Shown piece by piece: positions 1 to 64,000 of a stretch of 64,000 nt of DNA (within the stretch, counting starts at the first letter, position 1; each line of letters begins with the position of its first letter). The DNA is from Desulfobulbus propionicus (GTDB lineage: Bacteria; Desulfobacterota; Desulfobulbia; Desulfobulbales; Desulfobulbaceae), in contig PDTC01000022.1 of the NCBI GenBank assembly GCA_002748735.1, positions 1-64,000 on the forward strand. The letters run 5' to 3'. The position numbers and the translations under genes were made by a program. The notes under the pieces were generated by a model. That model worked only from the letters and a program-made list of their open reading frames with translations, did no database searches and had not been told where the DNA came from.

Positions 1-46
1 TTTTCAAAATCATGTCTTGGAAAAATTGCAGTTAATTGATTGAGAA

Positions 47-133
47 TTGTGTTATAATGCGCCATGGCTCGGATCTCCTTGTATTTATTTTGTTTTTCGC
101 AAACTCATTATAACACAAAGAGCTCTCCGAGCC
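47..133. repeat. Two interleaved inverted repeats at left edge
   Basis: A 13-bp arm at 47-59 (TTGTGTTATAATG) is perfectly complementary to 106-118, and an 8-bp arm at 66-73 (GGCTCGGA) is complementary to 126-133. The order is a-b-a'-b', so the two hairpins cannot form together except as a pseudoknot. The first arm contains a TATAAT box at 53-58, so the structure overlaps a possible promoter of the radical SAM gene downstream. It may be the remnant of a mobile-element end; nothing else supports that. Confidence 0.4.
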
Positions 134-192
134 TTTATTTATCTGCTTTTACTTACTTATTTATGAGACACCACTGTGTTGAGGTGAATATT

Positions 193-1065
193 GTGCAGTA
201 TGAAGGTCAGATTTTTCGACCTCCCAGTGAAGCCGGATCCATCCTTCTCCAGGTGACCACCGGCTGTCCCCACAACAGGTGCTCCTTCTGCGGCATGTAC
301 AGGGACGTGCCTTTCTCCATCAAGGACGATGCTGTCATCGATGCGGATATACAGTTCGCTGCCAGTCATTGCCGCCACCAGCGTAACCTCTTTCTCTGTG
401 ATGGCGATGCCCTGATCATCCCCCAGCAACGGCTGGTGGCCATCCTCACCAGCATCGCCCGGAAGCTCCCCTGGGTACGACGCGTCGGCCTCTATGCCAG
501 CGCCAGGAGCGTTGCCACCAAAACTGAGGAAGAGCTCTGTGAGTTGAGGAGACTCGGGGTCAGGGTTGCCTATCTGGGGCTTGAAAGCGGTGACGATCTC
601 ACCCTTGCGGCCATAGACAAGGGCGCGGATGCGGCGATGATGATCAGGATGAGTCACCGCCTGCGCCAGGCGGGGATCAGCCTGTTTCTCACTGTTCTCC
701 TTGGGATTGCCGGGCAGGAACGGTCGCTGGTTCACGCCAGGGAGACCGCCAGGGTGCTGAGCCTGATCGACCCCCAGTTTGTCGGTGTCCTCAGCCTGAT
801 ACCGACACCGGGCACTCCCATGTATGCGGCCATTGAGGCGGGAAGGTTTATCTTGCCCGGACCCATGGAACTGCTTGAAGAGCTGGCGGTGTTGGTGGCA
901 GCGACCGAGATGAGTGGAGGATACCTGTATACCGACCATGCCTCCAACTTTCTGCCCATGCGGGTGAAAATGCCCAGGGAAAAGGCCCAGGCGCTTCACG
1001 ACATTGACCAGGCATTGCAGGGGAGGGGGCTTTTGCGGCCGCCAGGGGAGAGACGTACGCTGTAG
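193..1065 (+). CDS. Radical SAM protein (Elp3/MiaB-like fold, COG1032 type)
   Basis: About 290 residues. A radical SAM iron-sulfur enzyme without a B12 domain; its substrate is unknown. The cluster-binding cysteines are in GCPHNRCSFC (about residues 24-33), with spacing CX4CX2C instead of the usual CX3CX2C. That spacing recurs, as I recall, in the family that begins YEGxIxRPPSE, which is also how this protein begins. A GxES motif (YLGLESGDD) lies mid-protein and supports the SAM fold. I chose the GTG at 193, preceded by GAGGTG, because upstream starts at 64 and 163 add an unconserved low-complexity leader. The gene is single, and a hairpin follows it. Fold is confident; reaction is not. Confidence 0.8.
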   Translation: MQYEGQIFRPPSEAGSILLQVTTGCPHNRCSFCGMYRDVPFSIKDDAVIDADIQFAASHCRHQRNLFLCDGDALIIPQQRLVAILTSIARKLPWVRRVGLYASARSVATKTEEELCELRRLGVRVAYLGLESGDDLTLAAIDKGADAAMMIRMSHRLRQAGISLFLTVLLGIAGQERSLVHARETARVLSLIDPQFVGVLSLIPTPGTPMYAAIEAGRFILPGPMELLEELAVLVAATEMSGGYLYTDHASNFLPMRVKMPREKAQALHDIDQALQGRGLLRPPGERRTL

Positions 1066-1091
1066 ACAGGGACTGGAGTCGCACCGTAAAG

Positions 1092-1121
1092 AGGTCCGGC
1101 ACGTGTTTGCGTGCCGGACCT
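1092..1121. terminator. Hairpin terminator between convergent genes
   Basis: A perfect stem (GGTCCGGCACG at 1093-1103 with 1110-1120, extended one pair by A1092/T1121) closes a 6-nt loop. It sits between the ends of the radical SAM gene and the convergent porin gene and could serve both. There is no strong T tract on either side. Confidence 0.65.
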
Positions 1122-1130
1122 GGAGTGCTG

Positions 1131-2366
1131 TCAGAAGGTATAGGTTGCACCAAAGGTCAGCAGCAGGGCTGCGGCGTTGGTAAATTCGCCACAGGCGTTG
1201 GTATTGCAGACCCGGCGTGCAGTTTTGCTGTCGTAAAGCGCCCCAACACCCAGTTCCAGGCGTTCATTGACGCGATAGCGGAAGCCCAGGGAATAGAGAT
1301 AGGCGTCAGCATCGGGCAGCTCAAAGCTCAGGTGCTCATCCGGTGCCGGGGTTTCGTCATAGGCAAAACCACCCAAAAGGGTAAAGCGATCGCTAACACG
1401 GTATTCGAGGCCAAGCCGATAGGCACTGGCATCTTGCCAGTCTTTGACGACCGGGGCATCGTAGAGCATGTATAAAAGCGGGTTGCTGATGGGGGTCGTG
1501 TAGTCAAAATCAAGGCCTTCGTACTTGCCCCAGTATGTCCGGTCCCAGGTCAGGTCAACGGTCAAATCTTCCCAGGTGTAGGCAACGCTCAGGGAAAGCA
1601 CTGCCGGAGCCGGCACAGTGACCGAACCATCGGTGTGTATGTCGGTGGGGCCGAGATTGGTGAAAAGACGGGCATCGCCATCAAAGTCCTGATCCACCTG
1701 GGAGCGGTATGTTGCCGAGATATTCCAGTCTGGAGACGGTTTGACCGCAACAGCCAGGTTGTATCCCCACGCCAGGGAGTCGCCGTTGATATTTCTCAGG
1801 GCATAGGTCCCTGTTGTCGGATCAACGACCCCGGCATTTTCCACTTCAGCATCTCCGTAGAGCAGCCGCAGACCGCCACTGATGGCCACCTTGTCGCCGA
1901 AGGTGTAGCTGATTGTCGGGTTGGCCTCGAAGACCTTCAGAGTAAAATCTTTAGCAAAGTTCGATGGATAAGGGTCGGGCCACCGTTTGGAGAGCCCGTA
2001 GGGGGCGGTGAGGGCGAAACCGAATCTGCAGTTGTTGTACTTCGGAGAAACAACAAAAAGTACTGGAAGACCGAAGTGCTCTTTTGCAGAGGAGCCGTTG
2101 TAGAGCGGGGTCCGGTCATCCTCGTAGTCAGTGGCGGTGAGATGCAGATAGGTAAAGGCGCCTTCGATCTGCCAGCCGTCCTCGAGCCAGCCCATGTTTG
2201 CCGGGTTGTAATAGGCGGCGTCAGGGTGGCTTGCCGAGGCGATATTGGCCGAGGCCTTGGAGATCGAGTCCAGGGATTGTTCTGGAATACGCCAGCCTGA
2301 GGCATGGGCGCTGGTGGCGGTGAGCATGGCCGTCAAGGCGGCGATGGATACGACAGTTCTTCTCAT
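1131..2366 (-). CDS. FadL/TodX/OmpP1-type outer-membrane transporter
   Basis: 411 residues; predicted outer-membrane beta-barrel that takes up long-chain fatty acids or other hydrophobic molecules. A signal peptide of about 22 residues ends in AHA-SGW. The N-terminal plug follows, with the family pattern SxASANIASASHPDAAYYNPA. The rest alternates aromatic-rich strands and ends in the aromatic residue typical of barrel proteins (ATYTF). The ATG is preceded by AAGAGGA. Transcription is divergent from fhs, with about 500 bp between. A candidate promoter with a palindrome over its -35 box lies at 2548-2576 on this strand. Family assignment is strong; substrate is unknown. Confidence 0.9.
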   Translation of the reverse strand: MRRTVVSIAALTAMLTATSAHASGWRIPEQSLDSISKASANIASASHPDAAYYNPANMGWLEDGWQIEGAFTYLHLTATDYEDDRTPLYNGSSAKEHFGLPVLFVVSPKYNNCRFGFALTAPYGLSKRWPDPYPSNFAKDFTLKVFEANPTISYTFGDKVAISGGLRLLYGDAEVENAGVVDPTTGTYALRNINGDSLAWGYNLAVAVKPSPDWNISATYRSQVDQDFDGDARLFTNLGPTDIHTDGSVTVPAPAVLSLSVAYTWEDLTVDLTWDRTYWGKYEGLDFDYTTPISNPLLYMLYDAPVVKDWQDASAYRLGLEYRVSDRFTLLGGFAYDETPAPDEHLSFELPDADAYLYSLGFRYRVNERLELGVGALYDSKTARRVCNTNACGEFTNAAALLLTFGATYTF

Positions 2367-2500
2367 CCTGCTGTCCTCTTAAAAGATAGAAGTTCATTGA
2401 AAGCCGTACGTCGTTGACCGTTCTCACAAAAAACGGCACAAGAGAGACCTGCCCGAGAGCGGGTTCATGGTAACGTACAGGTAGACACGGAAGATAAAGC

Positions 2501-2530
2501 AAAGGATACCATACTGTTGGTATCTTTTTT
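2501..2530 (+). terminator. Intrinsic terminator upstream of fhs
   Basis: GATACCA at 2505-2511 pairs with TGGTATC at 2518-2524 around a 6-nt loop and is followed directly by six T residues. Preceding A residues extend the stem against the T tract. It points toward fhs, yet no + strand gene lies upstream for over 1.4 kb, so it may insulate fhs or act in a leader. Confidence 0.6.
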
Positions 2531-2547
2531 CTACTAATAAACAACCA

Positions 2548-2576
2548 TTCCTAAAATAAATGACAGACAGTGTCAA
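2548..2576 (-). promoter_or_regulatory. Candidate promoter/operator of the FadL-type gene
   Basis: On the minus strand a perfect TTGACA (2576-2571) is followed after 17 nt by TAGGAA (2553-2548), a weak -10. The -35 overlaps a small palindrome, TGACA-N5-TGTCA (2561-2575), that could be an operator. Inference only. Confidence 0.4.
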
Positions 2577-2875
2577 TAAAAAGGTCGTTGTCTGCTGGGA
2601 CTCCGGAGGCTGGTGTCTCGGGATCTGCCCCGGGCAGGCAAAGATTTTTTGCAAGACAGGAGATGTTTTCTTTCTCTTTTTCCCGGACAAAAGTATAGTG
2701 GAGTCGAAATTGTCGGCGACCAGAACCTTTCCCGGGAACTCCATCAGGACGGTTTGGTGGGCTGCGGTTTTTCGGCCACGGCTGTTGGTGGATTGTTGTG
2801 GCTGTCCCCAGCCATTTTCCTGGTCTGGCGTCTGCGAGGTTGTGCACCAGTAATCCTGACAGGGAGGAATACGAG

Positions 2876-4639
2876 ATGGCCTATAATGCGGTGGAAATGG
2901 CAGACTGGCAGATTTCCGAAGCAGCGGAGAAAAATATGCCTGCTCCAGAGGAGTGGGCAGACAGACTCGGGTTGCAGAAAGACGAGATCCTCCCCATGGG
3001 ACGTCTTGCCAAGGTCGATTTCCTCAAGGTTATTGACCGGCTCAAGGACAGACCTGACGGTAAGTACATCGAGGTGACCGCCATTACTCCCACCCCTCTG
3101 GGAGAAGGAAAGAGTACAACCTCTGTCGGCTTGATGGAGGGGTTGGGGATGCGCGGCGTACATGCTGGCGGTGCCCTGCGTCAGCCCTCGGGGGGCCCCA
3201 CCATGAACGTCAAGGGAACCGCTGCCGGCGGCGGCAACTCCCTGCTTATTCCGATGACCGAGTTTTCCCTCGGGTTGACCGGGGATATCAATGACATCAT
3301 GAACGCCCATAACCTTGGGATGGTGGCGCTGACTGCCCGCATGCAGCATGAGCGCAACTACAATGATGAACAGCTGGCGCGGTTGACCGGAATGCGCCGC
3401 CTTGATATCGACCCCACCCGGGTTGAGTTTGGCTGGGTTATCGATTTTTGCGCCCAGGCCCTGCGCAACATCGTCATCGGCCTTGGCGGCCGTTACGACG
3501 GCTACACCATGCCATCCAGGTTCGGGATTGCCGTCGGCTCTGAGCTCATGGCCATTTTGGCGGTGGCCACTGATCTTGGTGACCTGAAGGAACGGATCAA
3601 CAATATCACTGTCGCCTTTGACAAGTCAGGCAGGCCAGTGACCTGCCGTGATCTCGAAGTTGGCAACGCCATGGCCGCATTCATGCGTAACACCATCAAC
3701 CCGACCTTGATGAGCACGGCCGAGTACCAGCCCTGTTTTGTTCATGCCGGACCCTTTGCCAATATCGCTGTTGGCCAGAGCTCGATTATCGCCGACCGGG
3801 TCGGCCTCAAGTGCTTTGATTACCACGTTACCGAGTCCGGCTTTGCCGCAGATATCGGCTTTGAGAAGTTCTGGAACGTCAAATGCCGCTTCTCCGGGCT
3901 TACACCGCATGTCTCTGTCCTTACCTCGACCATTCGCGCCCTGAAGATGCATGGTGGCGGCCCCAAGGTCGTTCCCGGTAAGGCCCTGGCCGAAGAGTAT
4001 ACCAGGGAGAATCTGCAGCTGGTGGAGCAGGGGGTCGAGAATATGGTACATATGATCGGCGTTATCCGTAAGGCGGGGATCAATCCTGTTGTCTGCATCA
4101 ATCGCTTCTACACCGATACCGATGCAGAGTGCGCTGTGGTCCGTAAGGCGGCTGAGGCTGCCGGGGCCCGTTGTGCTGAATCCAGGCACTGGGAACTGGG
4201 CGGTGAGGGGGCCTTGGAATTTGCCGACGCGGTTATTGACGCCTGCAACGATGAAAATGCGTTCACCTTTCTCTATCCCCTGGACATGAAGCTGCGTGAC
4301 CGTGTCGAGCTGATAACCCGCGAGGTGTATGGTGGTGACGGGGTTGACTGGTCCCCGGAAGCGGCAGCCAAGGCGGAGATGCTGGAAAATGATCCTCAAT
4401 ACGCAGAGTATGCGACAATGATGGTGAAAACCCATCTGAGCCTGAGCCACGATCCGACCAGAAAGGGTGTCCCCAAGGGCTGGCGGCTGCCCATCAGGGA
4501 CGTCCTTATTTACTCTGGCGCAAAGTTTCTCTGCCCGTGCGCCGGCACCATCAGTCTGATGCCAGGAACCGGCTCCAACCCGGCATTTCGCCGGATTGAC
4601 GTCGATCCAGACACTGGCAGGGTAAGTGGGCTGTTTTAG
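2876..4639 (+). CDS. fhs: Formate--tetrahydrofolate ligase
   Basis: 587 residues. Joins formate to tetrahydrofolate with ATP, giving 10-formyl-THF in the methyl branch of the Wood-Ljungdahl pathway or one-carbon supply. The ATP loop is TPLGEGKST at about residues 73-81. The family motif [14 protein letters not shown] is present, and the C-terminus keeps the usual [10 protein letters not shown] segment. Length fits the family (about 550-590). I chose the ATG at 2876 because a strong GGGAGGAA lies upstream; the frame stays open to 2798, but that extension looks unrelated. The gene is single and followed by the R1 repeats. The very long antisense frame opposite it is a codon-bias shadow. Confidence 0.96.
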
Positions 4640-4675
4640 CCTGTATCGCCTCTGATAGCCTGGCAGTTTTTCCTG

Positions 4676-5075
4676 GATTAAGGCCCGGGATGACGATGCT
4701 ATGCCCGACGCGGCCTCTCTCGTCATTGTGGCACATCTCTTGTCATTCCGGCGAAGGCCAGCATCCAGGAAACGGAACTTTCCGGTAACGCCCCAGCCTT
4801 TTCTGGATCCAAGCCCGGGATGACGACAATTTGTCATTCCGGCGCAAGCCGGCATCCAGGGAAGCCGAACTTCCCGGTAAAGCCCCAACCTTTCTGGATC
4901 CCGGGTCAAGCCCGGGATGACGACAATTTGTCATTCCGGCGAAAGCCGGAATCCAGGAAGCCGAACTTTCCGGTAAGGCCCAACCTTTCTGGATCCAAGC
5001 CCGGGATGACGACAATTCTTCACCGTGGCATTTCTCTTGTCATTCCGGCGAAAGCCGGCATCCATGAAAGCTCAA
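4676..5075. repeat. Repeat array R1 (double-hairpin repeat, inverted orientation)
   Basis: The 588 bp between fhs and selO hold about four copies of a roughly 97-bp unit. Each has hairpin A (CATTCCGGCGAAAGCCGGAA type), a conserved linker (CCGGTAA...CCCAACC) and hairpin B (GGATCCCGGG...CCCGGGATGACG). It is the same family as R2 and R3, but the unit reads in the opposite direction. Two copies have a shortened hairpin B lacking the left arm. Reading frames here are repeat artefacts. The remaining ~150 bp to selO shows nothing recognisable. Confidence 0.9.
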
Positions 5076-5227
5076 CCACTGGGCAATCGATCAGTCCTGC
5101 TTAATCCAGGCCTGGAATGATGGCTCTACGTCATCACACATCCTGCTGTTCCTGGATTGCGTCTGCAGGGCCCAGTGCTTAGAGTCTGTGCCAGCAAAAA
5201 GGACCAAGGAGTAAGGAACAGCAAGTT

Positions 5228-6868
5228 ATGCAGGCTTCACAGACCACGAGCACCCTGAGCGCTCTGCAGTTTGACAACCAGTTCGTCCGGGAGCTGCCCG
5301 GTGACCAGGACAGCACCAGGCAGCGACGTCAGGTCTATGGTGCCTGCTACTCCCCTGTTGCTCCCATCAACGTTCGCCAGCCGCAACTGGCAGCCTGGTC
5401 TGCCGAGGTCGCTCAACTTCTGGGCTTGTCACCCGCAGCCTGTCGGTCGCCGCAGTTTACCCGGGTTTTTGCCGGTAACGAGCTGCTGCCCGGCATGGAG
5501 CCCCATGCCATGTGTTACGGAGGACACCAGTTTGGCAACTGGGCAGGGCAGCTGGGTGATGGCAGGGCCATTAACCTCGGGGAGGTACAGACAGCCCACG
5601 GACATATGACCCTTCAGCTCAAGGGAGCAGGACCAACACCATACTCCAGGAGTGCTGATGGGCTGGCAGTGCTGCGTTCCTCGATCCGTGAATTTCTCTG
5701 CAGCGAGGCCATGCACCATCTCGGTGTTCCCACCACCCGGGCCCTCAGCCTGGTGACCACCGGCGAGGAGGTTGTCAGGGACATGCTTTACAACGGTAAC
5801 CCCAGGGCTGAACCAGGTTGCATTGTCTGCCGGGTCGCCCCGTCCTTTCTGCGGTTCGGCAGTTATGAGCTGCCGGCCAGCCGGGGGGAAACTGCACTGT
5901 TGCGGGCGCTGGCAGATTTCACCATCAGGACCGGTTTCCCTGGGCTTGGCGAACCTTCGCCGGTGGTGTACGCTGACTGGCTGCGGGAGGTGAGCCGCCG
6001 CACAGCAAAACTGCTGGTTGAGTGGATGCGAATCGGGTTTGTCCATGGCGTCATGAATACCGATAATATGTCCATTCTCGGGTTGACTATCGATTACGGT
6101 CCCTACGGCTGGATTGAAGAGTATGACCCGCGCTGGACACCCAATCTCACCGATCTGCCGGGACGCCGATACTGCTACGGGAATCAGCCATATATTGCCC
6201 AGTGGAACCTGCTCCAGCTGGCCAATGCCCTGTACCCGCTCATTGGTGATATGGATGCGGTCAAGGACGGGGTCGAAACCTTTGGCCGGGTATACCAGGA
6301 GCAGTGGCTGGCGATGATGCTCGAAAAACTTGGGCTGTTGCGGCGCCACCGTGATGAGGATGAAGAGCTTGTCACCCGGCTTCTGGCTCTGCTCGAGGCA
6401 CTGCACGCGGATATGACTATCTTTTTCCGGCTGCTTGCCGAGCTCCCAGTGGGATCCGGCAAGGGCGCTGCCTCGCTCCATGGACCTTGGGCAGACCGGG
6501 AGCTCGGGCCGGCCAGGTTTTTCACCAGGAGTTTTTATGACCAACCAGAGAGGCCTACCAGCGCGCAGATCCGCGACTTCAATGGCTGGTTGGCGGCTTA
6601 CACGGCAAGAGTCAGCGACGAGGGCCAGGATGACGAGGAACGGCGAGCCCGGATGAACAGGGTGAATCCCAAGTATATCCTGCGCAACTACATGGCGCAC
6701 CTGGCCATCGAAGAGGCAGAACAAGGGGATTTTTTCCGGATTAACGAACTGCTGGAACTGTTGCGTCACCCCTATGACGAACAGCCCGAAAAGGCAGAGT
6801 ACGCCGCTAAACGGCCAGAGTGGGCCCGGCATCGCCCCGGCTGTTCCATGCTCTCCTGCAGCTCCTGA
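5228..6868 (+). CDS. selO: SelO family protein adenylyltransferase (YdiU/UPF0061)
   Basis: 546 residues. A pseudokinase-fold enzyme that moves AMP from ATP to Ser/Thr/Tyr of proteins, linked in other bacteria to redox stress. The N-terminal signature GGHQFGNWAGQLGDGRA is intact. A lysine follows in LQLKGAGPTPYSR, and the metal-binding/catalytic segment reads HGVMNTDNMS...DYGPYG. The C-terminus ends CSMLSCSS, with Cys at the position that is selenocysteine in some eukaryotic homologues. The ATG at 5228 follows AAGGAGTAAGGA. The coding end overlaps the possible upstream extension of the next gene, suggesting co-transcription. Confidence 0.93.
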   Translation: MQASQTTSTLSALQFDNQFVRELPGDQDSTRQRRQVYGACYSPVAPINVRQPQLAAWSAEVAQLLGLSPAACRSPQFTRVFAGNELLPGMEPHAMCYGGHQFGNWAGQLGDGRAINLGEVQTAHGHMTLQLKGAGPTPYSRSADGLAVLRSSIREFLCSEAMHHLGVPTTRALSLVTTGEEVVRDMLYNGNPRAEPGCIVCRVAPSFLRFGSYELPASRGETALLRALADFTIRTGFPGLGEPSPVVYADWLREVSRRTAKLLVEWMRIGFVHGVMNTDNMSILGLTIDYGPYGWIEEYDPRWTPNLTDLPGRRYCYGNQPYIAQWNLLQLANALYPLIGDMDAVKDGVETFGRVYQEQWLAMMLEKLGLLRRHRDEDEELVTRLLALLEALHADMTIFFRLLAELPVGSGKGAASLHGPWADRELGPARFFTRSFYDQPERPTSAQIRDFNGWLAAYTARVSDEGQDDEERRARMNRVNPKYILRNYMAHLAIEEAEQGDFFRINELLELLRHPYDEQPEKAEYAAKRPEWARHRPGCSMLSCSS

Positions 6869-6900
6869 GCAGTGAAGAAAAGACGTTGCAGGGAGGGGTG

Positions 6901-7671
6901 GTGATCAGCTCGGCGACAGGACAGTTCCGGCGTATGGAACAACTGCTAGGCGGGCCGGCAATGGAGCGTCTGCACGGTGCCCAGATCACCGTGGTTGGCC
7001 TCGGTGCTGTTGGCGGTCATGTGGTTGAAGGTCTTGTCCGGGCCGGGGTAGGGCAGCTGCGTCTTGTTGATTTCGATATCCTGCAGCCGTCCAATCTCAA
7101 CCGGCAGCTCCTTGCCCTTGCCGACACCATTGGCCGTCCCAAGGCCGAGGTGGCCAGGGAGCGGGTGCTGGCCATCAATCCGGAGTGCAGGGTCGAGGCC
7201 CTGCAGCTCTTTGCCGGCGCTGACACCCTTGACCAACTCCTTACCCCCAGCCCGGACCTGCTCATTGACGCAATCGATGCCCTCAACCCCAAGGTACAGC
7301 TCCTTCATGGTGCCTACACTCGGGGGGTGAAGACGTTGAGCTCCATGGGTGCTGCCCTGCGCACCGATCCTGCGCAGATCAGGACCGGCGACCTGTTTGA
7401 CAGCCAAGGCTGCCCCCTTGCCAAAAGGGTTCGCAAGTTTTTACGCCGCCAGCAGGTGGGCAGAGGTATCCACTGTGTCTATTCCACTGAACCGGTGCGG
7501 TTTGTCTATGATGCCCCGGAGGAGCGTGACACGGCTCTTCCTTTTGCCGGGCGGGGGCGGCCCCGATGCAGCCTGGGCAGCCTGCCCACCCTGACCGGCA
7601 TTTTTGGCCTTATCCTTGCCAACCTGGCCATTCTTCATGTTGCCGGTGTTCGTGAGCTGGATGGTGCCTGA
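6901..7671 (+). CDS. ThiF/E1-like enzyme, TcdA (CsdL) type
   Basis: About 256 residues. Resembles tRNA threonylcarbamoyladenosine dehydratase, which uses ATP to cyclise t6A37 to ct6A. The Rossmann motif GLGAVGGHVVEGLVRAGVG is followed by the acidic and Asn/Arg motif DFDILQPSNLNRQ, typical of E1-like adenylating enzymes. The segment CSLGSLPTLTGIFGL near the C-terminus also fits TcdA. The start is uncertain. A GTG pair at 6898/6901 follows GGAGG closely; ATG 6934 and a far upstream ATG 6820 inside selO are alternatives. It lies directly behind selO and probably in its operon. Its 3' end overlaps the convergent radical SAM gene by about 37 bp. Confidence 0.8.
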   Translation: MISSATGQFRRMEQLLGGPAMERLHGAQITVVGLGAVGGHVVEGLVRAGVGQLRLVDFDILQPSNLNRQLLALADTIGRPKAEVARERVLAINPECRVEALQLFAGADTLDQLLTPSPDLLIDAIDALNPKVQLLHGAYTRGVKTLSSMGAALRTDPAQIRTGDLFDSQGCPLAKRVRKFLRRQQVGRGIHCVYSTEPVRFVYDAPEERDTALPFAGRGRPRCSLGSLPTLTGIFGLILANLAILHVAGVRELDGA

Positions 7672-9182
7672 TAAAGTCGTTTTTTCTGGCGCTTGCCCAG
7701 GCCCGCCGGCACTGACCGGGTTGTTGTGGGCAGGCGTGTGACATGGGTACGGATGGATGCCGGCAGGACCCGACCAGGGATGCGCAACAGATCAGCGGCA
7801 AGGCTGTTGGCTACTTCTTTTGCGGGGTTGCCACAGTCGTTTACCAGGTAGTCAAACAGCAGCTCGGCAAGGCGGTTAAGCGATATCTGCCAGGTGGCGG
7901 TGGTCTGCCGGTAGACCCAGGCGGCAAACCGGCGAAATCCGGTGAACACGTCCTGGTCTGGCCAGAGCAGCACAGCTGTTGAGGTGAAGTTGCCGCTGTT
8001 GTACACCAGGTCCCAAAACCTGGCGAACCGTTTCATCTCCTGCATCAGGGCAAAGGGGATGAGGTCACTGGCGAGAATCTCGTATGGCGGTTCATCCGAG
8101 TAGATCATGCCAAACTCCCGGTCATGTCGATTGATACGGGTACCTGAGAGTTTTTTCAGGATGCCCAGCTGAATCTCGGAACTGGTGATATGCACGAGCC
8201 GGTTGAGGTTGTCGGCAAACTCTTCAAGCCGCTCCCCGGGCAGCCCTATGATCAGGTCGACATGCATGTGCACGGCGGTTTCCTGGTCAAGGAAGCGCAG
8301 ATTTTTTTCAATGGCGTCGATGTTGAGCCGCCGGCGTATGACTGCGGCTGTATGGGGCTGGAGGGTCTGGATGCCAACCTCCAGCTGAATGGTGCCGGGG
8401 CTGAATCGCTGCAGTCGTGAACGCAGGGCCTCGGGCAGGTGGTCAGGGACCACCTCGAAGTGGAGAAAGTAGGGGGGCTGCCGCGCCAGGAAGAAATCGA
8501 GGATAGTGGTTACGCTCTTCAGGCCGAGATTGAAGGTGCGGTCAATGAACTTGAATTGCCTGGCGCCGCGCTGCCAGAGCTGGTCGAGCTCGCTGAGGAA
8601 ACCATCCAGGGCAAAGCGGCGGACCCCGCGTTCCAGCGAGGAAAGGCAGAACTCACAGGAGAAAGGGCAGCCCCGTGATGCCTCGACATAGATGACGCGG
8701 TGGGCGATATCGCTGTCAGTATAGAGATGATACGGGGAGACCAGGCTGTTCGGGTCCACTGGCCCGGCATCAATGACCTGGGGGATATTGGTCGCGCCGG
8801 AGAGCAGCCGTTTGCAGAGGATGCGGAAGGCGTGTTCGGCCTCGCCACGGATGTGGTGGTCAGCGCTGCTCAGATCGACCCGATGCGGCAGGTGGGTAAC
8901 CTCAGGGCCGCCAAGGACGACGATGACCTGCGGCGCCACCTTCTTGAGGAGCTGGACGAGCTGGCCCACCTGTGAAACGTTCCAGATATAGACGCCGATG
9001 CCGATGATCCGTGGAGAATGGGCGAGCAGCTGCTCGCAGATCTCGGTGACCCGGTCATTGTTGGTAAACTCCAGCAGCACGGCACTGTCGGTCAGTTCCC
9101 CCAGGTTGGCGTACAGATAGCGCAGACCAATGGCACTGTGGCTGTAGCGGGCATTGAGCGTGGTGAGAATGATCTGGTGCAT
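7635..9182 (-). CDS. B12-binding radical SAM protein with C-terminal DUF4080
   Basis: About 515 residues. An N-terminal cobalamin-binding-like domain (about 1-130) contains IIGIGVYIWN and VVLGGPEVT. The radical SAM core has a canonical CX3CX2C, CPFSCEFC, at residues 172-179. The region from about 330 onward resembles DUF4080. The usual DxHxxG cobalamin ligand is not obvious, as in many COG1032 proteins. I chose the ATG at 9182 (AGGAATC just upstream); the longer frame to 9245 adds an unconserved leader. It is transcribed away from the cobalamin operon and may use a methyl-cobalamin or just the fold. Substrate unknown. Confidence 0.85.
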   Translation of the reverse strand: MHQIILTTLNARYSHSAIGLRYLYANLGELTDSAVLLEFTNNDRVTEICEQLLAHSPRIIGIGVYIWNVSQVGQLVQLLKKVAPQVIVVLGGPEVTHLPHRVDLSSADHHIRGEAEHAFRILCKRLLSGATNIPQVIDAGPVDPNSLVSPYHLYTDSDIAHRVIYVEASRGCPFSCEFCLSSLERGVRRFALDGFLSELDQLWQRGARQFKFIDRTFNLGLKSVTTILDFFLARQPPYFLHFEVVPDHLPEALRSRLQRFSPGTIQLEVGIQTLQPHTAAVIRRRLNIDAIEKNLRFLDQETAVHMHVDLIIGLPGERLEEFADNLNRLVHITSSEIQLGILKKLSGTRINRHDREFGMIYSDEPPYEILASDLIPFALMQEMKRFARFWDLVYNSGNFTSTAVLLWPDQDVFTGFRRFAAWVYRQTTATWQISLNRLAELLFDYLVNDCGNPAKEVANSLAADLLRIPGRVLPASIRTHVTRLPTTTRSVPAGLGKRQKKRLYQAPSSSRTPAT

Positions 9183-9273
9183 GATTCCTGCGCAGGTCGT
9201 GGTGAACAGCCTTGCCATGGGCAAAGGAAAAGAGCGTTTCAGCAAACATGCTGTCAGGCGAGAATTTTATCGT

Positions 9274-9302
9274 TTGTTTTCGTCAGATTCAACTGCTATG
9301 AT
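9274..9302 (+). promoter_or_regulatory. Candidate sigma-70 promoter of the cobalamin operon
   Basis: TTGTTT (9274-9279), a 17-nt spacer and TATGAT (9297-9302) lie about 160 bp ahead of cobC. I looked for a cobalamin riboswitch in the leader and could not find a B12 box or the expected helices. Confidence 0.45.
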
Positions 9303-9463
9303 ACACCCCTCTGTGTTTGGGTGGTGACGGGTGCTCCTCCCTCACTTCAGAGGGGCCAGGACAGTTGGGCAAGGCTTGGTCATCGGTTGTTCAGGCCTTG
9401 CAGGGATCAAGTCGTCTGTATCCTTGACGTAATACCTTAAGGACGCGACAGCACAGGTTGTTC

Positions 9464-10042
9464 ATGAAACGTATTTACCTGATTCGCCATGCACCGACCA
9501 GTGCTGCGGCCGGGGTCCTGCTTGGCGCCACAGATCTGGATGTTGATCCGGCTCGTCTCCACCTGGCTGACCGGCTCGTCGACCAGCTGCCTGCCAGGGC
9601 CCGTGTCCTCTGCAGTCCTTTACGGCGGGCCCGCCAGACCTGTGAGCGGTTAGGGCTTGGCGGCTCTGGCCAGGTGGAATATACAGATGATCTGCGCGAG
9701 ATTGATTTTGGCCATTGGGAGGAGAGGAGTTTTGCAGATATTTCCGGCAAAGACCCTGAAGCCGTGGCCCGCTGGTCTGCCGATCCCCAGGGGTTTTGTT
9801 TTCCAGGAGGCGAATCGATCCGTGCCTTTACTGCGCGGATCCAGCGCTGCTGTGCAGCCCTGGAGGGTGGTGGCGAAGACGATATTATCCTGGTCAGCCA
9901 CGGCGGCCCTCTCCGCGCCTTGATTGCCGCCATGCTCCGCCTCCCCTCTGAAGCTTCTCTGCTTTTCCAGGTGAAGCACTGCCGGCTCGGCATTGTCCAC
10001 CTCCATGATCAGGGTGGTGTGCTTGTCGGCCTGAATCTCTGA
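9464..10042 (+). CDS. cobC: Histidine phosphatase, probable alpha-ribazole phosphatase
   Basis: 192 residues. Cytoplasmic phosphoglycerate-mutase-fold phosphatase, expected to remove phosphate from alpha-ribazole 5'-phosphate (or adenosylcobalamin 5'-phosphate) in nucleotide-loop assembly. The catalytic motif LIRHAPTS sits at residues 6-13 (phosphohistidine H9). A second histidine is in VSHGGPLRA. The ATG at 9464 fits the family better than the TTG two codons earlier. It opens the late cobalamin operon, followed after 3 nt by cobU, and this neighbourhood is what narrows the broad family to CobC. Confidence 0.85.
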   Translation: MKRIYLIRHAPTSAAAGVLLGATDLDVDPARLHLADRLVDQLPARARVLCSPLRRARQTCERLGLGGSGQVEYTDDLREIDFGHWEERSFADISGKDPEAVARWSADPQGFCFPGGESIRAFTARIQRCCAALEGGGEDDIILVSHGGPLRALIAAMLRLPSEASLLFQVKHCRLGIVHLHDQGGVLVGLNL

Positions 10043-10045
10043 GCA

Positions 10046-10588
10046 ATGGCATCCTCCATCCTCATCACCGGCGGCTGCCGTTCCGGAAAGACCGCGTATG
10101 CCATGCAGCTGGCCAGGGGCTATGGCGGTCCGCTGGTCTACATTGCCACCAGCCCCCGAAGCAGCGACCCGGAGATGCTGCGGCGTATCAAGGCGCACCA
10201 GGCCGAGCGGGCCAGCAGCGCCTGGCAGACCATTGAAGAGGAGCGTGATCTGTGCGCTGCGGTCAGGCAGTGTCCTGCTGGGGCAACGGTGCTGATTGAC
10301 TGCCTTACCCTTTGGCTGAGTAACAGCATGTATTATGCTGAAAAAGAAGGTCTTTTGATGGATGAATCCAACGTGGTCCAGGCCTGCGAGCAGTTGTACA
10401 GGGCCATAAACCTCCACAGTGGTGTTGTGCTCATGGTCACCAATGAGGTCGGCCTGGGTATTGTCCCGGACAATCCGGTTGCCAGGCGATTCCGTGACCT
10501 GGCTGGTCGCTGTAATCAGCATATTGCCCGCTGCGCTGAACAGGTGATATTGATGAGCTGCGGGCTTCCTCTGCGTCTTAAAGGATGA
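10046..10588 (+). CDS. cobU: Adenosylcobinamide kinase / adenosylcobinamide-phosphate guanylyltransferase
   Basis: 180 residues, the normal length. Phosphorylates adenosylcobinamide and then transfers GMP from GTP, making AdoCbi-GDP. The Walker A loop GGCRSGKT begins at about residue 9. The CobU signature LIDCLTLWLSN and the segment TNEVGLGIVPDNPVARRFRDL are intact. It lies 3 nt after cobC and 4 nt before cobT, so the genes are almost surely one transcript. Product AdoCbi-GDP is the substrate of CobS two genes on. Confidence 0.95.
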   Translation: MASSILITGGCRSGKTAYAMQLARGYGGPLVYIATSPRSSDPEMLRRIKAHQAERASSAWQTIEEERDLCAAVRQCPAGATVLIDCLTLWLSNSMYYAEKEGLLMDESNVVQACEQLYRAINLHSGVVLMVTNEVGLGIVPDNPVARRFRDLAGRCNQHIARCAEQVILMSCGLPLRLKG

Positions 10589-10592
10589 TGCC

Positions 10593-11672
10593 ATGTCCTC
10601 AGAAGGTCTCGGTTTTCTCGAAGCGGTGTATCGAAAAATTTTTCCCCAGGATACTGTGTGCCGCGAGCAGGCGACAGCGAGGCTGGAACGGCTTGCCATG
10701 CCGCAATGGGCCTTGGGTGACCTCCTTGACCTTGCCGTTGATCTGGCCGGGATGACCGCCAGCCTTGACCCGCCTGTGGAACGTCAACAGGTCGTTGTCA
10801 TGGTGGGAGACCATGGTGTTACTGCCGAAGGTGTCTCCCTCTATCCGGCCGAGGTAACCGCGCAGATGGTGGCCAGTTTTCTCCATGGTGGCGCCGCAAT
10901 AAACGTCCTGGCCAGGCAGGCTGGTGCTGGGGTCACGGTGGTCGATATGGGCGCGGCTGAAGACCTTGGTGATGGCAGCGGCCAGGGGACACTTATCAGG
11001 AAAAAAATCGCCCGGGGCACCGCAAACATGGTCAACGGGCCTGCCATGACCAGGAGTCAGGCTGTCATGGCCGTGGAGGCAGGGGTTGAGGTTGCCGAAC
11101 TGCTTGCGCCGACAACTGACCTTTTTGGCACCGGGGACATGGGGATCGGCAATACCACTCCAAGTGCAGCAATCGCCTCGGTGCTTACCGGCAGGCCAGT
11201 GGCTGAAGTGGCCGGCCCTGGCACAGGCCTTGACACCGCCGGTATCAACAGGAAGATCCAGGTGATCGAACAGGCGATTGCCTGCAATCGTCCTGATGCG
11301 GCTGACGGTCTCGATGTTCTCGCCAAGGTCGGAGGCTACGAGATTGCCGGTATTGCCGGGCTGATACTTGGCGCTGCCAGGCACCGCAAGCCTGTGGTGG
11401 TTGACGGGTTTATCTCCACAGCCGGGGCCCTGATCGCCTGTTCCCTCGAGCCAATTGTCCGCGATTTTATCATCTGCGCCCACCTCTCCAGGGAACCGGG
11501 TCACAGGTATATGCAGGAGAAACTTGGTAAAACGCCGCTGCTCGACCTGAACATGCGTCTCGGCGAGGGTACTGGTGCTGCCCTGGCCATGCCCCTCGTC
11601 TCTGCGGCCAAGGCCATCCTCACTGAGATGGCGACCTTTGACGAGGCCGGAGTTTCCGGGAAAACCCCCTGA
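10593..11672 (+). CDS. cobT: Nicotinate-nucleotide--dimethylbenzimidazole phosphoribosyltransferase
   Basis: 359 residues. Activates the lower-ligand base (dimethylbenzimidazole or another benzimidazole/purine) to its alpha-ribotide using nicotinate mononucleotide. Signatures include MVGDHGVTAEGVS, GDMGIGNTTPSAAI and, near the C-terminus, MRLGEGTGAALA with the expected catalytic Glu. No bluB or bza genes are visible nearby, so the lower ligand cannot be predicted. It lies between cobU and cobS with gaps of only a few nucleotides. Confidence 0.96.
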   Translation: MSSEGLGFLEAVYRKIFPQDTVCREQATARLERLAMPQWALGDLLDLAVDLAGMTASLDPPVERQQVVVMVGDHGVTAEGVSLYPAEVTAQMVASFLHGGAAINVLARQAGAGVTVVDMGAAEDLGDGSGQGTLIRKKIARGTANMVNGPAMTRSQAVMAVEAGVEVAELLAPTTDLFGTGDMGIGNTTPSAAIASVLTGRPVAEVAGPGTGLDTAGINRKIQVIEQAIACNRPDAADGLDVLAKVGGYEIAGIAGLILGAARHRKPVVVDGFISTAGALIACSLEPIVRDFIICAHLSREPGHRYMQEKLGKTPLLDLNMRLGEGTGAALAMPLVSAAKAILTEMATFDEAGVSGKTP

Positions 11673-11677
11673 GTGCC

Positions 11678-12415
11678 GTGAAAGACCTGTTGACTGCACT
11701 TGGCTTTCTCACAGTGCTGCCAGTTCCACAAACCGCAGCAGAGAACCGGGAGATGGCCGGTGCTCCCCGGTGGTTCATGGTGGTCGGCCTACTCATCGGC
11801 TGCCTGCTGGCACCGCTGGCCCTGGCCCTCTATACCCTGCTGCCGGCAGGCCCTGCAGCAGTGCTTGTTGTTGCTGCCCTGCTGGCTGTTTCCGGGGGGC
11901 TCCACCTCGATGGCCTGGTGGACAGTGCTGACGGCCTGTGCAGTGTCCGGGAGCGTCAGCGAATGTTGGCAATTATGCGGGACAGCCGCATTGGCGCCAT
12001 GGGTGCCATCGCTCTTGTCATGGTTCTTGCTCTGAAGATGGCCTGCCTGGCCGAGCTGCACGCAGGCCAGGCCGCTGTTGCGGTTTTTCTCGCTCCTGCT
12101 GCCGGCCGGCTGGCAATGCTTGCCTGTATGGTTATTCTTCCCTATGCCCGCCCAGAAGGGGGGCTGGCAACCCTGTTCTATCCCGGTGCCAGCCTGCTCG
12201 TCCTTGGCAGCAATGGCATGGTCTTTTGTCTGCTCTGCCTGCTCCTGCTCGGCCCGGGCAGTGGTCTGCCCCTGTTGCTCTCTGTTGCTGTTACCCTGCT
12301 CTTTGTCCGGCTGTGCAGGGGCAGACTGGGTGGCGCCACAGGTGATACCCTGGGTGCGGCCTGTGAACTTGGCGAGGCAGCATTTCTCTGCGGCCTCCTC
12401 CTTCTGTGGAGTTGA
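11678..12415 (+). CDS. cobS: Adenosylcobinamide-GDP ribazoletransferase (cobalamin synthase)
   Basis: 245 residues. Integral membrane enzyme joining AdoCbi-GDP and alpha-ribazole (phosphate), the last assembly step of the nucleotide loop. It is very hydrophobic with several predicted membrane helices. The acidic family motifs LHLDGLVDSADGL and MRDSRIGAMGA are clear. The start is GTG at 11678, 5 nt after the cobT stop; the stop at 12413-12415 leaves 2 nt before the fused cobD-cobQ gene. Confidence 0.94.
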   Translation: MKDLLTALGFLTVLPVPQTAAENREMAGAPRWFMVVGLLIGCLLAPLALALYTLLPAGPAAVLVVAALLAVSGGLHLDGLVDSADGLCSVRERQRMLAIMRDSRIGAMGAIALVMVLALKMACLAELHAGQAAVAVFLAPAAGRLAMLACMVILPYARPEGGLATLFYPGASLLVLGSNGMVFCLLCLLLLGPGSGLPLLLSVAVTLLFVRLCRGRLGGATGDTLGAACELGEAAFLCGLLLLWS

Positions 12416-12417
12416 TC

Positions 12418-15003
12418 ATGGTAGCAGGGCATGGTGGCAATGTCTGGCAGACGGCCCGCACCCTTGGGGTAAGGCCTGATGAGCTACTTGATTTTTCCGC
12501 AAGCATCAATCCCCTGGGCCAGCCATCCGCGCTTCGGCGGGTCCTGCTTGACCAGCTCGGTCTCCTCCAGCACTACCCAGACCCGGATGGTGACCAGGCC
12601 ATGGCAGCACTGGAGACCTTCACCGGTCTACAACGCTCTCAGCTTGTCCTGGGCAATGGCACTTCAGCGCTGCTCTTTGCCCTGACCCGCGAGCTTGCCT
12701 GCTCCCGGGCCCTTATCGTGTCGCCGGGCTATATTGACTATCGGACGGCAAGCTCCAGGGCCGGCCTGGAAATCTGTTGCATGGTTCTTGGTGAAGAGCA
12801 GGGGTTTTGTCTGGATACCAGGCGACTGGCCAGGGTGTGCAGACCAGGTGACCTGGTGTTTATCGGCCAGCCCAATAACCCCACCGGAACCATGGTGGAG
12901 CGTTGCCGCCTCCTCGAGCTCTGCGCTGCCCATCCCCGGACCTGGTTTGTCGTTGACGAGGCCTTTGCCGGGTTTGTCGAGCAGTACAGCTCTGTTGCCG
13001 GTGAACTGGCCAATATCATCGTCCTTGCTTCACTGACCAAGCTCTACGCCATCCCCGGGCTGCGGCTTGGCTACCTGGCGGGTCCGGAACAGGTCTGTTC
13101 CGCTGTCCGCCGGCAGCTTGCCCCCTGGTCGGTGAACACCCTGGCCCAGGCAGCTGTTGTCACCTGTCTTGCTGACCGTGACTTTCAGCACAGGAGCGTT
13201 GTCCGGGTGCGAAAGCTCCGCGAGCAGCTCGAGGCCGGCCTTGACCGGCTGCAGCTCTTCACCCGTTTTCCCAGCAGCGCCAACTTTGTGCTCCTGAAAT
13301 TGCGCGCCGGCAAGGGCACGGCCGCTGCGCTTGCTGCCAGGCTGCTTGACCATGCCCGCATCATGATACGGCCCTGCGCCGACTATGACGGTCTTGATGG
13401 GCGATTTGTCAGGGTGGCGGTGAGGACCGAGGCGGAAAATCATCAGCTCCTCGAGGCCCTTGCCGCCTTGAACGCGACACCAGCGCCCCCTCGGGCAGGG
13501 ATCACTGGTAGAGGTGCCCGCCGGAGAACGCCTGCGGTGATGCTGCAGGGCACCGGCTCGGATGTTGGCAAGAGTGTACTTGCCGCTGGCCTGTGCCGGG
13601 TATTGCTCCAGGACGGGTTGCGGGTTGCGCCGTTCAAGGCCCAGAACATGTCGCTGAACTCCTTTGTCACCCTGGATGGCGGCGAGATGGGCAGGGCCCA
13701 GGTGGTGCAGGCGCAGGCCTGCCGCCTCGAACCGGATGTGCGCATGAACCCTGTTCTGCTCAAGCCTTCGACAGACACCGGTTCTCAGGTCATTGTCCTT
13801 GGCCGGCCTGTCGGCAACATGTCGGTGCGCGAGTACTTTCGCTACAAGCCGACTATCTGGCAGCGGATCAGGGCGACATATGACGAGCTTGCCAGTGAAG
13901 CTGACTGTATGGTACTGGAAGGCGCGGGCAGCGCCGGAGAGGTCAATCTCATGCGTGACGATATCGTCAACATGCCCATGGCAAGGCATGCCGGGGCTGC
14001 TGTCCTGCTGGTCGGTGATATTGACCGCGGTGGTGTGTACGCTGCCTTTATCGGCCACCATCAGGTGCTGTCCAAGGCTGACCAGTCCCTGCTTGGCGGC
14101 TTTATTGTCAACCGCTTTCGCGGTGCTGCCTCGCTGCTTGCCGAAGCACACGCCTATCTGGATGCTGCCACCGGGGTCCCGGTACTTGGCGTCGTTGAGT
14201 ACCTGGACAACCTTGACCTGCCCCAGGAGGACTCTGTCAACTTCAAGCGGGGAGTCTTTGATCAGGAGCGGCCCACAGGTAGGCATGTGGAGATTGCCCT
14301 GATTGACCTGCCCCATATTGCCAATTGCACTGATGCGACGCCACTCGGCAACGAGCCAGATGTCTGGCTTCGCCGGATCTGCCGGGTCGAAGAGCTGGAG
14401 CGGCCAGCCGCAGTGCTCCTGCCGGGCTCCAAGAATGTTATTGCTGACCTCGCCTACCTGCAGACAAGCGGGCTGGCCGCTCGGATTCGTGAGCTTGCCG
14501 GCTCAGCCTGTGAGATCGTCGGTATCTGCGGCGGGTATCAGATGCTGGGCCAGCGCATCGAAGACCCCCATGGTATCGAGGGCGAGCCAGGGCGCTGGTG
14601 CGAGGGGCTTGGTCTCCTGGATATCACCACTGCCCTTGGTCGTGAGAAACAGCTGGTCAGGCGGGAGGGCGTTCACTGTGCAAGCGGCACCCGGGTCACC
14701 GGCTATGAGATCCATCACGGCGTCAGCAGCGGCGGCGCTGCACCGCTGTTTATGTTTGCCCAGGGGGCAGCCTGCGGCAGTGCCGATGCTGAGGAGCGTA
14801 TTTGGGGCGCGTATCTCCATGGCATGTTTGACAGCGATGCGTTTCGGCATCATTTTATCGAACGACTGCGGCAGCGACAGGGGCTGCTGCGGTTTGACAG
14901 ACCTCGACCCGGCTATGATATCGAACCGGCACTGGACCGGCTCGCCGATGTCCTGCGCCAGCGCCTGGACCTCGCCAAAATATACGCGTTGATGGGGCTG
15001 TGA
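12418..15003 (+). CDS. Fusion: threonine-phosphate decarboxylase (CobD) + cobyric acid synthase (CobQ)
   Basis: 861 residues. Residues ~1-350 are a PLP-dependent fold-type I enzyme like CobD, which decarboxylates L-threonine phosphate to the aminopropanol phosphate linker. The PLP lysine is in LTKLYAIPGLRLGYL. Residues ~370-861 are CobQ/CbiP, which amidates four carboxylates of the corrin ring. They carry the P-loop-like GTGSDVGKS, FKAQNMSLNS, a glutaminase nucleophile in GICGGYQM and the histidine motif YEIHHG. A linker of about 20 residues rich in Pro/Arg joins them, and no stop or frameshift separates the halves. ATG 12418 follows TGGAG; the stop overlaps the cbiB start (TGATG). Confidence 0.93.
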   Translation: MVAGHGGNVWQTARTLGVRPDELLDFSASINPLGQPSALRRVLLDQLGLLQHYPDPDGDQAMAALETFTGLQRSQLVLGNGTSALLFALTRELACSRALIVSPGYIDYRTASSRAGLEICCMVLGEEQGFCLDTRRLARVCRPGDLVFIGQPNNPTGTMVERCRLLELCAAHPRTWFVVDEAFAGFVEQYSSVAGELANIIVLASLTKLYAIPGLRLGYLAGPEQVCSAVRRQLAPWSVNTLAQAAVVTCLADRDFQHRSVVRVRKLREQLEAGLDRLQLFTRFPSSANFVLLKLRAGKGTAAALAARLLDHARIMIRPCADYDGLDGRFVRVAVRTEAENHQLLEALAALNATPAPPRAGITGRGARRRTPAVMLQGTGSDVGKSVLAAGLCRVLLQDGLRVAPFKAQNMSLNSFVTLDGGEMGRAQVVQAQACRLEPDVRMNPVLLKPSTDTGSQVIVLGRPVGNMSVREYFRYKPTIWQRIRATYDELASEADCMVLEGAGSAGEVNLMRDDIVNMPMARHAGAAVLLVGDIDRGGVYAAFIGHHQVLSKADQSLLGGFIVNRFRGAASLLAEAHAYLDAATGVPVLGVVEYLDNLDLPQEDSVNFKRGVFDQERPTGRHVEIALIDLPHIANCTDATPLGNEPDVWLRRICRVEELERPAAVLLPGSKNVIADLAYLQTSGLAARIRELAGSACEIVGICGGYQMLGQRIEDPHGIEGEPGRWCEGLGLLDITTALGREKQLVRREGVHCASGTRVTGYEIHHGVSSGGAAPLFMFAQGAACGSADAEERIWGAYLHGMFDSDAFRHHFIERLRQRQGLLRFDRPRPGYDIEPALDRLADVLRQRLDLAKIYALMGL

Positions 15004-16007
15004 TGATCTTTGCCGGTGCTGTGCTTCTGGCGGTCCTTCTTGACCAGCTGGTTGGTGATCCGCTGGGGCGGCGGCACCCGGTGGTACTGATTGGCTGGCT
15101 TGGCAGCCGTGCCGAAGCCTTGTTCAGGCTGCTCTTTTCCAGAACCCGGCTTGCTGGCTGTGCAAGTGTTGCTTTGGTACTCTCCGGGACAACGGCACTG
15201 TCGGTGCTGCCGCTTGTGGTCCTGTACAGGATAGCGCCCCATCTTGCAGACCTTGCCGCCATCATCCTGCTGTCAACCTGCCTGGCATGCCGCAGCCTGG
15301 ATGAGCATGCCAGGGCAGTGCATGCCGCGCTTGTCGATCATCCCGGTGAACTGGCAGAAGCACGGGAGCGGGTTGGCATGATAGTAGGCCGGGAAACAGC
15401 GGCCATGGATGAAGGCGCGGTTATCCGGGCCTGTGTGGAAAGTGTTGCCGAAAACATGTCTGATGGTGTTATTGCCCCGCTCTTCTGGGCAGCTGTCAGC
15501 GCTGCTGTTACTGTGGAGGTGGCTCCTGAAATGACCCTGGCTGGCGGCGCTGTCGGCGCCCTGCTCTATAAGGCGGTGAACACCATGGACTCGATGTTCG
15601 GGTATAAGGATGACCGGTATGTGGAGTTTGGCTGTTGCGCAGCAAGACTTGACGATCTGATCAATCTGGTGCCGGCCCGGCTGAGCGGCCTGTTACTCGT
15701 CGCGGTTGCCGCCTTTGTCGGTCGAGGGTCTGCGGCCTGGAGGACGCTTGTCCGCGATCACCGCGCCCATGCCAGTCCCAATGCTGGGTATCCTGAGGCT
15801 GCCATGGCCGGGGCTCTTGGCATCGAGCTGGGCGGCCCGGCGGTCTATTTTGGCCGCGTCTTTGAAAAACCGACCCTGGGCACCGCGGAACAGCCGCCCG
15901 CACCCGGGCATATCCTTAAGGCCTGTCAGTATATGCGCTGCGGGTCTCTGTGGTTTTCAGCAGTCCTTGCCGGGGTGTTTTTCCTGGCTGCCCTATGGGG
16001 TGCCTGA
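15003..16007 (+). CDS. cbiB: Adenosylcobinamide-phosphate synthase
   Basis: 334 residues. Membrane enzyme that attaches aminopropanol phosphate (product of the CobD half just upstream) to cobyric acid (product of the CobQ half). The N-terminus LLDQLVGDPLGRRHPVVLIGWL is the family signature. RETAAMDEGAVIRACVESVAENMSDG and NTMDSMFGYKDDRY are also diagnostic. Several hydrophobic segments are present. Its ATG overlaps the upstream stop; a GTG one codon earlier is an alternative start. It is the last gene of the operon; no clear terminator follows. Confidence 0.96.
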   Translation: MIFAGAVLLAVLLDQLVGDPLGRRHPVVLIGWLGSRAEALFRLLFSRTRLAGCASVALVLSGTTALSVLPLVVLYRIAPHLADLAAIILLSTCLACRSLDEHARAVHAALVDHPGELAEARERVGMIVGRETAAMDEGAVIRACVESVAENMSDGVIAPLFWAAVSAAVTVEVAPEMTLAGGAVGALLYKAVNTMDSMFGYKDDRYVEFGCCAARLDDLINLVPARLSGLLLVAVAAFVGRGSAAWRTLVRDHRAHASPNAGYPEAAMAGALGIELGGPAVYFGRVFEKPTLGTAEQPPAPGHILKACQYMRCGSLWFSAVLAGVFFLAALWGA

Positions 16008-16098
16008 TTTTTTTATAGAAATCAAGATGTTACCCAGTATTCTTTCAGAGAGACGGCCGGCGGCAGTATTTTTTCTGTGAACTGGGGCAGGTCAGAGA

Positions 16099-16126
16099 TA
16101 GACATTGCCGAAATCGCTCTTATACT
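16099..16126 (+). promoter_or_regulatory. Candidate sigma-70 promoter of the DnaJ-like gene
   Basis: TAGACA (16099-16104) and TATACT (16121-16126), each five of six matches to consensus, are separated by 16 nt and lie about 45 bp before the start codon. I saw no sigma-32 type heat-shock box. Confidence 0.5.
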
Positions 16127-16169
16127 TGTAGCAACAGCTTATCCCTGAAAATGTTGCCCGAAAACAACG

Positions 16170-17105
16170 ATGAACTATTACGAAGAACTTGGCATTGCCA
16201 AAAACGCTTCCAGCGCAGAGATCAAGAAGGCCTACCGCAAACTTGCCCTCAAGTACCATCCGGACAAAAACCCGGACAACGCAGAGGCTGAGGCCCGTTT
16301 TAAAAAAATCAGCGAGGCCTATGCGGTGCTCTCTGACCCGCAGAAGCGCAAGCAGTACGATACCTTTGGTGATGCCGGCTTTCGCCAGCGATATTCCCAG
16401 GAAGATATCTTCCGGGGATTTGATCTCAACGATATCCTGCGACAGTTCGGCTTTGGTGGTGGCGCCTTCAGGACAGGTTCTTTTAGAACCTTTGGCGGCC
16501 AAAGTGGTTCACCCTTTGATACCATGTTCGGCTCCATGGGGGGCGGCTGCAGTAGTGGTGGCTGTGGCTCCTCTGCCTCGGCCAAGGGGCAGGATCTCAC
16601 CTACGGGCTCACCGTCAGCCTCGAAGAGGTGCTGACCGGTTCGGAAAAGACCATCGGCCTTCGCCATAACGGCAGCCTGCAGAACGTTTCCGTCAAGGTT
16701 CCCAAAGGTATTGAGGCCGGCAAGCGCCTGAGGCTGTCAGGCAAAGGGGCACCTTCTTCGTCCGGCGGCGCTCCCGGAGACCTGTACCTCAAGGTCACCG
16801 TGGCCGAGCACCCTGTTTTCGTGCGCGATGGCGATGACCTTATCATGGAGCGACGTATCCCTTTCAGTCAGGCCTGTCTTGGCACTAGTGTCGAAGTTGA
16901 GACACTGGAGGGAAAACGGTTCAATGTCAAGGTCCCTGCCGGGGTACAGCAGGAGGCCAAACTACGGATCAAGGGCTATGGCCTGCCTTCCGGCCCTATT
17001 GGTTCCCGGGGCGATCTCTACGTAAAAATTGCGGTACAGATTCCCAGGCAGTTGACCAGTGAACAGCAGGAGCTGATCGCTTCACTGGCCGACCAGGGGC
17101 TGTAG
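16170..17105 (+). CDS. DnaJ-family co-chaperone, CbpA (type B) class
   Basis: 311 residues. Stimulates the ATPase of a DnaK partner and binds substrate. The J domain occupies about 1-68 with the HPDKN motif. A Gly/Phe/Ser-rich linker follows ([17 protein letters not shown]...[12 protein letters not shown]), then the two DnaJ C-terminal beta domains and a short dimerisation end. The four CxxCxGxG zinc repeats of classical DnaJ are absent, so it is CbpA-like. The gene appears monocistronic with its own promoter. Confidence 0.9.
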
Positions 17106-17310
17106 GGCGGCTGTGGCCCTGATTGTCTGCTTCTTTTCTGATATCTGATAAACAGGTATTTGCCGAAGAACCGAAAAAGGCCTTTTCCGATGTCCATTGC
17201 TTGTGCATCAACTAATGGATATTGTGTCGTTACTGTAGGCCTCTTGAGAATTTCTTTCAAAAAAACCTTCTCAGCGTACCTTTTTAAAGGTATAGTCGTC
17301 CTGCCTTCGT

Positions 17311-17397
17311 CTTAATCTTTTCGGAAAGTTGTCCTCTCTTCGTCTTAATCTTTACGGAAAGTTGGCCTATGTTAACCTGAATCTTTACGGAAAAAGT
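17311..17397. repeat. Three 33-bp-period direct repeats before the PilZ gene
   Basis: A ~20-bp motif, consensus CTTAATCTTTACGGAAAGTT, starts at 17311, 17344 and 17377. The period is exactly 33 bp (about three helical turns), and the last copy touches the start codon at 17398. The period is also 11 codons, so in the extended upstream frame it would encode a repeated NLYGK peptide. Either stacked protein-binding sites or a repeat within the leader. Confidence 0.75.
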
Positions 17398-17805
17398 ATG
17401 GGAACTGCTTATCCTCCAGCGATCACGCGTGAAAAACGAAAACATAACCGGGTTACTTTTACCCGCACTGTCAAGCTTACCGAGAGGCAGGGGAGAGTCT
17501 CTGCTCATCGGGCCAGAAATCTCAGCCTTGGAGGTTTGTATCTGGAAGGTAGCGCCAACGTCAGCCGAGATGAGCGATGTCAGGTAATGCTCAGCGAGAC
17601 CGGCATTCATGCGACCATGCTCCTCTATTTTGATGCCATCGTCACTCGCGTTGACGCCGAAGGAGTCGCTGTTACCTTCTGCTCCATGGAAGAAGATGCC
17701 TATATGTTTCTTCAGACAATGCTGCTCTATTCAAGTGACGACCCGCTTGGCGTTGTCGCTGAATTTCTCGAGGATTTTCCCAAAACCCGTCCTGATTTCA
17801 CCTGA
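17398..17805 (+). CDS. PilZ domain protein (probable c-di-GMP receptor)
   Basis: About 135 residues. The c-di-GMP-binding signature is present as an arginine cluster (REKRKHNR, about 11-18) followed by NLSLGGLYL, a variant of (D/N)xSxxG. The domain fills nearly the whole protein, so it may work by binding a partner. The ATG at 17398 is chosen; an in-frame start at 17329 would add residues encoded by the 33-bp repeats. It is monocistronic between dnaJ-like and mla genes. Target process unknown; pilC lies 26 kb away in the window. Confidence 0.82.
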   Translation: MGTAYPPAITREKRKHNRVTFTRTVKLTERQGRVSAHRARNLSLGGLYLEGSANVSRDERCQVMLSETGIHATMLLYFDAIVTRVDAEGVAVTFCSMEEDAYMFLQTMLLYSSDDPLGVVAEFLEDFPKTRPDFT

Positions 17806-17937
17806 GCCAGGACTACCTTGATGCCTTTTTTTCGTGCATCATTAAAAAGAGTTCTATAGTATATCACCAGGTTTTGCGATACAGGCCATGACCTACAAAC
17901 TGGCCACCTTGTCCTGCCAATAAGCAACGAGCTGCTT

Positions 17938-18753
17938 ATGCTGCGCCGAATCCAGACAGTTTCCCTGACAACTCTCTTTTCCGAGCTGGGAGAACAGGCC
18001 ATCTACTTCCTCGGTGACCTGGGTAGGATGGGACTTTTTCTGCTTCATGCCCTGGCCGGGCTGTTCCGGCTGCCCTTTCGCTGGCGAGAAGTGCTGCGGC
18101 AGCTCTGGTTCATTGGCGGCGGTTCACTGACTGTTATCTTCTTTACGGCATTGTCCACCGGGATGGTGCTTGGCCTCCAGGGATACTATTCGTTGAGCAA
18201 GTTTGGTGCAGAAGGAATGCTCGGTTCAGCTGTTTCCCTGTCGATTATCATGGAGCTGGGGCCGGTGCTTACCTCGCTGATGGTTATCGGCAGGGCCGGC
18301 TCTGCGATGTGTGCCGAGATTGGCATCATGCGTATCACTGAACAGGTGGATGCCCTTGAGTGTATGGCCATTGATCCTTTCCGCTACCTGATTTCCCCCA
18401 AGGTGCTTGCAACCCTGATCTCGGTGCCCCTGCTCGTCGGTGTCTTTGACGTGGTTGGTGTCTTTGGCGGCTGGATAGCCGGCGTCAAGCTGATGGGCGT
18501 GAACTCGGGCAGCTATTTTGCCGGGATGGAGCAGAGTGTCACCAACCATGACCTGAATCTCGGGATGATCAAGAGCGTTGTCTTTGCCCTGCTGCTGGTC
18601 TGGATCTGCAGCGGTCGCGGCTATTATGTCCAGATGATTCGGGGCGCCGGATTCGGCGCCGAGAGTGTCAGCAGGGTAACCACTCAGGCAGTGGTGGTTG
18701 CCTCGATTTCAGTGCTGATCTTTGATTACCTGCTCACCGCTATTTTGCTATGA
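17938..18753 (+). CDS. mlaE: MlaE-type permease of the phospholipid (Mla) ABC transporter
   Basis: 271 residues. Inner-membrane permease of the MlaFEDB-type complex that moves phospholipids between inner and outer membranes. It has several membrane helices and the characteristic MELGPVLTSLMVIGRAGSAMCAEIG segment. EQVDALECMAIDPFRYLISPKVLA is also diagnostic. The stop overlaps the mlaF ATG (ATGA). The N-terminal ~50 residues before the first core helix match the usual MlaE amphipathic start. First gene of mlaE-F-D-A-C; no mlaB is present. Confidence 0.95.
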   Translation: MLRRIQTVSLTTLFSELGEQAIYFLGDLGRMGLFLLHALAGLFRLPFRWREVLRQLWFIGGGSLTVIFFTALSTGMVLGLQGYYSLSKFGAEGMLGSAVSLSIIMELGPVLTSLMVIGRAGSAMCAEIGIMRITEQVDALECMAIDPFRYLISPKVLATLISVPLLVGVFDVVGVFGGWIAGVKLMGVNSGSYFAGMEQSVTNHDLNLGMIKSVVFALLLVWICSGRGYYVQMIRGAGFGAESVSRVTTQAVVVASISVLIFDYLLTAILL

Positions 18754-19547
18754 AGGCTGCTGCTAACGACCCGGCTGCGATCCGCTTTACCCGTGTGAGC
18801 AAGTCCTTTGGCTCTGGAGCCCGGCGACACAGGGTCTTACACGATGTCAGCTTTTCCATACCCAAGGGGAAGACTACGGTTATTGCCGGCGGCTCCGGCC
18901 AGGGCAAGAGTGTTACCCTCAAACTCATTCTTGGCCTTATCCGTCCTGACAGCGGCAGCATCTTTGTGGGAGATCGCGATGTCGCCAAGTTGCGACAAAA
19001 GGCCCTGCGCGAGTTACGCACCCGTTTTGGTGTCCTCTTTCAGGGGGCGGCCCTGTTCGATTCTTTGACGGTTTTTGAGAATGTGGCCCTGCCCCTGCAG
19101 GAGCGGACCAGGCTCGACGCTGAAGAGATTCGCAGGAAGGTGACCGCAACCCTGGAGCAGCTCGAACTTGACGGACACGAGGAGAAGTTTCCGGCCCAGT
19201 TGAGTGGCGGCATGAAAAAACGGGTAGGCCTGGCCAGGGCCTTGCAACTGGACCCGGAAATCGTCCTCTATGACGAACCGACCACCGGACTCGACCCACT
19301 GATGACCCGGGAGATCTATAAGCTGTTCAGCACCACCCAGCAACGGCTCGGGTACACAGCTGTCATCGTTAGCCACGACATCCCCCAGGTGTTTGCCCTG
19401 GCCGATAGGATTGTCCTCTTAAACAAGGGGGAGCTGGACGTCTTTGATGACCCCGGTGATATAGGCACATCATCTAAACCTTCTATCCGCGAGTTTGCAG
19501 CCATGGAAGGTGATATTTTTACCGATAACCAACAGGAGAGGGTATGA
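18750..19547 (+). CDS. mlaF: MlaF-type ATPase of the phospholipid ABC transporter
   Basis: 265 residues, the normal length. Cytoplasmic ATPase that energises MlaE. Walker A is GGSGQGKS, the ABC signature LSGGMKKR, Walker B IVLYDEPTTGLDP, and the switch histidine is in VIVSHD. Start and stop overlap its neighbours by 4 bp on both sides, so expression is translationally coupled to mlaE and mlaD. Confidence 0.96.
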   Translation: MKAAANDPAAIRFTRVSKSFGSGARRHRVLHDVSFSIPKGKTTVIAGGSGQGKSVTLKLILGLIRPDSGSIFVGDRDVAKLRQKALRELRTRFGVLFQGAALFDSLTVFENVALPLQERTRLDAEEIRRKVTATLEQLELDGHEEKFPAQLSGGMKKRVGLARALQLDPEIVLYDEPTTGLDPLMTREIYKLFSTTQQRLGYTAVIVSHDIPQVFALADRIVLLNKGELDVFDDPGDIGTSSKPSIREFAAMEGDIFTDNQQERV

Positions 19548-19993
19548 AGGGATCCCGTCTTGAAACAGCTGTGGGTTTTTTTCTGGTCCTGGGGTTCTGT
19601 GCCCTGAGCTGGCTGGCCTTACAGCTGGGAGAACTGTCCTGGTTCAGTTCGGGGCGCACCTATATGCTGGCCGCCGAGTTTGAGAACGTCTCCGGTGTTA
19701 AAAATGGTGCCAGTGTTCAGGTCTCCGGCGTTCAGGTCGGCACAGTGCACACCTTGTCTTTAACCGATGAAGATCGGGCTCGAGTGGAGATGCGGCTTGA
19801 CAAGACCGTCAAGGTGCCGGTCGACTCCATCGCCTCGGTGAAGTCTCAGGGGATTATCGGTGACAAGTTTATTCAGCTCACCCTTGGTTCTGACGAAAGC
19901 CTCTATGCTCCCGGAGAGGTGATTTTTGACACTGAATCTGCAGTGGATCTGGAATCACTTATCTCCAAGTTTGCCTTTGGGCAGGTGAAATAG
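19544..19993 (+). CDS. mlaD: MlaD-type MCE-domain lipid-binding protein
   Basis: 149 residues. One N-terminal membrane anchor (about 7-26) followed by a single periplasmic MCE domain, which in E. coli forms a hexameric ring passing lipids to MlaE. The MCE core reads FENVSGVKNGASVQVSGVQVGTV. It ends shortly after the domain. Overlaps mlaF by 4 bp; the gap to mlaA is 9 nt. Confidence 0.94.
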   Translation: MKGSRLETAVGFFLVLGFCALSWLALQLGELSWFSSGRTYMLAAEFENVSGVKNGASVQVSGVQVGTVHTLSLTDEDRARVEMRLDKTVKVPVDSIASVKSQGIIGDKFIQLTLGSDESLYAPGEVIFDTESAVDLESLISKFAFGQVK

Positions 19994-20002
19994 GAACGAT
20001 CT

Positions 20003-20782
20003 GTGAGAAGAACTTCAGCAAAGAGACTGTGGCAGCCTTTGCTACTGGCGATTGCCGGTCTCCTCGGCACAGTACCTGGGTACTGCACTGATGATACCGA
20101 TTTTCTTTCAGATGATTTTTACGAATCTGAGACGGTGTACACCGGGGCCCGGGATCCCATTGAGCCGTTTAACCGGTTGATGTTTGAGTTTAACGACATC
20201 TCCTACACCTGGGTCGTTGATCCTGTTGCAAGGGGGTACAGCCAGCTGCTTCCCGGGGATCTCCGTGGCAGTATCGGCAACTTTTTCAGCAACCTCGGAG
20301 AACCGGTACGTGCCGTCAACTGCCTGCTGCAGGGGAGGGTCGAAGATGCCGGCCAGGTTGTTGGCAGGTTTTTTTTGAACACGGTATTCGGGGTGTTTGG
20401 CTTCGGCGATGCCGCCACCCGGGTGTTTAAGGTCGACCCGGTGTATGCCTCCCTGGGAGAGACCCTTGGGGTGTGGGGAATTGGCGATGGTTTTTATCTT
20501 GTTGTCCCGTTTTTCGGGGCATCGACCCTGCGTGATTTTACCGGCACTGTTGTTGACGGCTTTGCCATGACGTCCTGCTATCCGTGGTGGCCCAGTGATC
20601 CGGAGGCCAGTTTTGCCGTGTATTCGGGCAGAGAAGTAAACAGGGTATCCCTGCATCTCGGTGAGTATGAGGCGCTCAAAGATATCAGTTTTGACCCCTA
20701 TGTGGCCATGCGCAACGCCTACTTCCAGTACAGGGAAAAACGCCGTAACTCAGGTGAAGAAGATCTCAGCGAGGAGAGGTGA
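20003..20782 (+). CDS. mlaA: MlaA (VacJ) outer-membrane phospholipid-extracting protein
   Basis: 259 residues. Removes mislocalised phospholipids from the outer leaflet and hands them to MlaC. An N-terminal signal peptide ends near VPGYC. The lipobox is poor (GYC instead of GC or AC), so lipid modification is uncertain. The VacJ signature is clear: RDPIEPFNRLMFEFND, then NFFSNLGEPV and FGFGDAATRV. A GTG start at 20003 is used. In E. coli mlaA lies apart from the transporter operon; here it sits inside it, between mlaD and mlaC. Confidence 0.92.
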   Translation: MRRTSAKRLWQPLLLAIAGLLGTVPGYCTDDTDFLSDDFYESETVYTGARDPIEPFNRLMFEFNDISYTWVVDPVARGYSQLLPGDLRGSIGNFFSNLGEPVRAVNCLLQGRVEDAGQVVGRFFLNTVFGVFGFGDAATRVFKVDPVYASLGETLGVWGIGDGFYLVVPFFGASTLRDFTGTVVDGFAMTSCYPWWPSDPEASFAVYSGREVNRVSLHLGEYEALKDISFDPYVAMRNAYFQYREKRRNSGEEDLSEER

Positions 20783-20786
20783 GGAG

Positions 20787-21422
20787 ATGACAAGGCGATT
20801 TCAGCAGTTTTTCGCAGCAATGCTGCTCGTTACCGGAATGCTGTGCCCCGGTGTGTTGTCGGCGGCTGCCCCTGACCCGACGCAACAGCTCAAGCCCTTT
20901 ATTGACAAGATCACCTCTATTCTTGCCAGCAGCTCGTTCGAAAACGAATCCAGGCGTGATATCTGTCAGCGGGTCATTGATGTCGCTCCAGAGGGTTTTG
21001 ACTTCAGGGAGATGTCCAAAAGAGTCCTGGGCAAGCAGTGGCGTGATCTCGATGCAAAGCAGCAGGAAGATTTTGTTGCGCTGTTCATGCGCCTGTTGCA
21101 GTGGGCCTATATCGGTAAAATCGAGGAGTATGCCGGGCAGAGCGTCGAGTTTGTTGATCAGCGTGTCCGCGGGAACCGGGCAGAGGTGAAAACCCTGCTG
21201 GTGGATGCTCAACGGACCGTTCCGGTCAGCTATATCATGCTTCTGAAAAAAGAGCAGTGGAAGGTCTATGATGTCGTGGTTGAGGGGGTCAGCCTGATTC
21301 GCAACTACATGGAGCAGTTCCGCGATATCCTTCGTACCGAAGGGTTTCCCGTACTTGTCGAGAAAATTAAGAAGAAGATTAACGAACTCGAGGCACAGGA
21401 CAGAGCTGCCCCCAAAGCTTAG
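20787..21422 (+). CDS. mlaC: MlaC-type periplasmic phospholipid carrier (Ttg2D)
   Basis: 211 residues. Periplasmic shuttle between MlaA and MlaFED. A signal peptide ends near LSAAAPDPT. The mature part has the family pattern, including VDVAPEGFDFREMSKRVLGKQW and VVVEGVSLIRNYMEQFRDIL. I start at ATG 20787, preceded by GAGGTGAGGAG, and not at the upstream frame opening inside mlaA. It is the last gene of the Mla operon. The next 185 bp before the yceD-like gene are T-rich and hold no gene I recognise. Confidence 0.93.
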   Translation: MTRRFQQFFAAMLLVTGMLCPGVLSAAAPDPTQQLKPFIDKITSILASSSFENESRRDICQRVIDVAPEGFDFREMSKRVLGKQWRDLDAKQQEDFVALFMRLLQWAYIGKIEEYAGQSVEFVDQRVRGNRAEVKTLLVDAQRTVPVSYIMLLKKEQWKVYDVVVEGVSLIRNYMEQFRDILRTEGFPVLVEKIKKKINELEAQDRAAPKA

Positions 21423-21607
21423 CTCGTTCTGCATCCGTCGGGAGTGGCTCTGCCTGTCCTCCCGGCGGGGTGGCGCCTGTTTGCCTGATCTTGCCCTTTA
21501 TCCTGGATGTTTCTTCTGAAGAATTCTTTTTTTTTCATGGTCGTTCTTGTTTTTTTCGGGTAACTTTTGTAGTTTGTCATTCTTTTTTTGAGATGTGGGG
21601 CTCAACT

Positions 21608-22129
21608 GTGCCGATAGCTTTTCACGAAATATCCTCTTCTGGGAGTTCTTATCTGCTTGAGAAGATTCCAGGAATCGGCACTGATGAAGGCGTTCAGTTA
21701 CTGGGTAGGGTTCGTGCCGAGTGCGTGCTGCGACGAAAAGACGGGGCCACCGTCACCTGCCAGGGAGAGTTACAGGCACAGGTCGAACTGCTCTGCGACA
21801 GATGTCTGACTGCCTTTAGCCATCGCATACACACAGAGGTCAGCGCCCTGTTTCGCCTCGTAGCGGTTGCGGCACCGGAAGAACATGAGCGGCAATGCTC
21901 CCGGGCGGATCTCGATACTGTTGAGCTCGAGACACCGGCTCTTGACCTGGACGATTTTTTCCGCCAGCAGTTGTTGCTGGCCATACCGGTCTCCAGGCTG
22001 TGCAGTGAAGAGTGCCGGGGGCTCTGCCCCCGGTGTGGCTGTAACAACAATAGAACGACCTGTAACTGCGCTGCCTCTGCCAGTGATTCGCCCTTTGCTG
22101 TGCTTGGGCGACTGCAGCGGCAACCATAA
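21608..22129 (+). CDS. DUF177/YceD-like protein (23S rRNA accumulation family)
   Basis: About 173 residues with an uncertain start: GTG 21608 gives the family-like opening PIAFHEIS, while ATG 21593 and a distant start at 21470 are alternatives. The central CDRCLTAFSHRI and the Leu-rich LDDFFRQQLLLAIPVSRLC are typical of DUF177. A Cys-rich tail (CSEECRGLCPRCGCN) is common outside gammaproteobacteria and may bind zinc. Its place directly before rpmF and plsX is the conserved yceD-rpmF-plsX arrangement, which supports the call. Confidence 0.85.
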   Translation: MPIAFHEISSSGSSYLLEKIPGIGTDEGVQLLGRVRAECVLRRKDGATVTCQGELQAQVELLCDRCLTAFSHRIHTEVSALFRLVAVAAPEEHERQCSRADLDTVELETPALDLDDFFRQQLLLAIPVSRLCSEECRGLCPRCGCNNNRTTCNCAASASDSPFAVLGRLQRQP

Positions 22130-22200
22130 CCTGAAAAAACGACAAAACACGCTGTCAGGCGAAACCTGACCTGGCGTCAAGAGTACTGGAGGAAAGAGCA

Positions 22201-22389
22201 ATGGCCTTGCCAAAGAGAAGACATTCACGTTCCCGGACCCGGCTTCGTCGATCCCATGATGCCCTGACCGGCCCTGCTGTCGGCAGCTGCCCCGAGTGCG
22301 GTGAACCGAAAATGCCGCATCAGTTGTGCAGCGGCTGCGGCGTGTACAAGGGCAAGAATATCATTCATCTTGAGGATGAGCTGGGCTAG
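22201..22389 (+). CDS. rpmF: 50S ribosomal protein L32
   Basis: 62 residues, standard length. N-terminal basic tail (ALPKRRHSRSRTRLRRSHD) and a four-cysteine zinc ribbon, CPECGEPKMPHQLCSGC, showing the zinc-binding (C+) form. GGAGG precedes the ATG. It sits between the DUF177 gene and plsX, as in most proteobacteria, linking ribosome synthesis and lipid synthesis in one transcript. Confidence 0.97.
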   Translation: MALPKRRHSRSRTRLRRSHDALTGPAVGSCPECGEPKMPHQLCSGCGVYKGKNIIHLEDELG

Positions 22390-22398
22390 GCCTCTGTC

Positions 22399-23427
22399 GT
22401 GCAAATAGCCCTTGATGCCATGGGCGGCGACCGCGGCACTGATCTGCTCATTCGTGGCGCCCTTGCGGCAATCTCTGAAAATAAGGATCTTGGTGTTACC
22501 CTGCTGGGGCCGGTTGACCATCTCAAGGCACGCCTGGATGCGCTTGACAACGGCTGGCAGGACAGATATCGCGGGTTGTTGCTGGAGCAGGCCGCTGAGG
22601 TCGTTGACATGCATGAGTCGCCCGTGGATGCGGTGCGCCGCAAAAAGAATTCCACGGTCATGGTTGGCTTCGACCTTATCCGCCAGGGACGTGCTGATGC
22701 CCTGGTTTCGGCGGGCAACTCCGGGGCAACCCTGGCCGCTGCCATCCGTAAACTGGGACGTCTGCCAGGGATTTCCCGCCCTGGCCTTGCCAGTTTTTTC
22801 CCGACCCTGAAAAAACCTGTCATGCTGATGGACGTCGGTGCCAATGTTGACTGCCGGCCCGCTCATCTTGTCGAGTTTGCGGTCATGGCTGCCTCATGTT
22901 CACGGTTGCTGCTACGCAGGCAAAACGAACCCAGGGTGGGGCTACTCAGCAATGGCGAGGAAACCAGCAAGGGGAACGCCCAGGTCAAGGAGGCCCATGA
23001 CCTGTTGCGCAATTCATCGCTGAACTTTATCGGCAACGTCGAAGGTCGTGATGTCTATAAAGGGGATGTCGATGTCATTGTCTGTGACGGCTTTGTCGGT
23101 AATACCTGCCTGAAGGTCAGTGAAGGGCTTGCCGAAGCCGCCGGCAAGATGCTCAAGCAGGAAATTATGAAGAGCTGGCGGGCAAAACTGGGGTATCTGC
23201 TCATCCGGCGAGCCTTTAATGCCTTCCGTAAAAAGGTTGATTATGCTGAATATGGAGGAGCGCCGCTGCTCGGGATAAACGGTGTCGCCATTATCTGTCA
23301 TGGTACCTCTGACTCGGTTGCCATCAAGAATGCCATTGAGGTGGGGGCGAGCATGTCTCGTCTGCGTGTCAACGAGGCCATCCTTGAGACCCTGAATGCT
23401 TGGCAGAAAGGAGGGAAGCGACCATGA
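22399..23427 (+). CDS. plsX: Phosphate acyltransferase PlsX
   Basis: 342 residues. Converts acyl-ACP to acyl-phosphate for the PlsY branch of phosphatidic acid synthesis; peripheral membrane protein. Signatures are IALDAMGGDRG at the N-terminus, VSAGNSGATLAA, LMDVGANVDCRP and YGGAPLLGINGVAIICHG. The start is GTG at 22399, 9 nt after rpmF. Its stop overlaps the fabH start (ATGA). Confidence 0.96.
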   Translation: MQIALDAMGGDRGTDLLIRGALAAISENKDLGVTLLGPVDHLKARLDALDNGWQDRYRGLLLEQAAEVVDMHESPVDAVRRKKNSTVMVGFDLIRQGRADALVSAGNSGATLAAAIRKLGRLPGISRPGLASFFPTLKKPVMLMDVGANVDCRPAHLVEFAVMAASCSRLLLRRQNEPRVGLLSNGEETSKGNAQVKEAHDLLRNSSLNFIGNVEGRDVYKGDVDVIVCDGFVGNTCLKVSEGLAEAAGKMLKQEIMKSWRAKLGYLLIRRAFNAFRKKVDYAEYGGAPLLGINGVAIICHGTSDSVAIKNAIEVGASMSRLRVNEAILETLNAWQKGGKRP

Positions 23428-24401
23428 ACCGGGCGGTGGTACTTGGCACCGGTTTTGCGGTTCCTGAGCGATGCCTGACCAATCATGACCTGGCGGCCAT
23501 GGTGGAGACCTCGGACGAGTGGATTGTTGCCCGTACCGGCATTCGTGAACGCCGCATCGCCGGCAAGGGCGAGTTCAACTATCAGCTCGGTGCCAGGGCA
23601 GGGCAACAGGCCCTTGACGCTGCTGGAATCGAGGCGGCAGAGGTGGACGTGATCATTGTCGCCACCCTGTCTTCGCACATGCTCATGCCCTCGACAGCCT
23701 GCTTCGTGCAGATGGAGCTGGGGGCAGTCAATGCCTTTGCCTTTGACATCAATGCCGCCTGTTCCGGTTTTCTCTACGGTCTGGATCAGGTAAACCGCTA
23801 TATCCAAAGTGATCCGAGCCTGAAAATTTTGCTCATCGGCTCGGAGACGATGTCGGCGCGGGTCAACTGGGAGGACCGTAACACCTGTGTCCTCTTTGGT
23901 GACGGGGCAGGGGCTGTGGTGCTTGGTGCCAGCGAAGATGCCCGTGGAATTTTTGGCTCGGCCCTGTTTACCGATGGCAACCTGTGGCCGCTGCTCTACG
24001 CTGAAGGCCCCTTGAGTCTCAATCCGGATCTGTGTCCGGAAGAGCCCAGCAGAAGCGAGATCCATATGCGCGGCCGCGAGGTATTCAAACACGCTGTCCG
24101 TGCCATGGACGAGGCCATCACCCGCCTGCTCGCCCAGCATAACATGGGGCTGGAGGAGGTGAACCTGGTGATCTCGCATCAGGCCAACGTCCGGATTCTC
24201 CACAAGCTTGTCGAACGACTGGGGTTACCGGAGGAGAAGTTCTTTATGAATGTCGATAAGTATGGGAATACCTCTGCCGCCAGCATCCCCATCGCCTTGC
24301 ATGAGGCCAACGCTCAGGGGCGGCTTACCCGAAATGATATCGTGCTCTTCTGCGCCTTTGGCGGCGGCTTCACCTGGGGGTCGCTGCTGATGCGCTGGTA
24401 G
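23424..24401 (+). CDS. fabH: 3-oxoacyl-ACP synthase III
   Basis: 325 residues. Starts fatty-acid synthesis by condensing acetyl-CoA (or another primer) with malonyl-ACP. The catalytic triad is present: Cys113 in INAACSGFLYG, His in ISHQANVRIL and Asn in YGNTSAASIP. ATG 23424 follows AAAGGAGGGAAG and overlaps the plsX stop. The next gene starts 22 nt downstream. Chain-length or branched-primer preference cannot be judged by eye. Confidence 0.95.
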   Translation: MNRAVVLGTGFAVPERCLTNHDLAAMVETSDEWIVARTGIRERRIAGKGEFNYQLGARAGQQALDAAGIEAAEVDVIIVATLSSHMLMPSTACFVQMELGAVNAFAFDINAACSGFLYGLDQVNRYIQSDPSLKILLIGSETMSARVNWEDRNTCVLFGDGAGAVVLGASEDARGIFGSALFTDGNLWPLLYAEGPLSLNPDLCPEEPSRSEIHMRGREVFKHAVRAMDEAITRLLAQHNMGLEEVNLVISHQANVRILHKLVERLGLPEEKFFMNVDKYGNTSAASIPIALHEANAQGRLTRNDIVLFCAFGGGFTWGSLLMRW

Positions 24402-24423
24402 ACAGCTGCAAGGAGAAAGGATT

Positions 24424-25575
24424 GTGGATTATTTCCTGACAGAAGAACAACAGATGATCGTCGATACAGCGCGGGAGATTACCGAGGAGAAGATCATCCC
24501 CATACGCGCCGAGCTTGACGAAAAGAATGCATTTCCCACGGCCCTGTTGGAAGACATCGCCAAAGCAGACCTGTTCGGTCTTTTTATTCCTGAGGAGTAT
24601 GGTGGTTTTGGTGGTGGATGCTTTGAGGTCTGTCTGGCCCTGGAGCAGTTTGCCAGGGGCTGTGTCGGCGTGGCCACCAGCTATGCCGCTTCGGCACTGG
24701 GAATCTACCCGGTCATGCTCGCCGGCTCTGCCGCCTTAAAAGAGCGGTATCTGCCTGATATTGCAGAAGGCAAACAGTGGGCAGCCTTTGGCCTGACCGA
24801 AGCCAATGCAGGCAGTGATGCCTCCGGGGTACAGACAACTGCTGTTGAGGACGGCGATTCCTGGGTGCTCAACGGCACCAAGCAGTGGATCACCAATGGC
24901 GGTGAGGCGCAGGTGTACACCATTGTCGCCATTACTGATCCTGACAAGGGTGCCCGAGGCGCATCCCTTTTCGTGGTCGAGGATGGTGATCCCGGCTTTG
25001 GCTATGGCAAAAAAGAGGACAAGATGGGCATTCGCTCCTCTGCCACCCGTGAGCTGATCATGAAAGATTGCCGCATTCCCAAAGACCGGCTCATTGGTCG
25101 GCGCGGCACCGGATTCATCACGGTCATGAAGACCCTTGACCTGTCCAGGCCCGGTATTGCCGCGCTTGGCGTTGGCCTTGGCCAGGCAGCCCTGGACGAG
25201 GCGGTCATCTATGCCAAACAGCGGCAGCAGTTTAACCGGCCGGTCATCGCCTTTCAGGCGGTACAGCACATGCTCGCTGATATGGCCATCCAGGTCGAGG
25301 CTGCCAGAGGTCTGGTCTACGGTGCTGCCCGTCATATTGACAGCCACCCGAAAAATATGAGCAAGGTGTCCTCCATGAGCAAGGTCTTTGCCACGGACAT
25401 GGCCATGAAGGTCACCACTGACGCCGTGCAGGTGCTCGGTGGATATGGATACATGAAGGAGTATCCGGTGGAAAAGATGATGCGTGATGCCAAGATCTTG
25501 CAGATCTATGAGGGGACCAACCAGGTTCAGCGCAACGTCATCGGTCAGGAACTCAACAAAGAGTATTCCCGGTAA
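24424..25575 (+). CDS. Acyl-CoA dehydrogenase-family flavoprotein, Etf-linked
   Basis: 383 residues. FAD enzyme interconverting acyl and 2-enoyl thioesters with electron-transferring flavoprotein as partner. All family blocks are present: WAAFGLTEANAGSDASG, LNGTKQWITNGG, and the catalytic base Glu363 in YEGTNQVQRN. GTG start at 24424, after AAGGAGAAAGG. It lies immediately upstream of etfB and etfA and is flanked by fabH and fabG. Such a dehydrogenase is normally catabolic; here the context is biosynthetic, so it may run as an enoyl reductase (see findings). Family certain, direction and substrate inferred. Confidence 0.92.
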   Translation: MDYFLTEEQQMIVDTAREITEEKIIPIRAELDEKNAFPTALLEDIAKADLFGLFIPEEYGGFGGGCFEVCLALEQFARGCVGVATSYAASALGIYPVMLAGSAALKERYLPDIAEGKQWAAFGLTEANAGSDASGVQTTAVEDGDSWVLNGTKQWITNGGEAQVYTIVAITDPDKGARGASLFVVEDGDPGFGYGKKEDKMGIRSSATRELIMKDCRIPKDRLIGRRGTGFITVMKTLDLSRPGIAALGVGLGQAALDEAVIYAKQRQQFNRPVIAFQAVQHMLADMAIQVEAARGLVYGAARHIDSHPKNMSKVSSMSKVFATDMAMKVTTDAVQVLGGYGYMKEYPVEKMMRDAKILQIYEGTNQVQRNVIGQELNKEYSR

Positions 25576-25582
25576 GGTTTCC

Positions 25583-26368
25583 ATGCGAATCATCGTCTGT
25601 CTCAAACAGGTGCCAGATGCCAGGAATGTACGGCTGGATCCGGCTACCAACACCTTGGCCCGGGAAGGGGTGGAGTCGATCATGAACCCCTATGACCGCC
25701 ATGCCCTGGAAGAGGGGGTCTGCCTTAAAGAGGTGCACGGTGGCGAGGTGATTGCCCTGACCATGGGGCCTCCCCAGGCAGAGGTGATGCTGCGCGAGGC
25801 CATTGCCTGTGGTGCTGATGAGGGTGTCCTGGTGTCTGACCGAGCCTTTGCCGGCGCCGATACCTGGGCCACCAGCTACACCCTGGCCAGGGCCATCGAA
25901 ACTCTTGGCGGTTGCGACCTGATTCTCTGTGGCAAGCAGGCGATCGATGGCGATACAGCTCAGGTTGGTCCCGGGATTGCGGCGCGTATCGGCATCCCCT
26001 TTGTCACCTGTGTGCAGAAGACCAGGACGTCGGATGCCACCAGTATCAGTGTCGAACGGATGATGGATGACGGTTTTGATCTGGTGCGCCTGCCATTGCC
26101 GGCGCTGCTCACTGTGGTCAAGGATGTCAATGAGCCCCGGGTTGCCTCTCTCAAGGGCAAGATGAAGGCAAAAAAGGCAGTGATCCGCACCTTGAACGCC
26201 GGTGATATCGGCGCCGAAGCCACCAGCATTGGCCTGGCTGGTTCGCCCACCCAGGTGGTGCGGGTCTTTGCCCCTGAGGTGAAAAAAGACCGGCAGATCT
26301 TCTCGGGCAGTGCCGAGGAACAGGTCGAGCAGCTGCTTGCCTGTCTGGGAGACCGGATCAATCCCTGA
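25583..26368 (+). CDS. etfB: Electron transfer flavoprotein, beta subunit
   Basis: 261 residues. Partner of EtfA; binds an adenine nucleotide or the second FAD depending on the Etf class. It begins MRIIVCLKQVPD, the usual EtfB start, and contains LILCGKQAIDGDTAQVGPGIAA, the EtfB signature. SLKGKMKAKK lies near the C-terminus. ATG 25583 is 7 nt after the dehydrogenase stop; the longer upstream frame is spurious. A 121-bp gap separates it from etfA. Confidence 0.95.
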   Translation: MRIIVCLKQVPDARNVRLDPATNTLAREGVESIMNPYDRHALEEGVCLKEVHGGEVIALTMGPPQAEVMLREAIACGADEGVLVSDRAFAGADTWATSYTLARAIETLGGCDLILCGKQAIDGDTAQVGPGIAARIGIPFVTCVQKTRTSDATSISVERMMDDGFDLVRLPLPALLTVVKDVNEPRVASLKGKMKAKKAVIRTLNAGDIGAEATSIGLAGSPTQVVRVFAPEVKKDRQIFSGSAEEQVEQLLACLGDRINP

Positions 26369-26428
26369 CTCTTGGAGTATGGCTGCGAGTCAATGGTCCC
26401 GACGATGACCTCCACATGGAGAAGCAAC

Positions 26429-26503
26429 ATGCCGATACCCGTTAACTGCCTGTCAGCTGATGTTTACCCGGTGAGCGGAGCCGTAACATATGCTCAAGAT
26501 TGA
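26429..26503 (+). CDS. Possible 24-codon leader ORF overlapping etfA start
   Basis: An ATG at 26429 preceded by GGAG (spacing about 8 nt) opens a 24-residue frame that stops at 26501-26503, 14 nt inside etfA. It could couple etfA translation to upstream ribosomes. No homology recognised; it may be chance. Confidence 0.25.
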   Translation: MPIPVNCLSADVYPVSGAVTYAQD

Positions 26504-27689
26504 TCATGACCTGTGTATCAGCTGCGGTGTCTGCGAGTCTGCCTGCGCCTTTGCGGCCCTGGAGCTTGACGCCGACGGAACCGTCCAGCTTGGCGACACC
26601 TGTACCCTGTGTGGCGCCTGTACCGAGGTCTGTCCGGCAGGGGCCCTGACCATCGAGGAAACAGGGGTCAACAAGCAGGCAGATTTCACGGCCTGGACAG
26701 GGATATGGGTGTTTGCCGAGTGCCGTCATGGCCTGTTGGCACCGGTCAGCTTCGAGCTGCTGGGCATCGGCAGGACATTGGCAGATACCCGCTGTACCTC
26801 GCTGAGCGTGGTGCTCATTGGCAACCGGGTCGGGACTCATGCCCAGGAGCTGATTGCCGCCGGTGCTGACAAGGTCTTTCTTGTTGACCATCCGGAGCTG
26901 GAGCAGTTCCGTGAAGATGTCTATGGCCAGATCCTGGTGGACCTGGTAGAGAAGAATCGCCCCGAGGTGATCCTTGCCGGAGCCACTGCCATTGGACGCT
27001 CGGTGATTCCCATGGCAGCTACCCTGCTCGATGCCGGTCTCACTGCTGACTGTACCCGACTGGAGATCAGGGCTGAAGATGGTATGCTGCTGCAGACCCG
27101 GCCCGCCTTTGGCGGCAACATTATGGCCACCATCGAGTGTCCCCGCTCCAGACCGCAGATGGCAACGGTACGGCCTAAGGTGATGGCGCCTGCCGAGCCG
27201 GATACCTCGCGGACAGGTACGGTGGTCACTGTCGACCCTGCCCCGGAGCTGCTCACCTCGAAGATCGAGGTGCTGGAGTCGGTCCAGAGCGATACCGAGC
27301 AGGTGAATATTCAGGAGGTCGATGCCTTGGTTTCCGGGGGCCGGGGCCTGGAGTCGGAAAAGGGCGTCGCCCTGCTGCAGGAGCTGGCCAAGGAACTGGG
27401 GGCGTCGGTGTCGGCATCGCGGGCAGCCGTGGATGCGGGCTGGTTCTCCTACCCGCACCAGGTCGGGCAGACCGGCAAGACAGTCTGTCCAAAACTCTAT
27501 ATTGCCTGCGGCATCTCCGGCGCTGTCCAGCATGCTGTCGGCATGCAGGCCGCCGAGATCATCGTCGCCATAAACCGTGACCCCAGGGCGCCTATCTTTG
27601 ATATCGCCGACTATGGCATCGTCGGTGACCTGTTCGAGGTGGTGCCACTGCTCACGAAAAAGATACGGGAGGCAAAAAATGCAGCTTGA
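26490..27689 (+). CDS. etfA: Electron transfer flavoprotein alpha subunit with N-terminal 2[4Fe-4S] ferredoxin domain
   Basis: 399 residues. Residues ~1-58 are a ferredoxin domain with two cluster motifs, CISCGVCESAC and CTLCGACTEVCP. The rest is EtfA: an N-terminal domain and a C-terminal FAD domain with GRSVIPMAATLLDAGLTADC and the signature CGISGAVQHAVGM. Ferredoxin-fused EtfA occurs in some anaerobic Etf complexes, for example caffeyl-CoA reductase CarE of Acetobacterium, where electron bifurcation is known. The C-terminus overlaps fabG by 11 bp. Whether this one bifurcates is not visible. Confidence 0.94.
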   Translation: MLKIDHDLCISCGVCESACAFAALELDADGTVQLGDTCTLCGACTEVCPAGALTIEETGVNKQADFTAWTGIWVFAECRHGLLAPVSFELLGIGRTLADTRCTSLSVVLIGNRVGTHAQELIAAGADKVFLVDHPELEQFREDVYGQILVDLVEKNRPEVILAGATAIGRSVIPMAATLLDAGLTADCTRLEIRAEDGMLLQTRPAFGGNIMATIECPRSRPQMATVRPKVMAPAEPDTSRTGTVVTVDPAPELLTSKIEVLESVQSDTEQVNIQEVDALVSGGRGLESEKGVALLQELAKELGASVSASRAAVDAGWFSYPHQVGQTGKTVCPKLYIACGISGAVQHAVGMQAAEIIVAINRDPRAPIFDIADYGIVGDLFEVVPLLTKKIREAKNAA

Positions 27690-28428
27690 AGGCAGGGTAG
27701 CGCTGATCACTGGCGGCAGCCGAGGGATTGGCAGGGCCATCTCTGCACGGTTTGCTGCCATGGGCGCGGTGGTTGCCGTCAACTACGTCGGCAACCATGC
27801 AGCGGCAGAGAAGACCTGCGAGCAGATTCGCGGGCAGGGGGGGACAGCGGTTCCTGTCCGGTTCAATGTCGGCAGCCTCGAAGAGGTGCAGACGGCCCTG
27901 AAAGAGATAACCGCCACCTGCGGCCCTGTGGAGATCCTGGTCAACAATGCCGGTATTACCCGTGATGGCCTGAGCGCCATGCTGAAGGAGGCGGACTGGG
28001 ATAGTGTCCTTGACACCAACCTCAAGGGTGCTTTTCTCTGTTGCAAGGCGGTGATGCGGACCATGATGAAAAAGCGCTGGGGCAGGATTATTAATATCGG
28101 CTCTGTCATCGGCGCAACCGGCAATGCCGGCCAGGTCAACTATGCTGCTGCCAAGGCCGGCCTCACCGGCCTGACCAAATCGCTGGCCAGGGAGCTGGCA
28201 CCCCGGGGGATTACGGTGAACTGCATCGCCCCGGGCTATGTGATTACCGAGATGACAGAACAGCTGAGCGAGGATATCCGTGAAGAGCTGAAAACGCGGA
28301 TACCGCTGGGCACACTCGGGACCCCCGAGCAGATTGCCGCCTGTGCGGCCTTTCTTGCCTCGGAGGATGCCGCCTATGTTACCGGGCAGACCCTTCACGT
28401 TAACGGCGGCATGTACATGGGCAATTAA
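27679..28428 (+). CDS. fabG: 3-oxoacyl-ACP reductase
   Basis: 249 residues. NADPH-dependent SDR-family reductase of the fatty-acid cycle. The cofactor motif TGGSRGIG lies at about residues 10-17. [10 protein letters not shown] matches the FabG consensus, and the catalytic Ser-Tyr-Lys is in INIGSVIG and [11 protein letters not shown] 27679 follows GGGAGG and overlaps etfA. It ends with the typical [11 protein letters not shown]. Confidence 0.94.
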
Positions 28429-28435
28429 CCGTCTG

Positions 28436-28482
28436 GGCAGCCGCGGCTGCCACAGGCAACGGCCGGCATGGAAACCTGCCGG
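28436..28482. promoter_or_regulatory. Palindrome and hairpin between fabG and acpP
   Basis: A perfect 16-bp GC palindrome, GGCAGCCGCGGCTGCC (28436-28451), is followed by a hairpin CCGGCA-N8-TGCCGG (28463-28468/28477-28482) and then ATTTTAT. It could be a partial terminator or a processing/stability element setting the high acpP level. Inference. Confidence 0.4.
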
Positions 28483-28523
28483 CATTTTATGAACAAACGA
28501 ACGAAGAACTCAGGAGAATAACA

Positions 28524-28757
28524 ATGGCCGTAGATGCAAAAATGATCGATATTATTGTGGAGCAGCTCAGCGTCGACAAAGAGAAGGTGGTTCCTGGCGC
28601 AAGCTTTGTGGATGATCTTGGCGCTGATTCACTGGACCAGGTGGAGCTGATCATGGCCATGGAAGAGGAATTTGATGTGGAAATTCCCGATGAGGATGCC
28701 GAAAAGATCATCACTGTCAAGGACGCCATCGAGTATGTGAAGAAAATTCAGGGATAA
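28524..28757 (+). CDS. acpP: Acyl carrier protein
   Basis: 77 residues, standard length and strongly acidic. Carries growing acyl chains on 4'-phosphopantetheine attached to Ser36 in [11 protein letters not shown] good ribosome-binding site (CAGGAGAATAA) precedes the ATG. It lies between fabG and fabF as in many FASII clusters. Confidence 0.97.
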
Positions 28758-28785
28758 TACCCTGGAACGGTAAAAGGATGAAACG

Positions 28786-30027
28786 GTGAAGAGACGGGTC
28801 GTTGTTACCGGGGTCGGCCTGGTCACCCCGCTGGGGACAGGCACTGAAAAGACATGGGAGGCGCTGATCAGCGGAAAAAGCGGTATTGGCCCCATCAGCA
28901 GGTTCGATGCCGACGGGTTTGCCTCGCAGATTGCCGCAGAGGTCCGTGATTTCAACGCCGAGGACTGGTTTGAGAGGAAACAGGCCAAGAACCTCGACCT
29001 CTTTGTCCAGTACGCTGTTGCCGCCGCCGAGATGGCTTGGCAGGACAGTGGCCTGACTATCACCGGGGGCAATGCCGACAGGGTCGGAACCATCACCGGT
29101 TGCGGCCTTGGTGGTCTGCCCACCATCGAGGAGTACCATGGTGTGCTGCTCGACCGCGGCCCCCGGCGGGTGACGCCCTTTTTCATCCCCCGGGTCATCC
29201 CCAATATGCCTTCAGGGCATATCTCCATGCGCCTTGGCTGCAAGGGGGTCAACCTTGCCCTGTCCACCGCCTGCGCTGCCGGGACCCATGCCGTTGGCGA
29301 GGCATATCGGCATATTTGCTACGGCGATTGTGATGCTGTTGTTACCGGCGGCGCCGAGTCGGTGATCAGCCCCCTGGCTGTGGGCGGATTCAGTGCGATG
29401 AAGGCGCTCTCCACCCGTAATGATGATCCCCAGGCAGCTTCCCGGCCTTTTGATCGGGAGCGTGATGGCTTTGTCATCTCCGAAGGGGCCGGCATGCTGA
29501 TTCTCGAAGAGCTGCAGTCGGCACTGCAGCGAGGTGCCACCATCTATGCCGAGATTATCGGGTATGGACAGAGCAGTGATGCCTACCATATCGCGGCGCC
29601 ACCCGATAATGGCGAAGGTGCGGTACGCTGCATGGCCATGGCCATGGCCGATGCCGGTATCGGTGCTCACCAGGTGGAGTATATCAATGCCCACGGGACC
29701 TCGACGCCGGCCAATGACCGTTGTGAAACCATTGCCATCAAAACTGTCTTTGGGGAACATGCCCACAGGCTGGCAATCAGCTCCACCAAGTCGATGACTG
29801 GCCACATGCTCGGCGCTGCCGGGGGCATCGAATCGGTGTTTACCGCCCTGACCCTCCATCACCAGTGCATCCCGCCGACTGTCAACCTGGAACATCCAGA
29901 CCCGGACTGCGACCTGGACTATGTCCCGAAAACCGCCCGCAGGCAGGAGGTGGAGGTGGCCTTGTCCAACTCCTTTGGCTTTGGCGGCACCAACGCAACG
30001 ATCGTCATGCGTCGTTTTTCATCGTAA
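28786..30027 (+). CDS. fabF: 3-oxoacyl-ACP synthase II
   Basis: 413 residues. Elongating condensing enzyme of FASII. The catalytic Cys is in STACAAGTHAVGEA and the two His are in INAHGTSTP and KSMTGHMLGAAG. GTG start at 28786, preceded by AAAAGGATG. It is the last fatty-acid gene of the cluster; fabD, fabZ and any fabI/K/L/V are missing here. Confidence 0.96.
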   Translation: MKRRVVVTGVGLVTPLGTGTEKTWEALISGKSGIGPISRFDADGFASQIAAEVRDFNAEDWFERKQAKNLDLFVQYAVAAAEMAWQDSGLTITGGNADRVGTITGCGLGGLPTIEEYHGVLLDRGPRRVTPFFIPRVIPNMPSGHISMRLGCKGVNLALSTACAAGTHAVGEAYRHICYGDCDAVVTGGAESVISPLAVGGFSAMKALSTRNDDPQAASRPFDRERDGFVISEGAGMLILEELQSALQRGATIYAEIIGYGQSSDAYHIAAPPDNGEGAVRCMAMAMADAGIGAHQVEYINAHGTSTPANDRCETIAIKTVFGEHAHRLAISSTKSMTGHMLGAAGGIESVFTALTLHHQCIPPTVNLEHPDPDCDLDYVPKTARRQEVEVALSNSFGFGGTNATIVMRRFSS

Positions 30028-30044
30028 CCCACAGGAGGCCTGCC

Positions 30045-30470
30045 ATGCACGTTGCCATCGGCAGTGATCATGGGGGATATGCCCTGAAAACGCAGGTGGC
30101 CGAGTGGCTCACCGCCATGGGGCATACTGTCGAAGATCTTGGCTGCTTTGCTGAACATTCCGTGGATTATCCGGAGTTTGCAGCAGCAGTCTGTGATGCC
30201 GTGGTTGATGGACGTTGCCACCGTGGTATCCTGATCTGCGGCACAGGCATTGGCATGTCCATGGCCGCCAACCGCAGGGCCGGGATACGGGCGGCCCTCT
30301 GCCATGAGGCCTGTACCAGCCGTCTCAGCAGAGAGCATAACGACGCCAATGTGCTGTGCCTGGGGGCCCGGGTGCTTGGCCCCGAGGTGGCCCGCGACAT
30401 CGTGACAACCTGGATGCAGTCAGCCTTTGCCGGTGGCCGTCATGTCCGGCGTATTCAGGCCTTTGACTGA
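30045..30470 (+). CDS. rpiB: Ribose-5-phosphate isomerase B
   Basis: 141 residues. Isomerises ribose 5-phosphate and ribulose 5-phosphate. Begins MHVAIGSDHGGYALK, and the active-site Cys is in GILICGTGIGMSMAANR. The ATG follows AGGAGG; the far longer upstream open frame lies over fabF and is spurious. It often precedes glyA, as here, giving the order fabF-rpiB-glyA-nrdR-ribD. Confidence 0.95.
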   Translation: MHVAIGSDHGGYALKTQVAEWLTAMGHTVEDLGCFAEHSVDYPEFAAAVCDAVVDGRCHRGILICGTGIGMSMAANRRAGIRAALCHEACTSRLSREHNDANVLCLGARVLGPEVARDIVTTWMQSAFAGGRHVRRIQAFD

Positions 30471-30536
30471 AAGGCAACCAGAGACGGCAGTTGCTTACCG
30501 GTGCTTTTGCACCATAATGCCTCAGGAATAACGGAT

Positions 30537-31802
30537 ATGGTTGTGTTGCACAAGCAGGACCCTGCCGTTTTTGCCAGCCTCTGCCGGGAGCTGGAGCGAC
30601 AGACAGACCAGCTCGAGCTGATCGCCTCGGAGAACAGCGTTTCTCCAGCCGTGCTCGAGGCCCAGGGCTCGATTTTTACCAACAAGTATGCGGAAGGCTA
30701 TCCTGGGCGTAGGTACTACAACGGCTGCCAGTTTACCGATGAGGTGGAACGGCTTGCCATTGCGCGGGCCAAGACCCTGTTTCATGCCGAGTATGCCAAT
30801 GTTCAGCCGCATTCAGGCAGCCAGGCCAACATGGCAGCCTATTTTGCCCTGCTTAAACCCGGTGACACGGTGCTGGGCATGGACCTTGCCCATGGCGGCC
30901 ACCTGACCCACGGCTCTCCGGTGAGTTTTTCCGGCAAGCTCTATCGTTTTGTCGCCTACGGTGTGCACCCGGACAGTGAGCGCCTCGACATGGATGCCGT
31001 TGAGGATCTTGCCCTGAAAGAGCGGCCAAAGCTGATAGTTGTCGGTGCCAGTGCCTATCCCCGCATCTATGACTTTGCCAGGTTCAGGGCAATAGCCGAC
31101 AAGGTTGGCGCTGCCCTCATGGTCGATATGGCCCATTTTGCCGGACTGGTGGCCGCCGGGGTGCATCCTTCGCCTGTCCCCTATGCCGACGTTGTCACCT
31201 CGACAACCCATAAAACCCTGCGCGGTCCCCGGGGCGGGCTGATCCTTGCCAGGGAAGCATACGCAAGACAGCTCAGTGCTGCCATATTTCCCGGTATTCA
31301 GGGTGGCCCCTGCATCCATATTATCGCGGCCAAGGCCGTTGCCCTGCAGGAGGCCCTGAGCCCCGATTTCGTCACCTATCAGCGGCAGGTCGTAAAAAAT
31401 ACGGCAGAACTGGGGGCCCAGCTTGTCGAGCGTGGCTATCGCCTGGTCTCCGGCGGTACTGACAATCATCTCCTGCTGGTGGACCTGACCTCCAGACAGG
31501 TCACCGGTCAGGAGGCTGCTGACCTGCTGGAAGAGGCCGGATTGACGGTCAACAAGAACGCCATCCCCTTTGATCCGAGGCCGCCTGCAACGACCTCAGG
31601 GATCCGCCTCGGCACGGCAGCGATCACCACTCGCGGCCTTGCCGAGGCGCAAATGAAGGAGATCGCCACCTGGATAGACCGGGTGCTCACCAGCCGCTCG
31701 CCCCGGGAAAATGCTGTCATCAGAGAGGAGGTCAGAGAGATGTGTGCGCAATATCCTTTGTACAGGGAGCTGGCCGCTGAGCTCGGGCAGGCAGGGGTAT
31801 GA
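30537..31802 (+). CDS. glyA: Serine hydroxymethyltransferase
   Basis: 421 residues. PLP enzyme converting serine plus THF to glycine plus 5,10-methylene-THF; feeds the same C1 pool as fhs. Typical blocks are [35 protein letters not shown] and the PLP lysine in [15 protein letters not shown] 30537 is used; a GTG at 30501 is possible but less likely. The stop overlaps nrdR by 4 bp. Confidence 0.96.
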
Positions 31803-32269
31803 AGTGTCCCTACTGCGACCAGCTCGATAACCGTGTCATTGACTCCCGGCTGAACAAGGACAAGACTATCACCCGCAGACGCAGGGTCTGTGCCGCCTGT
31901 GACCAGCGCTTCACCACCTATGAGCGCATTGAGTTGATGCTGCCCATGCTGGTGAAAAAGGACGGTCGCCGCGAACCCTGGGATCGTGGCAAGATGGTCT
32001 CTGGTCTCGAAAAGGCCTGTGAGAAGCTCACGGTGAGCGTCACGGAAATCGATACCTTTGTCGACGCCATCGAGCAGAAACTTCAGGACTGGAGTGGCAA
32101 GGAGATTGCCACCACCCAGATCGGCGAGTGGGTGATGGAGGCACTGCCCCGCCTCAACGAGGTTGCCTATGTCCGGTTTGCCTCGGTGTACCGGGAATTT
32201 CGCGATGTGAACGAGTTCATGGACGAGCTGAAATCGTTTATCGGCGAGCGGGTGCAGGAGCATAAATGA
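31799..32269 (+). CDS. nrdR: NrdR transcriptional repressor of ribonucleotide reductase genes
   Basis: 156 residues, normal length. A zinc ribbon with C3, C6, C31 and C34 (MKCPYC...CAAC) is followed by an ATP-cone that senses ATP/dATP. The conserved TRRRRVC and RFTTYERIE are present. It overlaps glyA and ribD by 4 bp on each side, as in the common glyA-nrdR-ribD order. I noticed no NrdR-box pair in this window. Confidence 0.96.
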
Positions 32270-33378
32270 GTGGCGCCTCCCACGACGAGCGCTTCATGGA
32301 GCTGGCCCTGGCCGAGGCCCGCAAGGGTGCCGGCCGCACCTCGCCCAACCCCCTGGTCGGGGCAGTTATCGTCTGCGATGACCAGGTCGTTGCCAGGGGG
32401 TATCATCACCGCGCCGGGAGTGCCCATGCCGAGATCAATGCCCTTGCCGAGGCCGGTCCGGCTGCTGTTGGCGCAACCCTGTATGTCACCCTCGAACCCT
32501 GCAACCATACCGGCCGCACCCCTCCCTGTTCCGAGGCGATCATCACCAGTGGTATTCGTCGGGTAGTCTTCGGGCTGCGTGACCCCAACCCTCTGGCCGG
32601 TGGCGGTGTGGAACGGCTCAGGCAGGCCGGTCTTGACGTGCATGGCCCGGTGCTGGAGTCTCGCTGCCGCGAGTTGAACTTTCCCTTTCTCAAGCATGTC
32701 GCCACTGGCCTGCCCTGGGTAATCATGAAGGCCGGCATGAGCCTGGATGGTCGTATCAGTTACCGGCAGGGCAGCGGCGGTGCCATCACCGGTCCTGCTG
32801 CCCATGAGCGGGTCCATCAGATACGCGATGTCGCTGATGCTCTACTTGTTGGCCGTGGCACAGTGGCGGCTGATAATCCCAGCCTGACAACGCGCCTACC
32901 CGGGGGTGCTGGTGGCCGTGATCCCCTTCGGGTTATCCTCGACACCAGGCTGCGACTTTCCCCTGAGGCCCGACTCCTGCACCAGGAGTCATCAGCGCCT
33001 ACCTGGGTATTCTGTGGCGAAGCAGCGCCTGCTGAGCGGGCAGCGGCACTGAGTGCCCAGGGTGCGGTTGTCCACCGGGTTGCCACTTCGGCAAACGGCC
33101 TTGATCTTGGCGCTGTCTTCCGGAAACTTGGCAGCGCAGGGATACAGTCGGTGCTCGTCGAGGGTGGTGCTGCCGTCCATGGCGCTATGCTTCGTGAAGG
33201 CCTTGTTGATCAGGCCATGCTCTTTCTTGCCCCGTTCTTCATCGGTGAGGCCGGTACTCCCCTGATTCGCGGCGCACTGAGTCCTTCCCCGGAAGCCGTC
33301 TTACCAGCCCTCCGGGATGTCAGGGTTGAGCAGGTTGGTGACGACCTGCTGGTCACTGGGCTGATCCGTCGGCCCTGA
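32266..33378 (+). CDS. ribD: Bifunctional riboflavin-specific deaminase/reductase
   Basis: 370 residues. Second and third steps of riboflavin synthesis. The N-terminal deaminase has the zinc motif HAEINALAEAG and PCNHTGRTPPC. The C-terminal reductase begins near KAGMSLDGRIS and contains VEGGAAVHGAML. ATG overlaps nrdR. No ribE/ribBA/ribH follow; instead the R2 repeat array begins directly after the stop, so the usual rib operon is interrupted or ends here. Confidence 0.95.
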   Translation: MSGASHDERFMELALAEARKGAGRTSPNPLVGAVIVCDDQVVARGYHHRAGSAHAEINALAEAGPAAVGATLYVTLEPCNHTGRTPPCSEAIITSGIRRVVFGLRDPNPLAGGGVERLRQAGLDVHGPVLESRCRELNFPFLKHVATGLPWVIMKAGMSLDGRISYRQGSGGAITGPAAHERVHQIRDVADALLVGRGTVAADNPSLTTRLPGGAGGRDPLRVILDTRLRLSPEARLLHQESSAPTWVFCGEAAPAERAAALSAQGAVVHRVATSANGLDLGAVFRKLGSAGIQSVLVEGGAAVHGAMLREGLVDQAMLFLAPFFIGEAGTPLIRGALSPSPEAVLPALRDVRVEQVGDDLLVTGLIRRP

Positions 33379-33515
33379 AGCTGGTTGGCCGATGGCCCAG
33401 CTTTCTGGATGCCGGCCTTCGCCGGAATGACAGAGAGGGGTGGCGCAATGTCGGGTGTAGTGAACGAGGCCACAGTGCCGTCATCCCGGGCCTGGATCCA
33501 GAAAAGGCGGCCAAC
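33379..33515. repeat. Repeat array R2, left unit (before the GIY-YIG gene)
   Basis: One degenerate unit: hairpin A (GGATGCCGGCCTTCGCCGG) at about 33408, a long spacer including a GTAGTGAACGAGGCCACAG segment seen again in the main array, and a damaged hairpin B. It starts immediately after ribD and lies 40 bp from the GIY-YIG start. Confidence 0.85.
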
Positions 33516-33554
33516 CCTGCAAGTATTTGCAACCCCCTATCCACGATTGTCAAA

Positions 33555-33842
33555 ATGAAGCAGCCCGCCGTGTATATCCTGGCCAGCAAGAAAAATGGGA
33601 CACTCTATGTTGGTGTGACATCGAATCTTGCCAAACGGGTCTGGGAGCACAAAAACGATGTTGGTAAAGGGTTTACCCGTCGATACCAGGTACACCGCCT
33701 GGTCTGGTACGAAGTACACGAAGGTATGGAAGCGGCCATTACCAGGGAAAAACGGATAAAAGGCTGGCAACGGAAGTGGAAAATTGCATTGATAGAACAA
33801 CAGAATCCGGACTGGGTTGACCTGTATGACACACTGGTTTGA
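33555..33842 (+). CDS. Single-domain GIY-YIG nuclease (COG2827/UPF0213-like)
   Basis: 95 residues. Stand-alone GIY-YIG endonuclease domain; biological role of this small family is not established. The two motifs are VYILAS (GIY) and TLYVGVTSN (YIG). The conserved Arg (KRVWEHK) and the metal-binding Glu (AITREKRIKGW) follow. It ends with the family's NPDWVDLY. No clear ribosome-binding site precedes the ATG. The gene is embedded in array R2, with repeat units 40 bp on both sides, which suggests a link to the repeats (see findings). Confidence 0.9.
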   Translation: MKQPAVYILASKKNGTLYVGVTSNLAKRVWEHKNDVGKGFTRRYQVHRLVWYEVHEGMEAAITREKRIKGWQRKWKIALIEQQNPDWVDLYDTLV

Positions 33843-33874
33843 TGGAGGGAAAAAGTACTGCCAGCGTGTTAAAG

Positions 33875-35350
33875 GGATTTCCTGGATGCCGGCTTTCGCC
33901 GGAATGACAAATTGCTGTCATCCCGGGCTTGACCCGGGATCCATAAAGGTTGGGGCTTACCGGAAAGTTTCGCTTCCCTGGATGCCGGCTTTCGCCGGAA
34001 TGACAAGAGAAGTGCCACAATGACGCAGCATCGTCATCCCGGGCTTGACCCGGGATCCATAAAGGTCGGGGCTTTGCCGGGAACTTCCGTTTCCTGGATG
34101 CCGGCCTTCGCCGGAATGACAAGAGAGGTGGCGGAATGTCGAGTGTAGTGAACGAGGGCACAGTGCTGTCATCCCGGGCTTGACCCGGGATCCATAAAGG
34201 TTGGGGCCTTACCGGGAAGTTCGGTTTCCCTGGATTCCGGCTTTCGCCGGAATGACAGAGGGGTGCCACAATGACGCAGTGCCGTCATCCCGGGCTTGAC
34301 CCGGGATCCATAACGGTTGGGCCTTACCGGGAACTTCCGCTTCCCTGGATGCCGGCTTTCGCCGGAATGACGAATTGCTGTCATCCCGGGCTTGCCCCGG
34401 GATCCAGAAAAGGTTGGGGCTTTGCCGGGAACTTCCGCTTCCTGGATGCCGGCTTTCGCCGGAATGACAGAGAAGTGTGGCGAGGGCAGCATCGTCATCC
34501 CGGGCTTGACCCGGGATCCATAAAGGTTGGGGCGTTACCGGGAAGTTCGGCTTCCCTGGATTCCGGCTTTCGCCGGAATGACGCAGTGCTGTCATCCCGG
34601 GCCTGACCCGGGATCCAGAAAGGTTGGGCCTTACCGGGAAGTTCCGTTTTCTGGATTCCGGCCTTCGCCGGAATGACAAGAGAAGTGCCACAATGACGCA
34701 GTGTCGTCATCCCGGGCTTGCCCCGGGATCCATAAAGGTTGGGGCGTTACCGGAAAGTTCCGCTTCCCTGGATTCCGGCTTTCGCCGGAATGACGAATTG
34801 CTGTCATCCCGGGCCTGACCCGGGATCCATAAAGGTTGGGGCTTACCGGGAAGTTCGGCTTCCCTGGATTCCGGCTTTCGCCGGAATGACAGAGAGAGGT
34901 GCCACAATGACGAATTGTCGTCATCCCGGGCTTGCCCCGGGATCCATAAAAGGTCGGGCGGGGCCTTACCGGGAAGTTCGGCTTCCTGGATTCCGGCCTT
35001 CGCCGGAATGACAAATTGCTGTCATCCCGGGCTTGCCCCGGGATCCATAGAGGTTGGGGCCTTACCGGGAAGTTCAGCTTCCTGGATTCCGGCTTTCGCC
35101 GGAATGACGAATTGTCGTCATCCCGGGCTTGACCCGGGATCCATAGAGGTCGGGACGTTATCGGAAAGTTCGGCTTCTCTGGATGCCGGCTTTCGCCGGA
35201 ATGACAGAGAGGGGTAGCGGAATGTCGGGTGTGGTGAACGAGGCCACAGCATCGTCATCCCGGGCTTGCCCCGGGATCCATAGAGATTGGGCCTTACCGG
35301 AAAGTTCCGCTTCCTGGATGCCGGCTTGCCCCGGAATGACAGAGAGCTGT
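33875..35350. repeat. Repeat array R2, main block
   Basis: Roughly 13 tandem units of 95-135 bp fill nearly all of the 1.66 kb between the GIY-YIG gene and the first DUF1566 gene. Each unit has hairpin B (CATCCCGGGCTTGACCCGGG), a linker (GGTTGGGGCCTTACCGGGAA), hairpin A (GGATTCCGGCTTTCGCCGGA) and a variable spacer. Stem positions vary in compensating fashion (CTTGACC/CTTGCCC, TTCC/TGCC). Some spacers hold a longer GTAGTGAACGAGG segment. All reading frames here are repeat artefacts. About 150 AT-rich bp then lead to an AAGGAGG site. Confidence 0.95.
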
Positions 35351-35506
35351 CGGAATGACAAAGGGGGGCGTCCTGTTCTTGATAGCTGGAGATATACAAA
35401 AATATCGAAAAGTTAAATGTCATACTCTTTTACTTTTGCCCGTTGATCTGCTACGCTGACACATAAGACTATTTTTTTCCTGCATACTCTGCACAAGGAG
35501 GGTTTT

Positions 35507-36211
35507 ATGCAACACAGGCTACTCATCCTTTTAACAATTTTCTGGGCGTCAGGTGCCTGGGCCGGCAACAACGCTGGCGGTGCCTTTACTACCTGGCCGG
35601 ATACCGGGCAGAGCACATGCTACGATAACAGTGGTGAAATTCCCTGTCCGCAGGAAGGTGAGGCATTTTACGGCCAGGACGCCCAGTACCAGGGGCCGGT
35701 TCGTTCCTATACCAAACTGGATAGCAGTGGCAATCCATTGCCGGAAGATGCTACGAGCTGGGTTATGGTGCGCGACAATGTGACCGGTCTGATCTGGGAG
35801 GTAAAGGAGAACGGCGATGGAACTGCAGAGTACAGTAACCCCCATGACGCCGACAACACCTATACCTGGTGTGATACCAATCCTGATACCAACGGCGGTG
35901 ACCAGGGCACCTGCGGCGATCATGACACCGAGGAGTTTATCAATGCCTTGAACAGCGCTAACTTTGGCGGCTACAATGACTGGCGGCTGCCCACCATCAA
36001 AGAGCTGGCAACCCTTGTTGACTACGCCAAATACAATCCGGCCATTGATACGGCCTTTTTCCCTGATACACACTCGGCCACTTACTGGTCGGCTACTACT
36101 CTCGCGCTCGATACCAGCTTCGCATGGAACGTGCATTTCGACTACGGCTACGACGGCAGCCTCAATAAGTCGTACAGCAACCATGTGCGCGCTGTTCGCG
36201 CCGGACAGTAG
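35507..36211 (+). CDS. Secreted Lcl/DUF1566-domain protein, probable DGR target 1
   Basis: 234 residues. Signal peptide about 1-19 (cleavage near GAWA-GNN), then a Cys-containing N-terminal part and a C-terminal DUF1566/Lcl domain. That domain starts at VTGLIWEVK, with YNDWRLPTIKEL and ATYWSATT. The last 46 codons (36071-36209) form a candidate variable region, ending with a block of 26 bp identical to the next gene. AAGGAGG precedes the ATG. The domain is C-type-lectin-like in related families, so a ligand-binding surface is likely; the ligand is unknown. Confidence 0.85.
   Translation: MQHRLLILLTIFWASGAWAGNNAGGAFTTWPDTGQSTCYDNSGEIPCPQEGEAFYGQDAQYQGPVRSYTKLDSSGNPLPEDATSWVMVRDNVTGLIWEVKENGDGTAEYSNPHDADNTYTWCDTNPDTNGGDQGTCGDHDTEEFINALNSANFGGYNDWRLPTIKELATLVDYAKYNPAIDTAFFPDTHSATYWSATTLALDTSFAWNVHFDYGYDGSLNKSYSNHVRAVRAGQ
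36071..36209 (+). other. Candidate DGR variable region VR1
   Basis: Differs from VR2 (36677-36818) at about 15 clearly aligned codons, nearly always in positions 1 and 2 only, with third base C or T conserved (for example CAC/CGC, ACT/TAT, CTC/GGC, TTC/AGC, AAC/TAC). The 3' 26 bp (36184-36209) are identical to VR2 and would be the IMH-like anchor. The stop codon follows directly. Confidence 0.7.
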
Positions 36212-36263
36212 GTTGATACTTGGAACCTTTGGCTCTTTTGCGGGGTGCTGCTTATGGCGCGTT

Positions 36264-36380
36264 ATGAGCATTTACCAATCTATAAAAAGGGAATGGAACT
36301 GGCTGGTTATCGTGAGCATTGCGTCCGCGGTTTCAGCCGGTATCATTACATACAGTGAGGAAACATATGAAACAGAATAG
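36264..36380 (+). CDS. Possible 38-residue membrane peptide
   Basis: An ATG at 36264 opens a 38-codon frame with one hydrophobic stretch (WLVIVSIASAVSAGIIT) and an acidic tail. It ends 14 nt inside the broken signal-peptide frame of the next gene. No good ribosome-binding site and no recognised family; it may be chance. Confidence 0.25.
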   Translation: MSIYQSIKREWNWLVIVSIASAVSAGIITYSEETYETE

Positions 36381-36435
36381 ACATGTACTGCTGTCCCTGC
36401 TGACATACCGTTCCTGCATATGCGGCATGTATTGA
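36367..36435 (+). pseudogene. Out-of-frame signal peptide of the large DUF1566 protein
   Basis: ATG 36367, preceded by GTGAGGA, encodes MKQNRHVLLSLLTYRS and then stops at 36433. In the frame one nucleotide over, the sequence reads VPAYAACIDNGDGTVTDTATG directly into the long downstream protein. That is a classic signal-peptide cleavage site followed by the DUF1566 start. A stop at 36401-36403 blocks that frame upstream. So a single-nucleotide gain (or 2-nt loss) between about 36403 and 36425 separates the leader from its protein. Confidence 0.65.
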
Positions 36436-36475
36436 TAATGGTGACGGCACGGTCACGGATACGGCAACCGGGTTG

Positions 36476-39400
36476 ATGTGGGCACAGGCCAGTGCTGATA
36501 CTGACAACGATGGAACCCCTAATAAGATGAGCTGGCAAGAGGCCCTGGCCTGGTGTGAAAACCTTGAACTGGCAGGGTATACCGACTGGCGGCTCCCCAA
36601 TATCAATGAGCTGCGCTCCCTTGTCGATGACTCCAGATATAATCCGGCCATCGATACCACCTTTTTCCCTGATACACGCTCGGCCTATTACTGGTCGGCG
36701 ACTACTCGCGCGGGCTATGCCAGCAGCGCATGGTACGTGCATTTCGGCAGCGGCTACGGCGGCCTCAGCTACCATAAGTCGGCCTACTACCGTGTGCGCG
36801 CTGTTCGCGCCGGACAGTCTTCGGTAATTGGGCCATTGGATCCTTTGAGTATTTCCCTTTCCGCGACGACGGTGGCGCCAGGCAATACGCTTACCCTGCA
36901 GGGAGAAGGGTTTACTGCCAATGGAAGTATCGAGTTAACCTTTATACATCCTGATACAAGTGCCTCAACAACCACAGTACAGGCTGATTCCTACGGATAT
37001 CTGGAGTATCAGTGGCAGGTACTGCCGCAAAGCGAGGAAGGGCAATATACAGTTACGGCAAGAGATGTTACTACTGATCGTTATACCTCACCATTATCCT
37101 ACACTGTAGACCAGGGTGTCACCATTGTAACCGGAGTGTACAGGGCTGCCAATGTGGGGGTGATTGGCAATGAATTTTCCCTTTGGATGGATATCTCTGT
37201 TGATGGTCAGGCAACTGCTGATTTTTGCAATCAGTACAGCACTGAAATAACCGGTACCGACGGTATGCCGGTGACAACCCTGGGCTGTGAGCATCAGGGT
37301 GCAGGAACCTATGTACCAAACTCCTCTCGTTATAAATTCACTTTTCGTATAGTGCCAACAGGACATGCTGCCTGGTTTGAAGGTGGCAAGATGACCTTTA
37401 TTGATAAGAGTAACCCTGCGATAAGGCATGAAGTTAGGGGCCTTGGACAGCTGGATATTTATGGCACCACCTTTGATATGCGCTACCATGCCTGGAAGTT
37501 TGAAAATGCACACTGGACTGTGCCTCAAAATTTGATAGTTGGTTTTAGTGATTTTCCCCAAAATGAATATGCCTGGTTGATTGATAGTCTTAAAAAATTC
37601 CTGCCTAAGGAAAAAATCGGTGCACTGATTACAGATTTTGGTGAATTTAATATTTATCATTTGGGTTTTGTTCCTGTTTTACCTTATTATGATTCTGCTA
37701 ATGGGGGCTGTTTTGGCATGGCAACGGTTGCCATTGCCAACTTTATCCATGATGGTGCGACCTGGGGCATGGGAGGTTTGGAAGATTTTGATGATGAGAT
37801 TAATGCCTTCTGGCCCACAGGAGCAACCCAGGCAGCCGGACCATTCAAGCCCCTTGATGATCAAGTAGGAAAGTACAACTGGAATGTACAGTCAGCCAAA
37901 AAAATTATGTACTATCATGCCGCTCAGGAGTACTTCAAAGGAGGTTCTCATGGCGTAGGTTCTATGGAGAACAAAGATTTTTTCCCAGATTCTCGATTAG
38001 AAACACTAAAAAAAGGAAGACCTATTTCTTTTGGATTTCGTTTGGCTGAGGGGAGTCATCGAGTAGCAATTGTACAGGCAATTACCTTAAATGGGTGCGA
38101 TTTTTATACTGTCTGGGACAACAATCAACCTCTAAATCCAGAAAGAGAGTACAGTCCATACCAGCAGTGGGTCGTAACTAATCCAGGAGGAATGTATAAA
38201 AAATTAGGTAATGGTACGTCGATTTATCGGGTCAACAAAACAGATGGGTCTTTGAGCAAGAGAATGTACGATATTAAAAAGGCCTTTATTATTTCTCCAG
38301 ACCAAGAATCAGATACCTTCAATATTTATAACCTGCGAAACGATAAACTGGCCAGCCAGCAAAAGAAAGAATCTGGTGACGGGAAAAGGGACTCGGAAAA
38401 CCAGGTACGAAACGACCATCCTGACCATATTGTTATTCAGACGCTGGGTATAAATGTTGACAGTGTACAAACCACCGGCGGCCAGCCTGTTCCTTTGATT
38501 CCCAACGGGTCACTTGAGACCGACGACAGTGCTGTTATTGTAACAACTACTGGTGGTATGTACAATGCCATCTATCTGCCGGTTACCAATGATTACCGCA
38601 TGGACATAACCAAGCAGGAAGATATTGACAATCCAAAGATCTATATAAAATTTGGCCAGACCAACGGCCAGGTCAAACAACGTCACCATGATGATCTTGG
38701 CCTGCCTGTTGGTGCTGCAACACAGATGTATTTTCAGGTTGGACGCACCAACAGCGATATGCAGGTGCATGTGATTGGCGGTGCGGCACAGGATCCGGTT
38801 TTTGAAGGTCTTGCTACGCCGCCGTTGTTGCCGCCGGTTAACTTTCGCGGCCTGTATCAGGCAGACGGTGTGCGGCTGAACTGGAGCACTCCGGAAGATC
38901 CTGCCTTTGATCATGTGGTGGTGGTACGTAAAGAAGGCGGATATCCTGCCTCACCTGCAGATGGAGAGGTGCTCTATTCAGGGACTGGTGAAGAAATACT
39001 GGATACAAATGCTCAGCAAAATCATCTCCATTTTTACAGTGCGTTCAGTGTAGATGGCAGCGGAGATCCATCAGAAGCGGTCAATCTGTGGATTGATACC
39101 CGTAAATACAGCATTGAAGGAACTGTAAGCAAGACCGACGGCACTCCGCTGTCTGGTGTGTTGCTCGAACTGCAGGGACCGGATGTTGAAAGCCAGTATA
39201 CGGCAGTTACCGGCCCGGATGGACGATACACCATTGCCAATATTCAAAATAATCCCTACACCTTGTCCGCGCATAAGTTTGGGTACGGTTTTGGCAGTAA
39301 TCCACGTACGGTAGACATCAATGTTGCCAACCAGATAGAAAATTTTGCTGATGGAACCGGAGTGCCGGCAGCCCGAATACTGTTTTCGCGATCACAGGTG

Positions 39401-40126
39401 TATACGGGTAACACCTATACCCTTCGCTGGGGCTATGCCAACATGCCCGATAACGAACGTGTGAACATCCTGGTCAATCCGGGGAATCAGGAGTATCTTG
39501 TGGGCACGGATATTCCCCTCAAAGCCGGGGAATGCCCGTGGCAGGTTAACCAGGTACAACCGGCAAATTCAGATGAGGTGACCGTTCTTATCAAGAGAAC
39601 CAGTGATAATGTCGTACTTCACGCTGAAACGCTGTCTCTGGAGATAGAACCGTATGACAGTGATGCAGACGGGTTGCCCAACGAACTTGAAGACGGGTCT
39701 TGTACCAACAAATTGGATGCTGATAGCGACGATGATGGCCTTGCCGACGGGGTGGAAGACGCCAACCATAATGGTCAAGTTGATACTGGCGAGACAAACC
39801 CCTGCAGCGCTGACAGTGACAATGACGGGATTCAGGACGGTACAGAGCTTGGCATAACTGCACCTGTACCTGATCCTGATGGCAGCGGGCCGCTTCTGGG
39901 CACTGATACTTCAATCTTCCAGCCAGACCTTGATCCGGCAACCACAACTGATCCCTTGAACGCGGATACCGATGATGACGGCGTTGAGGATGGCACAGAA
40001 GATGGTAACCTGAATGGGCGGTTGGATGAAGGGGAGACAGATCCCCTGGATGCGAGTTCATACCCGGGAGGTACTGATTTTTACTGGCCGTTGTTTCTGC
40101 CTGCCATAACAACCGACCAGCAGTAG
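36476..40126 (+). CDS. Giant multidomain protein: DUF1566 (VR2), Ig-like, papain-like protease, FN3-like, CarboxypepD-reg-like, TSP3
   Basis: About 1,216 residues from the first in-frame ATG; the real protein probably started at 36367 before a frameshift. Order: DUF1566/Lcl domain (1-115) with variable region at 68-114; Ig-like (115-205); a middle region with a possible papain-fold protease, Cys412 in NGGCFGMAT, His528 in GSHRVAIVQ and Asp548/Asn549 in VWDNNQP. Then FN3-like (about 782-872), a carboxypeptidase-regulatory-like domain (878-965, GTVSKTDGTPLSGV), and thrombospondin type 3 calcium repeats (1060-1195, DSDADGLPNE, DADSDDDGLADG). It ends PLFLPAI. Likely a secreted surface protein. 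The middle (37.6-38.4 kb) is visibly more AT-rich than its neighbours, suggesting transfer. No close family known to me. Confidence 0.8.
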   Translation: MWAQASADTDNDGTPNKMSWQEALAWCENLELAGYTDWRLPNINELRSLVDDSRYNPAIDTTFFPDTRSAYYWSATTRAGYASSAWYVHFGSGYGGLSYHKSAYYRVRAVRAGQSSVIGPLDPLSISLSATTVAPGNTLTLQGEGFTANGSIELTFIHPDTSASTTTVQADSYGYLEYQWQVLPQSEEGQYTVTARDVTTDRYTSPLSYTVDQGVTIVTGVYRAANVGVIGNEFSLWMDISVDGQATADFCNQYSTEITGTDGMPVTTLGCEHQGAGTYVPNSSRYKFTFRIVPTGHAAWFEGGKMTFIDKSNPAIRHEVRGLGQLDIYGTTFDMRYHAWKFENAHWTVPQNLIVGFSDFPQNEYAWLIDSLKKFLPKEKIGALITDFGEFNIYHLGFVPVLPYYDSANGGCFGMATVAIANFIHDGATWGMGGLEDFDDEINAFWPTGATQAAGPFKPLDDQVGKYNWNVQSAKKIMYYHAAQEYFKGGSHGVGSMENKDFFPDSRLETLKKGRPISFGFRLAEGSHRVAIVQAITLNGCDFYTVWDNNQPLNPEREYSPYQQWVVTNPGGMYKKLGNGTSIYRVNKTDGSLSKRMYDIKKAFIISPDQESDTFNIYNLRNDKLASQQKKESGDGKRDSENQVRNDHPDHIVIQTLGINVDSVQTTGGQPVPLIPNGSLETDDSAVIVTTTGGMYNAIYLPVTNDYRMDITKQEDIDNPKIYIKFGQTNGQVKQRHHDDLGLPVGAATQMYFQVGRTNSDMQVHVIGGAAQDPVFEGLATPPLLPPVNFRGLYQADGVRLNWSTPEDPAFDHVVVVRKEGGYPASPADGEVLYSGTGEEILDTNAQQNHLHFYSAFSVDGSGDPSEAVNLWIDTRKYSIEGTVSKTDGTPLSGVLLELQGPDVESQYTAVTGPDGRYTIANIQNNPYTLSAHKFGYGFGSNPRTVDINVANQIENFADGTGVPAARILFSRSQVYTGNTYTLRWGYANMPDNERVNILVNPGNQEYLVGTDIPLKAGECPWQVNQVQPANSDEVTVLIKRTSDNVVLHAETLSLEIEPYDSDADGLPNELEDGSCTNKLDADSDDDGLADGVEDANHNGQVDTGETNPCSADSDNDGIQDGTELGITAPVPDPDGSGPLLGTDTSIFQPDLDPATTTDPLNADTDDDGVEDGTEDGNLNGRLDEGETDPLDASSYPGGTDFYWPLFLPAITTDQQ
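36677..36818 (+). other. Candidate DGR variable region VR2 (internal, near N-terminus)
   Basis: Partner of VR1, one codon longer. Variable codons are NNC/NNT with constant third base, interleaved with invariant codons for the scaffold (WSA, AW, VHF, GY, KS). The 3' end 36793-36818 is identical to VR1 over 26 bp, after which similarity stops abruptly. Unlike VR1 it is followed by over 1,100 codons in frame. Confidence 0.7.
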
Positions 40127-40152
40127 CAGTTATACTGTTCTTGCTAACAAGT

Positions 40153-40184
40153 ACAAAGGGTCCTGGGTGTCCAGGGCCCTTTGT
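40153..40184 (+). terminator. Terminator of the giant DUF1566 gene
   Basis: A 14-bp stem (ACAAAGGGTCCTGG with its complement at 40171-40184, one G-T pair) closes a GTGT loop 27 bp after the stop codon. The following GTTGTTGCTT is only weakly T-rich. Confidence 0.65.
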
Positions 40185-40212
40185 TGTTGCTTGTCTGGCA
40201 GGAGGCTGACAG

Positions 40213-40770
40213 GGTGGGAATCCCTGGATTCCGGCTTTCGCCGGAATGACAGAGAGAGGTGCCACAATGACGAATTGTCGTCATCCCGGGCTTGCCCCGG
40301 GATCCATAAAAGGTCGGGCCTTACCAGGAAGTTCCGCTTCCCTGGATTCCGGCTTTCGCCGGAATGACGAATTGCCGTCATCCCGGGCTTGACCAGGGAT
40401 CCATAAAAGTCGGGGGCTTACCGGAAAGTTCGGTTTCCCTGGATTCCGGCTTTCGCCGGAATGACGAATTGTTGTCATCCCGGGCTTGCCCCGGGATCCA
40501 GAAAAGGTTGGGGCCTTACCGGAAAGTTCCGCTTCCCTGGATGCCGGCTTTCGCCGGAATGACGAATTGCCGTCATCCCGGGCTTGACCCGGGATCCATA
40601 GAGGTTGGGGCCTTACCGGGAAGTTCGGCTTCCCTGGATTCCGGCTTTCGCCGGAATGACGAATTGTTGTCATCCCGGGCTTGCCCCGGGATCCAGAAAA
40701 GGTTGGGGCCTTACCGGGAAGTTCCGCTTCCTGGATTCCGGCCTTCGCCGGAATGACAGAGAGGTATCGC
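40213..40770. repeat. Repeat array R3
   Basis: Six A hairpins (TCCGGCTTTCGCCGGA) and five B hairpins (CCCGGGCTTGACCCGGG or CTTGCCC) in about 97-bp units, in the same orientation as R2. The 654 bp between the giant gene and the ParB-like gene hold only a terminator and this array. The array abuts the 3' end of the ParB-like gene within 10-15 bp. Confidence 0.95.
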
Positions 40771-40780
40771 GGGAAGTTCC

Positions 40781-41707
40781 TCAGGCAAGAATTTCCCTGA
40801 GTTTTGCCCATCTGTCAAGCAGGGCCTGGCGGTCGGCAAAGGTCAGGGTTAGGTGCAGCTCATCGGTTTCATAGCTTTTACTGGGATACAGCTGTTCGCC
40901 GTCCTGGAGCTGCAGACTGTGGCGAAACCGCTGGAACTCCTCATCGGCTGCCTGCCGTCTGGGATGGAGCTGCTTGTCAAGCCAGTTGAGGAGCAGGGTC
41001 GTCTGCTGGGGGATGTTGGCCTTTGCTGGCAGGCTTTCCTGCCAGGAGCGCAGCCGCCGGGCAAAGGGCAGACCGTCCCGCTTGCCTAGCTCAAAGGCAG
41101 CGTCAAACAGGAGTTGTTGTCTGGAACCGCCGAGGCCCAGGGCAGTCAGCAGGTTGATGACGGTTTGCTGGTCATCGGTACTGAGGCGGTTGAGCCGCCT
41201 GATATGCCTGAAATTGACAAGACCTGCATGGACAGCCAGCTGGATCGATGTATCGAGACTGAGGAGTTGGGCTAGTGTGTCCAGGGTGTTACGATTGGCA
41301 GGCAACTCAAGAGGGGGGAGCAGCTTCAGCAGCTCCTCCCTGGTGAGGAGCTGGGCAGCAGCGTCCATGATTCGCGCCTGCTGCACCGGGCTCAGTTCCG
41401 CTCCCAGCCGGGCATGGCGGATCAGCACGGTAAAGAGCAGCAACGGCGGACAGTCCTCGCGGACCACCTGACAGAGGATCTCCCTGTGTCCCTGTGCGCG
41501 CAGCAGGTCAATTCTTCGTCTGCCGGAAAGACAACGCAAGCCGTGCGCGGATGCCTGCACCAGTGGCGGCACCAGTAGACCTTCCTCGCGCAGGCGGACA
41601 GCGAGATCATCGGCAGGTTCTTCGCCCTCCGGGCGAAACTGCAGACTGCTCTGGGCAGCGGGCAGGGCGTCAAGGGCAAGGGCGTGGAACGTGGCTGTGG
41701 TTGACAC
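40781..41707 (-). CDS. ParB/Spo0J-like protein with N-terminal ParBc domain
   Basis: About 308 residues. The N-terminal part resembles the ParB/Srx fold: VRLREEGLLVPPLVQASAHGLRCLSGRRRIDLLRAQG, where CLSGRRR matches the usual (E)RR(W)xA region. A helical middle (LSPVQQARIMDAAAQLL) resembles the ParB DNA-binding part. The CTP-binding GxxRxxA motif is altered. No parA neighbour. The frame is open to a GTG at 41749, but that lies inside the upstream terminator hairpin; GTG 41707 is preferred, with no good ribosome-binding site. Function may be regulation, not chromosome segregation. Confidence 0.65.
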   Translation of the reverse strand: MSTTATFHALALDALPAAQSSLQFRPEGEEPADDLAVRLREEGLLVPPLVQASAHGLRCLSGRRRIDLLRAQGHREILCQVVREDCPPLLLFTVLIRHARLGAELSPVQQARIMDAAAQLLTREELLKLLPPLELPANRNTLDTLAQLLSLDTSIQLAVHAGLVNFRHIRRLNRLSTDDQQTVINLLTALGLGGSRQQLLFDAAFELGKRDGLPFARRLRSWQESLPAKANIPQQTTLLLNWLDKQLHPRRQAADEEFQRFRHSLQLQDGEQLYPSKSYETDELHLTLTFADRQALLDRWAKLREILA

Positions 41708-41723
41708 GTGGGTGAGGGATGGA

Positions 41724-41781
41724 GGGAAAAAAGGGGACAGATCCGGCACAAAACAGGGCGCCCTGTTTTGTGCCGGATCTG
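41724..41781 (-). terminator. Strong terminator after the IHF/HU gene
   Basis: A perfect 21-bp inverted repeat (41738-41758 with 41761-41781) separated by only CG, so 44 bp are fully palindromic. On the minus strand it is followed by CCCC and six T residues, forming a textbook intrinsic terminator just behind the stop at 41788. Confidence 0.9.
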
Positions 41782-41787
41782 CCTGGG

Positions 41788-42072
41788 TTAGGCGTTGATT
41801 TTTGTGCGCAGGATGCCGGAGGGCTTAAAGGTGACCACCCGCCTCTCCGCCAGGGTCAGCTCCTTGCCGGTTTGGGGGTTGCGCCCTCTGCGCGCTTTCT
41901 TGTCCTTGATGTTAAATTTGCCAAACCCGCTGAGGAGCAGGTCCTCGCCGCTGATCAGTGAGGTCTTGAAAATTGAGAGAAAGGTCTCGACAGCATCGGT
42001 TGCCTGGGCTTTTGTCAGGGTCGGGTGCTGTTTGTAGATCTCCTGGACCAGGTTGGCTTTTGTCAGAGTCAT
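41788..42072 (-). CDS. IHF/HU-family DNA-bending protein (IHF alpha-like)
   Basis: 94 residues. Small nucleoid protein; begins TLTKANLVQEIYKQHPTLTKAQA and carries the beta-arm motif RRGRNPQTGKELTL ending in FKPSGILRTKIN. Full length. The GFGKFNIKDKKAR segment fits IHF-alpha better than HU. It lies downstream of eno and pilC on the same strand and is followed by a strong terminator. Partner subunit not in the window. Confidence 0.9.
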   Translation of the reverse strand: MTLTKANLVQEIYKQHPTLTKAQATDAVETFLSIFKTSLISGEDLLLSGFGKFNIKDKKARRGRNPQTGKELTLAERRVVTFKPSGILRTKINA

Positions 42073-42146
42073 GGCTGTAACCTCCAGGCACTTTTCAGAA
42101 GTACCGTTGACGTTTACCAGGGGGGATGAGCCCCAGGACAGGACCT

Positions 42147-43457
<1,311 letters not shown>

Positions 43458-43475
43458 TTAACGTTCAGGGATATC

Positions 43476-44681
43476 TCAGAGATTTCCAGCCATGGTGAAG
43501 ATCGGCAGGTACATGGAGACCACCAGGCCGCCAATCATGCCACCGAGAAAGACCATCATGAAGGGCTCAATCATGGCCGTGAGGTTTTCCACGGCCTGAT
43601 CCACCTCCTCATCGTAAAAGGCAGCGATTTTTTCCAGCATGGCGTCAAGGGCACCAACAGATTCACCGACGTTGATCATCTGGACGACCATGTTGGGGAA
43701 CACGCCTGATTCTTCAAGCGGTTCGGCAATGGGACGACCTTCGGCAATGGAATCCGAGACATGGAAGACGGCCCGTTCAATAATCTTGTTCCCCGAGGTC
43801 CTGCCAACCACCTTGAGGGCGTCGAGGATGGGCACACCGCTCTGCAGCATGGTGCTGAGGGTCCGGGTGAACTTGGCAACGGCAACCTTGCGGACCAGCG
43901 GTCCGACCACCGGCATCTTCAGGGCAATGGCATCAACGCTGATCCTGCCTTTTTCGGTGTTATAGTACTTTCTTGACAGGTAGAAGACGATAATGGTGAT
44001 GAGGATTATGTAATGCAGTTTACTCTTAAACAGATAGCTCATGTCAACCACCATCTGGGTGATGGCTGGCAGCTGCGAGTCCATGCTCTCGAACATCTCG
44101 ACAAAAACCGGAATGACAAAGACCAGGATGACAACAAGGATGAGGATCGAGATGGCCAGGCAGATGGCGGGATAGGTCATTGCCCCTTTGATTCGTTTCT
44201 GCAGGGCCATGGATTTTTCCTTGAAGATCGCCAGTCGGGAGAGAATGGTGTCAAGGATACCGCCCATCTCACCGGCCTCAATCATGTTGGTGTAGAGATT
44301 GTCAAACACCTTGGTATGCTTGCGCATGGCATCGGCGAGGGTCGTGCCGGTTTCAACATCACCCTCGATTTCCGTGAGTACCTTGCGGAAGGTGCTGTTG
44401 CTCTGCTGTTTGGCGAGGATCTGCAGGCACTGGACAAGGGGGAGGCCGGCGTCAATCATTGTGGAGAGCTGGCGGGTGAAGATCACCAGATCCTTGCCCG
44501 TGACCTTGGGCTGGAAAAAAGAGACATTGGCAAAGATATCCTTGGGCTTCTCCTTGATCACCGGATTGTCTATGCGCAGGCGTTTCAGATAGGCGCGGGC
44601 CGCCCCAATATCGGGGGCTTCCAGTTCACCCTTGCGTTTGTGTCCGATGCTGTTTTTTCCTTTCCAGATATAGACAGGCAT
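43476..44681 (-). CDS. pilC: Type IV pilus / type II secretion inner-membrane platform protein
   Basis: 401 residues. GspF/PilC family platform protein that couples the assembly ATPase to pilin. It has the two T2SSF domains with repeated motif MIDAGLPLVQCLQILAKQ and MLQSGVPILDALKVVG, plus the glycine-rich GEMGGILD and NVGESVGALD. Three hydrophobic helices are visible. ATG 44681 follows AAGAGG. No pilB, pilT or pilin genes are next to it, which is unusual. Confidence 0.93.
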   Translation of the reverse strand: MPVYIWKGKNSIGHKRKGELEAPDIGAARAYLKRLRIDNPVIKEKPKDIFANVSFFQPKVTGKDLVIFTRQLSTMIDAGLPLVQCLQILAKQQSNSTFRKVLTEIEGDVETGTTLADAMRKHTKVFDNLYTNMIEAGEMGGILDTILSRLAIFKEKSMALQKRIKGAMTYPAICLAISILILVVILVFVIPVFVEMFESMDSQLPAITQMVVDMSYLFKSKLHYIILITIIVFYLSRKYYNTEKGRISVDAIALKMPVVGPLVRKVAVAKFTRTLSTMLQSGVPILDALKVVGRTSGNKIIERAVFHVSDSIAEGRPIAEPLEESGVFPNMVVQMINVGESVGALDAMLEKIAAFYDEEVDQAVENLTAMIEPFMMVFLGGMIGGLVVSMYLPIFTMAGNL

Positions 44682-44889
44682 GCCGACCTCTTTTATGGAC
44701 TGCAATAAGTTATGGTTGCTTGTGAGTGCCCGTGTCAGTCATTTGGGATAAGCAGTTGACAGATGAGGCACAACGCTTTATAACTTCCACCCCTGAATTT
44801 CAGGACACAGGAGCTGATAGCTACTGTATTGTATGGAGAATTTTTTCTCGATTCAAGAAAAAGAATATATTTTTTCAGGAGTTGCCGTC

Positions 44890-45135
44890 ATGACAGCAAA
44901 AGAAATCGGCAAATATGCAACAGGGCTGTTCCAGCAGGTCATCGACCAGTGTGACGGCTGTGAACGTGTTGTTGAGCACGAAAAGAGCAGGTACTGTGCC
45001 ACCTATGTCGATCCTGCCGCCAAGTGGCGGCTGGGGATGTGTAATTTTGCCACCCATGCCCGACCGGAGCTCAACGTGGTGGCGGTGCGGGTCAATCCGT
45101 TGAAGGCCGCTAAGCGCGCTTCCCGCCGTAAATAG
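44890..45135 (+). CDS. Small Cys-rich conserved-looking protein, function unknown
   Basis: 81 residues from ATG 44890, chosen because AGGAG lies 8 nt upstream. Four cysteines sit in CDGCERV, YCATY and GMCNFATH, with the pattern CxxC-X14-C-X12-C; they could bind zinc or an Fe-S cluster. The C-terminus is basic (LKAAKRASRRK). No family recognised. Monocistronic, with a strong hairpin directly after the stop. The codons look normal, so I think it is real. Confidence 0.65.
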   Translation: MTAKEIGKYATGLFQQVIDQCDGCERVVEHEKSRYCATYVDPAAKWRLGMCNFATHARPELNVVAVRVNPLKAAKRASRRK

Positions 45136-45163
45136 CCTGAAAGTGGATGCTCCACTTTCAGGC
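45135..45163. terminator. Hairpin terminator between convergent genes
   Basis: A perfect 13-bp stem (GCCTGAAAGTGGA with TCCACTTTCAGGC) and a TGC loop, starting at the stop codon of the small Cys-rich gene. It can serve that gene and the convergent sugar dehydrogenase gene. Confidence 0.75.
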
Positions 45164-45210
45164 GTGCTCTCAAGGAAACCTGAAAGGACTGGCGCCGGCA
45201 CCGGTGGCGC

Positions 45211-46518
45211 TTACCTGCCAACACCGGTGTAACGGAACCCTTGGGCCTCCATCTGCTGGGGATCGTAGACGTTGCGCAGGTCCACAAAAACAGGTTCTCG
45301 CATGAGGGCCTTTATCCTGTCCAGGTTGAGGGCGCGGTACTGGTTCCACTCGGTCATCAGGACCAGGCAGTCTGCGTTTTCAGCTGCAGCATAGGCGTCG
45401 TCCACATAGGCAATCCCTGCCGGCAGATACCTTTTTGCCTCCTCCATGCCCTGGGGATCATGGGCCTGGATAATCGCTCCCTTTTCCATGAGTGCCGGCA
45501 GGATAGTGGCTGCCGGGGCCTCGCGCATATCATCGGTTTCGGGCTTGAAGGTCAGGCCGAGGACACCGATGGTCTTGCCCGCCTCTGAGCCACCGAGCAT
45601 TCCCCTGATTTTTTTGACCATCCTCGCCTTTTGCGCGGCATTGACCTCCACAGCCGCCTCGACGATACGAACATTCTCGCCCTGTTCCTGCACGATACGC
45701 ATCAGGGCCAAGGTGTCTTTGGGAAAGCAGGAACCACCGTAACCAGGACCGGGATGGAGGAACTTGCTGCCGATACGGCCGTCCATGCCGATGGCCTTGG
45801 CCAGGGCGGAAACGTCTGCGCCGACAGCTTCGCAGACTGCGGCAATTTCATTGATATAGCTGATTTTTACGGCAAGAAAGGCGTTGGCAGCGTACTTGGT
45901 CAGCTCTGCGGTTTCAATGGTGGTGCTGACAATCGGGGTGTCCCGGAGGTAGAGCGGCTTGTAGATCTCCCGCATGACCTGCTCTGCCCGTTCTGCTTCG
46001 ACACCGATGACCACCCGGTCAGGCCGCATGAAGTCATTGATCGCCGCACCTTCACGAAGGAATTCGGGGTTGGAGGCGACATCGAAGTCTGCGGCTGGAT
46101 TCTCCTGACTGAGGATTCGATGCACCTGGCGGGCCGTCCCCACCGGTACGGTACTCTTGTCGACAATGACAGTATATCCGGTTAGATGCGGGGCTATTTC
46201 CCTGGCAGCTTCGTAGATATAGGTAAGATCGGCGTAGCCGTCGCCGCGCCGTGAGGTGGGGGTGCCCACGGCAATGAAAACGGCGTCAGCCTCAGGAATG
46301 GCCTCGGCCAGCTCTGTGGTGAAATGGAGGCGCTCTTCATCCATGTTGTTGGCAACCATTGCGGCAAGACCCGGTTCATAGATGGGGATGCGGCCGCTCT
46401 TCAGGGCGTCGATTTTTGCGGTTATTTTGTCCAGGCAGGTCACCCTGTGGCCAAATTCGGCAAAGCAGGTGCCGGTTACCAGGCCCACGTAGCCGGTGCC
46501 GATCATGGTGATGTTCAT
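45211..46518 (-). CDS. UDP-glucose/GDP-mannose-type nucleotide sugar dehydrogenase
   Basis: 435 residues. Oxidises a UDP-hexose to the uronic acid for surface polysaccharide; UDP-glucose 6-dehydrogenase is most likely. NAD motif MIGTGYVGLVTGTCFAEFG at the N-terminus. The catalytic Cys is in GPGYGGSCFPKDTLAL. GLTFKPETDDMREAPA marks the C-terminal domain. ATG 46518 follows AAAGGA; the longer frame to 46608 is spurious. No glycosyltransferase genes are adjacent. Confidence 0.93.
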   Translation of the reverse strand: MNITMIGTGYVGLVTGTCFAEFGHRVTCLDKITAKIDALKSGRIPIYEPGLAAMVANNMDEERLHFTTELAEAIPEADAVFIAVGTPTSRRGDGYADLTYIYEAAREIAPHLTGYTVIVDKSTVPVGTARQVHRILSQENPAADFDVASNPEFLREGAAINDFMRPDRVVIGVEAERAEQVMREIYKPLYLRDTPIVSTTIETAELTKYAANAFLAVKISYINEIAAVCEAVGADVSALAKAIGMDGRIGSKFLHPGPGYGGSCFPKDTLALMRIVQEQGENVRIVEAAVEVNAAQKARMVKKIRGMLGGSEAGKTIGVLGLTFKPETDDMREAPAATILPALMEKGAIIQAHDPQGMEEAKRYLPAGIAYVDDAYAAAENADCLVLMTEWNQYRALNLDRIKALMREPVFVDLRNVYDPQQMEAQGFRYTGVGR

Positions 46519-46659
46519 AATGATGTCCTTTGTGTGGTTATGTCTTTTTTGGGGGTATCCTTGAAAAAAAGTGGTTTTTTCCTGGGGGTCAGTGGCCCAG
46601 GGCGGCACTCTTGCCGGTGAGCAACCCCCACAAAGATCTCTTCGACAATCGTGACAGCC

Positions 46660-47346
46660 TCATGGGGTCCGCTCACCAAAGATCGAGGTGCCGATGCGAA
46701 CCAGGGTGGCACCCTCCTCAATGGCGACCTGGAAGTCTCCGGACATTCCCATGGAAAGCGCCACCTGTGAGGTATCGGCAAAAAATCCCCTGGCAGCATT
46801 CTCCTCGGCAAGGGCGCGGAGCCTGGCAAAATGGGGCCGACTGGCCTCGGGGTCAGGGTTGTACGGCGGCATGGTCATCAGCCCCTCCACCCGTAGGGTG
46901 GTCTGGGTGTGGATGGCCTCGAGTAGCCCGGGAAGTTGCTGGGCTGCTACCCCTGACTTGCGGGGATCCTCGCCGACGTTCACCTGGACGAGGATGGACA
47001 GCCCGGTACCGCTGCGGGCTTCCTTGTCGAGCAGGCGTGCTGTTTTCAAGCGGTCCACGGTCTCGATGACCTGGAAAAGCCGGGCTGCCAGCCTGGCCTT
47101 GTTGCTCTGCAGGTGACCAATAAAGTGCCAGTTGATCTGCTGCGGGCAGGCCTCGATTTTCTCCTGTGCCTCCTGGAGATAGTTTTCGCCAAAGGCGAGC
47201 TGCCCGCAGGCAACTGCCGTGGCTATTTGCGTAACACTCTGGCGTTTGGAAACGGCAACCAAGGTGATATCGCCGGGAGTGCGGCCGGCGCGCAGGGCTG
47301 CCTGGCCGATGGTTTCCCGGACCTGTTCCAGGCGTTCAGCGATCAT
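46660..47346 (-). CDS. YggS-family PLP homeostasis protein
   Basis: 228 residues. Monomeric alanine-racemase-fold PLP carrier involved in vitamin B6 balance. The PLP lysine is in LVAVSKRQS, with FGENYLQEAQEK, WHFIGHLQSNK and LSMGMSGDFQVAIEEG. Its ATG overlaps the stop of the upstream tatD-like gene by 4 bp, so both are co-transcribed. Confidence 0.95.
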   Translation of the reverse strand: MIAERLEQVRETIGQAALRAGRTPGDITLVAVSKRQSVTQIATAVACGQLAFGENYLQEAQEKIEACPQQINWHFIGHLQSNKARLAARLFQVIETVDRLKTARLLDKEARSGTGLSILVQVNVGEDPRKSGVAAQQLPGLLEAIHTQTTLRVEGLMTMPPYNPDPEASRPHFARLRALAEENAARGFFADTSQVALSMGMSGDFQVAIEEGATLVRIGTSIFGERTP

Positions 47347-48146
47347 GGATTCTCCAGGGGCAGATTGAACAGTTTACAGGTGTTAGCCGTAGTCTGGCGG
47401 GCAACCACTGCCAGTGTCGTGTTTTTGATCTCAGCCACGGCCTGCGCCGTATGGACAAGATAGGCCGGGGTGTTGCGTTTGCCCCGAAAGGGAACCGGAG
47501 CAAGAAAGGGGCCATCGGTTTCCAGGAGGAGGTTGTCCAGGGCCGTTGCCTCGACAACCTGGCGAAGTGAGGCCGCGTTTTTGAAGGTGATGATACCAGG
47601 TATTGAAATATACATGCCAAGATCAAGCACCTGTTCAGCAAAATCGAGATCTCCGGAAAAGCAGTGCATGACCCCGCCGCTACGGGGCAGGCCAACTTCG
47701 CGAAGAATCGCCAGGGTATCCTCGTGGGCATCCCGGTCGTGGATGATGATCGGAAGCTCAAGGGTTTTCGCCAGTTCCAGCTGGCGGGCAAAGAGGTCTT
47801 GCTGGATCTCTTTGGGCGAGTATTGCTTGGCATAATCAAGGCCAATTTCTCCGTACCCGACAACAGCGGGGTGGCTGGCGAGCTCGATGAGTTCCTGCAA
47901 GCCGCTTTCGTCGGCATCGGCGGCGTAATGGGGGTGGTAGCCAACAGCCGCGAAAAGACCGGGGTGGGATCGGGCAAGCTCGACCGCAGCCCGGGAACTT
48001 TCACGATCAATGCCAATGGTGATGATTCTGCTGATCCCGTTTTTCGCAGCTGCGTCCAGAACCTCATGGAGGTCCTCGGCATAGGCGGTCATATCCAGGT
48101 GGCAATGGCTGTCAATCAGCTGCGGGAGGGGGGCAGAGGCGTTCAT
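47343..48146 (-). CDS. TatD-family metal-dependent DNase/hydrolase
   Basis: 267 residues. TIM-barrel hydrolase with metal ligands in IDSHCHLDM, VGYGEIGLDYAK, IIIHDRDAHED, HCFSG and LETDGPFLAP. ATG 48146 is used; a TTG six codons earlier is possible. Neither has a strong ribosome-binding site. Operon with yggS. Members act as 3'-5' DNases or deacylases, so the exact role is open. Confidence 0.92.
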   Translation of the reverse strand: MNASAPLPQLIDSHCHLDMTAYAEDLHEVLDAAAKNGISRIITIGIDRESSRAAVELARSHPGLFAAVGYHPHYAADADESGLQELIELASHPAVVGYGEIGLDYAKQYSPKEIQQDLFARQLELAKTLELPIIIHDRDAHEDTLAILREVGLPRSGGVMHCFSGDLDFAEQVLDLGMYISIPGIITFKNAASLRQVVEATALDNLLLETDGPFLAPVPFRGKRNTPAYLVHTAQAVAEIKNTTLAVVARQTTANTCKLFNLPLENP

Positions 48147-48420
48147 GAGGGAAATGGTCGGCAATGGTGGCTACAGGGCACGTATGCGGGTTAAGGTGAA
48201 TGAGAGGTTAATGCTTGCTTTGATCTGCTACCGCAGTGAATCGTGGTTGACAAGGCAGGCGAGTTTTTTTACAAGATATCATCTGGTTTGTCACTTATCA
48301 ACAGCGTTTCATTGACAATTGTATTTATATTTGTGAACGGGTTCAGGCCGCACCTGTACAGCCGTTGTTTCTCGCAGGTCTGTTCGGCTCACCCATCTCA
48401 TCTCTGACAGGAGAAAACGA

Positions 48421-48909
48421 ATGAAAAACAGGCGAATTTTTGTGGTAACCTTGTTGACCTTGATGGCAATCGGCTTTTCCGGCTGCGCCAGTAATCCTTT
48501 TGTTGCGCCTCCCCTTTCCGGCGGTGCAGAGGCAGGTGGGCTTTTGCCTGTCAGTGCCTTTGCCGATGATATTCAGGATATCGTTTTACCCGCAGAGATG
48601 GAGTGGGTGCGCAAGGATACCATGGCCATCAAGTCCGAGTCGTTCCGTGGGGGAATCTGGAAATACAAGGGAAGACTGGAGGTGATCGGCCTTAAGGACT
48701 ATATGATCAACTCCATGCAGGACAACAAGTGGAAACTGGTCGGTGAGTCGGTCTCCAAGGAGATCGTCCTCGCCTTTGTCAAGCCCAACAAGACCTGCAT
48801 GATAGTACTGGGTGACAGCTTTAATGGCTCGACCCTCACCCTCTATGTCACCAATGACAAGACCGCTGCTGCCGGGCTCAATCCCTTTGGGGAACCAGTC
48901 AGCCAGTGA
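48421..48909 (+). CDS. Putative lipoprotein of unknown function
   Basis: 162 residues. N-terminal signal with lipobox FSGC (Cys about residue 22), so an outer- or inner-membrane lipoprotein. The mature part (about 60-155) looks like one alpha/beta domain, EWVRKDTMAIKSESFRGGIWKYKGRLEV...WKLVGESVSKEIVLAFVKPNKTCMI. AGGAGA precedes the ATG. Its stop overlaps the coaBC start; function unknown. Confidence 0.85.
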   Translation: MKNRRIFVVTLLTLMAIGFSGCASNPFVAPPLSGGAEAGGLLPVSAFADDIQDIVLPAEMEWVRKDTMAIKSESFRGGIWKYKGRLEVIGLKDYMINSMQDNKWKLVGESVSKEIVLAFVKPNKTCMIVLGDSFNGSTLTLYVTNDKTAAAGLNPFGEPVSQ

Positions 48910-50162
48910 GCGGCGCTGCCCAGGCATCAGCACGGCAGGATATTGTCACCGGTCTCCACGGTAAACATCTTCTGCTGGGGGTCACCGGCTCCATTGCCGC
49001 CTACAAGGCGGCGCAGTGGGTGCGAAACCTGGTGGTCGAGGAGGCCGAGGTGTCGGTGGTGCTTACTGCCGCTGCCACCCGGTTTGTCACGCCGTTGACC
49101 TTTGCGGCGCTGTCGCAGCGGCAGGTCTATGAGGATATGTTTGCCGATGATGCCGAAGGGGCGATGGCGCATATCAACCTGCCCCGGCAAGCCGACCTGC
49201 TGCTCATCGCCCCTGCCTCTGCCCACACCATCGCCCGCCTCGCCCATGGCCTTGCCGATGACCTGCTCACCGCCTCTGTCCTGGCTGCTGACAGACCAGT
49301 GGTCATCTGTCCGGCCATGAACGCGAAAATGTTTGCCCATCCTGCCACCCAGGCGAACCTTGAGACCCTGAGAGGCTACGGGTATCACCTTGTCGAACCG
49401 GGAACCGGGGCGCTTGCCTGCGGTGAAACAGGCAACGGCAGACTGGCCGGCTGGGACCGGGTCAGGGAGCAGCTGCTGGCCCTGCTCACTCCTGATGATC
49501 TTGCTGGCAAAAAGGTACTGATCACTGCTGGCCCGACGCGGGAACCCCTGGATCCGGCCCGCTACCTGACCAACCGTTCCAGCGGCAAGATGGGGTACGC
49601 GCTTGCCAGGACAGCGATACGGCGCGGCGCCGAGGTGACCCTGGTGACCGGACCTGTGCAGACGCCTCCACCCCCTGGGGTGACCCTTGTTTGCGTCGAA
49701 ACCACAGAGGACATGCGGAACAGGGTGCTCGACCTGGCGTCGACACAGGACATCATTGTCAAGGCCGCTGCTGTCGCCGATTACCGGGCAAAAGCTGTCG
49801 CTGCCCAGAAACTCAAAAAAAGGCACTGGGACGCAGAGCTGCGCCTCATCGAAACCACCGATATCCTTGCGGAGCTGGGGCGGCGTAAAAAAGAGGGCCA
49901 ATTCCTGGTAGGGTTTGCTGCCGAGAGTGCAGACTTCCTCGAAGAGGGGCAGCGTAAACTGCGGGAGAAGCAGGCTGATCTTGTGGTTGTCAACGATATC
50001 CTTGGCACGGACACCGGCTTTGATGTGGACACCAACCAGGTGCTTCTCGTCGATGGTCACGGGGCTGTCCAGGTGCCACTGCTCTCCAAGGAAGCGACTG
50101 CCAATCGTATCTGGAGCCGGGTAGTTGATCTCTGTTCTTCACGAGATCTGCAGGGGGCGTGA
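48906..50162 (+). CDS. coaBC: Bifunctional phosphopantothenoylcysteine decarboxylase / phosphopantothenate--cysteine ligase
   Basis: 418 residues. Two steps of coenzyme A synthesis. N-terminal CoaC (about 1-190), an FMN flavodoxin-like decarboxylase, has GVTGSIAAYKA, the catalytic His in MAHINL, PAMNAKMF and the Cys motif ALACGETGNGR. C-terminal CoaB begins KVLITAGPTREPLDPARYLTNRSSGKMG and has KAAAVADYR. GTG start at 48906 overlaps the lipoprotein stop, and its own stop overlaps the next gene. Confidence 0.96.
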   Translation: MSGAAQASARQDIVTGLHGKHLLLGVTGSIAAYKAAQWVRNLVVEEAEVSVVLTAAATRFVTPLTFAALSQRQVYEDMFADDAEGAMAHINLPRQADLLLIAPASAHTIARLAHGLADDLLTASVLAADRPVVICPAMNAKMFAHPATQANLETLRGYGYHLVEPGTGALACGETGNGRLAGWDRVREQLLALLTPDDLAGKKVLITAGPTREPLDPARYLTNRSSGKMGYALARTAIRRGAEVTLVTGPVQTPPPPGVTLVCVETTEDMRNRVLDLASTQDIIVKAAAVADYRAKAVAAQKLKKRHWDAELRLIETTDILAELGRRKKEGQFLVGFAAESADFLEEGQRKLREKQADLVVVNDILGTDTGFDVDTNQVLLVDGHGAVQVPLLSKEATANRIWSRVVDLCSSRDLQGA

Positions 50163-50689
50163 TCACGGTGCAGTTGAGTCGATCTGAGCAGAAAAGGCGG
50201 GCCAGGGCCGTGGAAAACCTGGCCGTGGCCCTGGCCAATATGTCGGCACAGGTTCTTGAACAGGCGCCCTGTACGCCGGAGATCATCGAGGAACTGCAGG
50301 CTGCCGCGTCCCTGAAGGGTGGCGCCCGCAAACGCCAGCTGAAGTTTGTCACCAAACTGCTTCGCCAGCACCCCCACGAGGCGCTCTATGATTTTGTGAC
50401 CCGGTTCAAAGGAGAAAAGCTCAAGACCACCAGGGCATTTCATGAGCTGGAGTATCTGCGCAACGCCCTGATTGAGGAGGCGCTCGAGCACTACCGGATT
50501 AGTCGTGATCAGCAGCTTGACTGGGAGGAGGACTGGCCCAGCGAGGTTGTGCCGGATATCTGCCGGCAACTCCCGGAAGTGGACGGTATGAACCTGAAAC
50601 GTCTTGCCCACCTCTTTGCCCGAACACGTAATCCCCGGCACAGCCGAGAGATATTCAGGCTACTGAAATCGGCGCAGGAGCTTTCCTGA
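50159..50689 (+). CDS. DarP/YjgA-like ribosome-associated protein (DUF615)
   Basis: 176 residues, close to E. coli YjgA in length and pattern. LSRSEQKRRARAVENLA resembles its VSKSEIKRDAEELKRL. ARKRQLKFVTKLLRQ resembles GRRRQLQLIGKMLRQ, FHELEYLRNALIEE resembles FHKLENLRDRLID, and RHSREIFRLLKS resembles KSARQIFQYLRE. In E. coli the protein helps late 50S assembly. It is basic and helical. GTG start overlaps coaBC. The call rests on pattern memory, not an alignment. Confidence 0.8.
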   Translation: MITVQLSRSEQKRRARAVENLAVALANMSAQVLEQAPCTPEIIEELQAAASLKGGARKRQLKFVTKLLRQHPHEALYDFVTRFKGEKLKTTRAFHELEYLRNALIEEALEHYRISRDQQLDWEEDWPSEVVPDICRQLPEVDGMNLKRLAHLFARTRNPRHSREIFRLLKSAQELS

Positions 50690-51030
50690 CGCTGGCCGGC
50701 CTCTTTTACTGGCAACAGCCTGCAGCTCTTTTCTTGTTGCCCCATATCGATATCGACTTTTTTATTTTTTTAGTGTAAAAGTATAATCTTTTAATCTGTA
50801 AAGGTTAATATGTCCGACTTAGGGCAGCACAGGGTGTTTTCCTGGAGAGCCAGGTTACGGGGACGGCAGACAGGCAACATCCGGCAGACTCCCTCCTGCT
50901 CCAATTCCGAAAAACGATATCAGCAGGGCCTGCCAGCCTGTAACGGTGTCGCGCTGCTTGCCCACTGTCGGCGAGGTGTGGGCAGCACCGATATCTTAAC
51001 AACGATCAACCACGCAAAGGATTGTCAACC
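50690..51030. promoter_or_regulatory. Intergenic region with promoter upstream of tol operon
   Basis: About 340 bp. An AT-rich stretch contains a perfect -10 box TATAAT at 50782-50787, with only T-rich sequence at the -35 distance. A self-complementary ATATCGATAT lies at 50744-50753. The remainder to tolQ could be a leader; a small frame there (50810-51055) has no supporting features. Confidence 0.5.
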
Positions 51031-51717
51031 GTGTCAATGTCCATTATTACAATGATTGCCCATGCGGGCCCCATGGTCAAGCTGGTGATGCTGACCCTTC
51101 TCCTCTTCTCCGTCGTCTCCTGGGCAATAGTTATCATGAAGCAGGTCATGTTCAGGCGAGCGCGAGTGGCGACCCATGGTTTTCTTGAGATATTCTGGAA
51201 GTGCAAGACACTCAACGACGCCTGCAAGGCTGCCGGAGAGCACCCCCAGAGCCCGGAAGCAGCGGTGTTTGTCGCCGGCTATACAGAGCTCAAAAAAATC
51301 AGTCAGGCCCAGGCTGCAGGAGAGGCCACCCTTGAGATGCAGCTCGCCACCATGGACAACCTGAAAAGAACGGTGCGTAAGGCCCAGCTCCAGGAGAGTG
51401 ACCGGCTTGGCCGGTCGCTTGCCTTCCTGGCAACCACCGGAAGCGCTACCCCGTTCATCGGCCTGTTCGGGACCGTTTGGGGGATCATGACATCGTTCCA
51501 GGATATCGGGGTGCGCGGCTCAGCCTCGCTGGCCGTTGTTGCTCCGGGAATCTCCGAGGCGCTGGTGGCCACTGCTGCCGGTCTTGCCGTTGCTATTCCC
51601 GCTGTAATCTTTTACAATTATTTTTCCAACAAGCTTGCCGATTCAGATACCGAAGTAGAGAGTTTCACTTCGGATTTTTTGAACCTGGTCGAGCGTGATA
51701 TCCTCTCCAGGGGCTGA
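51031..51717 (+). CDS. tolQ: TolQ-type proton channel subunit (MotA/TolQ/ExbB)
   Basis: 228 residues. Inner-membrane subunit that with TolR uses the proton motive force to energise TolA. Three membrane helices; the conserved region FLATTGSATPFIGLFGTVWGIM and ISEALVATAAGLAVAIPAVIFYN are diagnostic. GTG 51031 is chosen since AAGGA lies 9 nt upstream; TTG 51022 and ATG 51037 are alternatives. First gene of the tol operon; 2 nt before tolR. Confidence 0.94.
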   Translation: MSMSIITMIAHAGPMVKLVMLTLLLFSVVSWAIVIMKQVMFRRARVATHGFLEIFWKCKTLNDACKAAGEHPQSPEAAVFVAGYTELKKISQAQAAGEATLEMQLATMDNLKRTVRKAQLQESDRLGRSLAFLATTGSATPFIGLFGTVWGIMTSFQDIGVRGSASLAVVAPGISEALVATAAGLAVAIPAVIFYNYFSNKLADSDTEVESFTSDFLNLVERDILSRG

Positions 51718-51719
51718 TT

Positions 51720-52154
51720 ATGGGTATGGGAGTATCAGGCACTAGAGGCGGAAGGGGCAGACGTGGCCTGGTCGCCGATATCAATGTCACCCCGCTGGTG
51801 GATGTCATGCTGGTGCTGCTGATTGTCTTTATGGTGGCAGCGCCGATGATGACCCAGGGTATCGAGGTGAACCTGCCAAAGACGACGAACAAGTCACTGG
51901 CTCAGGAAGATGAACCAGTGGTGGTGACCCTTAACAAGGATGGCGAAATTTTTTTGGGGAAGGTGAAGATGGACATCACCCTTCTTCGCCAGCAATTGAG
52001 CGCAGCCACTCCTGAGCAAAAGCAGGAGCCTGTCTATCTGCGAGCCGATAAAACTGTTCCTTATGGGATGGTAATGGAGACCATGGGATGTATCAAGGCC
52101 TCTGGATATGAAAAACTGGGGATGATCACCGAGCCTGACGAAAAAAAACAGTAA
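51720..52154 (+). CDS. tolR: TolR (ExbD/TolR family)
   Basis: 144 residues. One N-terminal membrane helix with the proton-relay aspartate in INVTPLVDVMLVLLIVFM. A periplasmic domain follows (VNLPKTTNKS...VYLRADKTVPYGMVMETM). A Gly/Arg-rich start (GTRGGRGRRG) precedes the helix. It lies 2 nt after tolQ and 13 nt before tolA. Confidence 0.94.
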   Translation: MGMGVSGTRGGRGRRGLVADINVTPLVDVMLVLLIVFMVAAPMMTQGIEVNLPKTTNKSLAQEDEPVVVTLNKDGEIFLGKVKMDITLLRQQLSAATPEQKQEPVYLRADKTVPYGMVMETMGCIKASGYEKLGMITEPDEKKQ

Positions 52155-52167
52155 CGCTTTTTCTCTT

Positions 52168-53112
52168 GTGCATAGACGATTGATCACTGAGCAGGATTTC
52201 TTTTTCGAGCAGCAGCAGTTGGATCGACGCTGGAGGAGTGCCTTTGTCCTCGCAGGTCTGCTGCACGTGCTGGTGTTTACTGCGGCCATCTATCTCCCTT
52301 CCCTCATTGATCGCAAACCCATCCTCGATGAGATCGTGACTGTGGATCTGGTCAGCATGCCGACCCCGGTTGAGGTTGCGCCTCCGGCCAACCCTCAACC
52401 ACCGCCACCTCCAGAACCGGAACCGCCTGTAGTGGAGCCGTCACCGCCACCTGAACCTCAGGAGGCAGTTGCCGTCGCTGAACCGGTAGCCGCGCCTGAA
52501 CCGGTTGTCGAGGCCAAGCCGATCTCGATCAAACCGAGAAAACGAAAGATCAAAAGGGCTCAGGACACACGGCTTGCCGAAGAAAAAGAGCGCGAACAGC
52601 GCCGGTTAGAAAAAGAGCAGCAAAAACGAGATGTTGAAAAACTCAAGGCAAAAATGCGCCGGGAAGCAGCGTTGGCAGAGGCGGAGGCCGAGGCAAAACG
52701 GCAACAACGCCTTGCTGATGAAGAGTTGCGTAAACGGCGCAAAGAGCTTGCCGCCATGCGCCAAACTGTGACACCCTCGGGGCAGTCGGGTTCCAAGGGG
52801 CGTAAACAGGTGGAGGAGCTGGCTCTGCAGCAGTATCTTGCCTCGTTGCACCAGCGAGTACGTAGCTTCTGGGTGCTTCCCGAGATGCGGGCCTGGGACA
52901 ACCAGCTCAAGGCGGTGGTGGTGCTGAGGCTCGGTCCTGATGGCAACCTGCTTGGGATGCAAATGGAACAGCGTTCCGGTGATCGTTATTTTGACGAATT
53001 TGTCGAGAAGACCATTGCCCTGGCCACCCCCATGCCACCGTTTCCAAGGCTTTTGCGAAGGTCCAGTCTTGAAGTGGGGCTTGTGTTTCGGCCAGGAGAA
53101 CTTTCCATGTAA
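52168..53112 (+). CDS. tolA: TolA/TonB-like periplasm-spanning protein
   Basis: 314 residues. N-terminal membrane helix (AFVLAGLLHVLVFTAAIYLP, about 27-46) with the Ser-His region replaced by LLHVL. Then a Pro/Glu-rich segment (about 72-118), a basic-acidic coiled coil (EEKEREQRRLEKEQQKRD..., about 135-200), and a C-terminal TonB/TolA domain (LASLHQRVRSFWVLPEMRAW...VVLRLGPDGNLLGMQ). GTG start at 52168. Its position after tolQR fixes TolA, although the C-terminal domain is TonB_C-like. Confidence 0.9.
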   Translation: MHRRLITEQDFFFEQQQLDRRWRSAFVLAGLLHVLVFTAAIYLPSLIDRKPILDEIVTVDLVSMPTPVEVAPPANPQPPPPPEPEPPVVEPSPPPEPQEAVAVAEPVAAPEPVVEAKPISIKPRKRKIKRAQDTRLAEEKEREQRRLEKEQQKRDVEKLKAKMRREAALAEAEAEAKRQQRLADEELRKRRKELAAMRQTVTPSGQSGSKGRKQVEELALQQYLASLHQRVRSFWVLPEMRAWDNQLKAVVVLRLGPDGNLLGMQMEQRSGDRYFDEFVEKTIALATPMPPFPRLLRRSSLEVGLVFRPGELSM

Positions 53113-53221
53113 GGGGAAGTCTCAAGACAAAGATTGGCGCATTTGCAAGTGGTTACGCTCTTGGTTATCTTTAGCAAGAGTACAGGTGTTGAAACTTTTT
53201 CATACCCATTAGGATATCGTT

Positions 53222-54499
53222 ATGAAACGTTTTGTTCGAAGGTTTTTTTCGTGCCTGCTCACGGGCATGGCACTCTTGGGGCTTGCCGGCCAGGTTCAGG
53301 CGGAGCGGGTCTATCTGGATGTGACCGCCTCGGATGTACGAAAGATTGTTATCGCTGTCCCGGATTTCACCGGTAACGGTGCCATTGGCAGGCAGGCCGC
53401 AGACTTGCTCAGCAAGGCCCTGGAGCTGCACGGTTTCATAGAGGTTCTTGATCCGCAGCGCTATGGGAGGGTGAAGGAGGCCAACTGGAAAGGGCTTGGG
53501 GTTGACTACGTCATCATGGGGCAGTTTTCCACCACTGGAGACCGACTGAGCCTTGAGGGACAGCCACTGGATGTGGCAGAGAATCGCCTTCTTGGCGGGA
53601 GACGTTATAGTGGTTCTACCCGGCAGCAGGAAGAGATGGTTCTCAAACTTTGCGATGGGCTCATTGAGGAGTTCACTGGCGAGCCTGGTATCAGTCGGAG
53701 CGCCATGGCGTTCATCTCTGATGCGACCGGCAAAAAAGAGGTCTATGTCTCCGATATTTTGGGACTTCATCCCCGGCAGGTTACCAAGCATCGCCATCTC
53801 TGTGTTTCTCCGCGGTTCACTCCGGATGGCCATTTCCTTGCCTATTCAAGCTATCACCACGGCAACCAGGACCTCTACATCACTGACCTGCGCCAATCCA
53901 AGGTGACAAAATTGCTGTCACGATACAGCGGGATGAACCTGGCAGGGGCATTCACGCCCGACGGCCAGCAGATGATTGTAACCCTGAGCAAGGGCGGTTC
54001 ACCTGATCTCTACCTCTTGGACCGCAAAGGAAAAATTCTTCGCCAGCTCACCAGCCGTTCAGGGATAAACGTGTCAGCCAGTTGTTCCCCTGATGGCTCA
54101 AAGATCGTGTTTGTCTCCGACCGTAGCGGCAAACCCCAGATTTACCAGATGGCGTTGAAGTCAGGCCGTACGCAGCGCCTGACCTTTGAGAACTCGGAGA
54201 ACTCCGAGCCCAGCTGGTCACCAAAGGGAGACCTGATTGCCTATACTGGGCTGGTGGGGGGCAGATATCAGATTTTCACCATGGGGGTGGATGGTCGCCA
54301 TCGCCGCCAGATCTCCTCAGGCTGGGGTGACTTTGAAAGTCCGACCTGGTCCCCTGATGGCAAACAACTTGCCTTTACACGAAAACGTAATGGTCGCTCG
54401 GAGATATGTATTGCCAATCGCAATGGCAAAAATTTTCGAGTGTTATTCAACCTGCCGGGAAATCAAGCCTATCCCCAGTGGTCTGGACGCAAGCCATAG
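53222..54499 (+). CDS. tolB: TolB periplasmic beta-propeller protein
   Basis: 425 residues. Signal peptide to about VQAERVYLDV. An N-terminal domain follows (IAVPDFTGNGAIGRQAADLLSKAL), then a six-bladed WD40-like PD40 propeller with repeats such as PRFTPDGHFLAYSS, CSPDGSKIVFVSDRSG and PTWSPDGKQLAFTR. Binds Pal and TolA in the Tol-Pal system. ATG 53222. No pal gene follows. Confidence 0.95.
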   Translation: MKRFVRRFFSCLLTGMALLGLAGQVQAERVYLDVTASDVRKIVIAVPDFTGNGAIGRQAADLLSKALELHGFIEVLDPQRYGRVKEANWKGLGVDYVIMGQFSTTGDRLSLEGQPLDVAENRLLGGRRYSGSTRQQEEMVLKLCDGLIEEFTGEPGISRSAMAFISDATGKKEVYVSDILGLHPRQVTKHRHLCVSPRFTPDGHFLAYSSYHHGNQDLYITDLRQSKVTKLLSRYSGMNLAGAFTPDGQQMIVTLSKGGSPDLYLLDRKGKILRQLTSRSGINVSASCSPDGSKIVFVSDRSGKPQIYQMALKSGRTQRLTFENSENSEPSWSPKGDLIAYTGLVGGRYQIFTMGVDGRHRRQISSGWGDFESPTWSPDGKQLAFTRKRNGRSEICIANRNGKNFRVLFNLPGNQAYPQWSGRKP

Positions 54500-54606
54500 G
54501 CGACAGTGGCGATTTTTTTCGCAGCCCTTGACCTTGTTTTGCACCACAGATACTTGAGAGAATTCAACAGCAACAGCGACAACAAGCGATGTTAAAAGGA
54601 GCCGTT

Positions 54607-55626
54607 ATGAGCACTATTAGAAACCTTGCCCTGATCAGTGGGGCAGCCTTGCTGTTCAGCCAGTGTGCGACACAAAAGGATATGCGTGAGCTCAACTATC
54701 AGCTCCGGGCCGTGAACCAGAAGGTGGAGGATGTCAAGAGCTCTGCCGTGGATCCAATGCAAAAGCGCCAGGCCTCTTCAGTCTCCAGGCTTGACGAGGT
54801 GGAGAATGAGCTGCTCAGTGTTCGTTCGCTACTCGAGGAAAATGCTCATCAGAGCACGCAGCTCAGGGAGCAGGTCAAAGAAGATCTTGCCGCCATGCAG
54901 GAAGTGCTTGAGGCACTACGCATGGAAAACGAACAGCGCCTGCAGCTCATGGAGCAGAAGATGGCCCAGGTCACCTCTGGGCTGGACAGAATGCAGCAGG
55001 CCAGAATCAGGGAGGCGGAAAATCGTGCCCGTGAGGCCTCGAGAAGGGCTGAAGAGGCGAGACGAAAAGCTGCTGCTTCAGCTGCCGGTAAACTGAGGAA
55101 GAAAGGGGCACAGGTCAGGATTACTCCCCTGGCAAAAAAGGTGACCCTTGACACGAGGACAAGTGAAGCAAGAAGACCCTCAGCGCCGCCCACCGAGGGG
55201 GCCCCTGTGGCCACCACCAGCAAACCTGCAAAGCAGACATCGGCACCGCCGCCTGCTCCTGCGGACAATTTTTTGGCCAAAGGGATGAGTCTGTATGAGG
55301 GCGGACAGTTTGAAAAGGCCTATCGGACGTTTGAACAGCTGCTTGCTGAAAACCCGAGAGGAGATACAGCGGCAAAGATCCTCTACTATATGGGTGAGTG
55401 TCTGTTTAACCAGGGGGAGTACGATCTGGCTATCCTGGATTATCAGAAGGTGATCTCCAATCACGCTAAAAACCCCTTGGCGCCTGCAGCCCTGTACAGG
55501 CAGGGGATGAGCTTTGAGAAACTCACCGATATGGAGACCGCCAAAATCATCTACAATAAACTGCGCGCCGACTATGCAAACAGCAAGGAGGCTGGTCTTG
55601 CGGCAAAACGGCTGGAAAACCTGTAA
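54607..55626 (+). CDS. cpoB: CpoB/YbgF-like Tol-system TPR protein
   Basis: About 339 residues. N-terminal signal ending LLFSQC: a lipobox-like Cys with an unusual Gln before it. A long coiled coil (about 30-165) has Ala/Arg/Glu-rich heptads; a Pro-rich linker follows; three TPR-like repeats (about 215-335) contain FEKAYRTFEQLLAENP and EYDLAILDYQKVISNH. ATG 54607 follows AAAAGGAG. The coiled coil is longer than in E. coli CpoB. Usually it follows pal; here it follows tolB directly. Confidence 0.85.
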   Translation: MSTIRNLALISGAALLFSQCATQKDMRELNYQLRAVNQKVEDVKSSAVDPMQKRQASSVSRLDEVENELLSVRSLLEENAHQSTQLREQVKEDLAAMQEVLEALRMENEQRLQLMEQKMAQVTSGLDRMQQARIREAENRAREASRRAEEARRKAAASAAGKLRKKGAQVRITPLAKKVTLDTRTSEARRPSAPPTEGAPVATTSKPAKQTSAPPPAPADNFLAKGMSLYEGGQFEKAYRTFEQLLAENPRGDTAAKILYYMGECLFNQGEYDLAILDYQKVISNHAKNPLAPAALYRQGMSFEKLTDMETAKIIYNKLRADYANSKEAGLAAKRLENL

Positions 55627-55647
55627 CTAGAGAGAAGTACGCAGCTT

Positions 55648-56385
55648 GTGAAGCAGAAGTTGCGGCTGGATGAGCTCCTTGTGCAGCGCCGCCTGGCCGC
55701 AGACCTGAAAGTGGCCAGAGCCCTTGCCCTGGCCGGCCGGGTGATGGTCAATGAACAGCGCTGTGACAAGCCTGGCTTTTCCGTGTCACCCGAGGTCGAG
55801 GTAAGGGTTCGGGCGACTCGGCGGTACGTCAGCCGCAGTGGCGATAAGCTTGACGGTGCGTTAGAGCGTTTCAGGGTGAATCCATCTGGCAGGATCTGTG
55901 TTGATGTTGGCGCGGCAACAGGAGGGTTCACCGACTGCCTGTTACAGCGGGGGGCAAAAAAGGTCTATGCCGTGGACGTGGGCTATGGCATTCTTGCCTG
56001 GAAATTACGCAGCGATAGCCGGGTCATTGTTCTGGAACGCACTAACGCCAGATATCTTGACAGAAAGGCTGTTCCTGACCCTGTTGATCTGGCGGTGATC
56101 GATGCCTCGTTTATCTCGCTGGAACTGCTGCTGCCGCCGCTGGTACCCCTGTTTAAGGGGCCACCGTGCATCGTTGCCCTGGTCAAACCCCAGTTTGAAC
56201 TGGCCCGGGACAAGGTGGCTGCAGGTGGTGTTGTCACTGGTGATGCGTTGCACCGGGAGGCGATCGCCAAGGTTTGCGCCTGTGCGCAGAGACTGGCTTT
56301 GCCCTGTCAAGGGGTTGTCCCCGCCGAGGTCACCGGCGTTAAGGGAAACCAGGAGTATCTGCTGCTGTTGGGAGAAAAACCATGA
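55648..56385 (+). CDS. tlyA: TlyA-family rRNA 2'-O-methyltransferase
   Basis: 245 residues. S4 RNA-binding domain at the N-terminus (LRLDELLVQRRLAADLKVARALALAGRV), then an FtsJ-like SAM domain with CVDVGAATGGFTDCLL and the K-D-K-E type residues. KPQFELARDKV is the usual TlyA motif. GTG start. TlyA in Mycobacterium methylates 16S and 23S rRNA; shorter variants act only on 23S. Lies 21 bp after cpoB. Confidence 0.93.
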   Translation: MKQKLRLDELLVQRRLAADLKVARALALAGRVMVNEQRCDKPGFSVSPEVEVRVRATRRYVSRSGDKLDGALERFRVNPSGRICVDVGAATGGFTDCLLQRGAKKVYAVDVGYGILAWKLRSDSRVIVLERTNARYLDRKAVPDPVDLAVIDASFISLELLLPPLVPLFKGPPCIVALVKPQFELARDKVAAGGVVTGDALHREAIAKVCACAQRLALPCQGVVPAEVTGVKGNQEYLLLLGEKP

Positions 56386-56413
56386 CAGTTGTTCATCAAT
56401 AAAGGAGAATGGA

Positions 56414-56875
56414 ATGAAGTTGCGTAGGATTAAACGTGTCATTGTTGGTGGTCTTGCTGTTGCAGCCCTTACAGGAGCTCTTTCCCTGTCTGCACTGGCT
56501 GGGGATTATGTCAGTGTTGCCAAGAACAGTGTTAATGTTCGCTCCGGCCCCGATACCTCCTACAAGGTGCTGTATGAACTGCCAATAGACTATCCTCTCA
56601 GTGTCATGTCCAGAAAGGGGCAGTGGCTCAAAGTTGTTGACGTTGACGGTGATAAAGGCTGGATCTACGAAAAATTAGTCTCCAATACGCCCTTTGTGAT
56701 CGTGACCTCCAAAGAGTGCAATATCCGTAGCGGCCCAGGGACTGATACCAGCATCGTTGGTACGGTCGTCAAAGATGTGCTGTTGAAAAAGGAAGGGAGT
56801 AAGGGCGACTGGATCAGGATCAGCCATGCGCAGGTAGAGGGCTGGATTCACAGAAACCTGGTCTGGCCGCGCTGA
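56414..56875 (+). CDS. Secreted protein with two bacterial SH3 domains
   Basis: 153 residues. Signal peptide ends LSALAGDYV. Two SH3b units follow: SVNVRSGPDTSYKVLYELP...KGQWLKVVDVDGDKGWIYE and ECNIRSGPGTDTSIVGTV...KGDWIRISHAQVEGWIH. They probably bind peptidoglycan or another envelope ligand. ATG 56414 follows AAAGGAGAATGG. It is 28 bp after tlyA; the longer upstream frame is a shadow of tlyA. No catalytic domain. Confidence 0.9.
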   Translation: MKLRRIKRVIVGGLAVAALTGALSLSALAGDYVSVAKNSVNVRSGPDTSYKVLYELPIDYPLSVMSRKGQWLKVVDVDGDKGWIYEKLVSNTPFVIVTSKECNIRSGPGTDTSIVGTVVKDVLLKKEGSKGDWIRISHAQVEGWIHRNLVWPR

Positions 56876-57001
56876 ACTGTACAGTAGTTGATATCCCCCG
56901 GAATCGTCAGTCTTGACCTGGGGGAAAGTGTGGCCAGTGACTGGGGTGATACCGGTTATGGCAGCATCTTTTGAAGATCCAGTGATCCGGGCTCAGCGAA
57001 T

Positions 57002-58669
57002 ATGAGCAGTATTGCAACCATTGGCCCTGAAAAAGGACAGGCCTGGCTGGCAGCCAGCAACTATGCAGGCCACCGCAACGTGCGCCTGTATCCCCATGTC
57101 AGGGAGCTGCTCAGCGCCTTTGCCGCAGGAGAGGTAGACCAGGCCGTAGTACCCGTCTATAACACCCGTGAAGGGGAGAACAAGCAGTCCTTCCGGCTGT
57201 TTGACCAGCTCAGGTACGGTTTCTGGATCGACAATGTGGTGTTGCAGTCTGACCTGGCGCTGGGCCTGCTGAGCCCTACCGACACCCTGGACGACCTGCA
57301 TACCATTGTCGGTTGTCGGTCTGCCTTTACGCAATGTGAAGCCTATCTGGAAGAACACTTCGCCGATGTCGCCCTCCTGAGTGTACCGGATACGGAACAG
57401 GCATTGTCGCGGCTCTACCGCTCATCTGGCTACGGCATCATTGATGACGTTGAAAGACTTGATGCGCTCGGGCTTGGCGTGGTTCGCCGTGAAGTTGTCG
57501 CGTACAATCGTACCCGCTACGCCGTGTTTGCCAGTGAGCAGGCAGCAGCCACCGGCTACGATGCCACAGTCCTCTTTACAGAGCCCCTTGATGACAGGGT
57601 TGGTATGCTCGTCGATATCTTGGGCGAGTTTACCCGGCGGGGAATCAACATCCTTGATATGCGCTCTGAAAACGATATCCGTACCCAAAAACTGCGCATC
57701 TATTTAGAGGTGGAGGGGCATATCGAGAGCCAGATGGTCAGGGCTGCGGTGGAGCAGGTGGAAGGCCGGGTGATCCGGCAACCCGGAGCCATCCGGGTAC
57801 TGGGCAGTTTTCCCCGCCTTGATATGCGAACCAAGCATATCCGCTCATTCGGTTTCATCGGTACTGGAGCGATGAGTACCTGGTTTGCCGAGCGTCTCGC
57901 CGTTGAAGGGTACAGCGTCGAAGTCTGTGGTCGCAGCACTCGGCGCAGACCAGAGGAGATGATCGCGCAGGTCGATGTGGTTGTCTGCTGTGTTCCGATT
58001 TCGGCAACCATTGAGACGGTGCGCCGCTATGGTCGGCTCATGAAGGATGGCCAGGCCTTGATTCTCCTTGCCGGTGAATCGGAATCCCCCCTGGATGCAG
58101 CAGTAGAGGTCACCCCTCCCGGCGTGGAGGTGATGCTTGTCCATAATCTCTGGGGCCCCCAGGCGGTGACCATGAAGGATAAAAATGCCATTGTGGTGCG
58201 CACCGCCCGCAGTGCCCGTTTCTGCTCGGAGTTTGAGGCCTTTCTGTATAAACTCGGCGCCAGAATCTACCATGATCCTGCTGACAGGCATGACCTGCTC
58301 ATGGGGGTCGGCCAAAAACTCCCCACGGTCATCTCCGTAGCCCTGGCACTCACCCTCAAGGAAAACCGGATTGCAACCGATGATATCCTCAGCCATTCGA
58401 CCTTGACCTCCCTGTACCCCATCCTTGCCATGGCGCGGGTACACTTCCAGAATCCCAGAACATATGCAGAGATCATGGCAACGGCCGGGGCCTCCACCAA
58501 GATTGTTCACGATTTTCTGCGCAACCTCCAGCAGGTGGCAGACATGGCAGATGCAGGTCGTATTGATTCGCTCTGTACCCTGATTGAGGCCAATAGAACC
58601 CACCTTGGCGACACCTTTCTCGAGGAGAGAATGGAGCAGGCCAGAGCCGTGGATGACGTGCTGGGATGA
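57002..58669 (+). CDS. Fusion: prephenate dehydratase-like + ACT + prephenate dehydrogenase
   Basis: 555 residues. Residues ~1-180 resemble prephenate dehydratase: a divergent N-terminal GPEKGQAW, VVPVYNTREGE in place of VPIENSxxG, and NRTRYAVFA where TRF is usual. About 186-262 is an ACT domain (GMLVDILGEFTRRGINILDMRS), a likely aromatic amino-acid sensor. From about 280, a TyrA-like NAD domain has GFIGTGAMSTWFAERLAVEG, VHNLWGPQAV and RHDLLMGVGQ. It could channel prephenate to both phenylpyruvate and hydroxyphenylpyruvate. The dehydratase half may be degenerate; dehydrogenase half looks intact. Monocistronic. Confidence 0.85.
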   Translation: MSSIATIGPEKGQAWLAASNYAGHRNVRLYPHVRELLSAFAAGEVDQAVVPVYNTREGENKQSFRLFDQLRYGFWIDNVVLQSDLALGLLSPTDTLDDLHTIVGCRSAFTQCEAYLEEHFADVALLSVPDTEQALSRLYRSSGYGIIDDVERLDALGLGVVRREVVAYNRTRYAVFASEQAAATGYDATVLFTEPLDDRVGMLVDILGEFTRRGINILDMRSENDIRTQKLRIYLEVEGHIESQMVRAAVEQVEGRVIRQPGAIRVLGSFPRLDMRTKHIRSFGFIGTGAMSTWFAERLAVEGYSVEVCGRSTRRRPEEMIAQVDVVVCCVPISATIETVRRYGRLMKDGQALILLAGESESPLDAAVEVTPPGVEVMLVHNLWGPQAVTMKDKNAIVVRTARSARFCSEFEAFLYKLGARIYHDPADRHDLLMGVGQKLPTVISVALALTLKENRIATDDILSHSTLTSLYPILAMARVHFQNPRTYAEIMATAGASTKIVHDFLRNLQQVADMADAGRIDSLCTLIEANRTHLGDTFLEERMEQARAVDDVLG

Positions 58670-58878
58670 TTGTTCCGGGTCTGCGTTGACCTGAGCCTGC
58701 CTGATGGTTAGGGTTGCAAATTGTGGGGTGAAAACAGGGGCGCAGAATTTGCCCCACGGACCGCCTGCCCCTGTAGAGGCCAATCAGGGTATGTTTCAGT
58801 ATTTCCCAGGCACGCATGGAGAGTCAGCGTGCCATTGCTTTTTGCTAACCCAAGTCATAATCGGAGTGTTACGTTTCA

Positions 58879-59550
58879 ATGCTGAGTCAAGATTCCATCC
58901 TTCAACAACTGCGTGGATATTTACAGGAAACACGTCAGTGCCCGCATTGCCAGCAATCTCTTTCCCTTTGCCACACACCGCCGATACATGTTGGTGACGG
59001 CCTTGGCTGGGGCTCTGAATACATGTTTGTCTGCCTCAATGATGAATGCTCACTGTATGCTAACGGGTGGAAATTTATTGAGAAGCAGTACGGTCGCCAT
59101 GGTAGTTATCGGTATATGGAGCTGCCCTCGGGTGGTGAAAGTTACACCATGATGGTCGCCGGTAAGGATGCCTTCACCGGCAGCGTGGTCAGTCTCGAAG
59201 ATCTGGAAAGACAGGACACCCGGTATCGCAAGGAAAAAGAGGCCCTGGCGCAGCTTGAAACGTGCGTGGCCGAGGAGAACCTGCAGCCGGTGTTGACGCT
59301 GTTGCTCGATGAGTCTGCCGATCTCCGCGGTCGTAAGCGCGCCGCTGACCTGCTGACGCAGCTCAACACACTGGATTGCGTTGAGCCGTTGCGCAACCAT
59401 ACCTTTCATAATGAAGAGCTTCGCCATAGTGTGAACACCAGTATCGCAGCGCTGCTCCAGGCCCAGTTTCTCAGGGAATGCCCCTTTTGCGCCGAGCTTG
59501 TCAAAAAACGGGCGACATTGTGCAAGCACTGCCACAAAGAGCTGACATAA
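58879..59550 (+). CDS. Zinc-ribbon protein with HEAT-like middle, unknown function
   Basis: 223 residues. An N-terminal zinc-finger-like part has CPHC (about 21-24) and CLNDEC; C-terminal CPFC...CKHCHKEL forms a second ribbon. The helical middle (NLQPVLTLLLDESADLRGRKRAADLLTQLN) looks like one or two HEAT repeats. No membrane segment. No good ribosome-binding site before ATG 58879. It is between the aromatic fusion and tRNA-His. No known family with this order comes to mind. Confidence 0.7.
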   Translation: MLSQDSILQQLRGYLQETRQCPHCQQSLSLCHTPPIHVGDGLGWGSEYMFVCLNDECSLYANGWKFIEKQYGRHGSYRYMELPSGGESYTMMVAGKDAFTGSVVSLEDLERQDTRYRKEKEALAQLETCVAEENLQPVLTLLLDESADLRGRKRAADLLTQLNTLDCVEPLRNHTFHNEELRHSVNTSIAALLQAQFLRECPFCAELVKKRATLCKHCHKELT

Positions 59551-59609
59551 GTCCGGACTTTCTTCTTGCCAAATACCTGCCATGCGGGTATAAAGGCCAA
59601 CATTTCGTG

Positions 59610-59686
59610 GTGAGCGTAGCTCAGCTGGTGGTAGCACCGGGTTGTGGCCTCGGAGGTCGTGGGTTCAAGTCCCATCGCTCACCCCA
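59610..59686 (+). tRNA. tRNA-His (GTG)
   Basis: Cloverleaf folds by eye. Acceptor GTGAGCG pairs with CGCTCAC, with encoded G-1 at 59609 and discriminator C, the hallmark of tRNA-His. The anticodon stem CCGGG/CTCGG presents GTG at 59644-59646. T arm GTGGG-TTCAAGT-CCCAT. CCA is encoded. The D stem has three pairs. Confidence 0.95.
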
Positions 59687-59697
59687 TCGAAAATCAA

Positions 59698-59735
59698 GGC
59701 GATTCGGCTGATTAGGCCGGGTCGCCTTTTTTTTT
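59698..59735 (+). terminator. Intrinsic terminator after tRNA-His
   Basis: GGCGA (59698-59702) pairs with TCGCC (59722-59726), with further inner CGGC/GCCG pairing, followed by nine T residues. Confidence 0.85.
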
Positions 59736-59921
59736 GGGAGATGCGTCCGGCTGAAGCGCAAGTCTCTCCTGGTTACACAGAAAAGGCCTTGGGCAGGGGA
59801 AGGCATTTTGCCGAGCAAAACAGGCGCGGAGCGCTCACGGCCACACTCAAGGAGCTGTCGAGGTCTGGTAGGGAGGTCGTGTAAGGATAGGCCGTGGACG
59901 AGACTGTACACATGTTTTTAC

Positions 59922-59961
59922 AAGCAGATAAGGCAGGCTTGGGCGCCTGCCTTATCTGCTT
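59922..59961 (-). terminator. Long hairpin after tRNA-Glu
   Basis: A perfect 17-bp stem (59922-59938 with 59945-59961) and a 6-nt loop, 10 bp beyond the 3' end of tRNA-Glu on the minus strand. No strong T tract, but position fits a terminator. The ~185 bp between the two terminators holds nothing recognisable. Confidence 0.7.
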
Positions 59962-59970
59962 CGTGTATGC

Positions 59971-60046
59971 TGGTGACCCCAAGGGGACTCGAACCCCTGT
60001 TCCCGGCGTGAGAGGCCGGTGTCCTAGACCGCTAGACGATGGGGCC
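59971..60046 (-). tRNA. tRNA-Glu (CTC)
   Basis: Acceptor GGCCCCA pairs with TGGGGTC, discriminator A and encoded CCA. Anticodon loop CTCTCAC gives anticodon CTC (60010-60012). T arm AGGGG-TTCGAGT-CCCCT. D arm GTCTAGCGGTCTAGGAC is typical of tRNA-Glu. CTC reads only GAG, so a TTC isoacceptor must exist elsewhere. Confidence 0.95.
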
Positions 60047-60138
60047 TTGGTGTAGGCGCTTTCATAAAATATTTGCCAATGGATGTCAAGACGGTTTTAC
60101 AACGAGCCTGGTTGATTCAATCTCGTAAGCTGTGCTGG

Positions 60139-61746
60139 TTATGAAGAACCTGCAGTACCGGTGGTCTCAGAGGTGTTCTGTCCGTCGTCACAATGCTCCG
60201 GTACGGCTCGAACAGTCGGGATCCTGCCAAAAAAAGCGGTTTCCTCTTTGAGCCATGCCGACAGTTCGTCGGTGATAAAGCGGGGGGCACAGCGCCAGCG
60301 CCAGTTTCCCTGGCTGGTGCCTGGAATGTTTATCCGGCAGTCGTTACCAAACCCGAGCACATCCTGCATGGGGAGAAGAGCGAGATTGCTGGGAGCGCTC
60401 AGGGCCAGGTGGAGCATGTCTCGATGAAACACTGCCGCAGACAGGTCCTGTTGATTGGCATAGTGTTTAGCACCTAGCTTGGCTTCAGGGCTGATGTCCG
60501 GGTTCAGATACCATCCTACCGCAGTATCGTTGTCGTGGGTTCCGGTGAAGATAACAGAGCGGCGCGGACAGTTGTGAGGAAGATAGGCATTATCGGTAGC
60601 ACCATCAAAGGCAAACAGGAGAACCTTCATGCCCGGAAAGCCGAGCTCATCGCGCAGCTGCTCAACAGCAGGTGTAATCACGCCAAGATCTTCAGCGATA
60701 ATCGGTAGCGGCCCCATCCGGCGAAGCATCTCAAGGAAAAAGGGTTTTCCCGGGCCGGGTCGCCAGGAGCCGTTAACTGCAGTTTTTTCGTGTGCAGGCA
60801 CGACCCAGTAGCTTTCAAAACCACGAAAATGGTCAATCCGGACAAGATCGACCATGGCAAAAGTAGCCCTGAATCGGGACTCCCACCAGTCAAACAGGCG
60901 TGCCGTCAGCTGCGGTGATTCGTGCCAGCGGTACAGTGGGTTGCCCCAAAGCTGGCCGAGACGGCTGAAATAATCAGGAGGGACGCCGGCCACCTCTACG
61001 GGGCGGCCCTGGGCGTCAAGAGAAAAGATCTCCTGGTGAGCCCAGACATCTGCACTGTCGAGGGCGACGTAAATCGGCAGGTCCCCGATAATGTGTATGC
61101 CTCGGTTCTGGGCATGCTGCCGGAGGAGCTGCCATTGGTGGAAAAAGAGGTACTGCTCGAAAACGGCATACTGGATCTCGCCATGCAGTTCTTTTTCAGC
61201 CTCCTGGATTGCCTTGGCATGGCGTTGACGCAGCGGTTCCGGCCATTCGTACCAGGGCTGCTGCTGGAATCTTGACTTGAGCGCGGTAAAGAGGGCATGG
61301 TCCTGAATCCAGTGATGCTGCTCACAAAAATGTTGTAGTTGCCCGTAGTTGCCGAGGCTGCCGAACCTGTTCCAGGCACGGCGCAGCAGTCGAGCTTTTT
61401 CCCGGGCAACTGCAGCGTAGTCGACAAGATATTCGTTGTGCTTCGAGGCAGGGAGGTCTTTGCTGGAGAGCAGCCCCTGGTCAAGGAGGAGATCAGGGCT
61501 GAGGAAAAGGGGGTTCCAGGCAAGGGCAGAGCTGCTCATGTAGGGTGAATTATCAACCACCTGATTGATCGGGGACAAGGGCAGGATCTGCCAGCAGCTC
61601 TGGCCAGCAGCGGCAAGAAAATCAATGAATTTCCAGGATGATGGACCAATGTCACCAATGCCGTAGGATGAAGGCAGGGAAAAAAGAGGGAGAAGAATGC
61701 CGCTTGATCGTTGGTCGAGAATATTTACTTCTGCAAAATGTGTCAT
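60139..61746 (-). CDS. malQ: 4-alpha-glucanotransferase (amylomaltase)
   Basis: 535 residues. GH77 enzyme moving alpha-1,4-glucan segments, used in glycogen/maltodextrin metabolism. RSSGILLPLFSLPSSYGIGDIG opens the protein. Catalytic regions: MVDLVRIDHFRGFESYWVVP (nucleophile Asp), IIAEDLGVITPAV (acid/base Glu) and FTGTHDNDTAVGW (transition-state Asp). ATG 61746; a GTG five codons upstream is possible. No other glycogen genes adjacent. Confidence 0.95.
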   Translation of the reverse strand: MTHFAEVNILDQRSSGILLPLFSLPSSYGIGDIGPSSWKFIDFLAAAGQSCWQILPLSPINQVVDNSPYMSSSALAWNPLFLSPDLLLDQGLLSSKDLPASKHNEYLVDYAAVAREKARLLRRAWNRFGSLGNYGQLQHFCEQHHWIQDHALFTALKSRFQQQPWYEWPEPLRQRHAKAIQEAEKELHGEIQYAVFEQYLFFHQWQLLRQHAQNRGIHIIGDLPIYVALDSADVWAHQEIFSLDAQGRPVEVAGVPPDYFSRLGQLWGNPLYRWHESPQLTARLFDWWESRFRATFAMVDLVRIDHFRGFESYWVVPAHEKTAVNGSWRPGPGKPFFLEMLRRMGPLPIIAEDLGVITPAVEQLRDELGFPGMKVLLFAFDGATDNAYLPHNCPRRSVIFTGTHDNDTAVGWYLNPDISPEAKLGAKHYANQQDLSAAVFHRDMLHLALSAPSNLALLPMQDVLGFGNDCRINIPGTSQGNWRWRCAPRFITDELSAWLKEETAFFGRIPTVRAVPEHCDDGQNTSETTGTAGSS

Positions 61747-61842
61747 ATCTTTTCTTATCACTTGAGAGGTTTTATTGTAAACTGAAGAGATGAGAGATAC
61801 GCTGAAAATGCCAGCGTGTGGAGGCGGTCATAGTGACTGCTC

Positions 61843-61871
61843 TTGATACGTTCGGCATAATATGTTATTTT
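61843..61871 (+). promoter_or_regulatory. Candidate promoter of the sigma factor gene
   Basis: TTGATA (61843-61848), 17 nt, TATTTT (61866-61871), in an AT-rich 200-bp region divergent to malQ. Confidence 0.45.
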
Positions 61872-61949
61872 TACTATTTTGTTTGCTTTTATGATTGCAA
61901 ATCGTGATCTTCCCTATCAACGATAGCTGAGTCCTGGAGGGAGTGCCAA

Positions 61950-63272
61950 GTGCTTTCGGGTATCAAAAATGACCTTCTGGAGGCCGGTAAAAATGAGGGG
62001 TGTATTACCTTTCAGCACCTTAACGAGCTGCTGCCGGAAAAAATCAAAGATCCAGGTGAAATTGAGGAACTCTTTGATTTTCTAGGACAAAACAATATAG
62101 AAGTTGTCACCCAGGAAGAATCAGGAAAAAAGAAGACACTTTCAGGTGAGGAATGGACGGGTCCCAAAAACGCCGGTGAAGACGAGGTTGTCGTTGATGC
62201 CCTGCCCGAGAGCGAAGATCATGAGTCCGAAGAAACCACTACCACCTACCTCCGGGAGATGGGACAGTTTGATCTGCTGACTCCGGAGGACGAGGCAAAG
62301 TATTCCAAGACCATTCGTGAAGGGTTCGATGCCATTATTGAGGCTATTCGCACCAATACTTCCGGTGCTCCCGAGATCAAGATGCTGGTGGAGCGTATTG
62401 ATATCTGGCAACGCAAAGATCCCACGCTTAAACCGAAAAAACAGCAGCTCAACTATATGCGGCACTGTGTGGTGGTGGCGACCAGTAAGTATCCGGATGT
62501 GCGTGAGCTGATAGAGCTGAATGCCAGGATCGAGGCTTACCTCCGCTCTATTGAGGCAGCCAAGGACGCGATGATCCGTGCTAATCTTCGGTTGGTGGTG
62601 AGTATCGCCAAGCGGTATATGCACCAGGGGCTGACCCTGGCCGACCTGATACAGGAAGGCAACCTGGGGCTGATGCGCGCAGTGTTCCGCTTTGACTACA
62701 AGAAGGGCAACAAGTTTTCCACCTATGCGTCGTGGTGGATCAGGCAGGCCATCACCAGGGCCATCCTTGACAAAACACGCACTATCCGGTTGCCGGTGCA
62801 TTTTCTTGAGCTACGCAGTCAGTTTTTCAAGGCCTTTTATTCTCTGCTCAAGGAGCTTGGTAGAGAGCCGACACCTGTGGAGATTTCCAAACGGACCGAT
62901 CTGCCCATGGACAAGATCCTGGCGATCCTGGAGGCCAGTCGCGAGCCCATTTCCCTGGAAACACCTGTGGGAGACGACGATTCGACCCTGGGTGATTTTC
63001 TCGAAAATCAGGAGTCAGAATCACCGTATGATGCCGTACAGAACCGCGAGCTCGCCAACCGGGTGACCGAGGTGCTCTCCTCGCTGACCGACAGGGAGGA
63101 AAAAATTATCAGGCTGCGTTTTGGTATCGGCGAAAAAGCAGAGTATACCCTTGAAGAGATTGGTAAGCGGTTCAACGTGTCCCGGGAGCGCATTCGGCAG
63201 ATAGAGAAAAAGGCGCTGAACCGGCTTCGGCATTCGAGCCGCAGGGAAAAATTGCGGTACTTCCTTGACTGA
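61950..63272 (+). CDS. Sigma-70 family factor, RpoD-like, short
   Basis: 440 residues. A region 1.1-like N-terminus (HLNELLPEKIKDPGEIEELFDFLGQNNIEVV) precedes region 1.2 (TYLREMGQFDLLTPEDEAKY). Region 2 is intact (ANLRLVVSIAKRYMHQGL, DLIQEGNLGLMRAV, STYASWWIRQAITRAI). Region 4.2 is YTLEEIGKRFNVSRERIRQIEKKAL. The large non-conserved region found in many RpoD proteins is nearly absent, and region 3.0 (LPVHFLELRSQFFKAF) departs from the RpoD consensus LPVHMIETINKL. It may be a compact housekeeping factor or a group 2 factor. GTG start after GGAGGGA. No dnaG neighbour. Confidence 0.85.
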   Translation: MLSGIKNDLLEAGKNEGCITFQHLNELLPEKIKDPGEIEELFDFLGQNNIEVVTQEESGKKKTLSGEEWTGPKNAGEDEVVVDALPESEDHESEETTTTYLREMGQFDLLTPEDEAKYSKTIREGFDAIIEAIRTNTSGAPEIKMLVERIDIWQRKDPTLKPKKQQLNYMRHCVVVATSKYPDVRELIELNARIEAYLRSIEAAKDAMIRANLRLVVSIAKRYMHQGLTLADLIQEGNLGLMRAVFRFDYKKGNKFSTYASWWIRQAITRAILDKTRTIRLPVHFLELRSQFFKAFYSLLKELGREPTPVEISKRTDLPMDKILAILEASREPISLETPVGDDDSTLGDFLENQESESPYDAVQNRELANRVTEVLSSLTDREEKIIRLRFGIGEKAEYTLEEIGKRFNVSRERIRQIEKKALNRLRHSSRREKLRYFLD

Positions 63273-63296
63273 CCAGTTTTCTAGAGAGTGGTTTCA

Positions 63297-63320
63297 AGCT
63301 CCTTGTCATGGGGGCTTTTT
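63297..63320 (+). terminator. Terminator after the sigma factor gene
   Basis: AGCTCC pairs with GGGGCT (one G-T pair) around a loop of about 8 nt and runs into a T tract (63316-63320), 25 bp after the stop. Confidence 0.6.
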
Positions 63321-63472
63321 CAGGTGTTCCCGGAAAATCTTGAACAGCAAACCTTGAGAGTCTGTCAACGTATACTGGCCAACCGGGGCAATGCAGGAGG
63401 GCAGCGTTCAGGCAGGTTTCTGCAGCTGTGTCTCGCTCTTTTTCATGTCTAACAGCAACATATTGTCGTCTT

Positions 63473-64000
63473 ATGCATAAGCAGCAGTCTGAGAGTAAAA
63501 CTGCCAGCGCTGAGAAAAAAAAACAGTTTGTGCGGCAAAAATTTGCCGCCATCAGCAATCGTTATGATCTGCTGAACTCGCTCCTTTCGCTGCAGATTGA
63601 CCGATACTGGCGCTGGACCACCACCAGGACGCTGCGTGAATTTCCTGATGGACCTGTTCTCGACCTCTGTGCTGGCACCTTACCTCTTTCTCTCGAGCTT
63701 ACCCGCCAGGCTGTGAGCCGACAGGTGATCAGTGTGGATTTTTGTGAAGACATGCTGCGTGCCGGCGTTGATGCCTTGCCAGACGATGGTCGCAGAGACC
63801 GGATTTTCGCGGTGTGCGGTGATGGTGAGGAGATCCCTGCACCTGCTGACACCTTTTGGGGGTGTACCGTGGCCTTTGGTGTCCGTAATCTTTCCCGAAC
63901 ACGCAAGGGTTTGCAGGAGATGCACCGGGTTTTGAGACCAGGGGGAAAGCTGTTGATCCTCGAATTTTCCCGACCCACCAACCCGGTTGTCAAGCCGGTT
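63473..64000 (+). CDS. ubiE: Demethylmenaquinone/ubiquinone methyltransferase, 5' part
   Basis: At least 176 residues, running off the right edge. Class I SAM methyltransferase. FVRQKFAAISNRYDLLNSLLSLQIDRYWR is the UbiE/MenG opening, VLDLCAGTLPLSLEL the SAM motif, and AFGVRNLSRTRKGLQEMHRVLRPGGKLLILEFSRP is diagnostic. An anaerobe of this kind would use it for menaquinone (MenG). ATG 63473 has no strong ribosome-binding site. Nine consecutive A residues (codons 15-17) could slip. Confidence 0.9.
   Translation, partial: MHKQQSESKTASAEKKKQFVRQKFAAISNRYDLLNSLLSLQIDRYWRWTTTRTLREFPDGPVLDLCAGTLPLSLELTRQAVSRQVISVDFCEDMLRAGVDALPDDGRRDRIFAVCGDGEEIPAPADTFWGCTVAFGVRNLSRTRKGLQEMHRVLRPGGKLLILEFSRPTNPVVKPV

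Follow-up and report, generated by a model that had tools for sequence, protein, structure and literature searches.

Two neighboring DUF1566 genes carry the marks of a diversity-generating retroelement (DGR), and between them lies a truncated avd, the gene of a DGR accessory protein. A DGR cassette probably stood at this site; a recent deletion would have removed the remainder of avd, the template repeat and the reverse transcriptase (RT), leaving two diversified targets. The window (the whole 64,000-nt stretch of DNA that was analyzed) is contig C27:1-64000 of a draft genome of 1.81 Mb, assembled in 30 contigs and 85.6% complete. Its features are as follows:

35507..36211, + strand: target gene 1, an ORF of 234 aa with an Lcl_C (DUF1566) domain (Pfam PF07603, E=8.2e-36)
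36071..36209, + strand: variable repeat VR1, at the 3' end of target gene 1; the shared block begins at 36056
36184..36209, + strand: invariant 3' end of VR1, similar to an initiation of mutagenic homing (IMH) site; acceptor form, ends GGACAGT
36254..36358, + strand: truncated avd, 34 codons followed by TGA; homology ends near 36346
36347..36366, no strand: putative deletion junction, placed by comparison with loci L074, L076, L077 and L080; template, RT and the remainder of avd are missing
36404..40126, + strand: target gene 2, an open DUF1566 frame; ORF from TTG 36473, 1217 aa, with Lcl_C followed by about 1,100 aa
36677..36818, + strand: variable repeat VR2, internal in its protein, equal to VR1 plus one codon; the shared block begins at 36662
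36793..36818, + strand: invariant 3' end of VR2; acceptor form, ends GGACAGT

The Lcl_C/DUF1566 domain was found in both target genes by Pfam, and C-type-lectin-type ligand binding is predicted for it; a sequence-based search of solved structures gave a best match of E=0.61. DUF1566 is described as a common DGR target (PMC4159848, PMC6642488). A third Lcl_C gene of the same genome (L007, G000:C12:14435-14737) has another C-terminal end and shows no sign of the shared repeat.

Divergence between VR1 and VR2 is of an unusual kind. Over the 46 codons from CAC/CGC to CAG there are 12 first-, 12 second- and 1 third-position differences (counts end at CAG; inclusion of the codons past the shared 3' end gives 3 third-base differences), while the 30 codons aligned directly before them in both genes show 5, 3 and 9, respectively. 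Third-position changes thus make up 1 of the 25 differences between the repeats versus 9 of 17 upstream (Fisher p=4.3e-4). Realignment bore out the repeat coordinates and differences given by the first-pass annotation, as well as its observation that divergence just upstream is of the ordinary kind. It had counted about 15 changed codons; we found position-1/2 differences in 16 or 17 of 45 codons (the number varies with the placement of the additional VR2 codon), plus CAC/CGC just before. All the non-synonymous differences fall in codons with a final C or T, the third base being unchanged. The sole third-base difference, already noted at first pass, is GCT/GCG; none of four templates of related DGRs (see below) has adenine at this site, and the change could be an ordinary substitution or go back to an A that the lost template had there. 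The last ordinary difference upstream, GCC/ACC at 36053/36659, delimits the shared blocks 36056-36209 and 36662-36818. Also as annotated earlier, the final 26 bp are identical and similarity ends there.

The templates used for comparison came from a search for DGR RTs. The RT alignment A1 was built from eight RTs with adenine-biased repeat pairs nearby, taken from 10 candidate regions in genomes of the family; the regions L053 and L054 had no adenine-biased pair and were left out. Searched over the order, A1 yielded 31 strong places (scores of at least 270 bits, a threshold chosen at a gap in the score list), which are spread over 26 of the 257 genomes; 8 of these places (in seven genomes) are the ones that built A1. 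Adenine-biased template/VR pairs were seen in 23 of the 26 strong places obtained as loci; no such pair was seen in L065, L075 and L079. Four of the 23 loci target DUF1566 genes: L074, L076, L077 and L080. The order target-avd-template-RT is common to all four, with a second target 3' of the RT in L074, L077 and L080; L076 has a DUF1566 gene without the signature after the RT. A length difference between template and VR, of 3 bp, occurs in L077. The template repeats of the four relatives have the codon length of VR1; VR2 is one codon longer.

Differing bases of VR1 and VR2 were scored against these four DUF1566-type templates of the same order, a site being counted as an adenine site if at least one of the four has A (49 of 126 sites in 42 aligned codons); the templates are thus those of relatives, not the element's own. 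In the window pair, 21 of 22 differing bases fell on template adenines (p=1.5e-9); among the first- and second-position differences, all 21 were on adenine sites and none elsewhere (p=2.1e-7). Two confirmed VR pairs, each scored against the other three templates, gave 21/21 and 19/19, and a pair formed by a VR and a non-VR paralogue gave 21/50 (p=0.2). Intermediate pairs were also seen, with 16/23, 19/25 and 23/32 in G050, 25/39 in G003 and 20/29 in G031 (p from 1e-3 to 1e-5, above chance); since such pairs exist, a weaker adenine bias alone is no proof of a recent DGR. In this count, the window pair agrees with the confirmed VR pairs, not with the intermediate ones.

One could propose that no DGR was ever involved, and that, after a tandem duplication with gene conversion, selection favored variability at binding residues. 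Tandem Lcl_C genes are indeed common in the family, and pairs with a weaker bias of the same type occur, some of them in genomes with no detected DGR RT (G050, G031, G003 supplied such pairs; G003 carries a DGR RT with a different kind of template). Selection, however, leaves unexplained the near lack of third-base changes, the complete restriction of position-1/2 differences to adenine sites and the presence of the avd stub; we find this account hardly credible. The two genes as an ordinary paralogous Lcl_C pair were likewise rejected: pairs from G003, G080 and G234 show 13-26 third-base differences versus 1 here.

The 3' ends of the repeats tell template from acceptor. GGACAGT terminates all five confirmed VRs compared (two in L074, one in L076, two in L080); the templates of all four relatives end in GGAAAGT or GGATAGT. 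As both window copies end GGA CAG T, they are acceptors rather than templates. The exact 24-bp 3'-end pattern had no match in genome and viral contigs, and a search for a stem after the VR 3' ends found only 6-bp palindromes. Together, the adenine-site differences and the acceptor-form ends strongly support the identification of both DUF1566 genes as DGR targets, as the first-pass annotation had proposed.

In target gene 1, whose N-terminus resembles a signal peptide (by eye), the VR has its usual place at the 3' end. The VR of target gene 2 is followed by ~1,100 residues, in contrast to confirmed VRs of other genomes and viral contigs, which in 33 of 33 counted rows leave no more than 52 bp to the end of the open frame. 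The count, made in 30 loci (L045-L052, L061-L080, L098, L100) with the longest frame of the correct strand, gave 38 rows; L055-L060 (repeats of earlier loci) and L099 (same layout as L098) were left out. Five rows were dropped: L046 6108 (a template taken as repeat), L068 (no open frame), L064 (duplicate locus), L077 513 (second piece of one repeat) and L100 4948 (assigned to a wrong frame; the DUF1566 frame of L100 has its end at this place). The ~1,100 residues have relatives in 21 of the 257 genomes of the order, its own included, many of them matching the last part only. The C-terminus of gene 2 (window 40067-40126) reads ...FYWPLFLPAITTDQQ, and a DUF1566 protein of G031 (L009, G031:C169) ends ...FPWTMFLPAITGQ; perhaps these ends represent a shared C-terminal signal.

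The first-pass annotation had placed the template and the RT outside the window, and suggested a genome search for a ~140-bp template next to a DGR-type RT. Neither was found in the 85.6% complete draft. The DNA search for a template repeat returned the two VRs and chance-level matches of 14 and 36 bases; reverse transcriptase PF00078 had no match in the draft at E<=0.001, and the DGR-RT profile A1 none at E<=10. At the locus itself there is no RT and no template, and 34 codons are left of avd. Our first reading, that the core was merely absent from the draft, was revised after a profile of Avd proteins (A3) matched between the two targets; a location of the machinery elsewhere in the genome is not supported.

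Profile A3 matches the window's genome in one place, C27:36251-36355 (E=8.9e-9), the only match at E<=1; it is a short match, covering model positions 3-37 of 133. A3 was searched in five genomes: G234 and G037, which contributed to the profile, match at E below 1e-60, G088 matches only at E about 0.1, and no match was seen in G050. The stub consists of the first 31 or so Avd residues, followed by three other residues and the stop. Among five Avd proteins compared over the stub, that of L076 is the most similar, with 68% identity, and the other four show 35-59%; at the DNA level, identity to L076 is 83% over 58 bp. The distance from the target-gene stop to the avd start is 42 bp here versus 40 bp in L076. 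Accessory genes differ among DGRs. An Avd-type gene (bAvd PF22296) was present in all five DUF1566 cassettes scanned, three at or above the Pfam cut-off and two below it, and profile A3 identified L100 as a sixth DUF1566 cassette with Avd. With the stub lying between the two targets, this is likely the former site of the cassette core.

The comparison with the four related cassettes points the same way. They share with the window the target domain and the target-avd order, the differing bases of the window repeats fall on their template adenines, and the VRs compared in L074, L076 and L080 have the same acceptor 3' end. They differ in possessing a complete avd, template and RT, whereas the window, with the order target, avd stub, target, has only the stub and one VR internal in a long protein. 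Two viral contigs from IMG/VR, L098 and L099, also have two tandem DUF1566 targets, followed by avd, template and RT; unlike in the window, both targets are upstream of the core, and the core is present. A further IMG/VR contig, L100, has three DUF1566 VRs (L098 and L099 have two each); in it the motif scan saw a template and no RT. DUF1566 relatives in the genome contig collection gave 26 loci, none with an adenine-biased template/VR pair seen.

The short junction may, of course, be an artefact of assembly or binning, or belong to one strain of a mixed population, the core still being present between both genes in the living organism. The draft state of the genome, in 30 contigs, counts against the deletion, and the VRs look freshly written, as would be expected if the machinery were still present. 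However, the putative junction is separated from VR1 by about 140 bp and from VR2 by about 300 bp and is outside the repeats that usually mislead assemblers, and no contig of the assembly carries the template, the RT or the remaining part of avd. We consider an intact core unlikely.

A second complete DGR, residing in a genome part missing from the assembly or in a mobile element, could still write both VRs in trans. Remote targets and possible action in trans have been reported (PMC10907252, PMC7517822, PMC4891356), and viral contigs L098 and L099, of the same layout as each other, carry a DUF1566 DGR. On the other hand, neither template nor RT is in the assembled 85.6% of the genome, the phage collection gave no match to the target domain, and the avd stub suggests a cassette at this very site, which makes a second one unneeded; such a source is very unlikely. 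The plasmid search returned 65 records, all at <60% identity. Nine of ten neighboring proteins scanned had Pfam matches, including a FabF-type synthase, serine hydroxymethyltransferase, NrdR, RibD and enolase; a neighborhood of this kind looks like chromosome, not like phage.

Imperfect repeat arrays, with copies often about 97 bp apart (GTCATCCCGGGC...GCCGGAATGAC), were seen at window 33404-35341 and 40193-40794; they flank the DGR locus on both sides, and the two target genes sit island-like between them.

We thus return to the loss of the core at this site as the best explanation. The ancestral cassette would have carried, on one strand, target gene 1, avd, the template repeat, the RT and target gene 2. 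Reverse transcription of the template with errors at its adenines would have rewritten the 3' part of the Lcl_C (DUF1566) region of the two genes, with the shared 3' end as the starting point if the retrohoming mechanism of known DGRs applies here. A deletion would then have taken the last three quarters of avd together with the template and the RT, leaving the 34-codon stub. The deletion is presumed recent because VR1 and VR2 have almost no ordinary changes; the repeats would now be frozen. The extra codon of VR2 counts against a single template and would need slippage. The leader of gene 2 shows another irregularity: ATG 36367 is out of frame and runs to a stop, and the DUF1566 frame opens only at 36404. 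This frame break, near 36401, may be a part of the same damage or a sequence error.

Several targets served by one template are not unusual: multiple VRs were reported in 271 of 948 non-redundant DGRs, 216 of the 271 with one template (PMC6642488), and several targets per template in about a seventh in another survey (PMC3521204). Remote targets and incomplete DGR loci have been described as well (PMC10907252, PMC8144416). DGR remnants devoid of a core are already known. In Treponema denticola isolates (PMC4891356), as here, targets with template-like VRs outlive the loss of the core, with no RT or template; that is a different organism, and the description we draw on mentions no avd stub marking loss in place. 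The cyanobacterial gene all3226 (PMC7517822) is a paralogue with remnant homology to a template and no RT nearby; it is a single dispersed paralogue, whereas the window has two targets flanking an empty site. To these known remnants the present locus adds a readable scar in place and fresh repeats.

Other genomes carry repeats that may be relevant here. In G050, a 989-aa open frame (L176, contig C90, 9112-12078) contains four tandem Lcl_C domains, and a 515-aa open frame (L177, contig C55, 7855-9399) contains two. Their repeat pairs, with 3-9 third-base differences each, look like partly decayed DGR targets; no DGR-RT profile match was found at E<=1 in this genome, which is 98% complete. In G088 (L156-L158, L179-L184 and others), one DUF1566 repeat has 13 matches genome-wide, the query included, two of them short and tail-only. 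Of the 12 repeats extracted, 3 have the end GGCGGACAGTGATTTTG, which extends beyond the stop codon, and another 5 end in a close variant of it. No template was recognized in G088 and no DGR-RT match was found there at E<=1e-25; a single partial RT fragment is located at the end of a contig. A second genome of the window's genus was not found among the 73 family genomes searched.

The DUF1566 genes of at least two other genomes, G050 and G088, with weaker, older-looking DGR marks and no detected DGR RT, are behind a further reading. One could speculate that loss of the core was an adaptive step fixing a useful pair of binding variants, that such losses recur in the lineage, and that DGRs are temporary mutators removed by deletion; we hold this to be rather improbable. 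For the cyanobacterial system, the authors suggest removal of the machinery once a good variant has been found (PMC7517822).

If the core was indeed deleted here, the locus would present a DGR soon after it lost its engine, at a stage when the scar is still legible, and it would bear on the open question of whether diversifiers get removed after a good variant has been found. It would also suggest that DGR targets can be recognized without a template or RT of their own, by means of the template adenines of their relatives.
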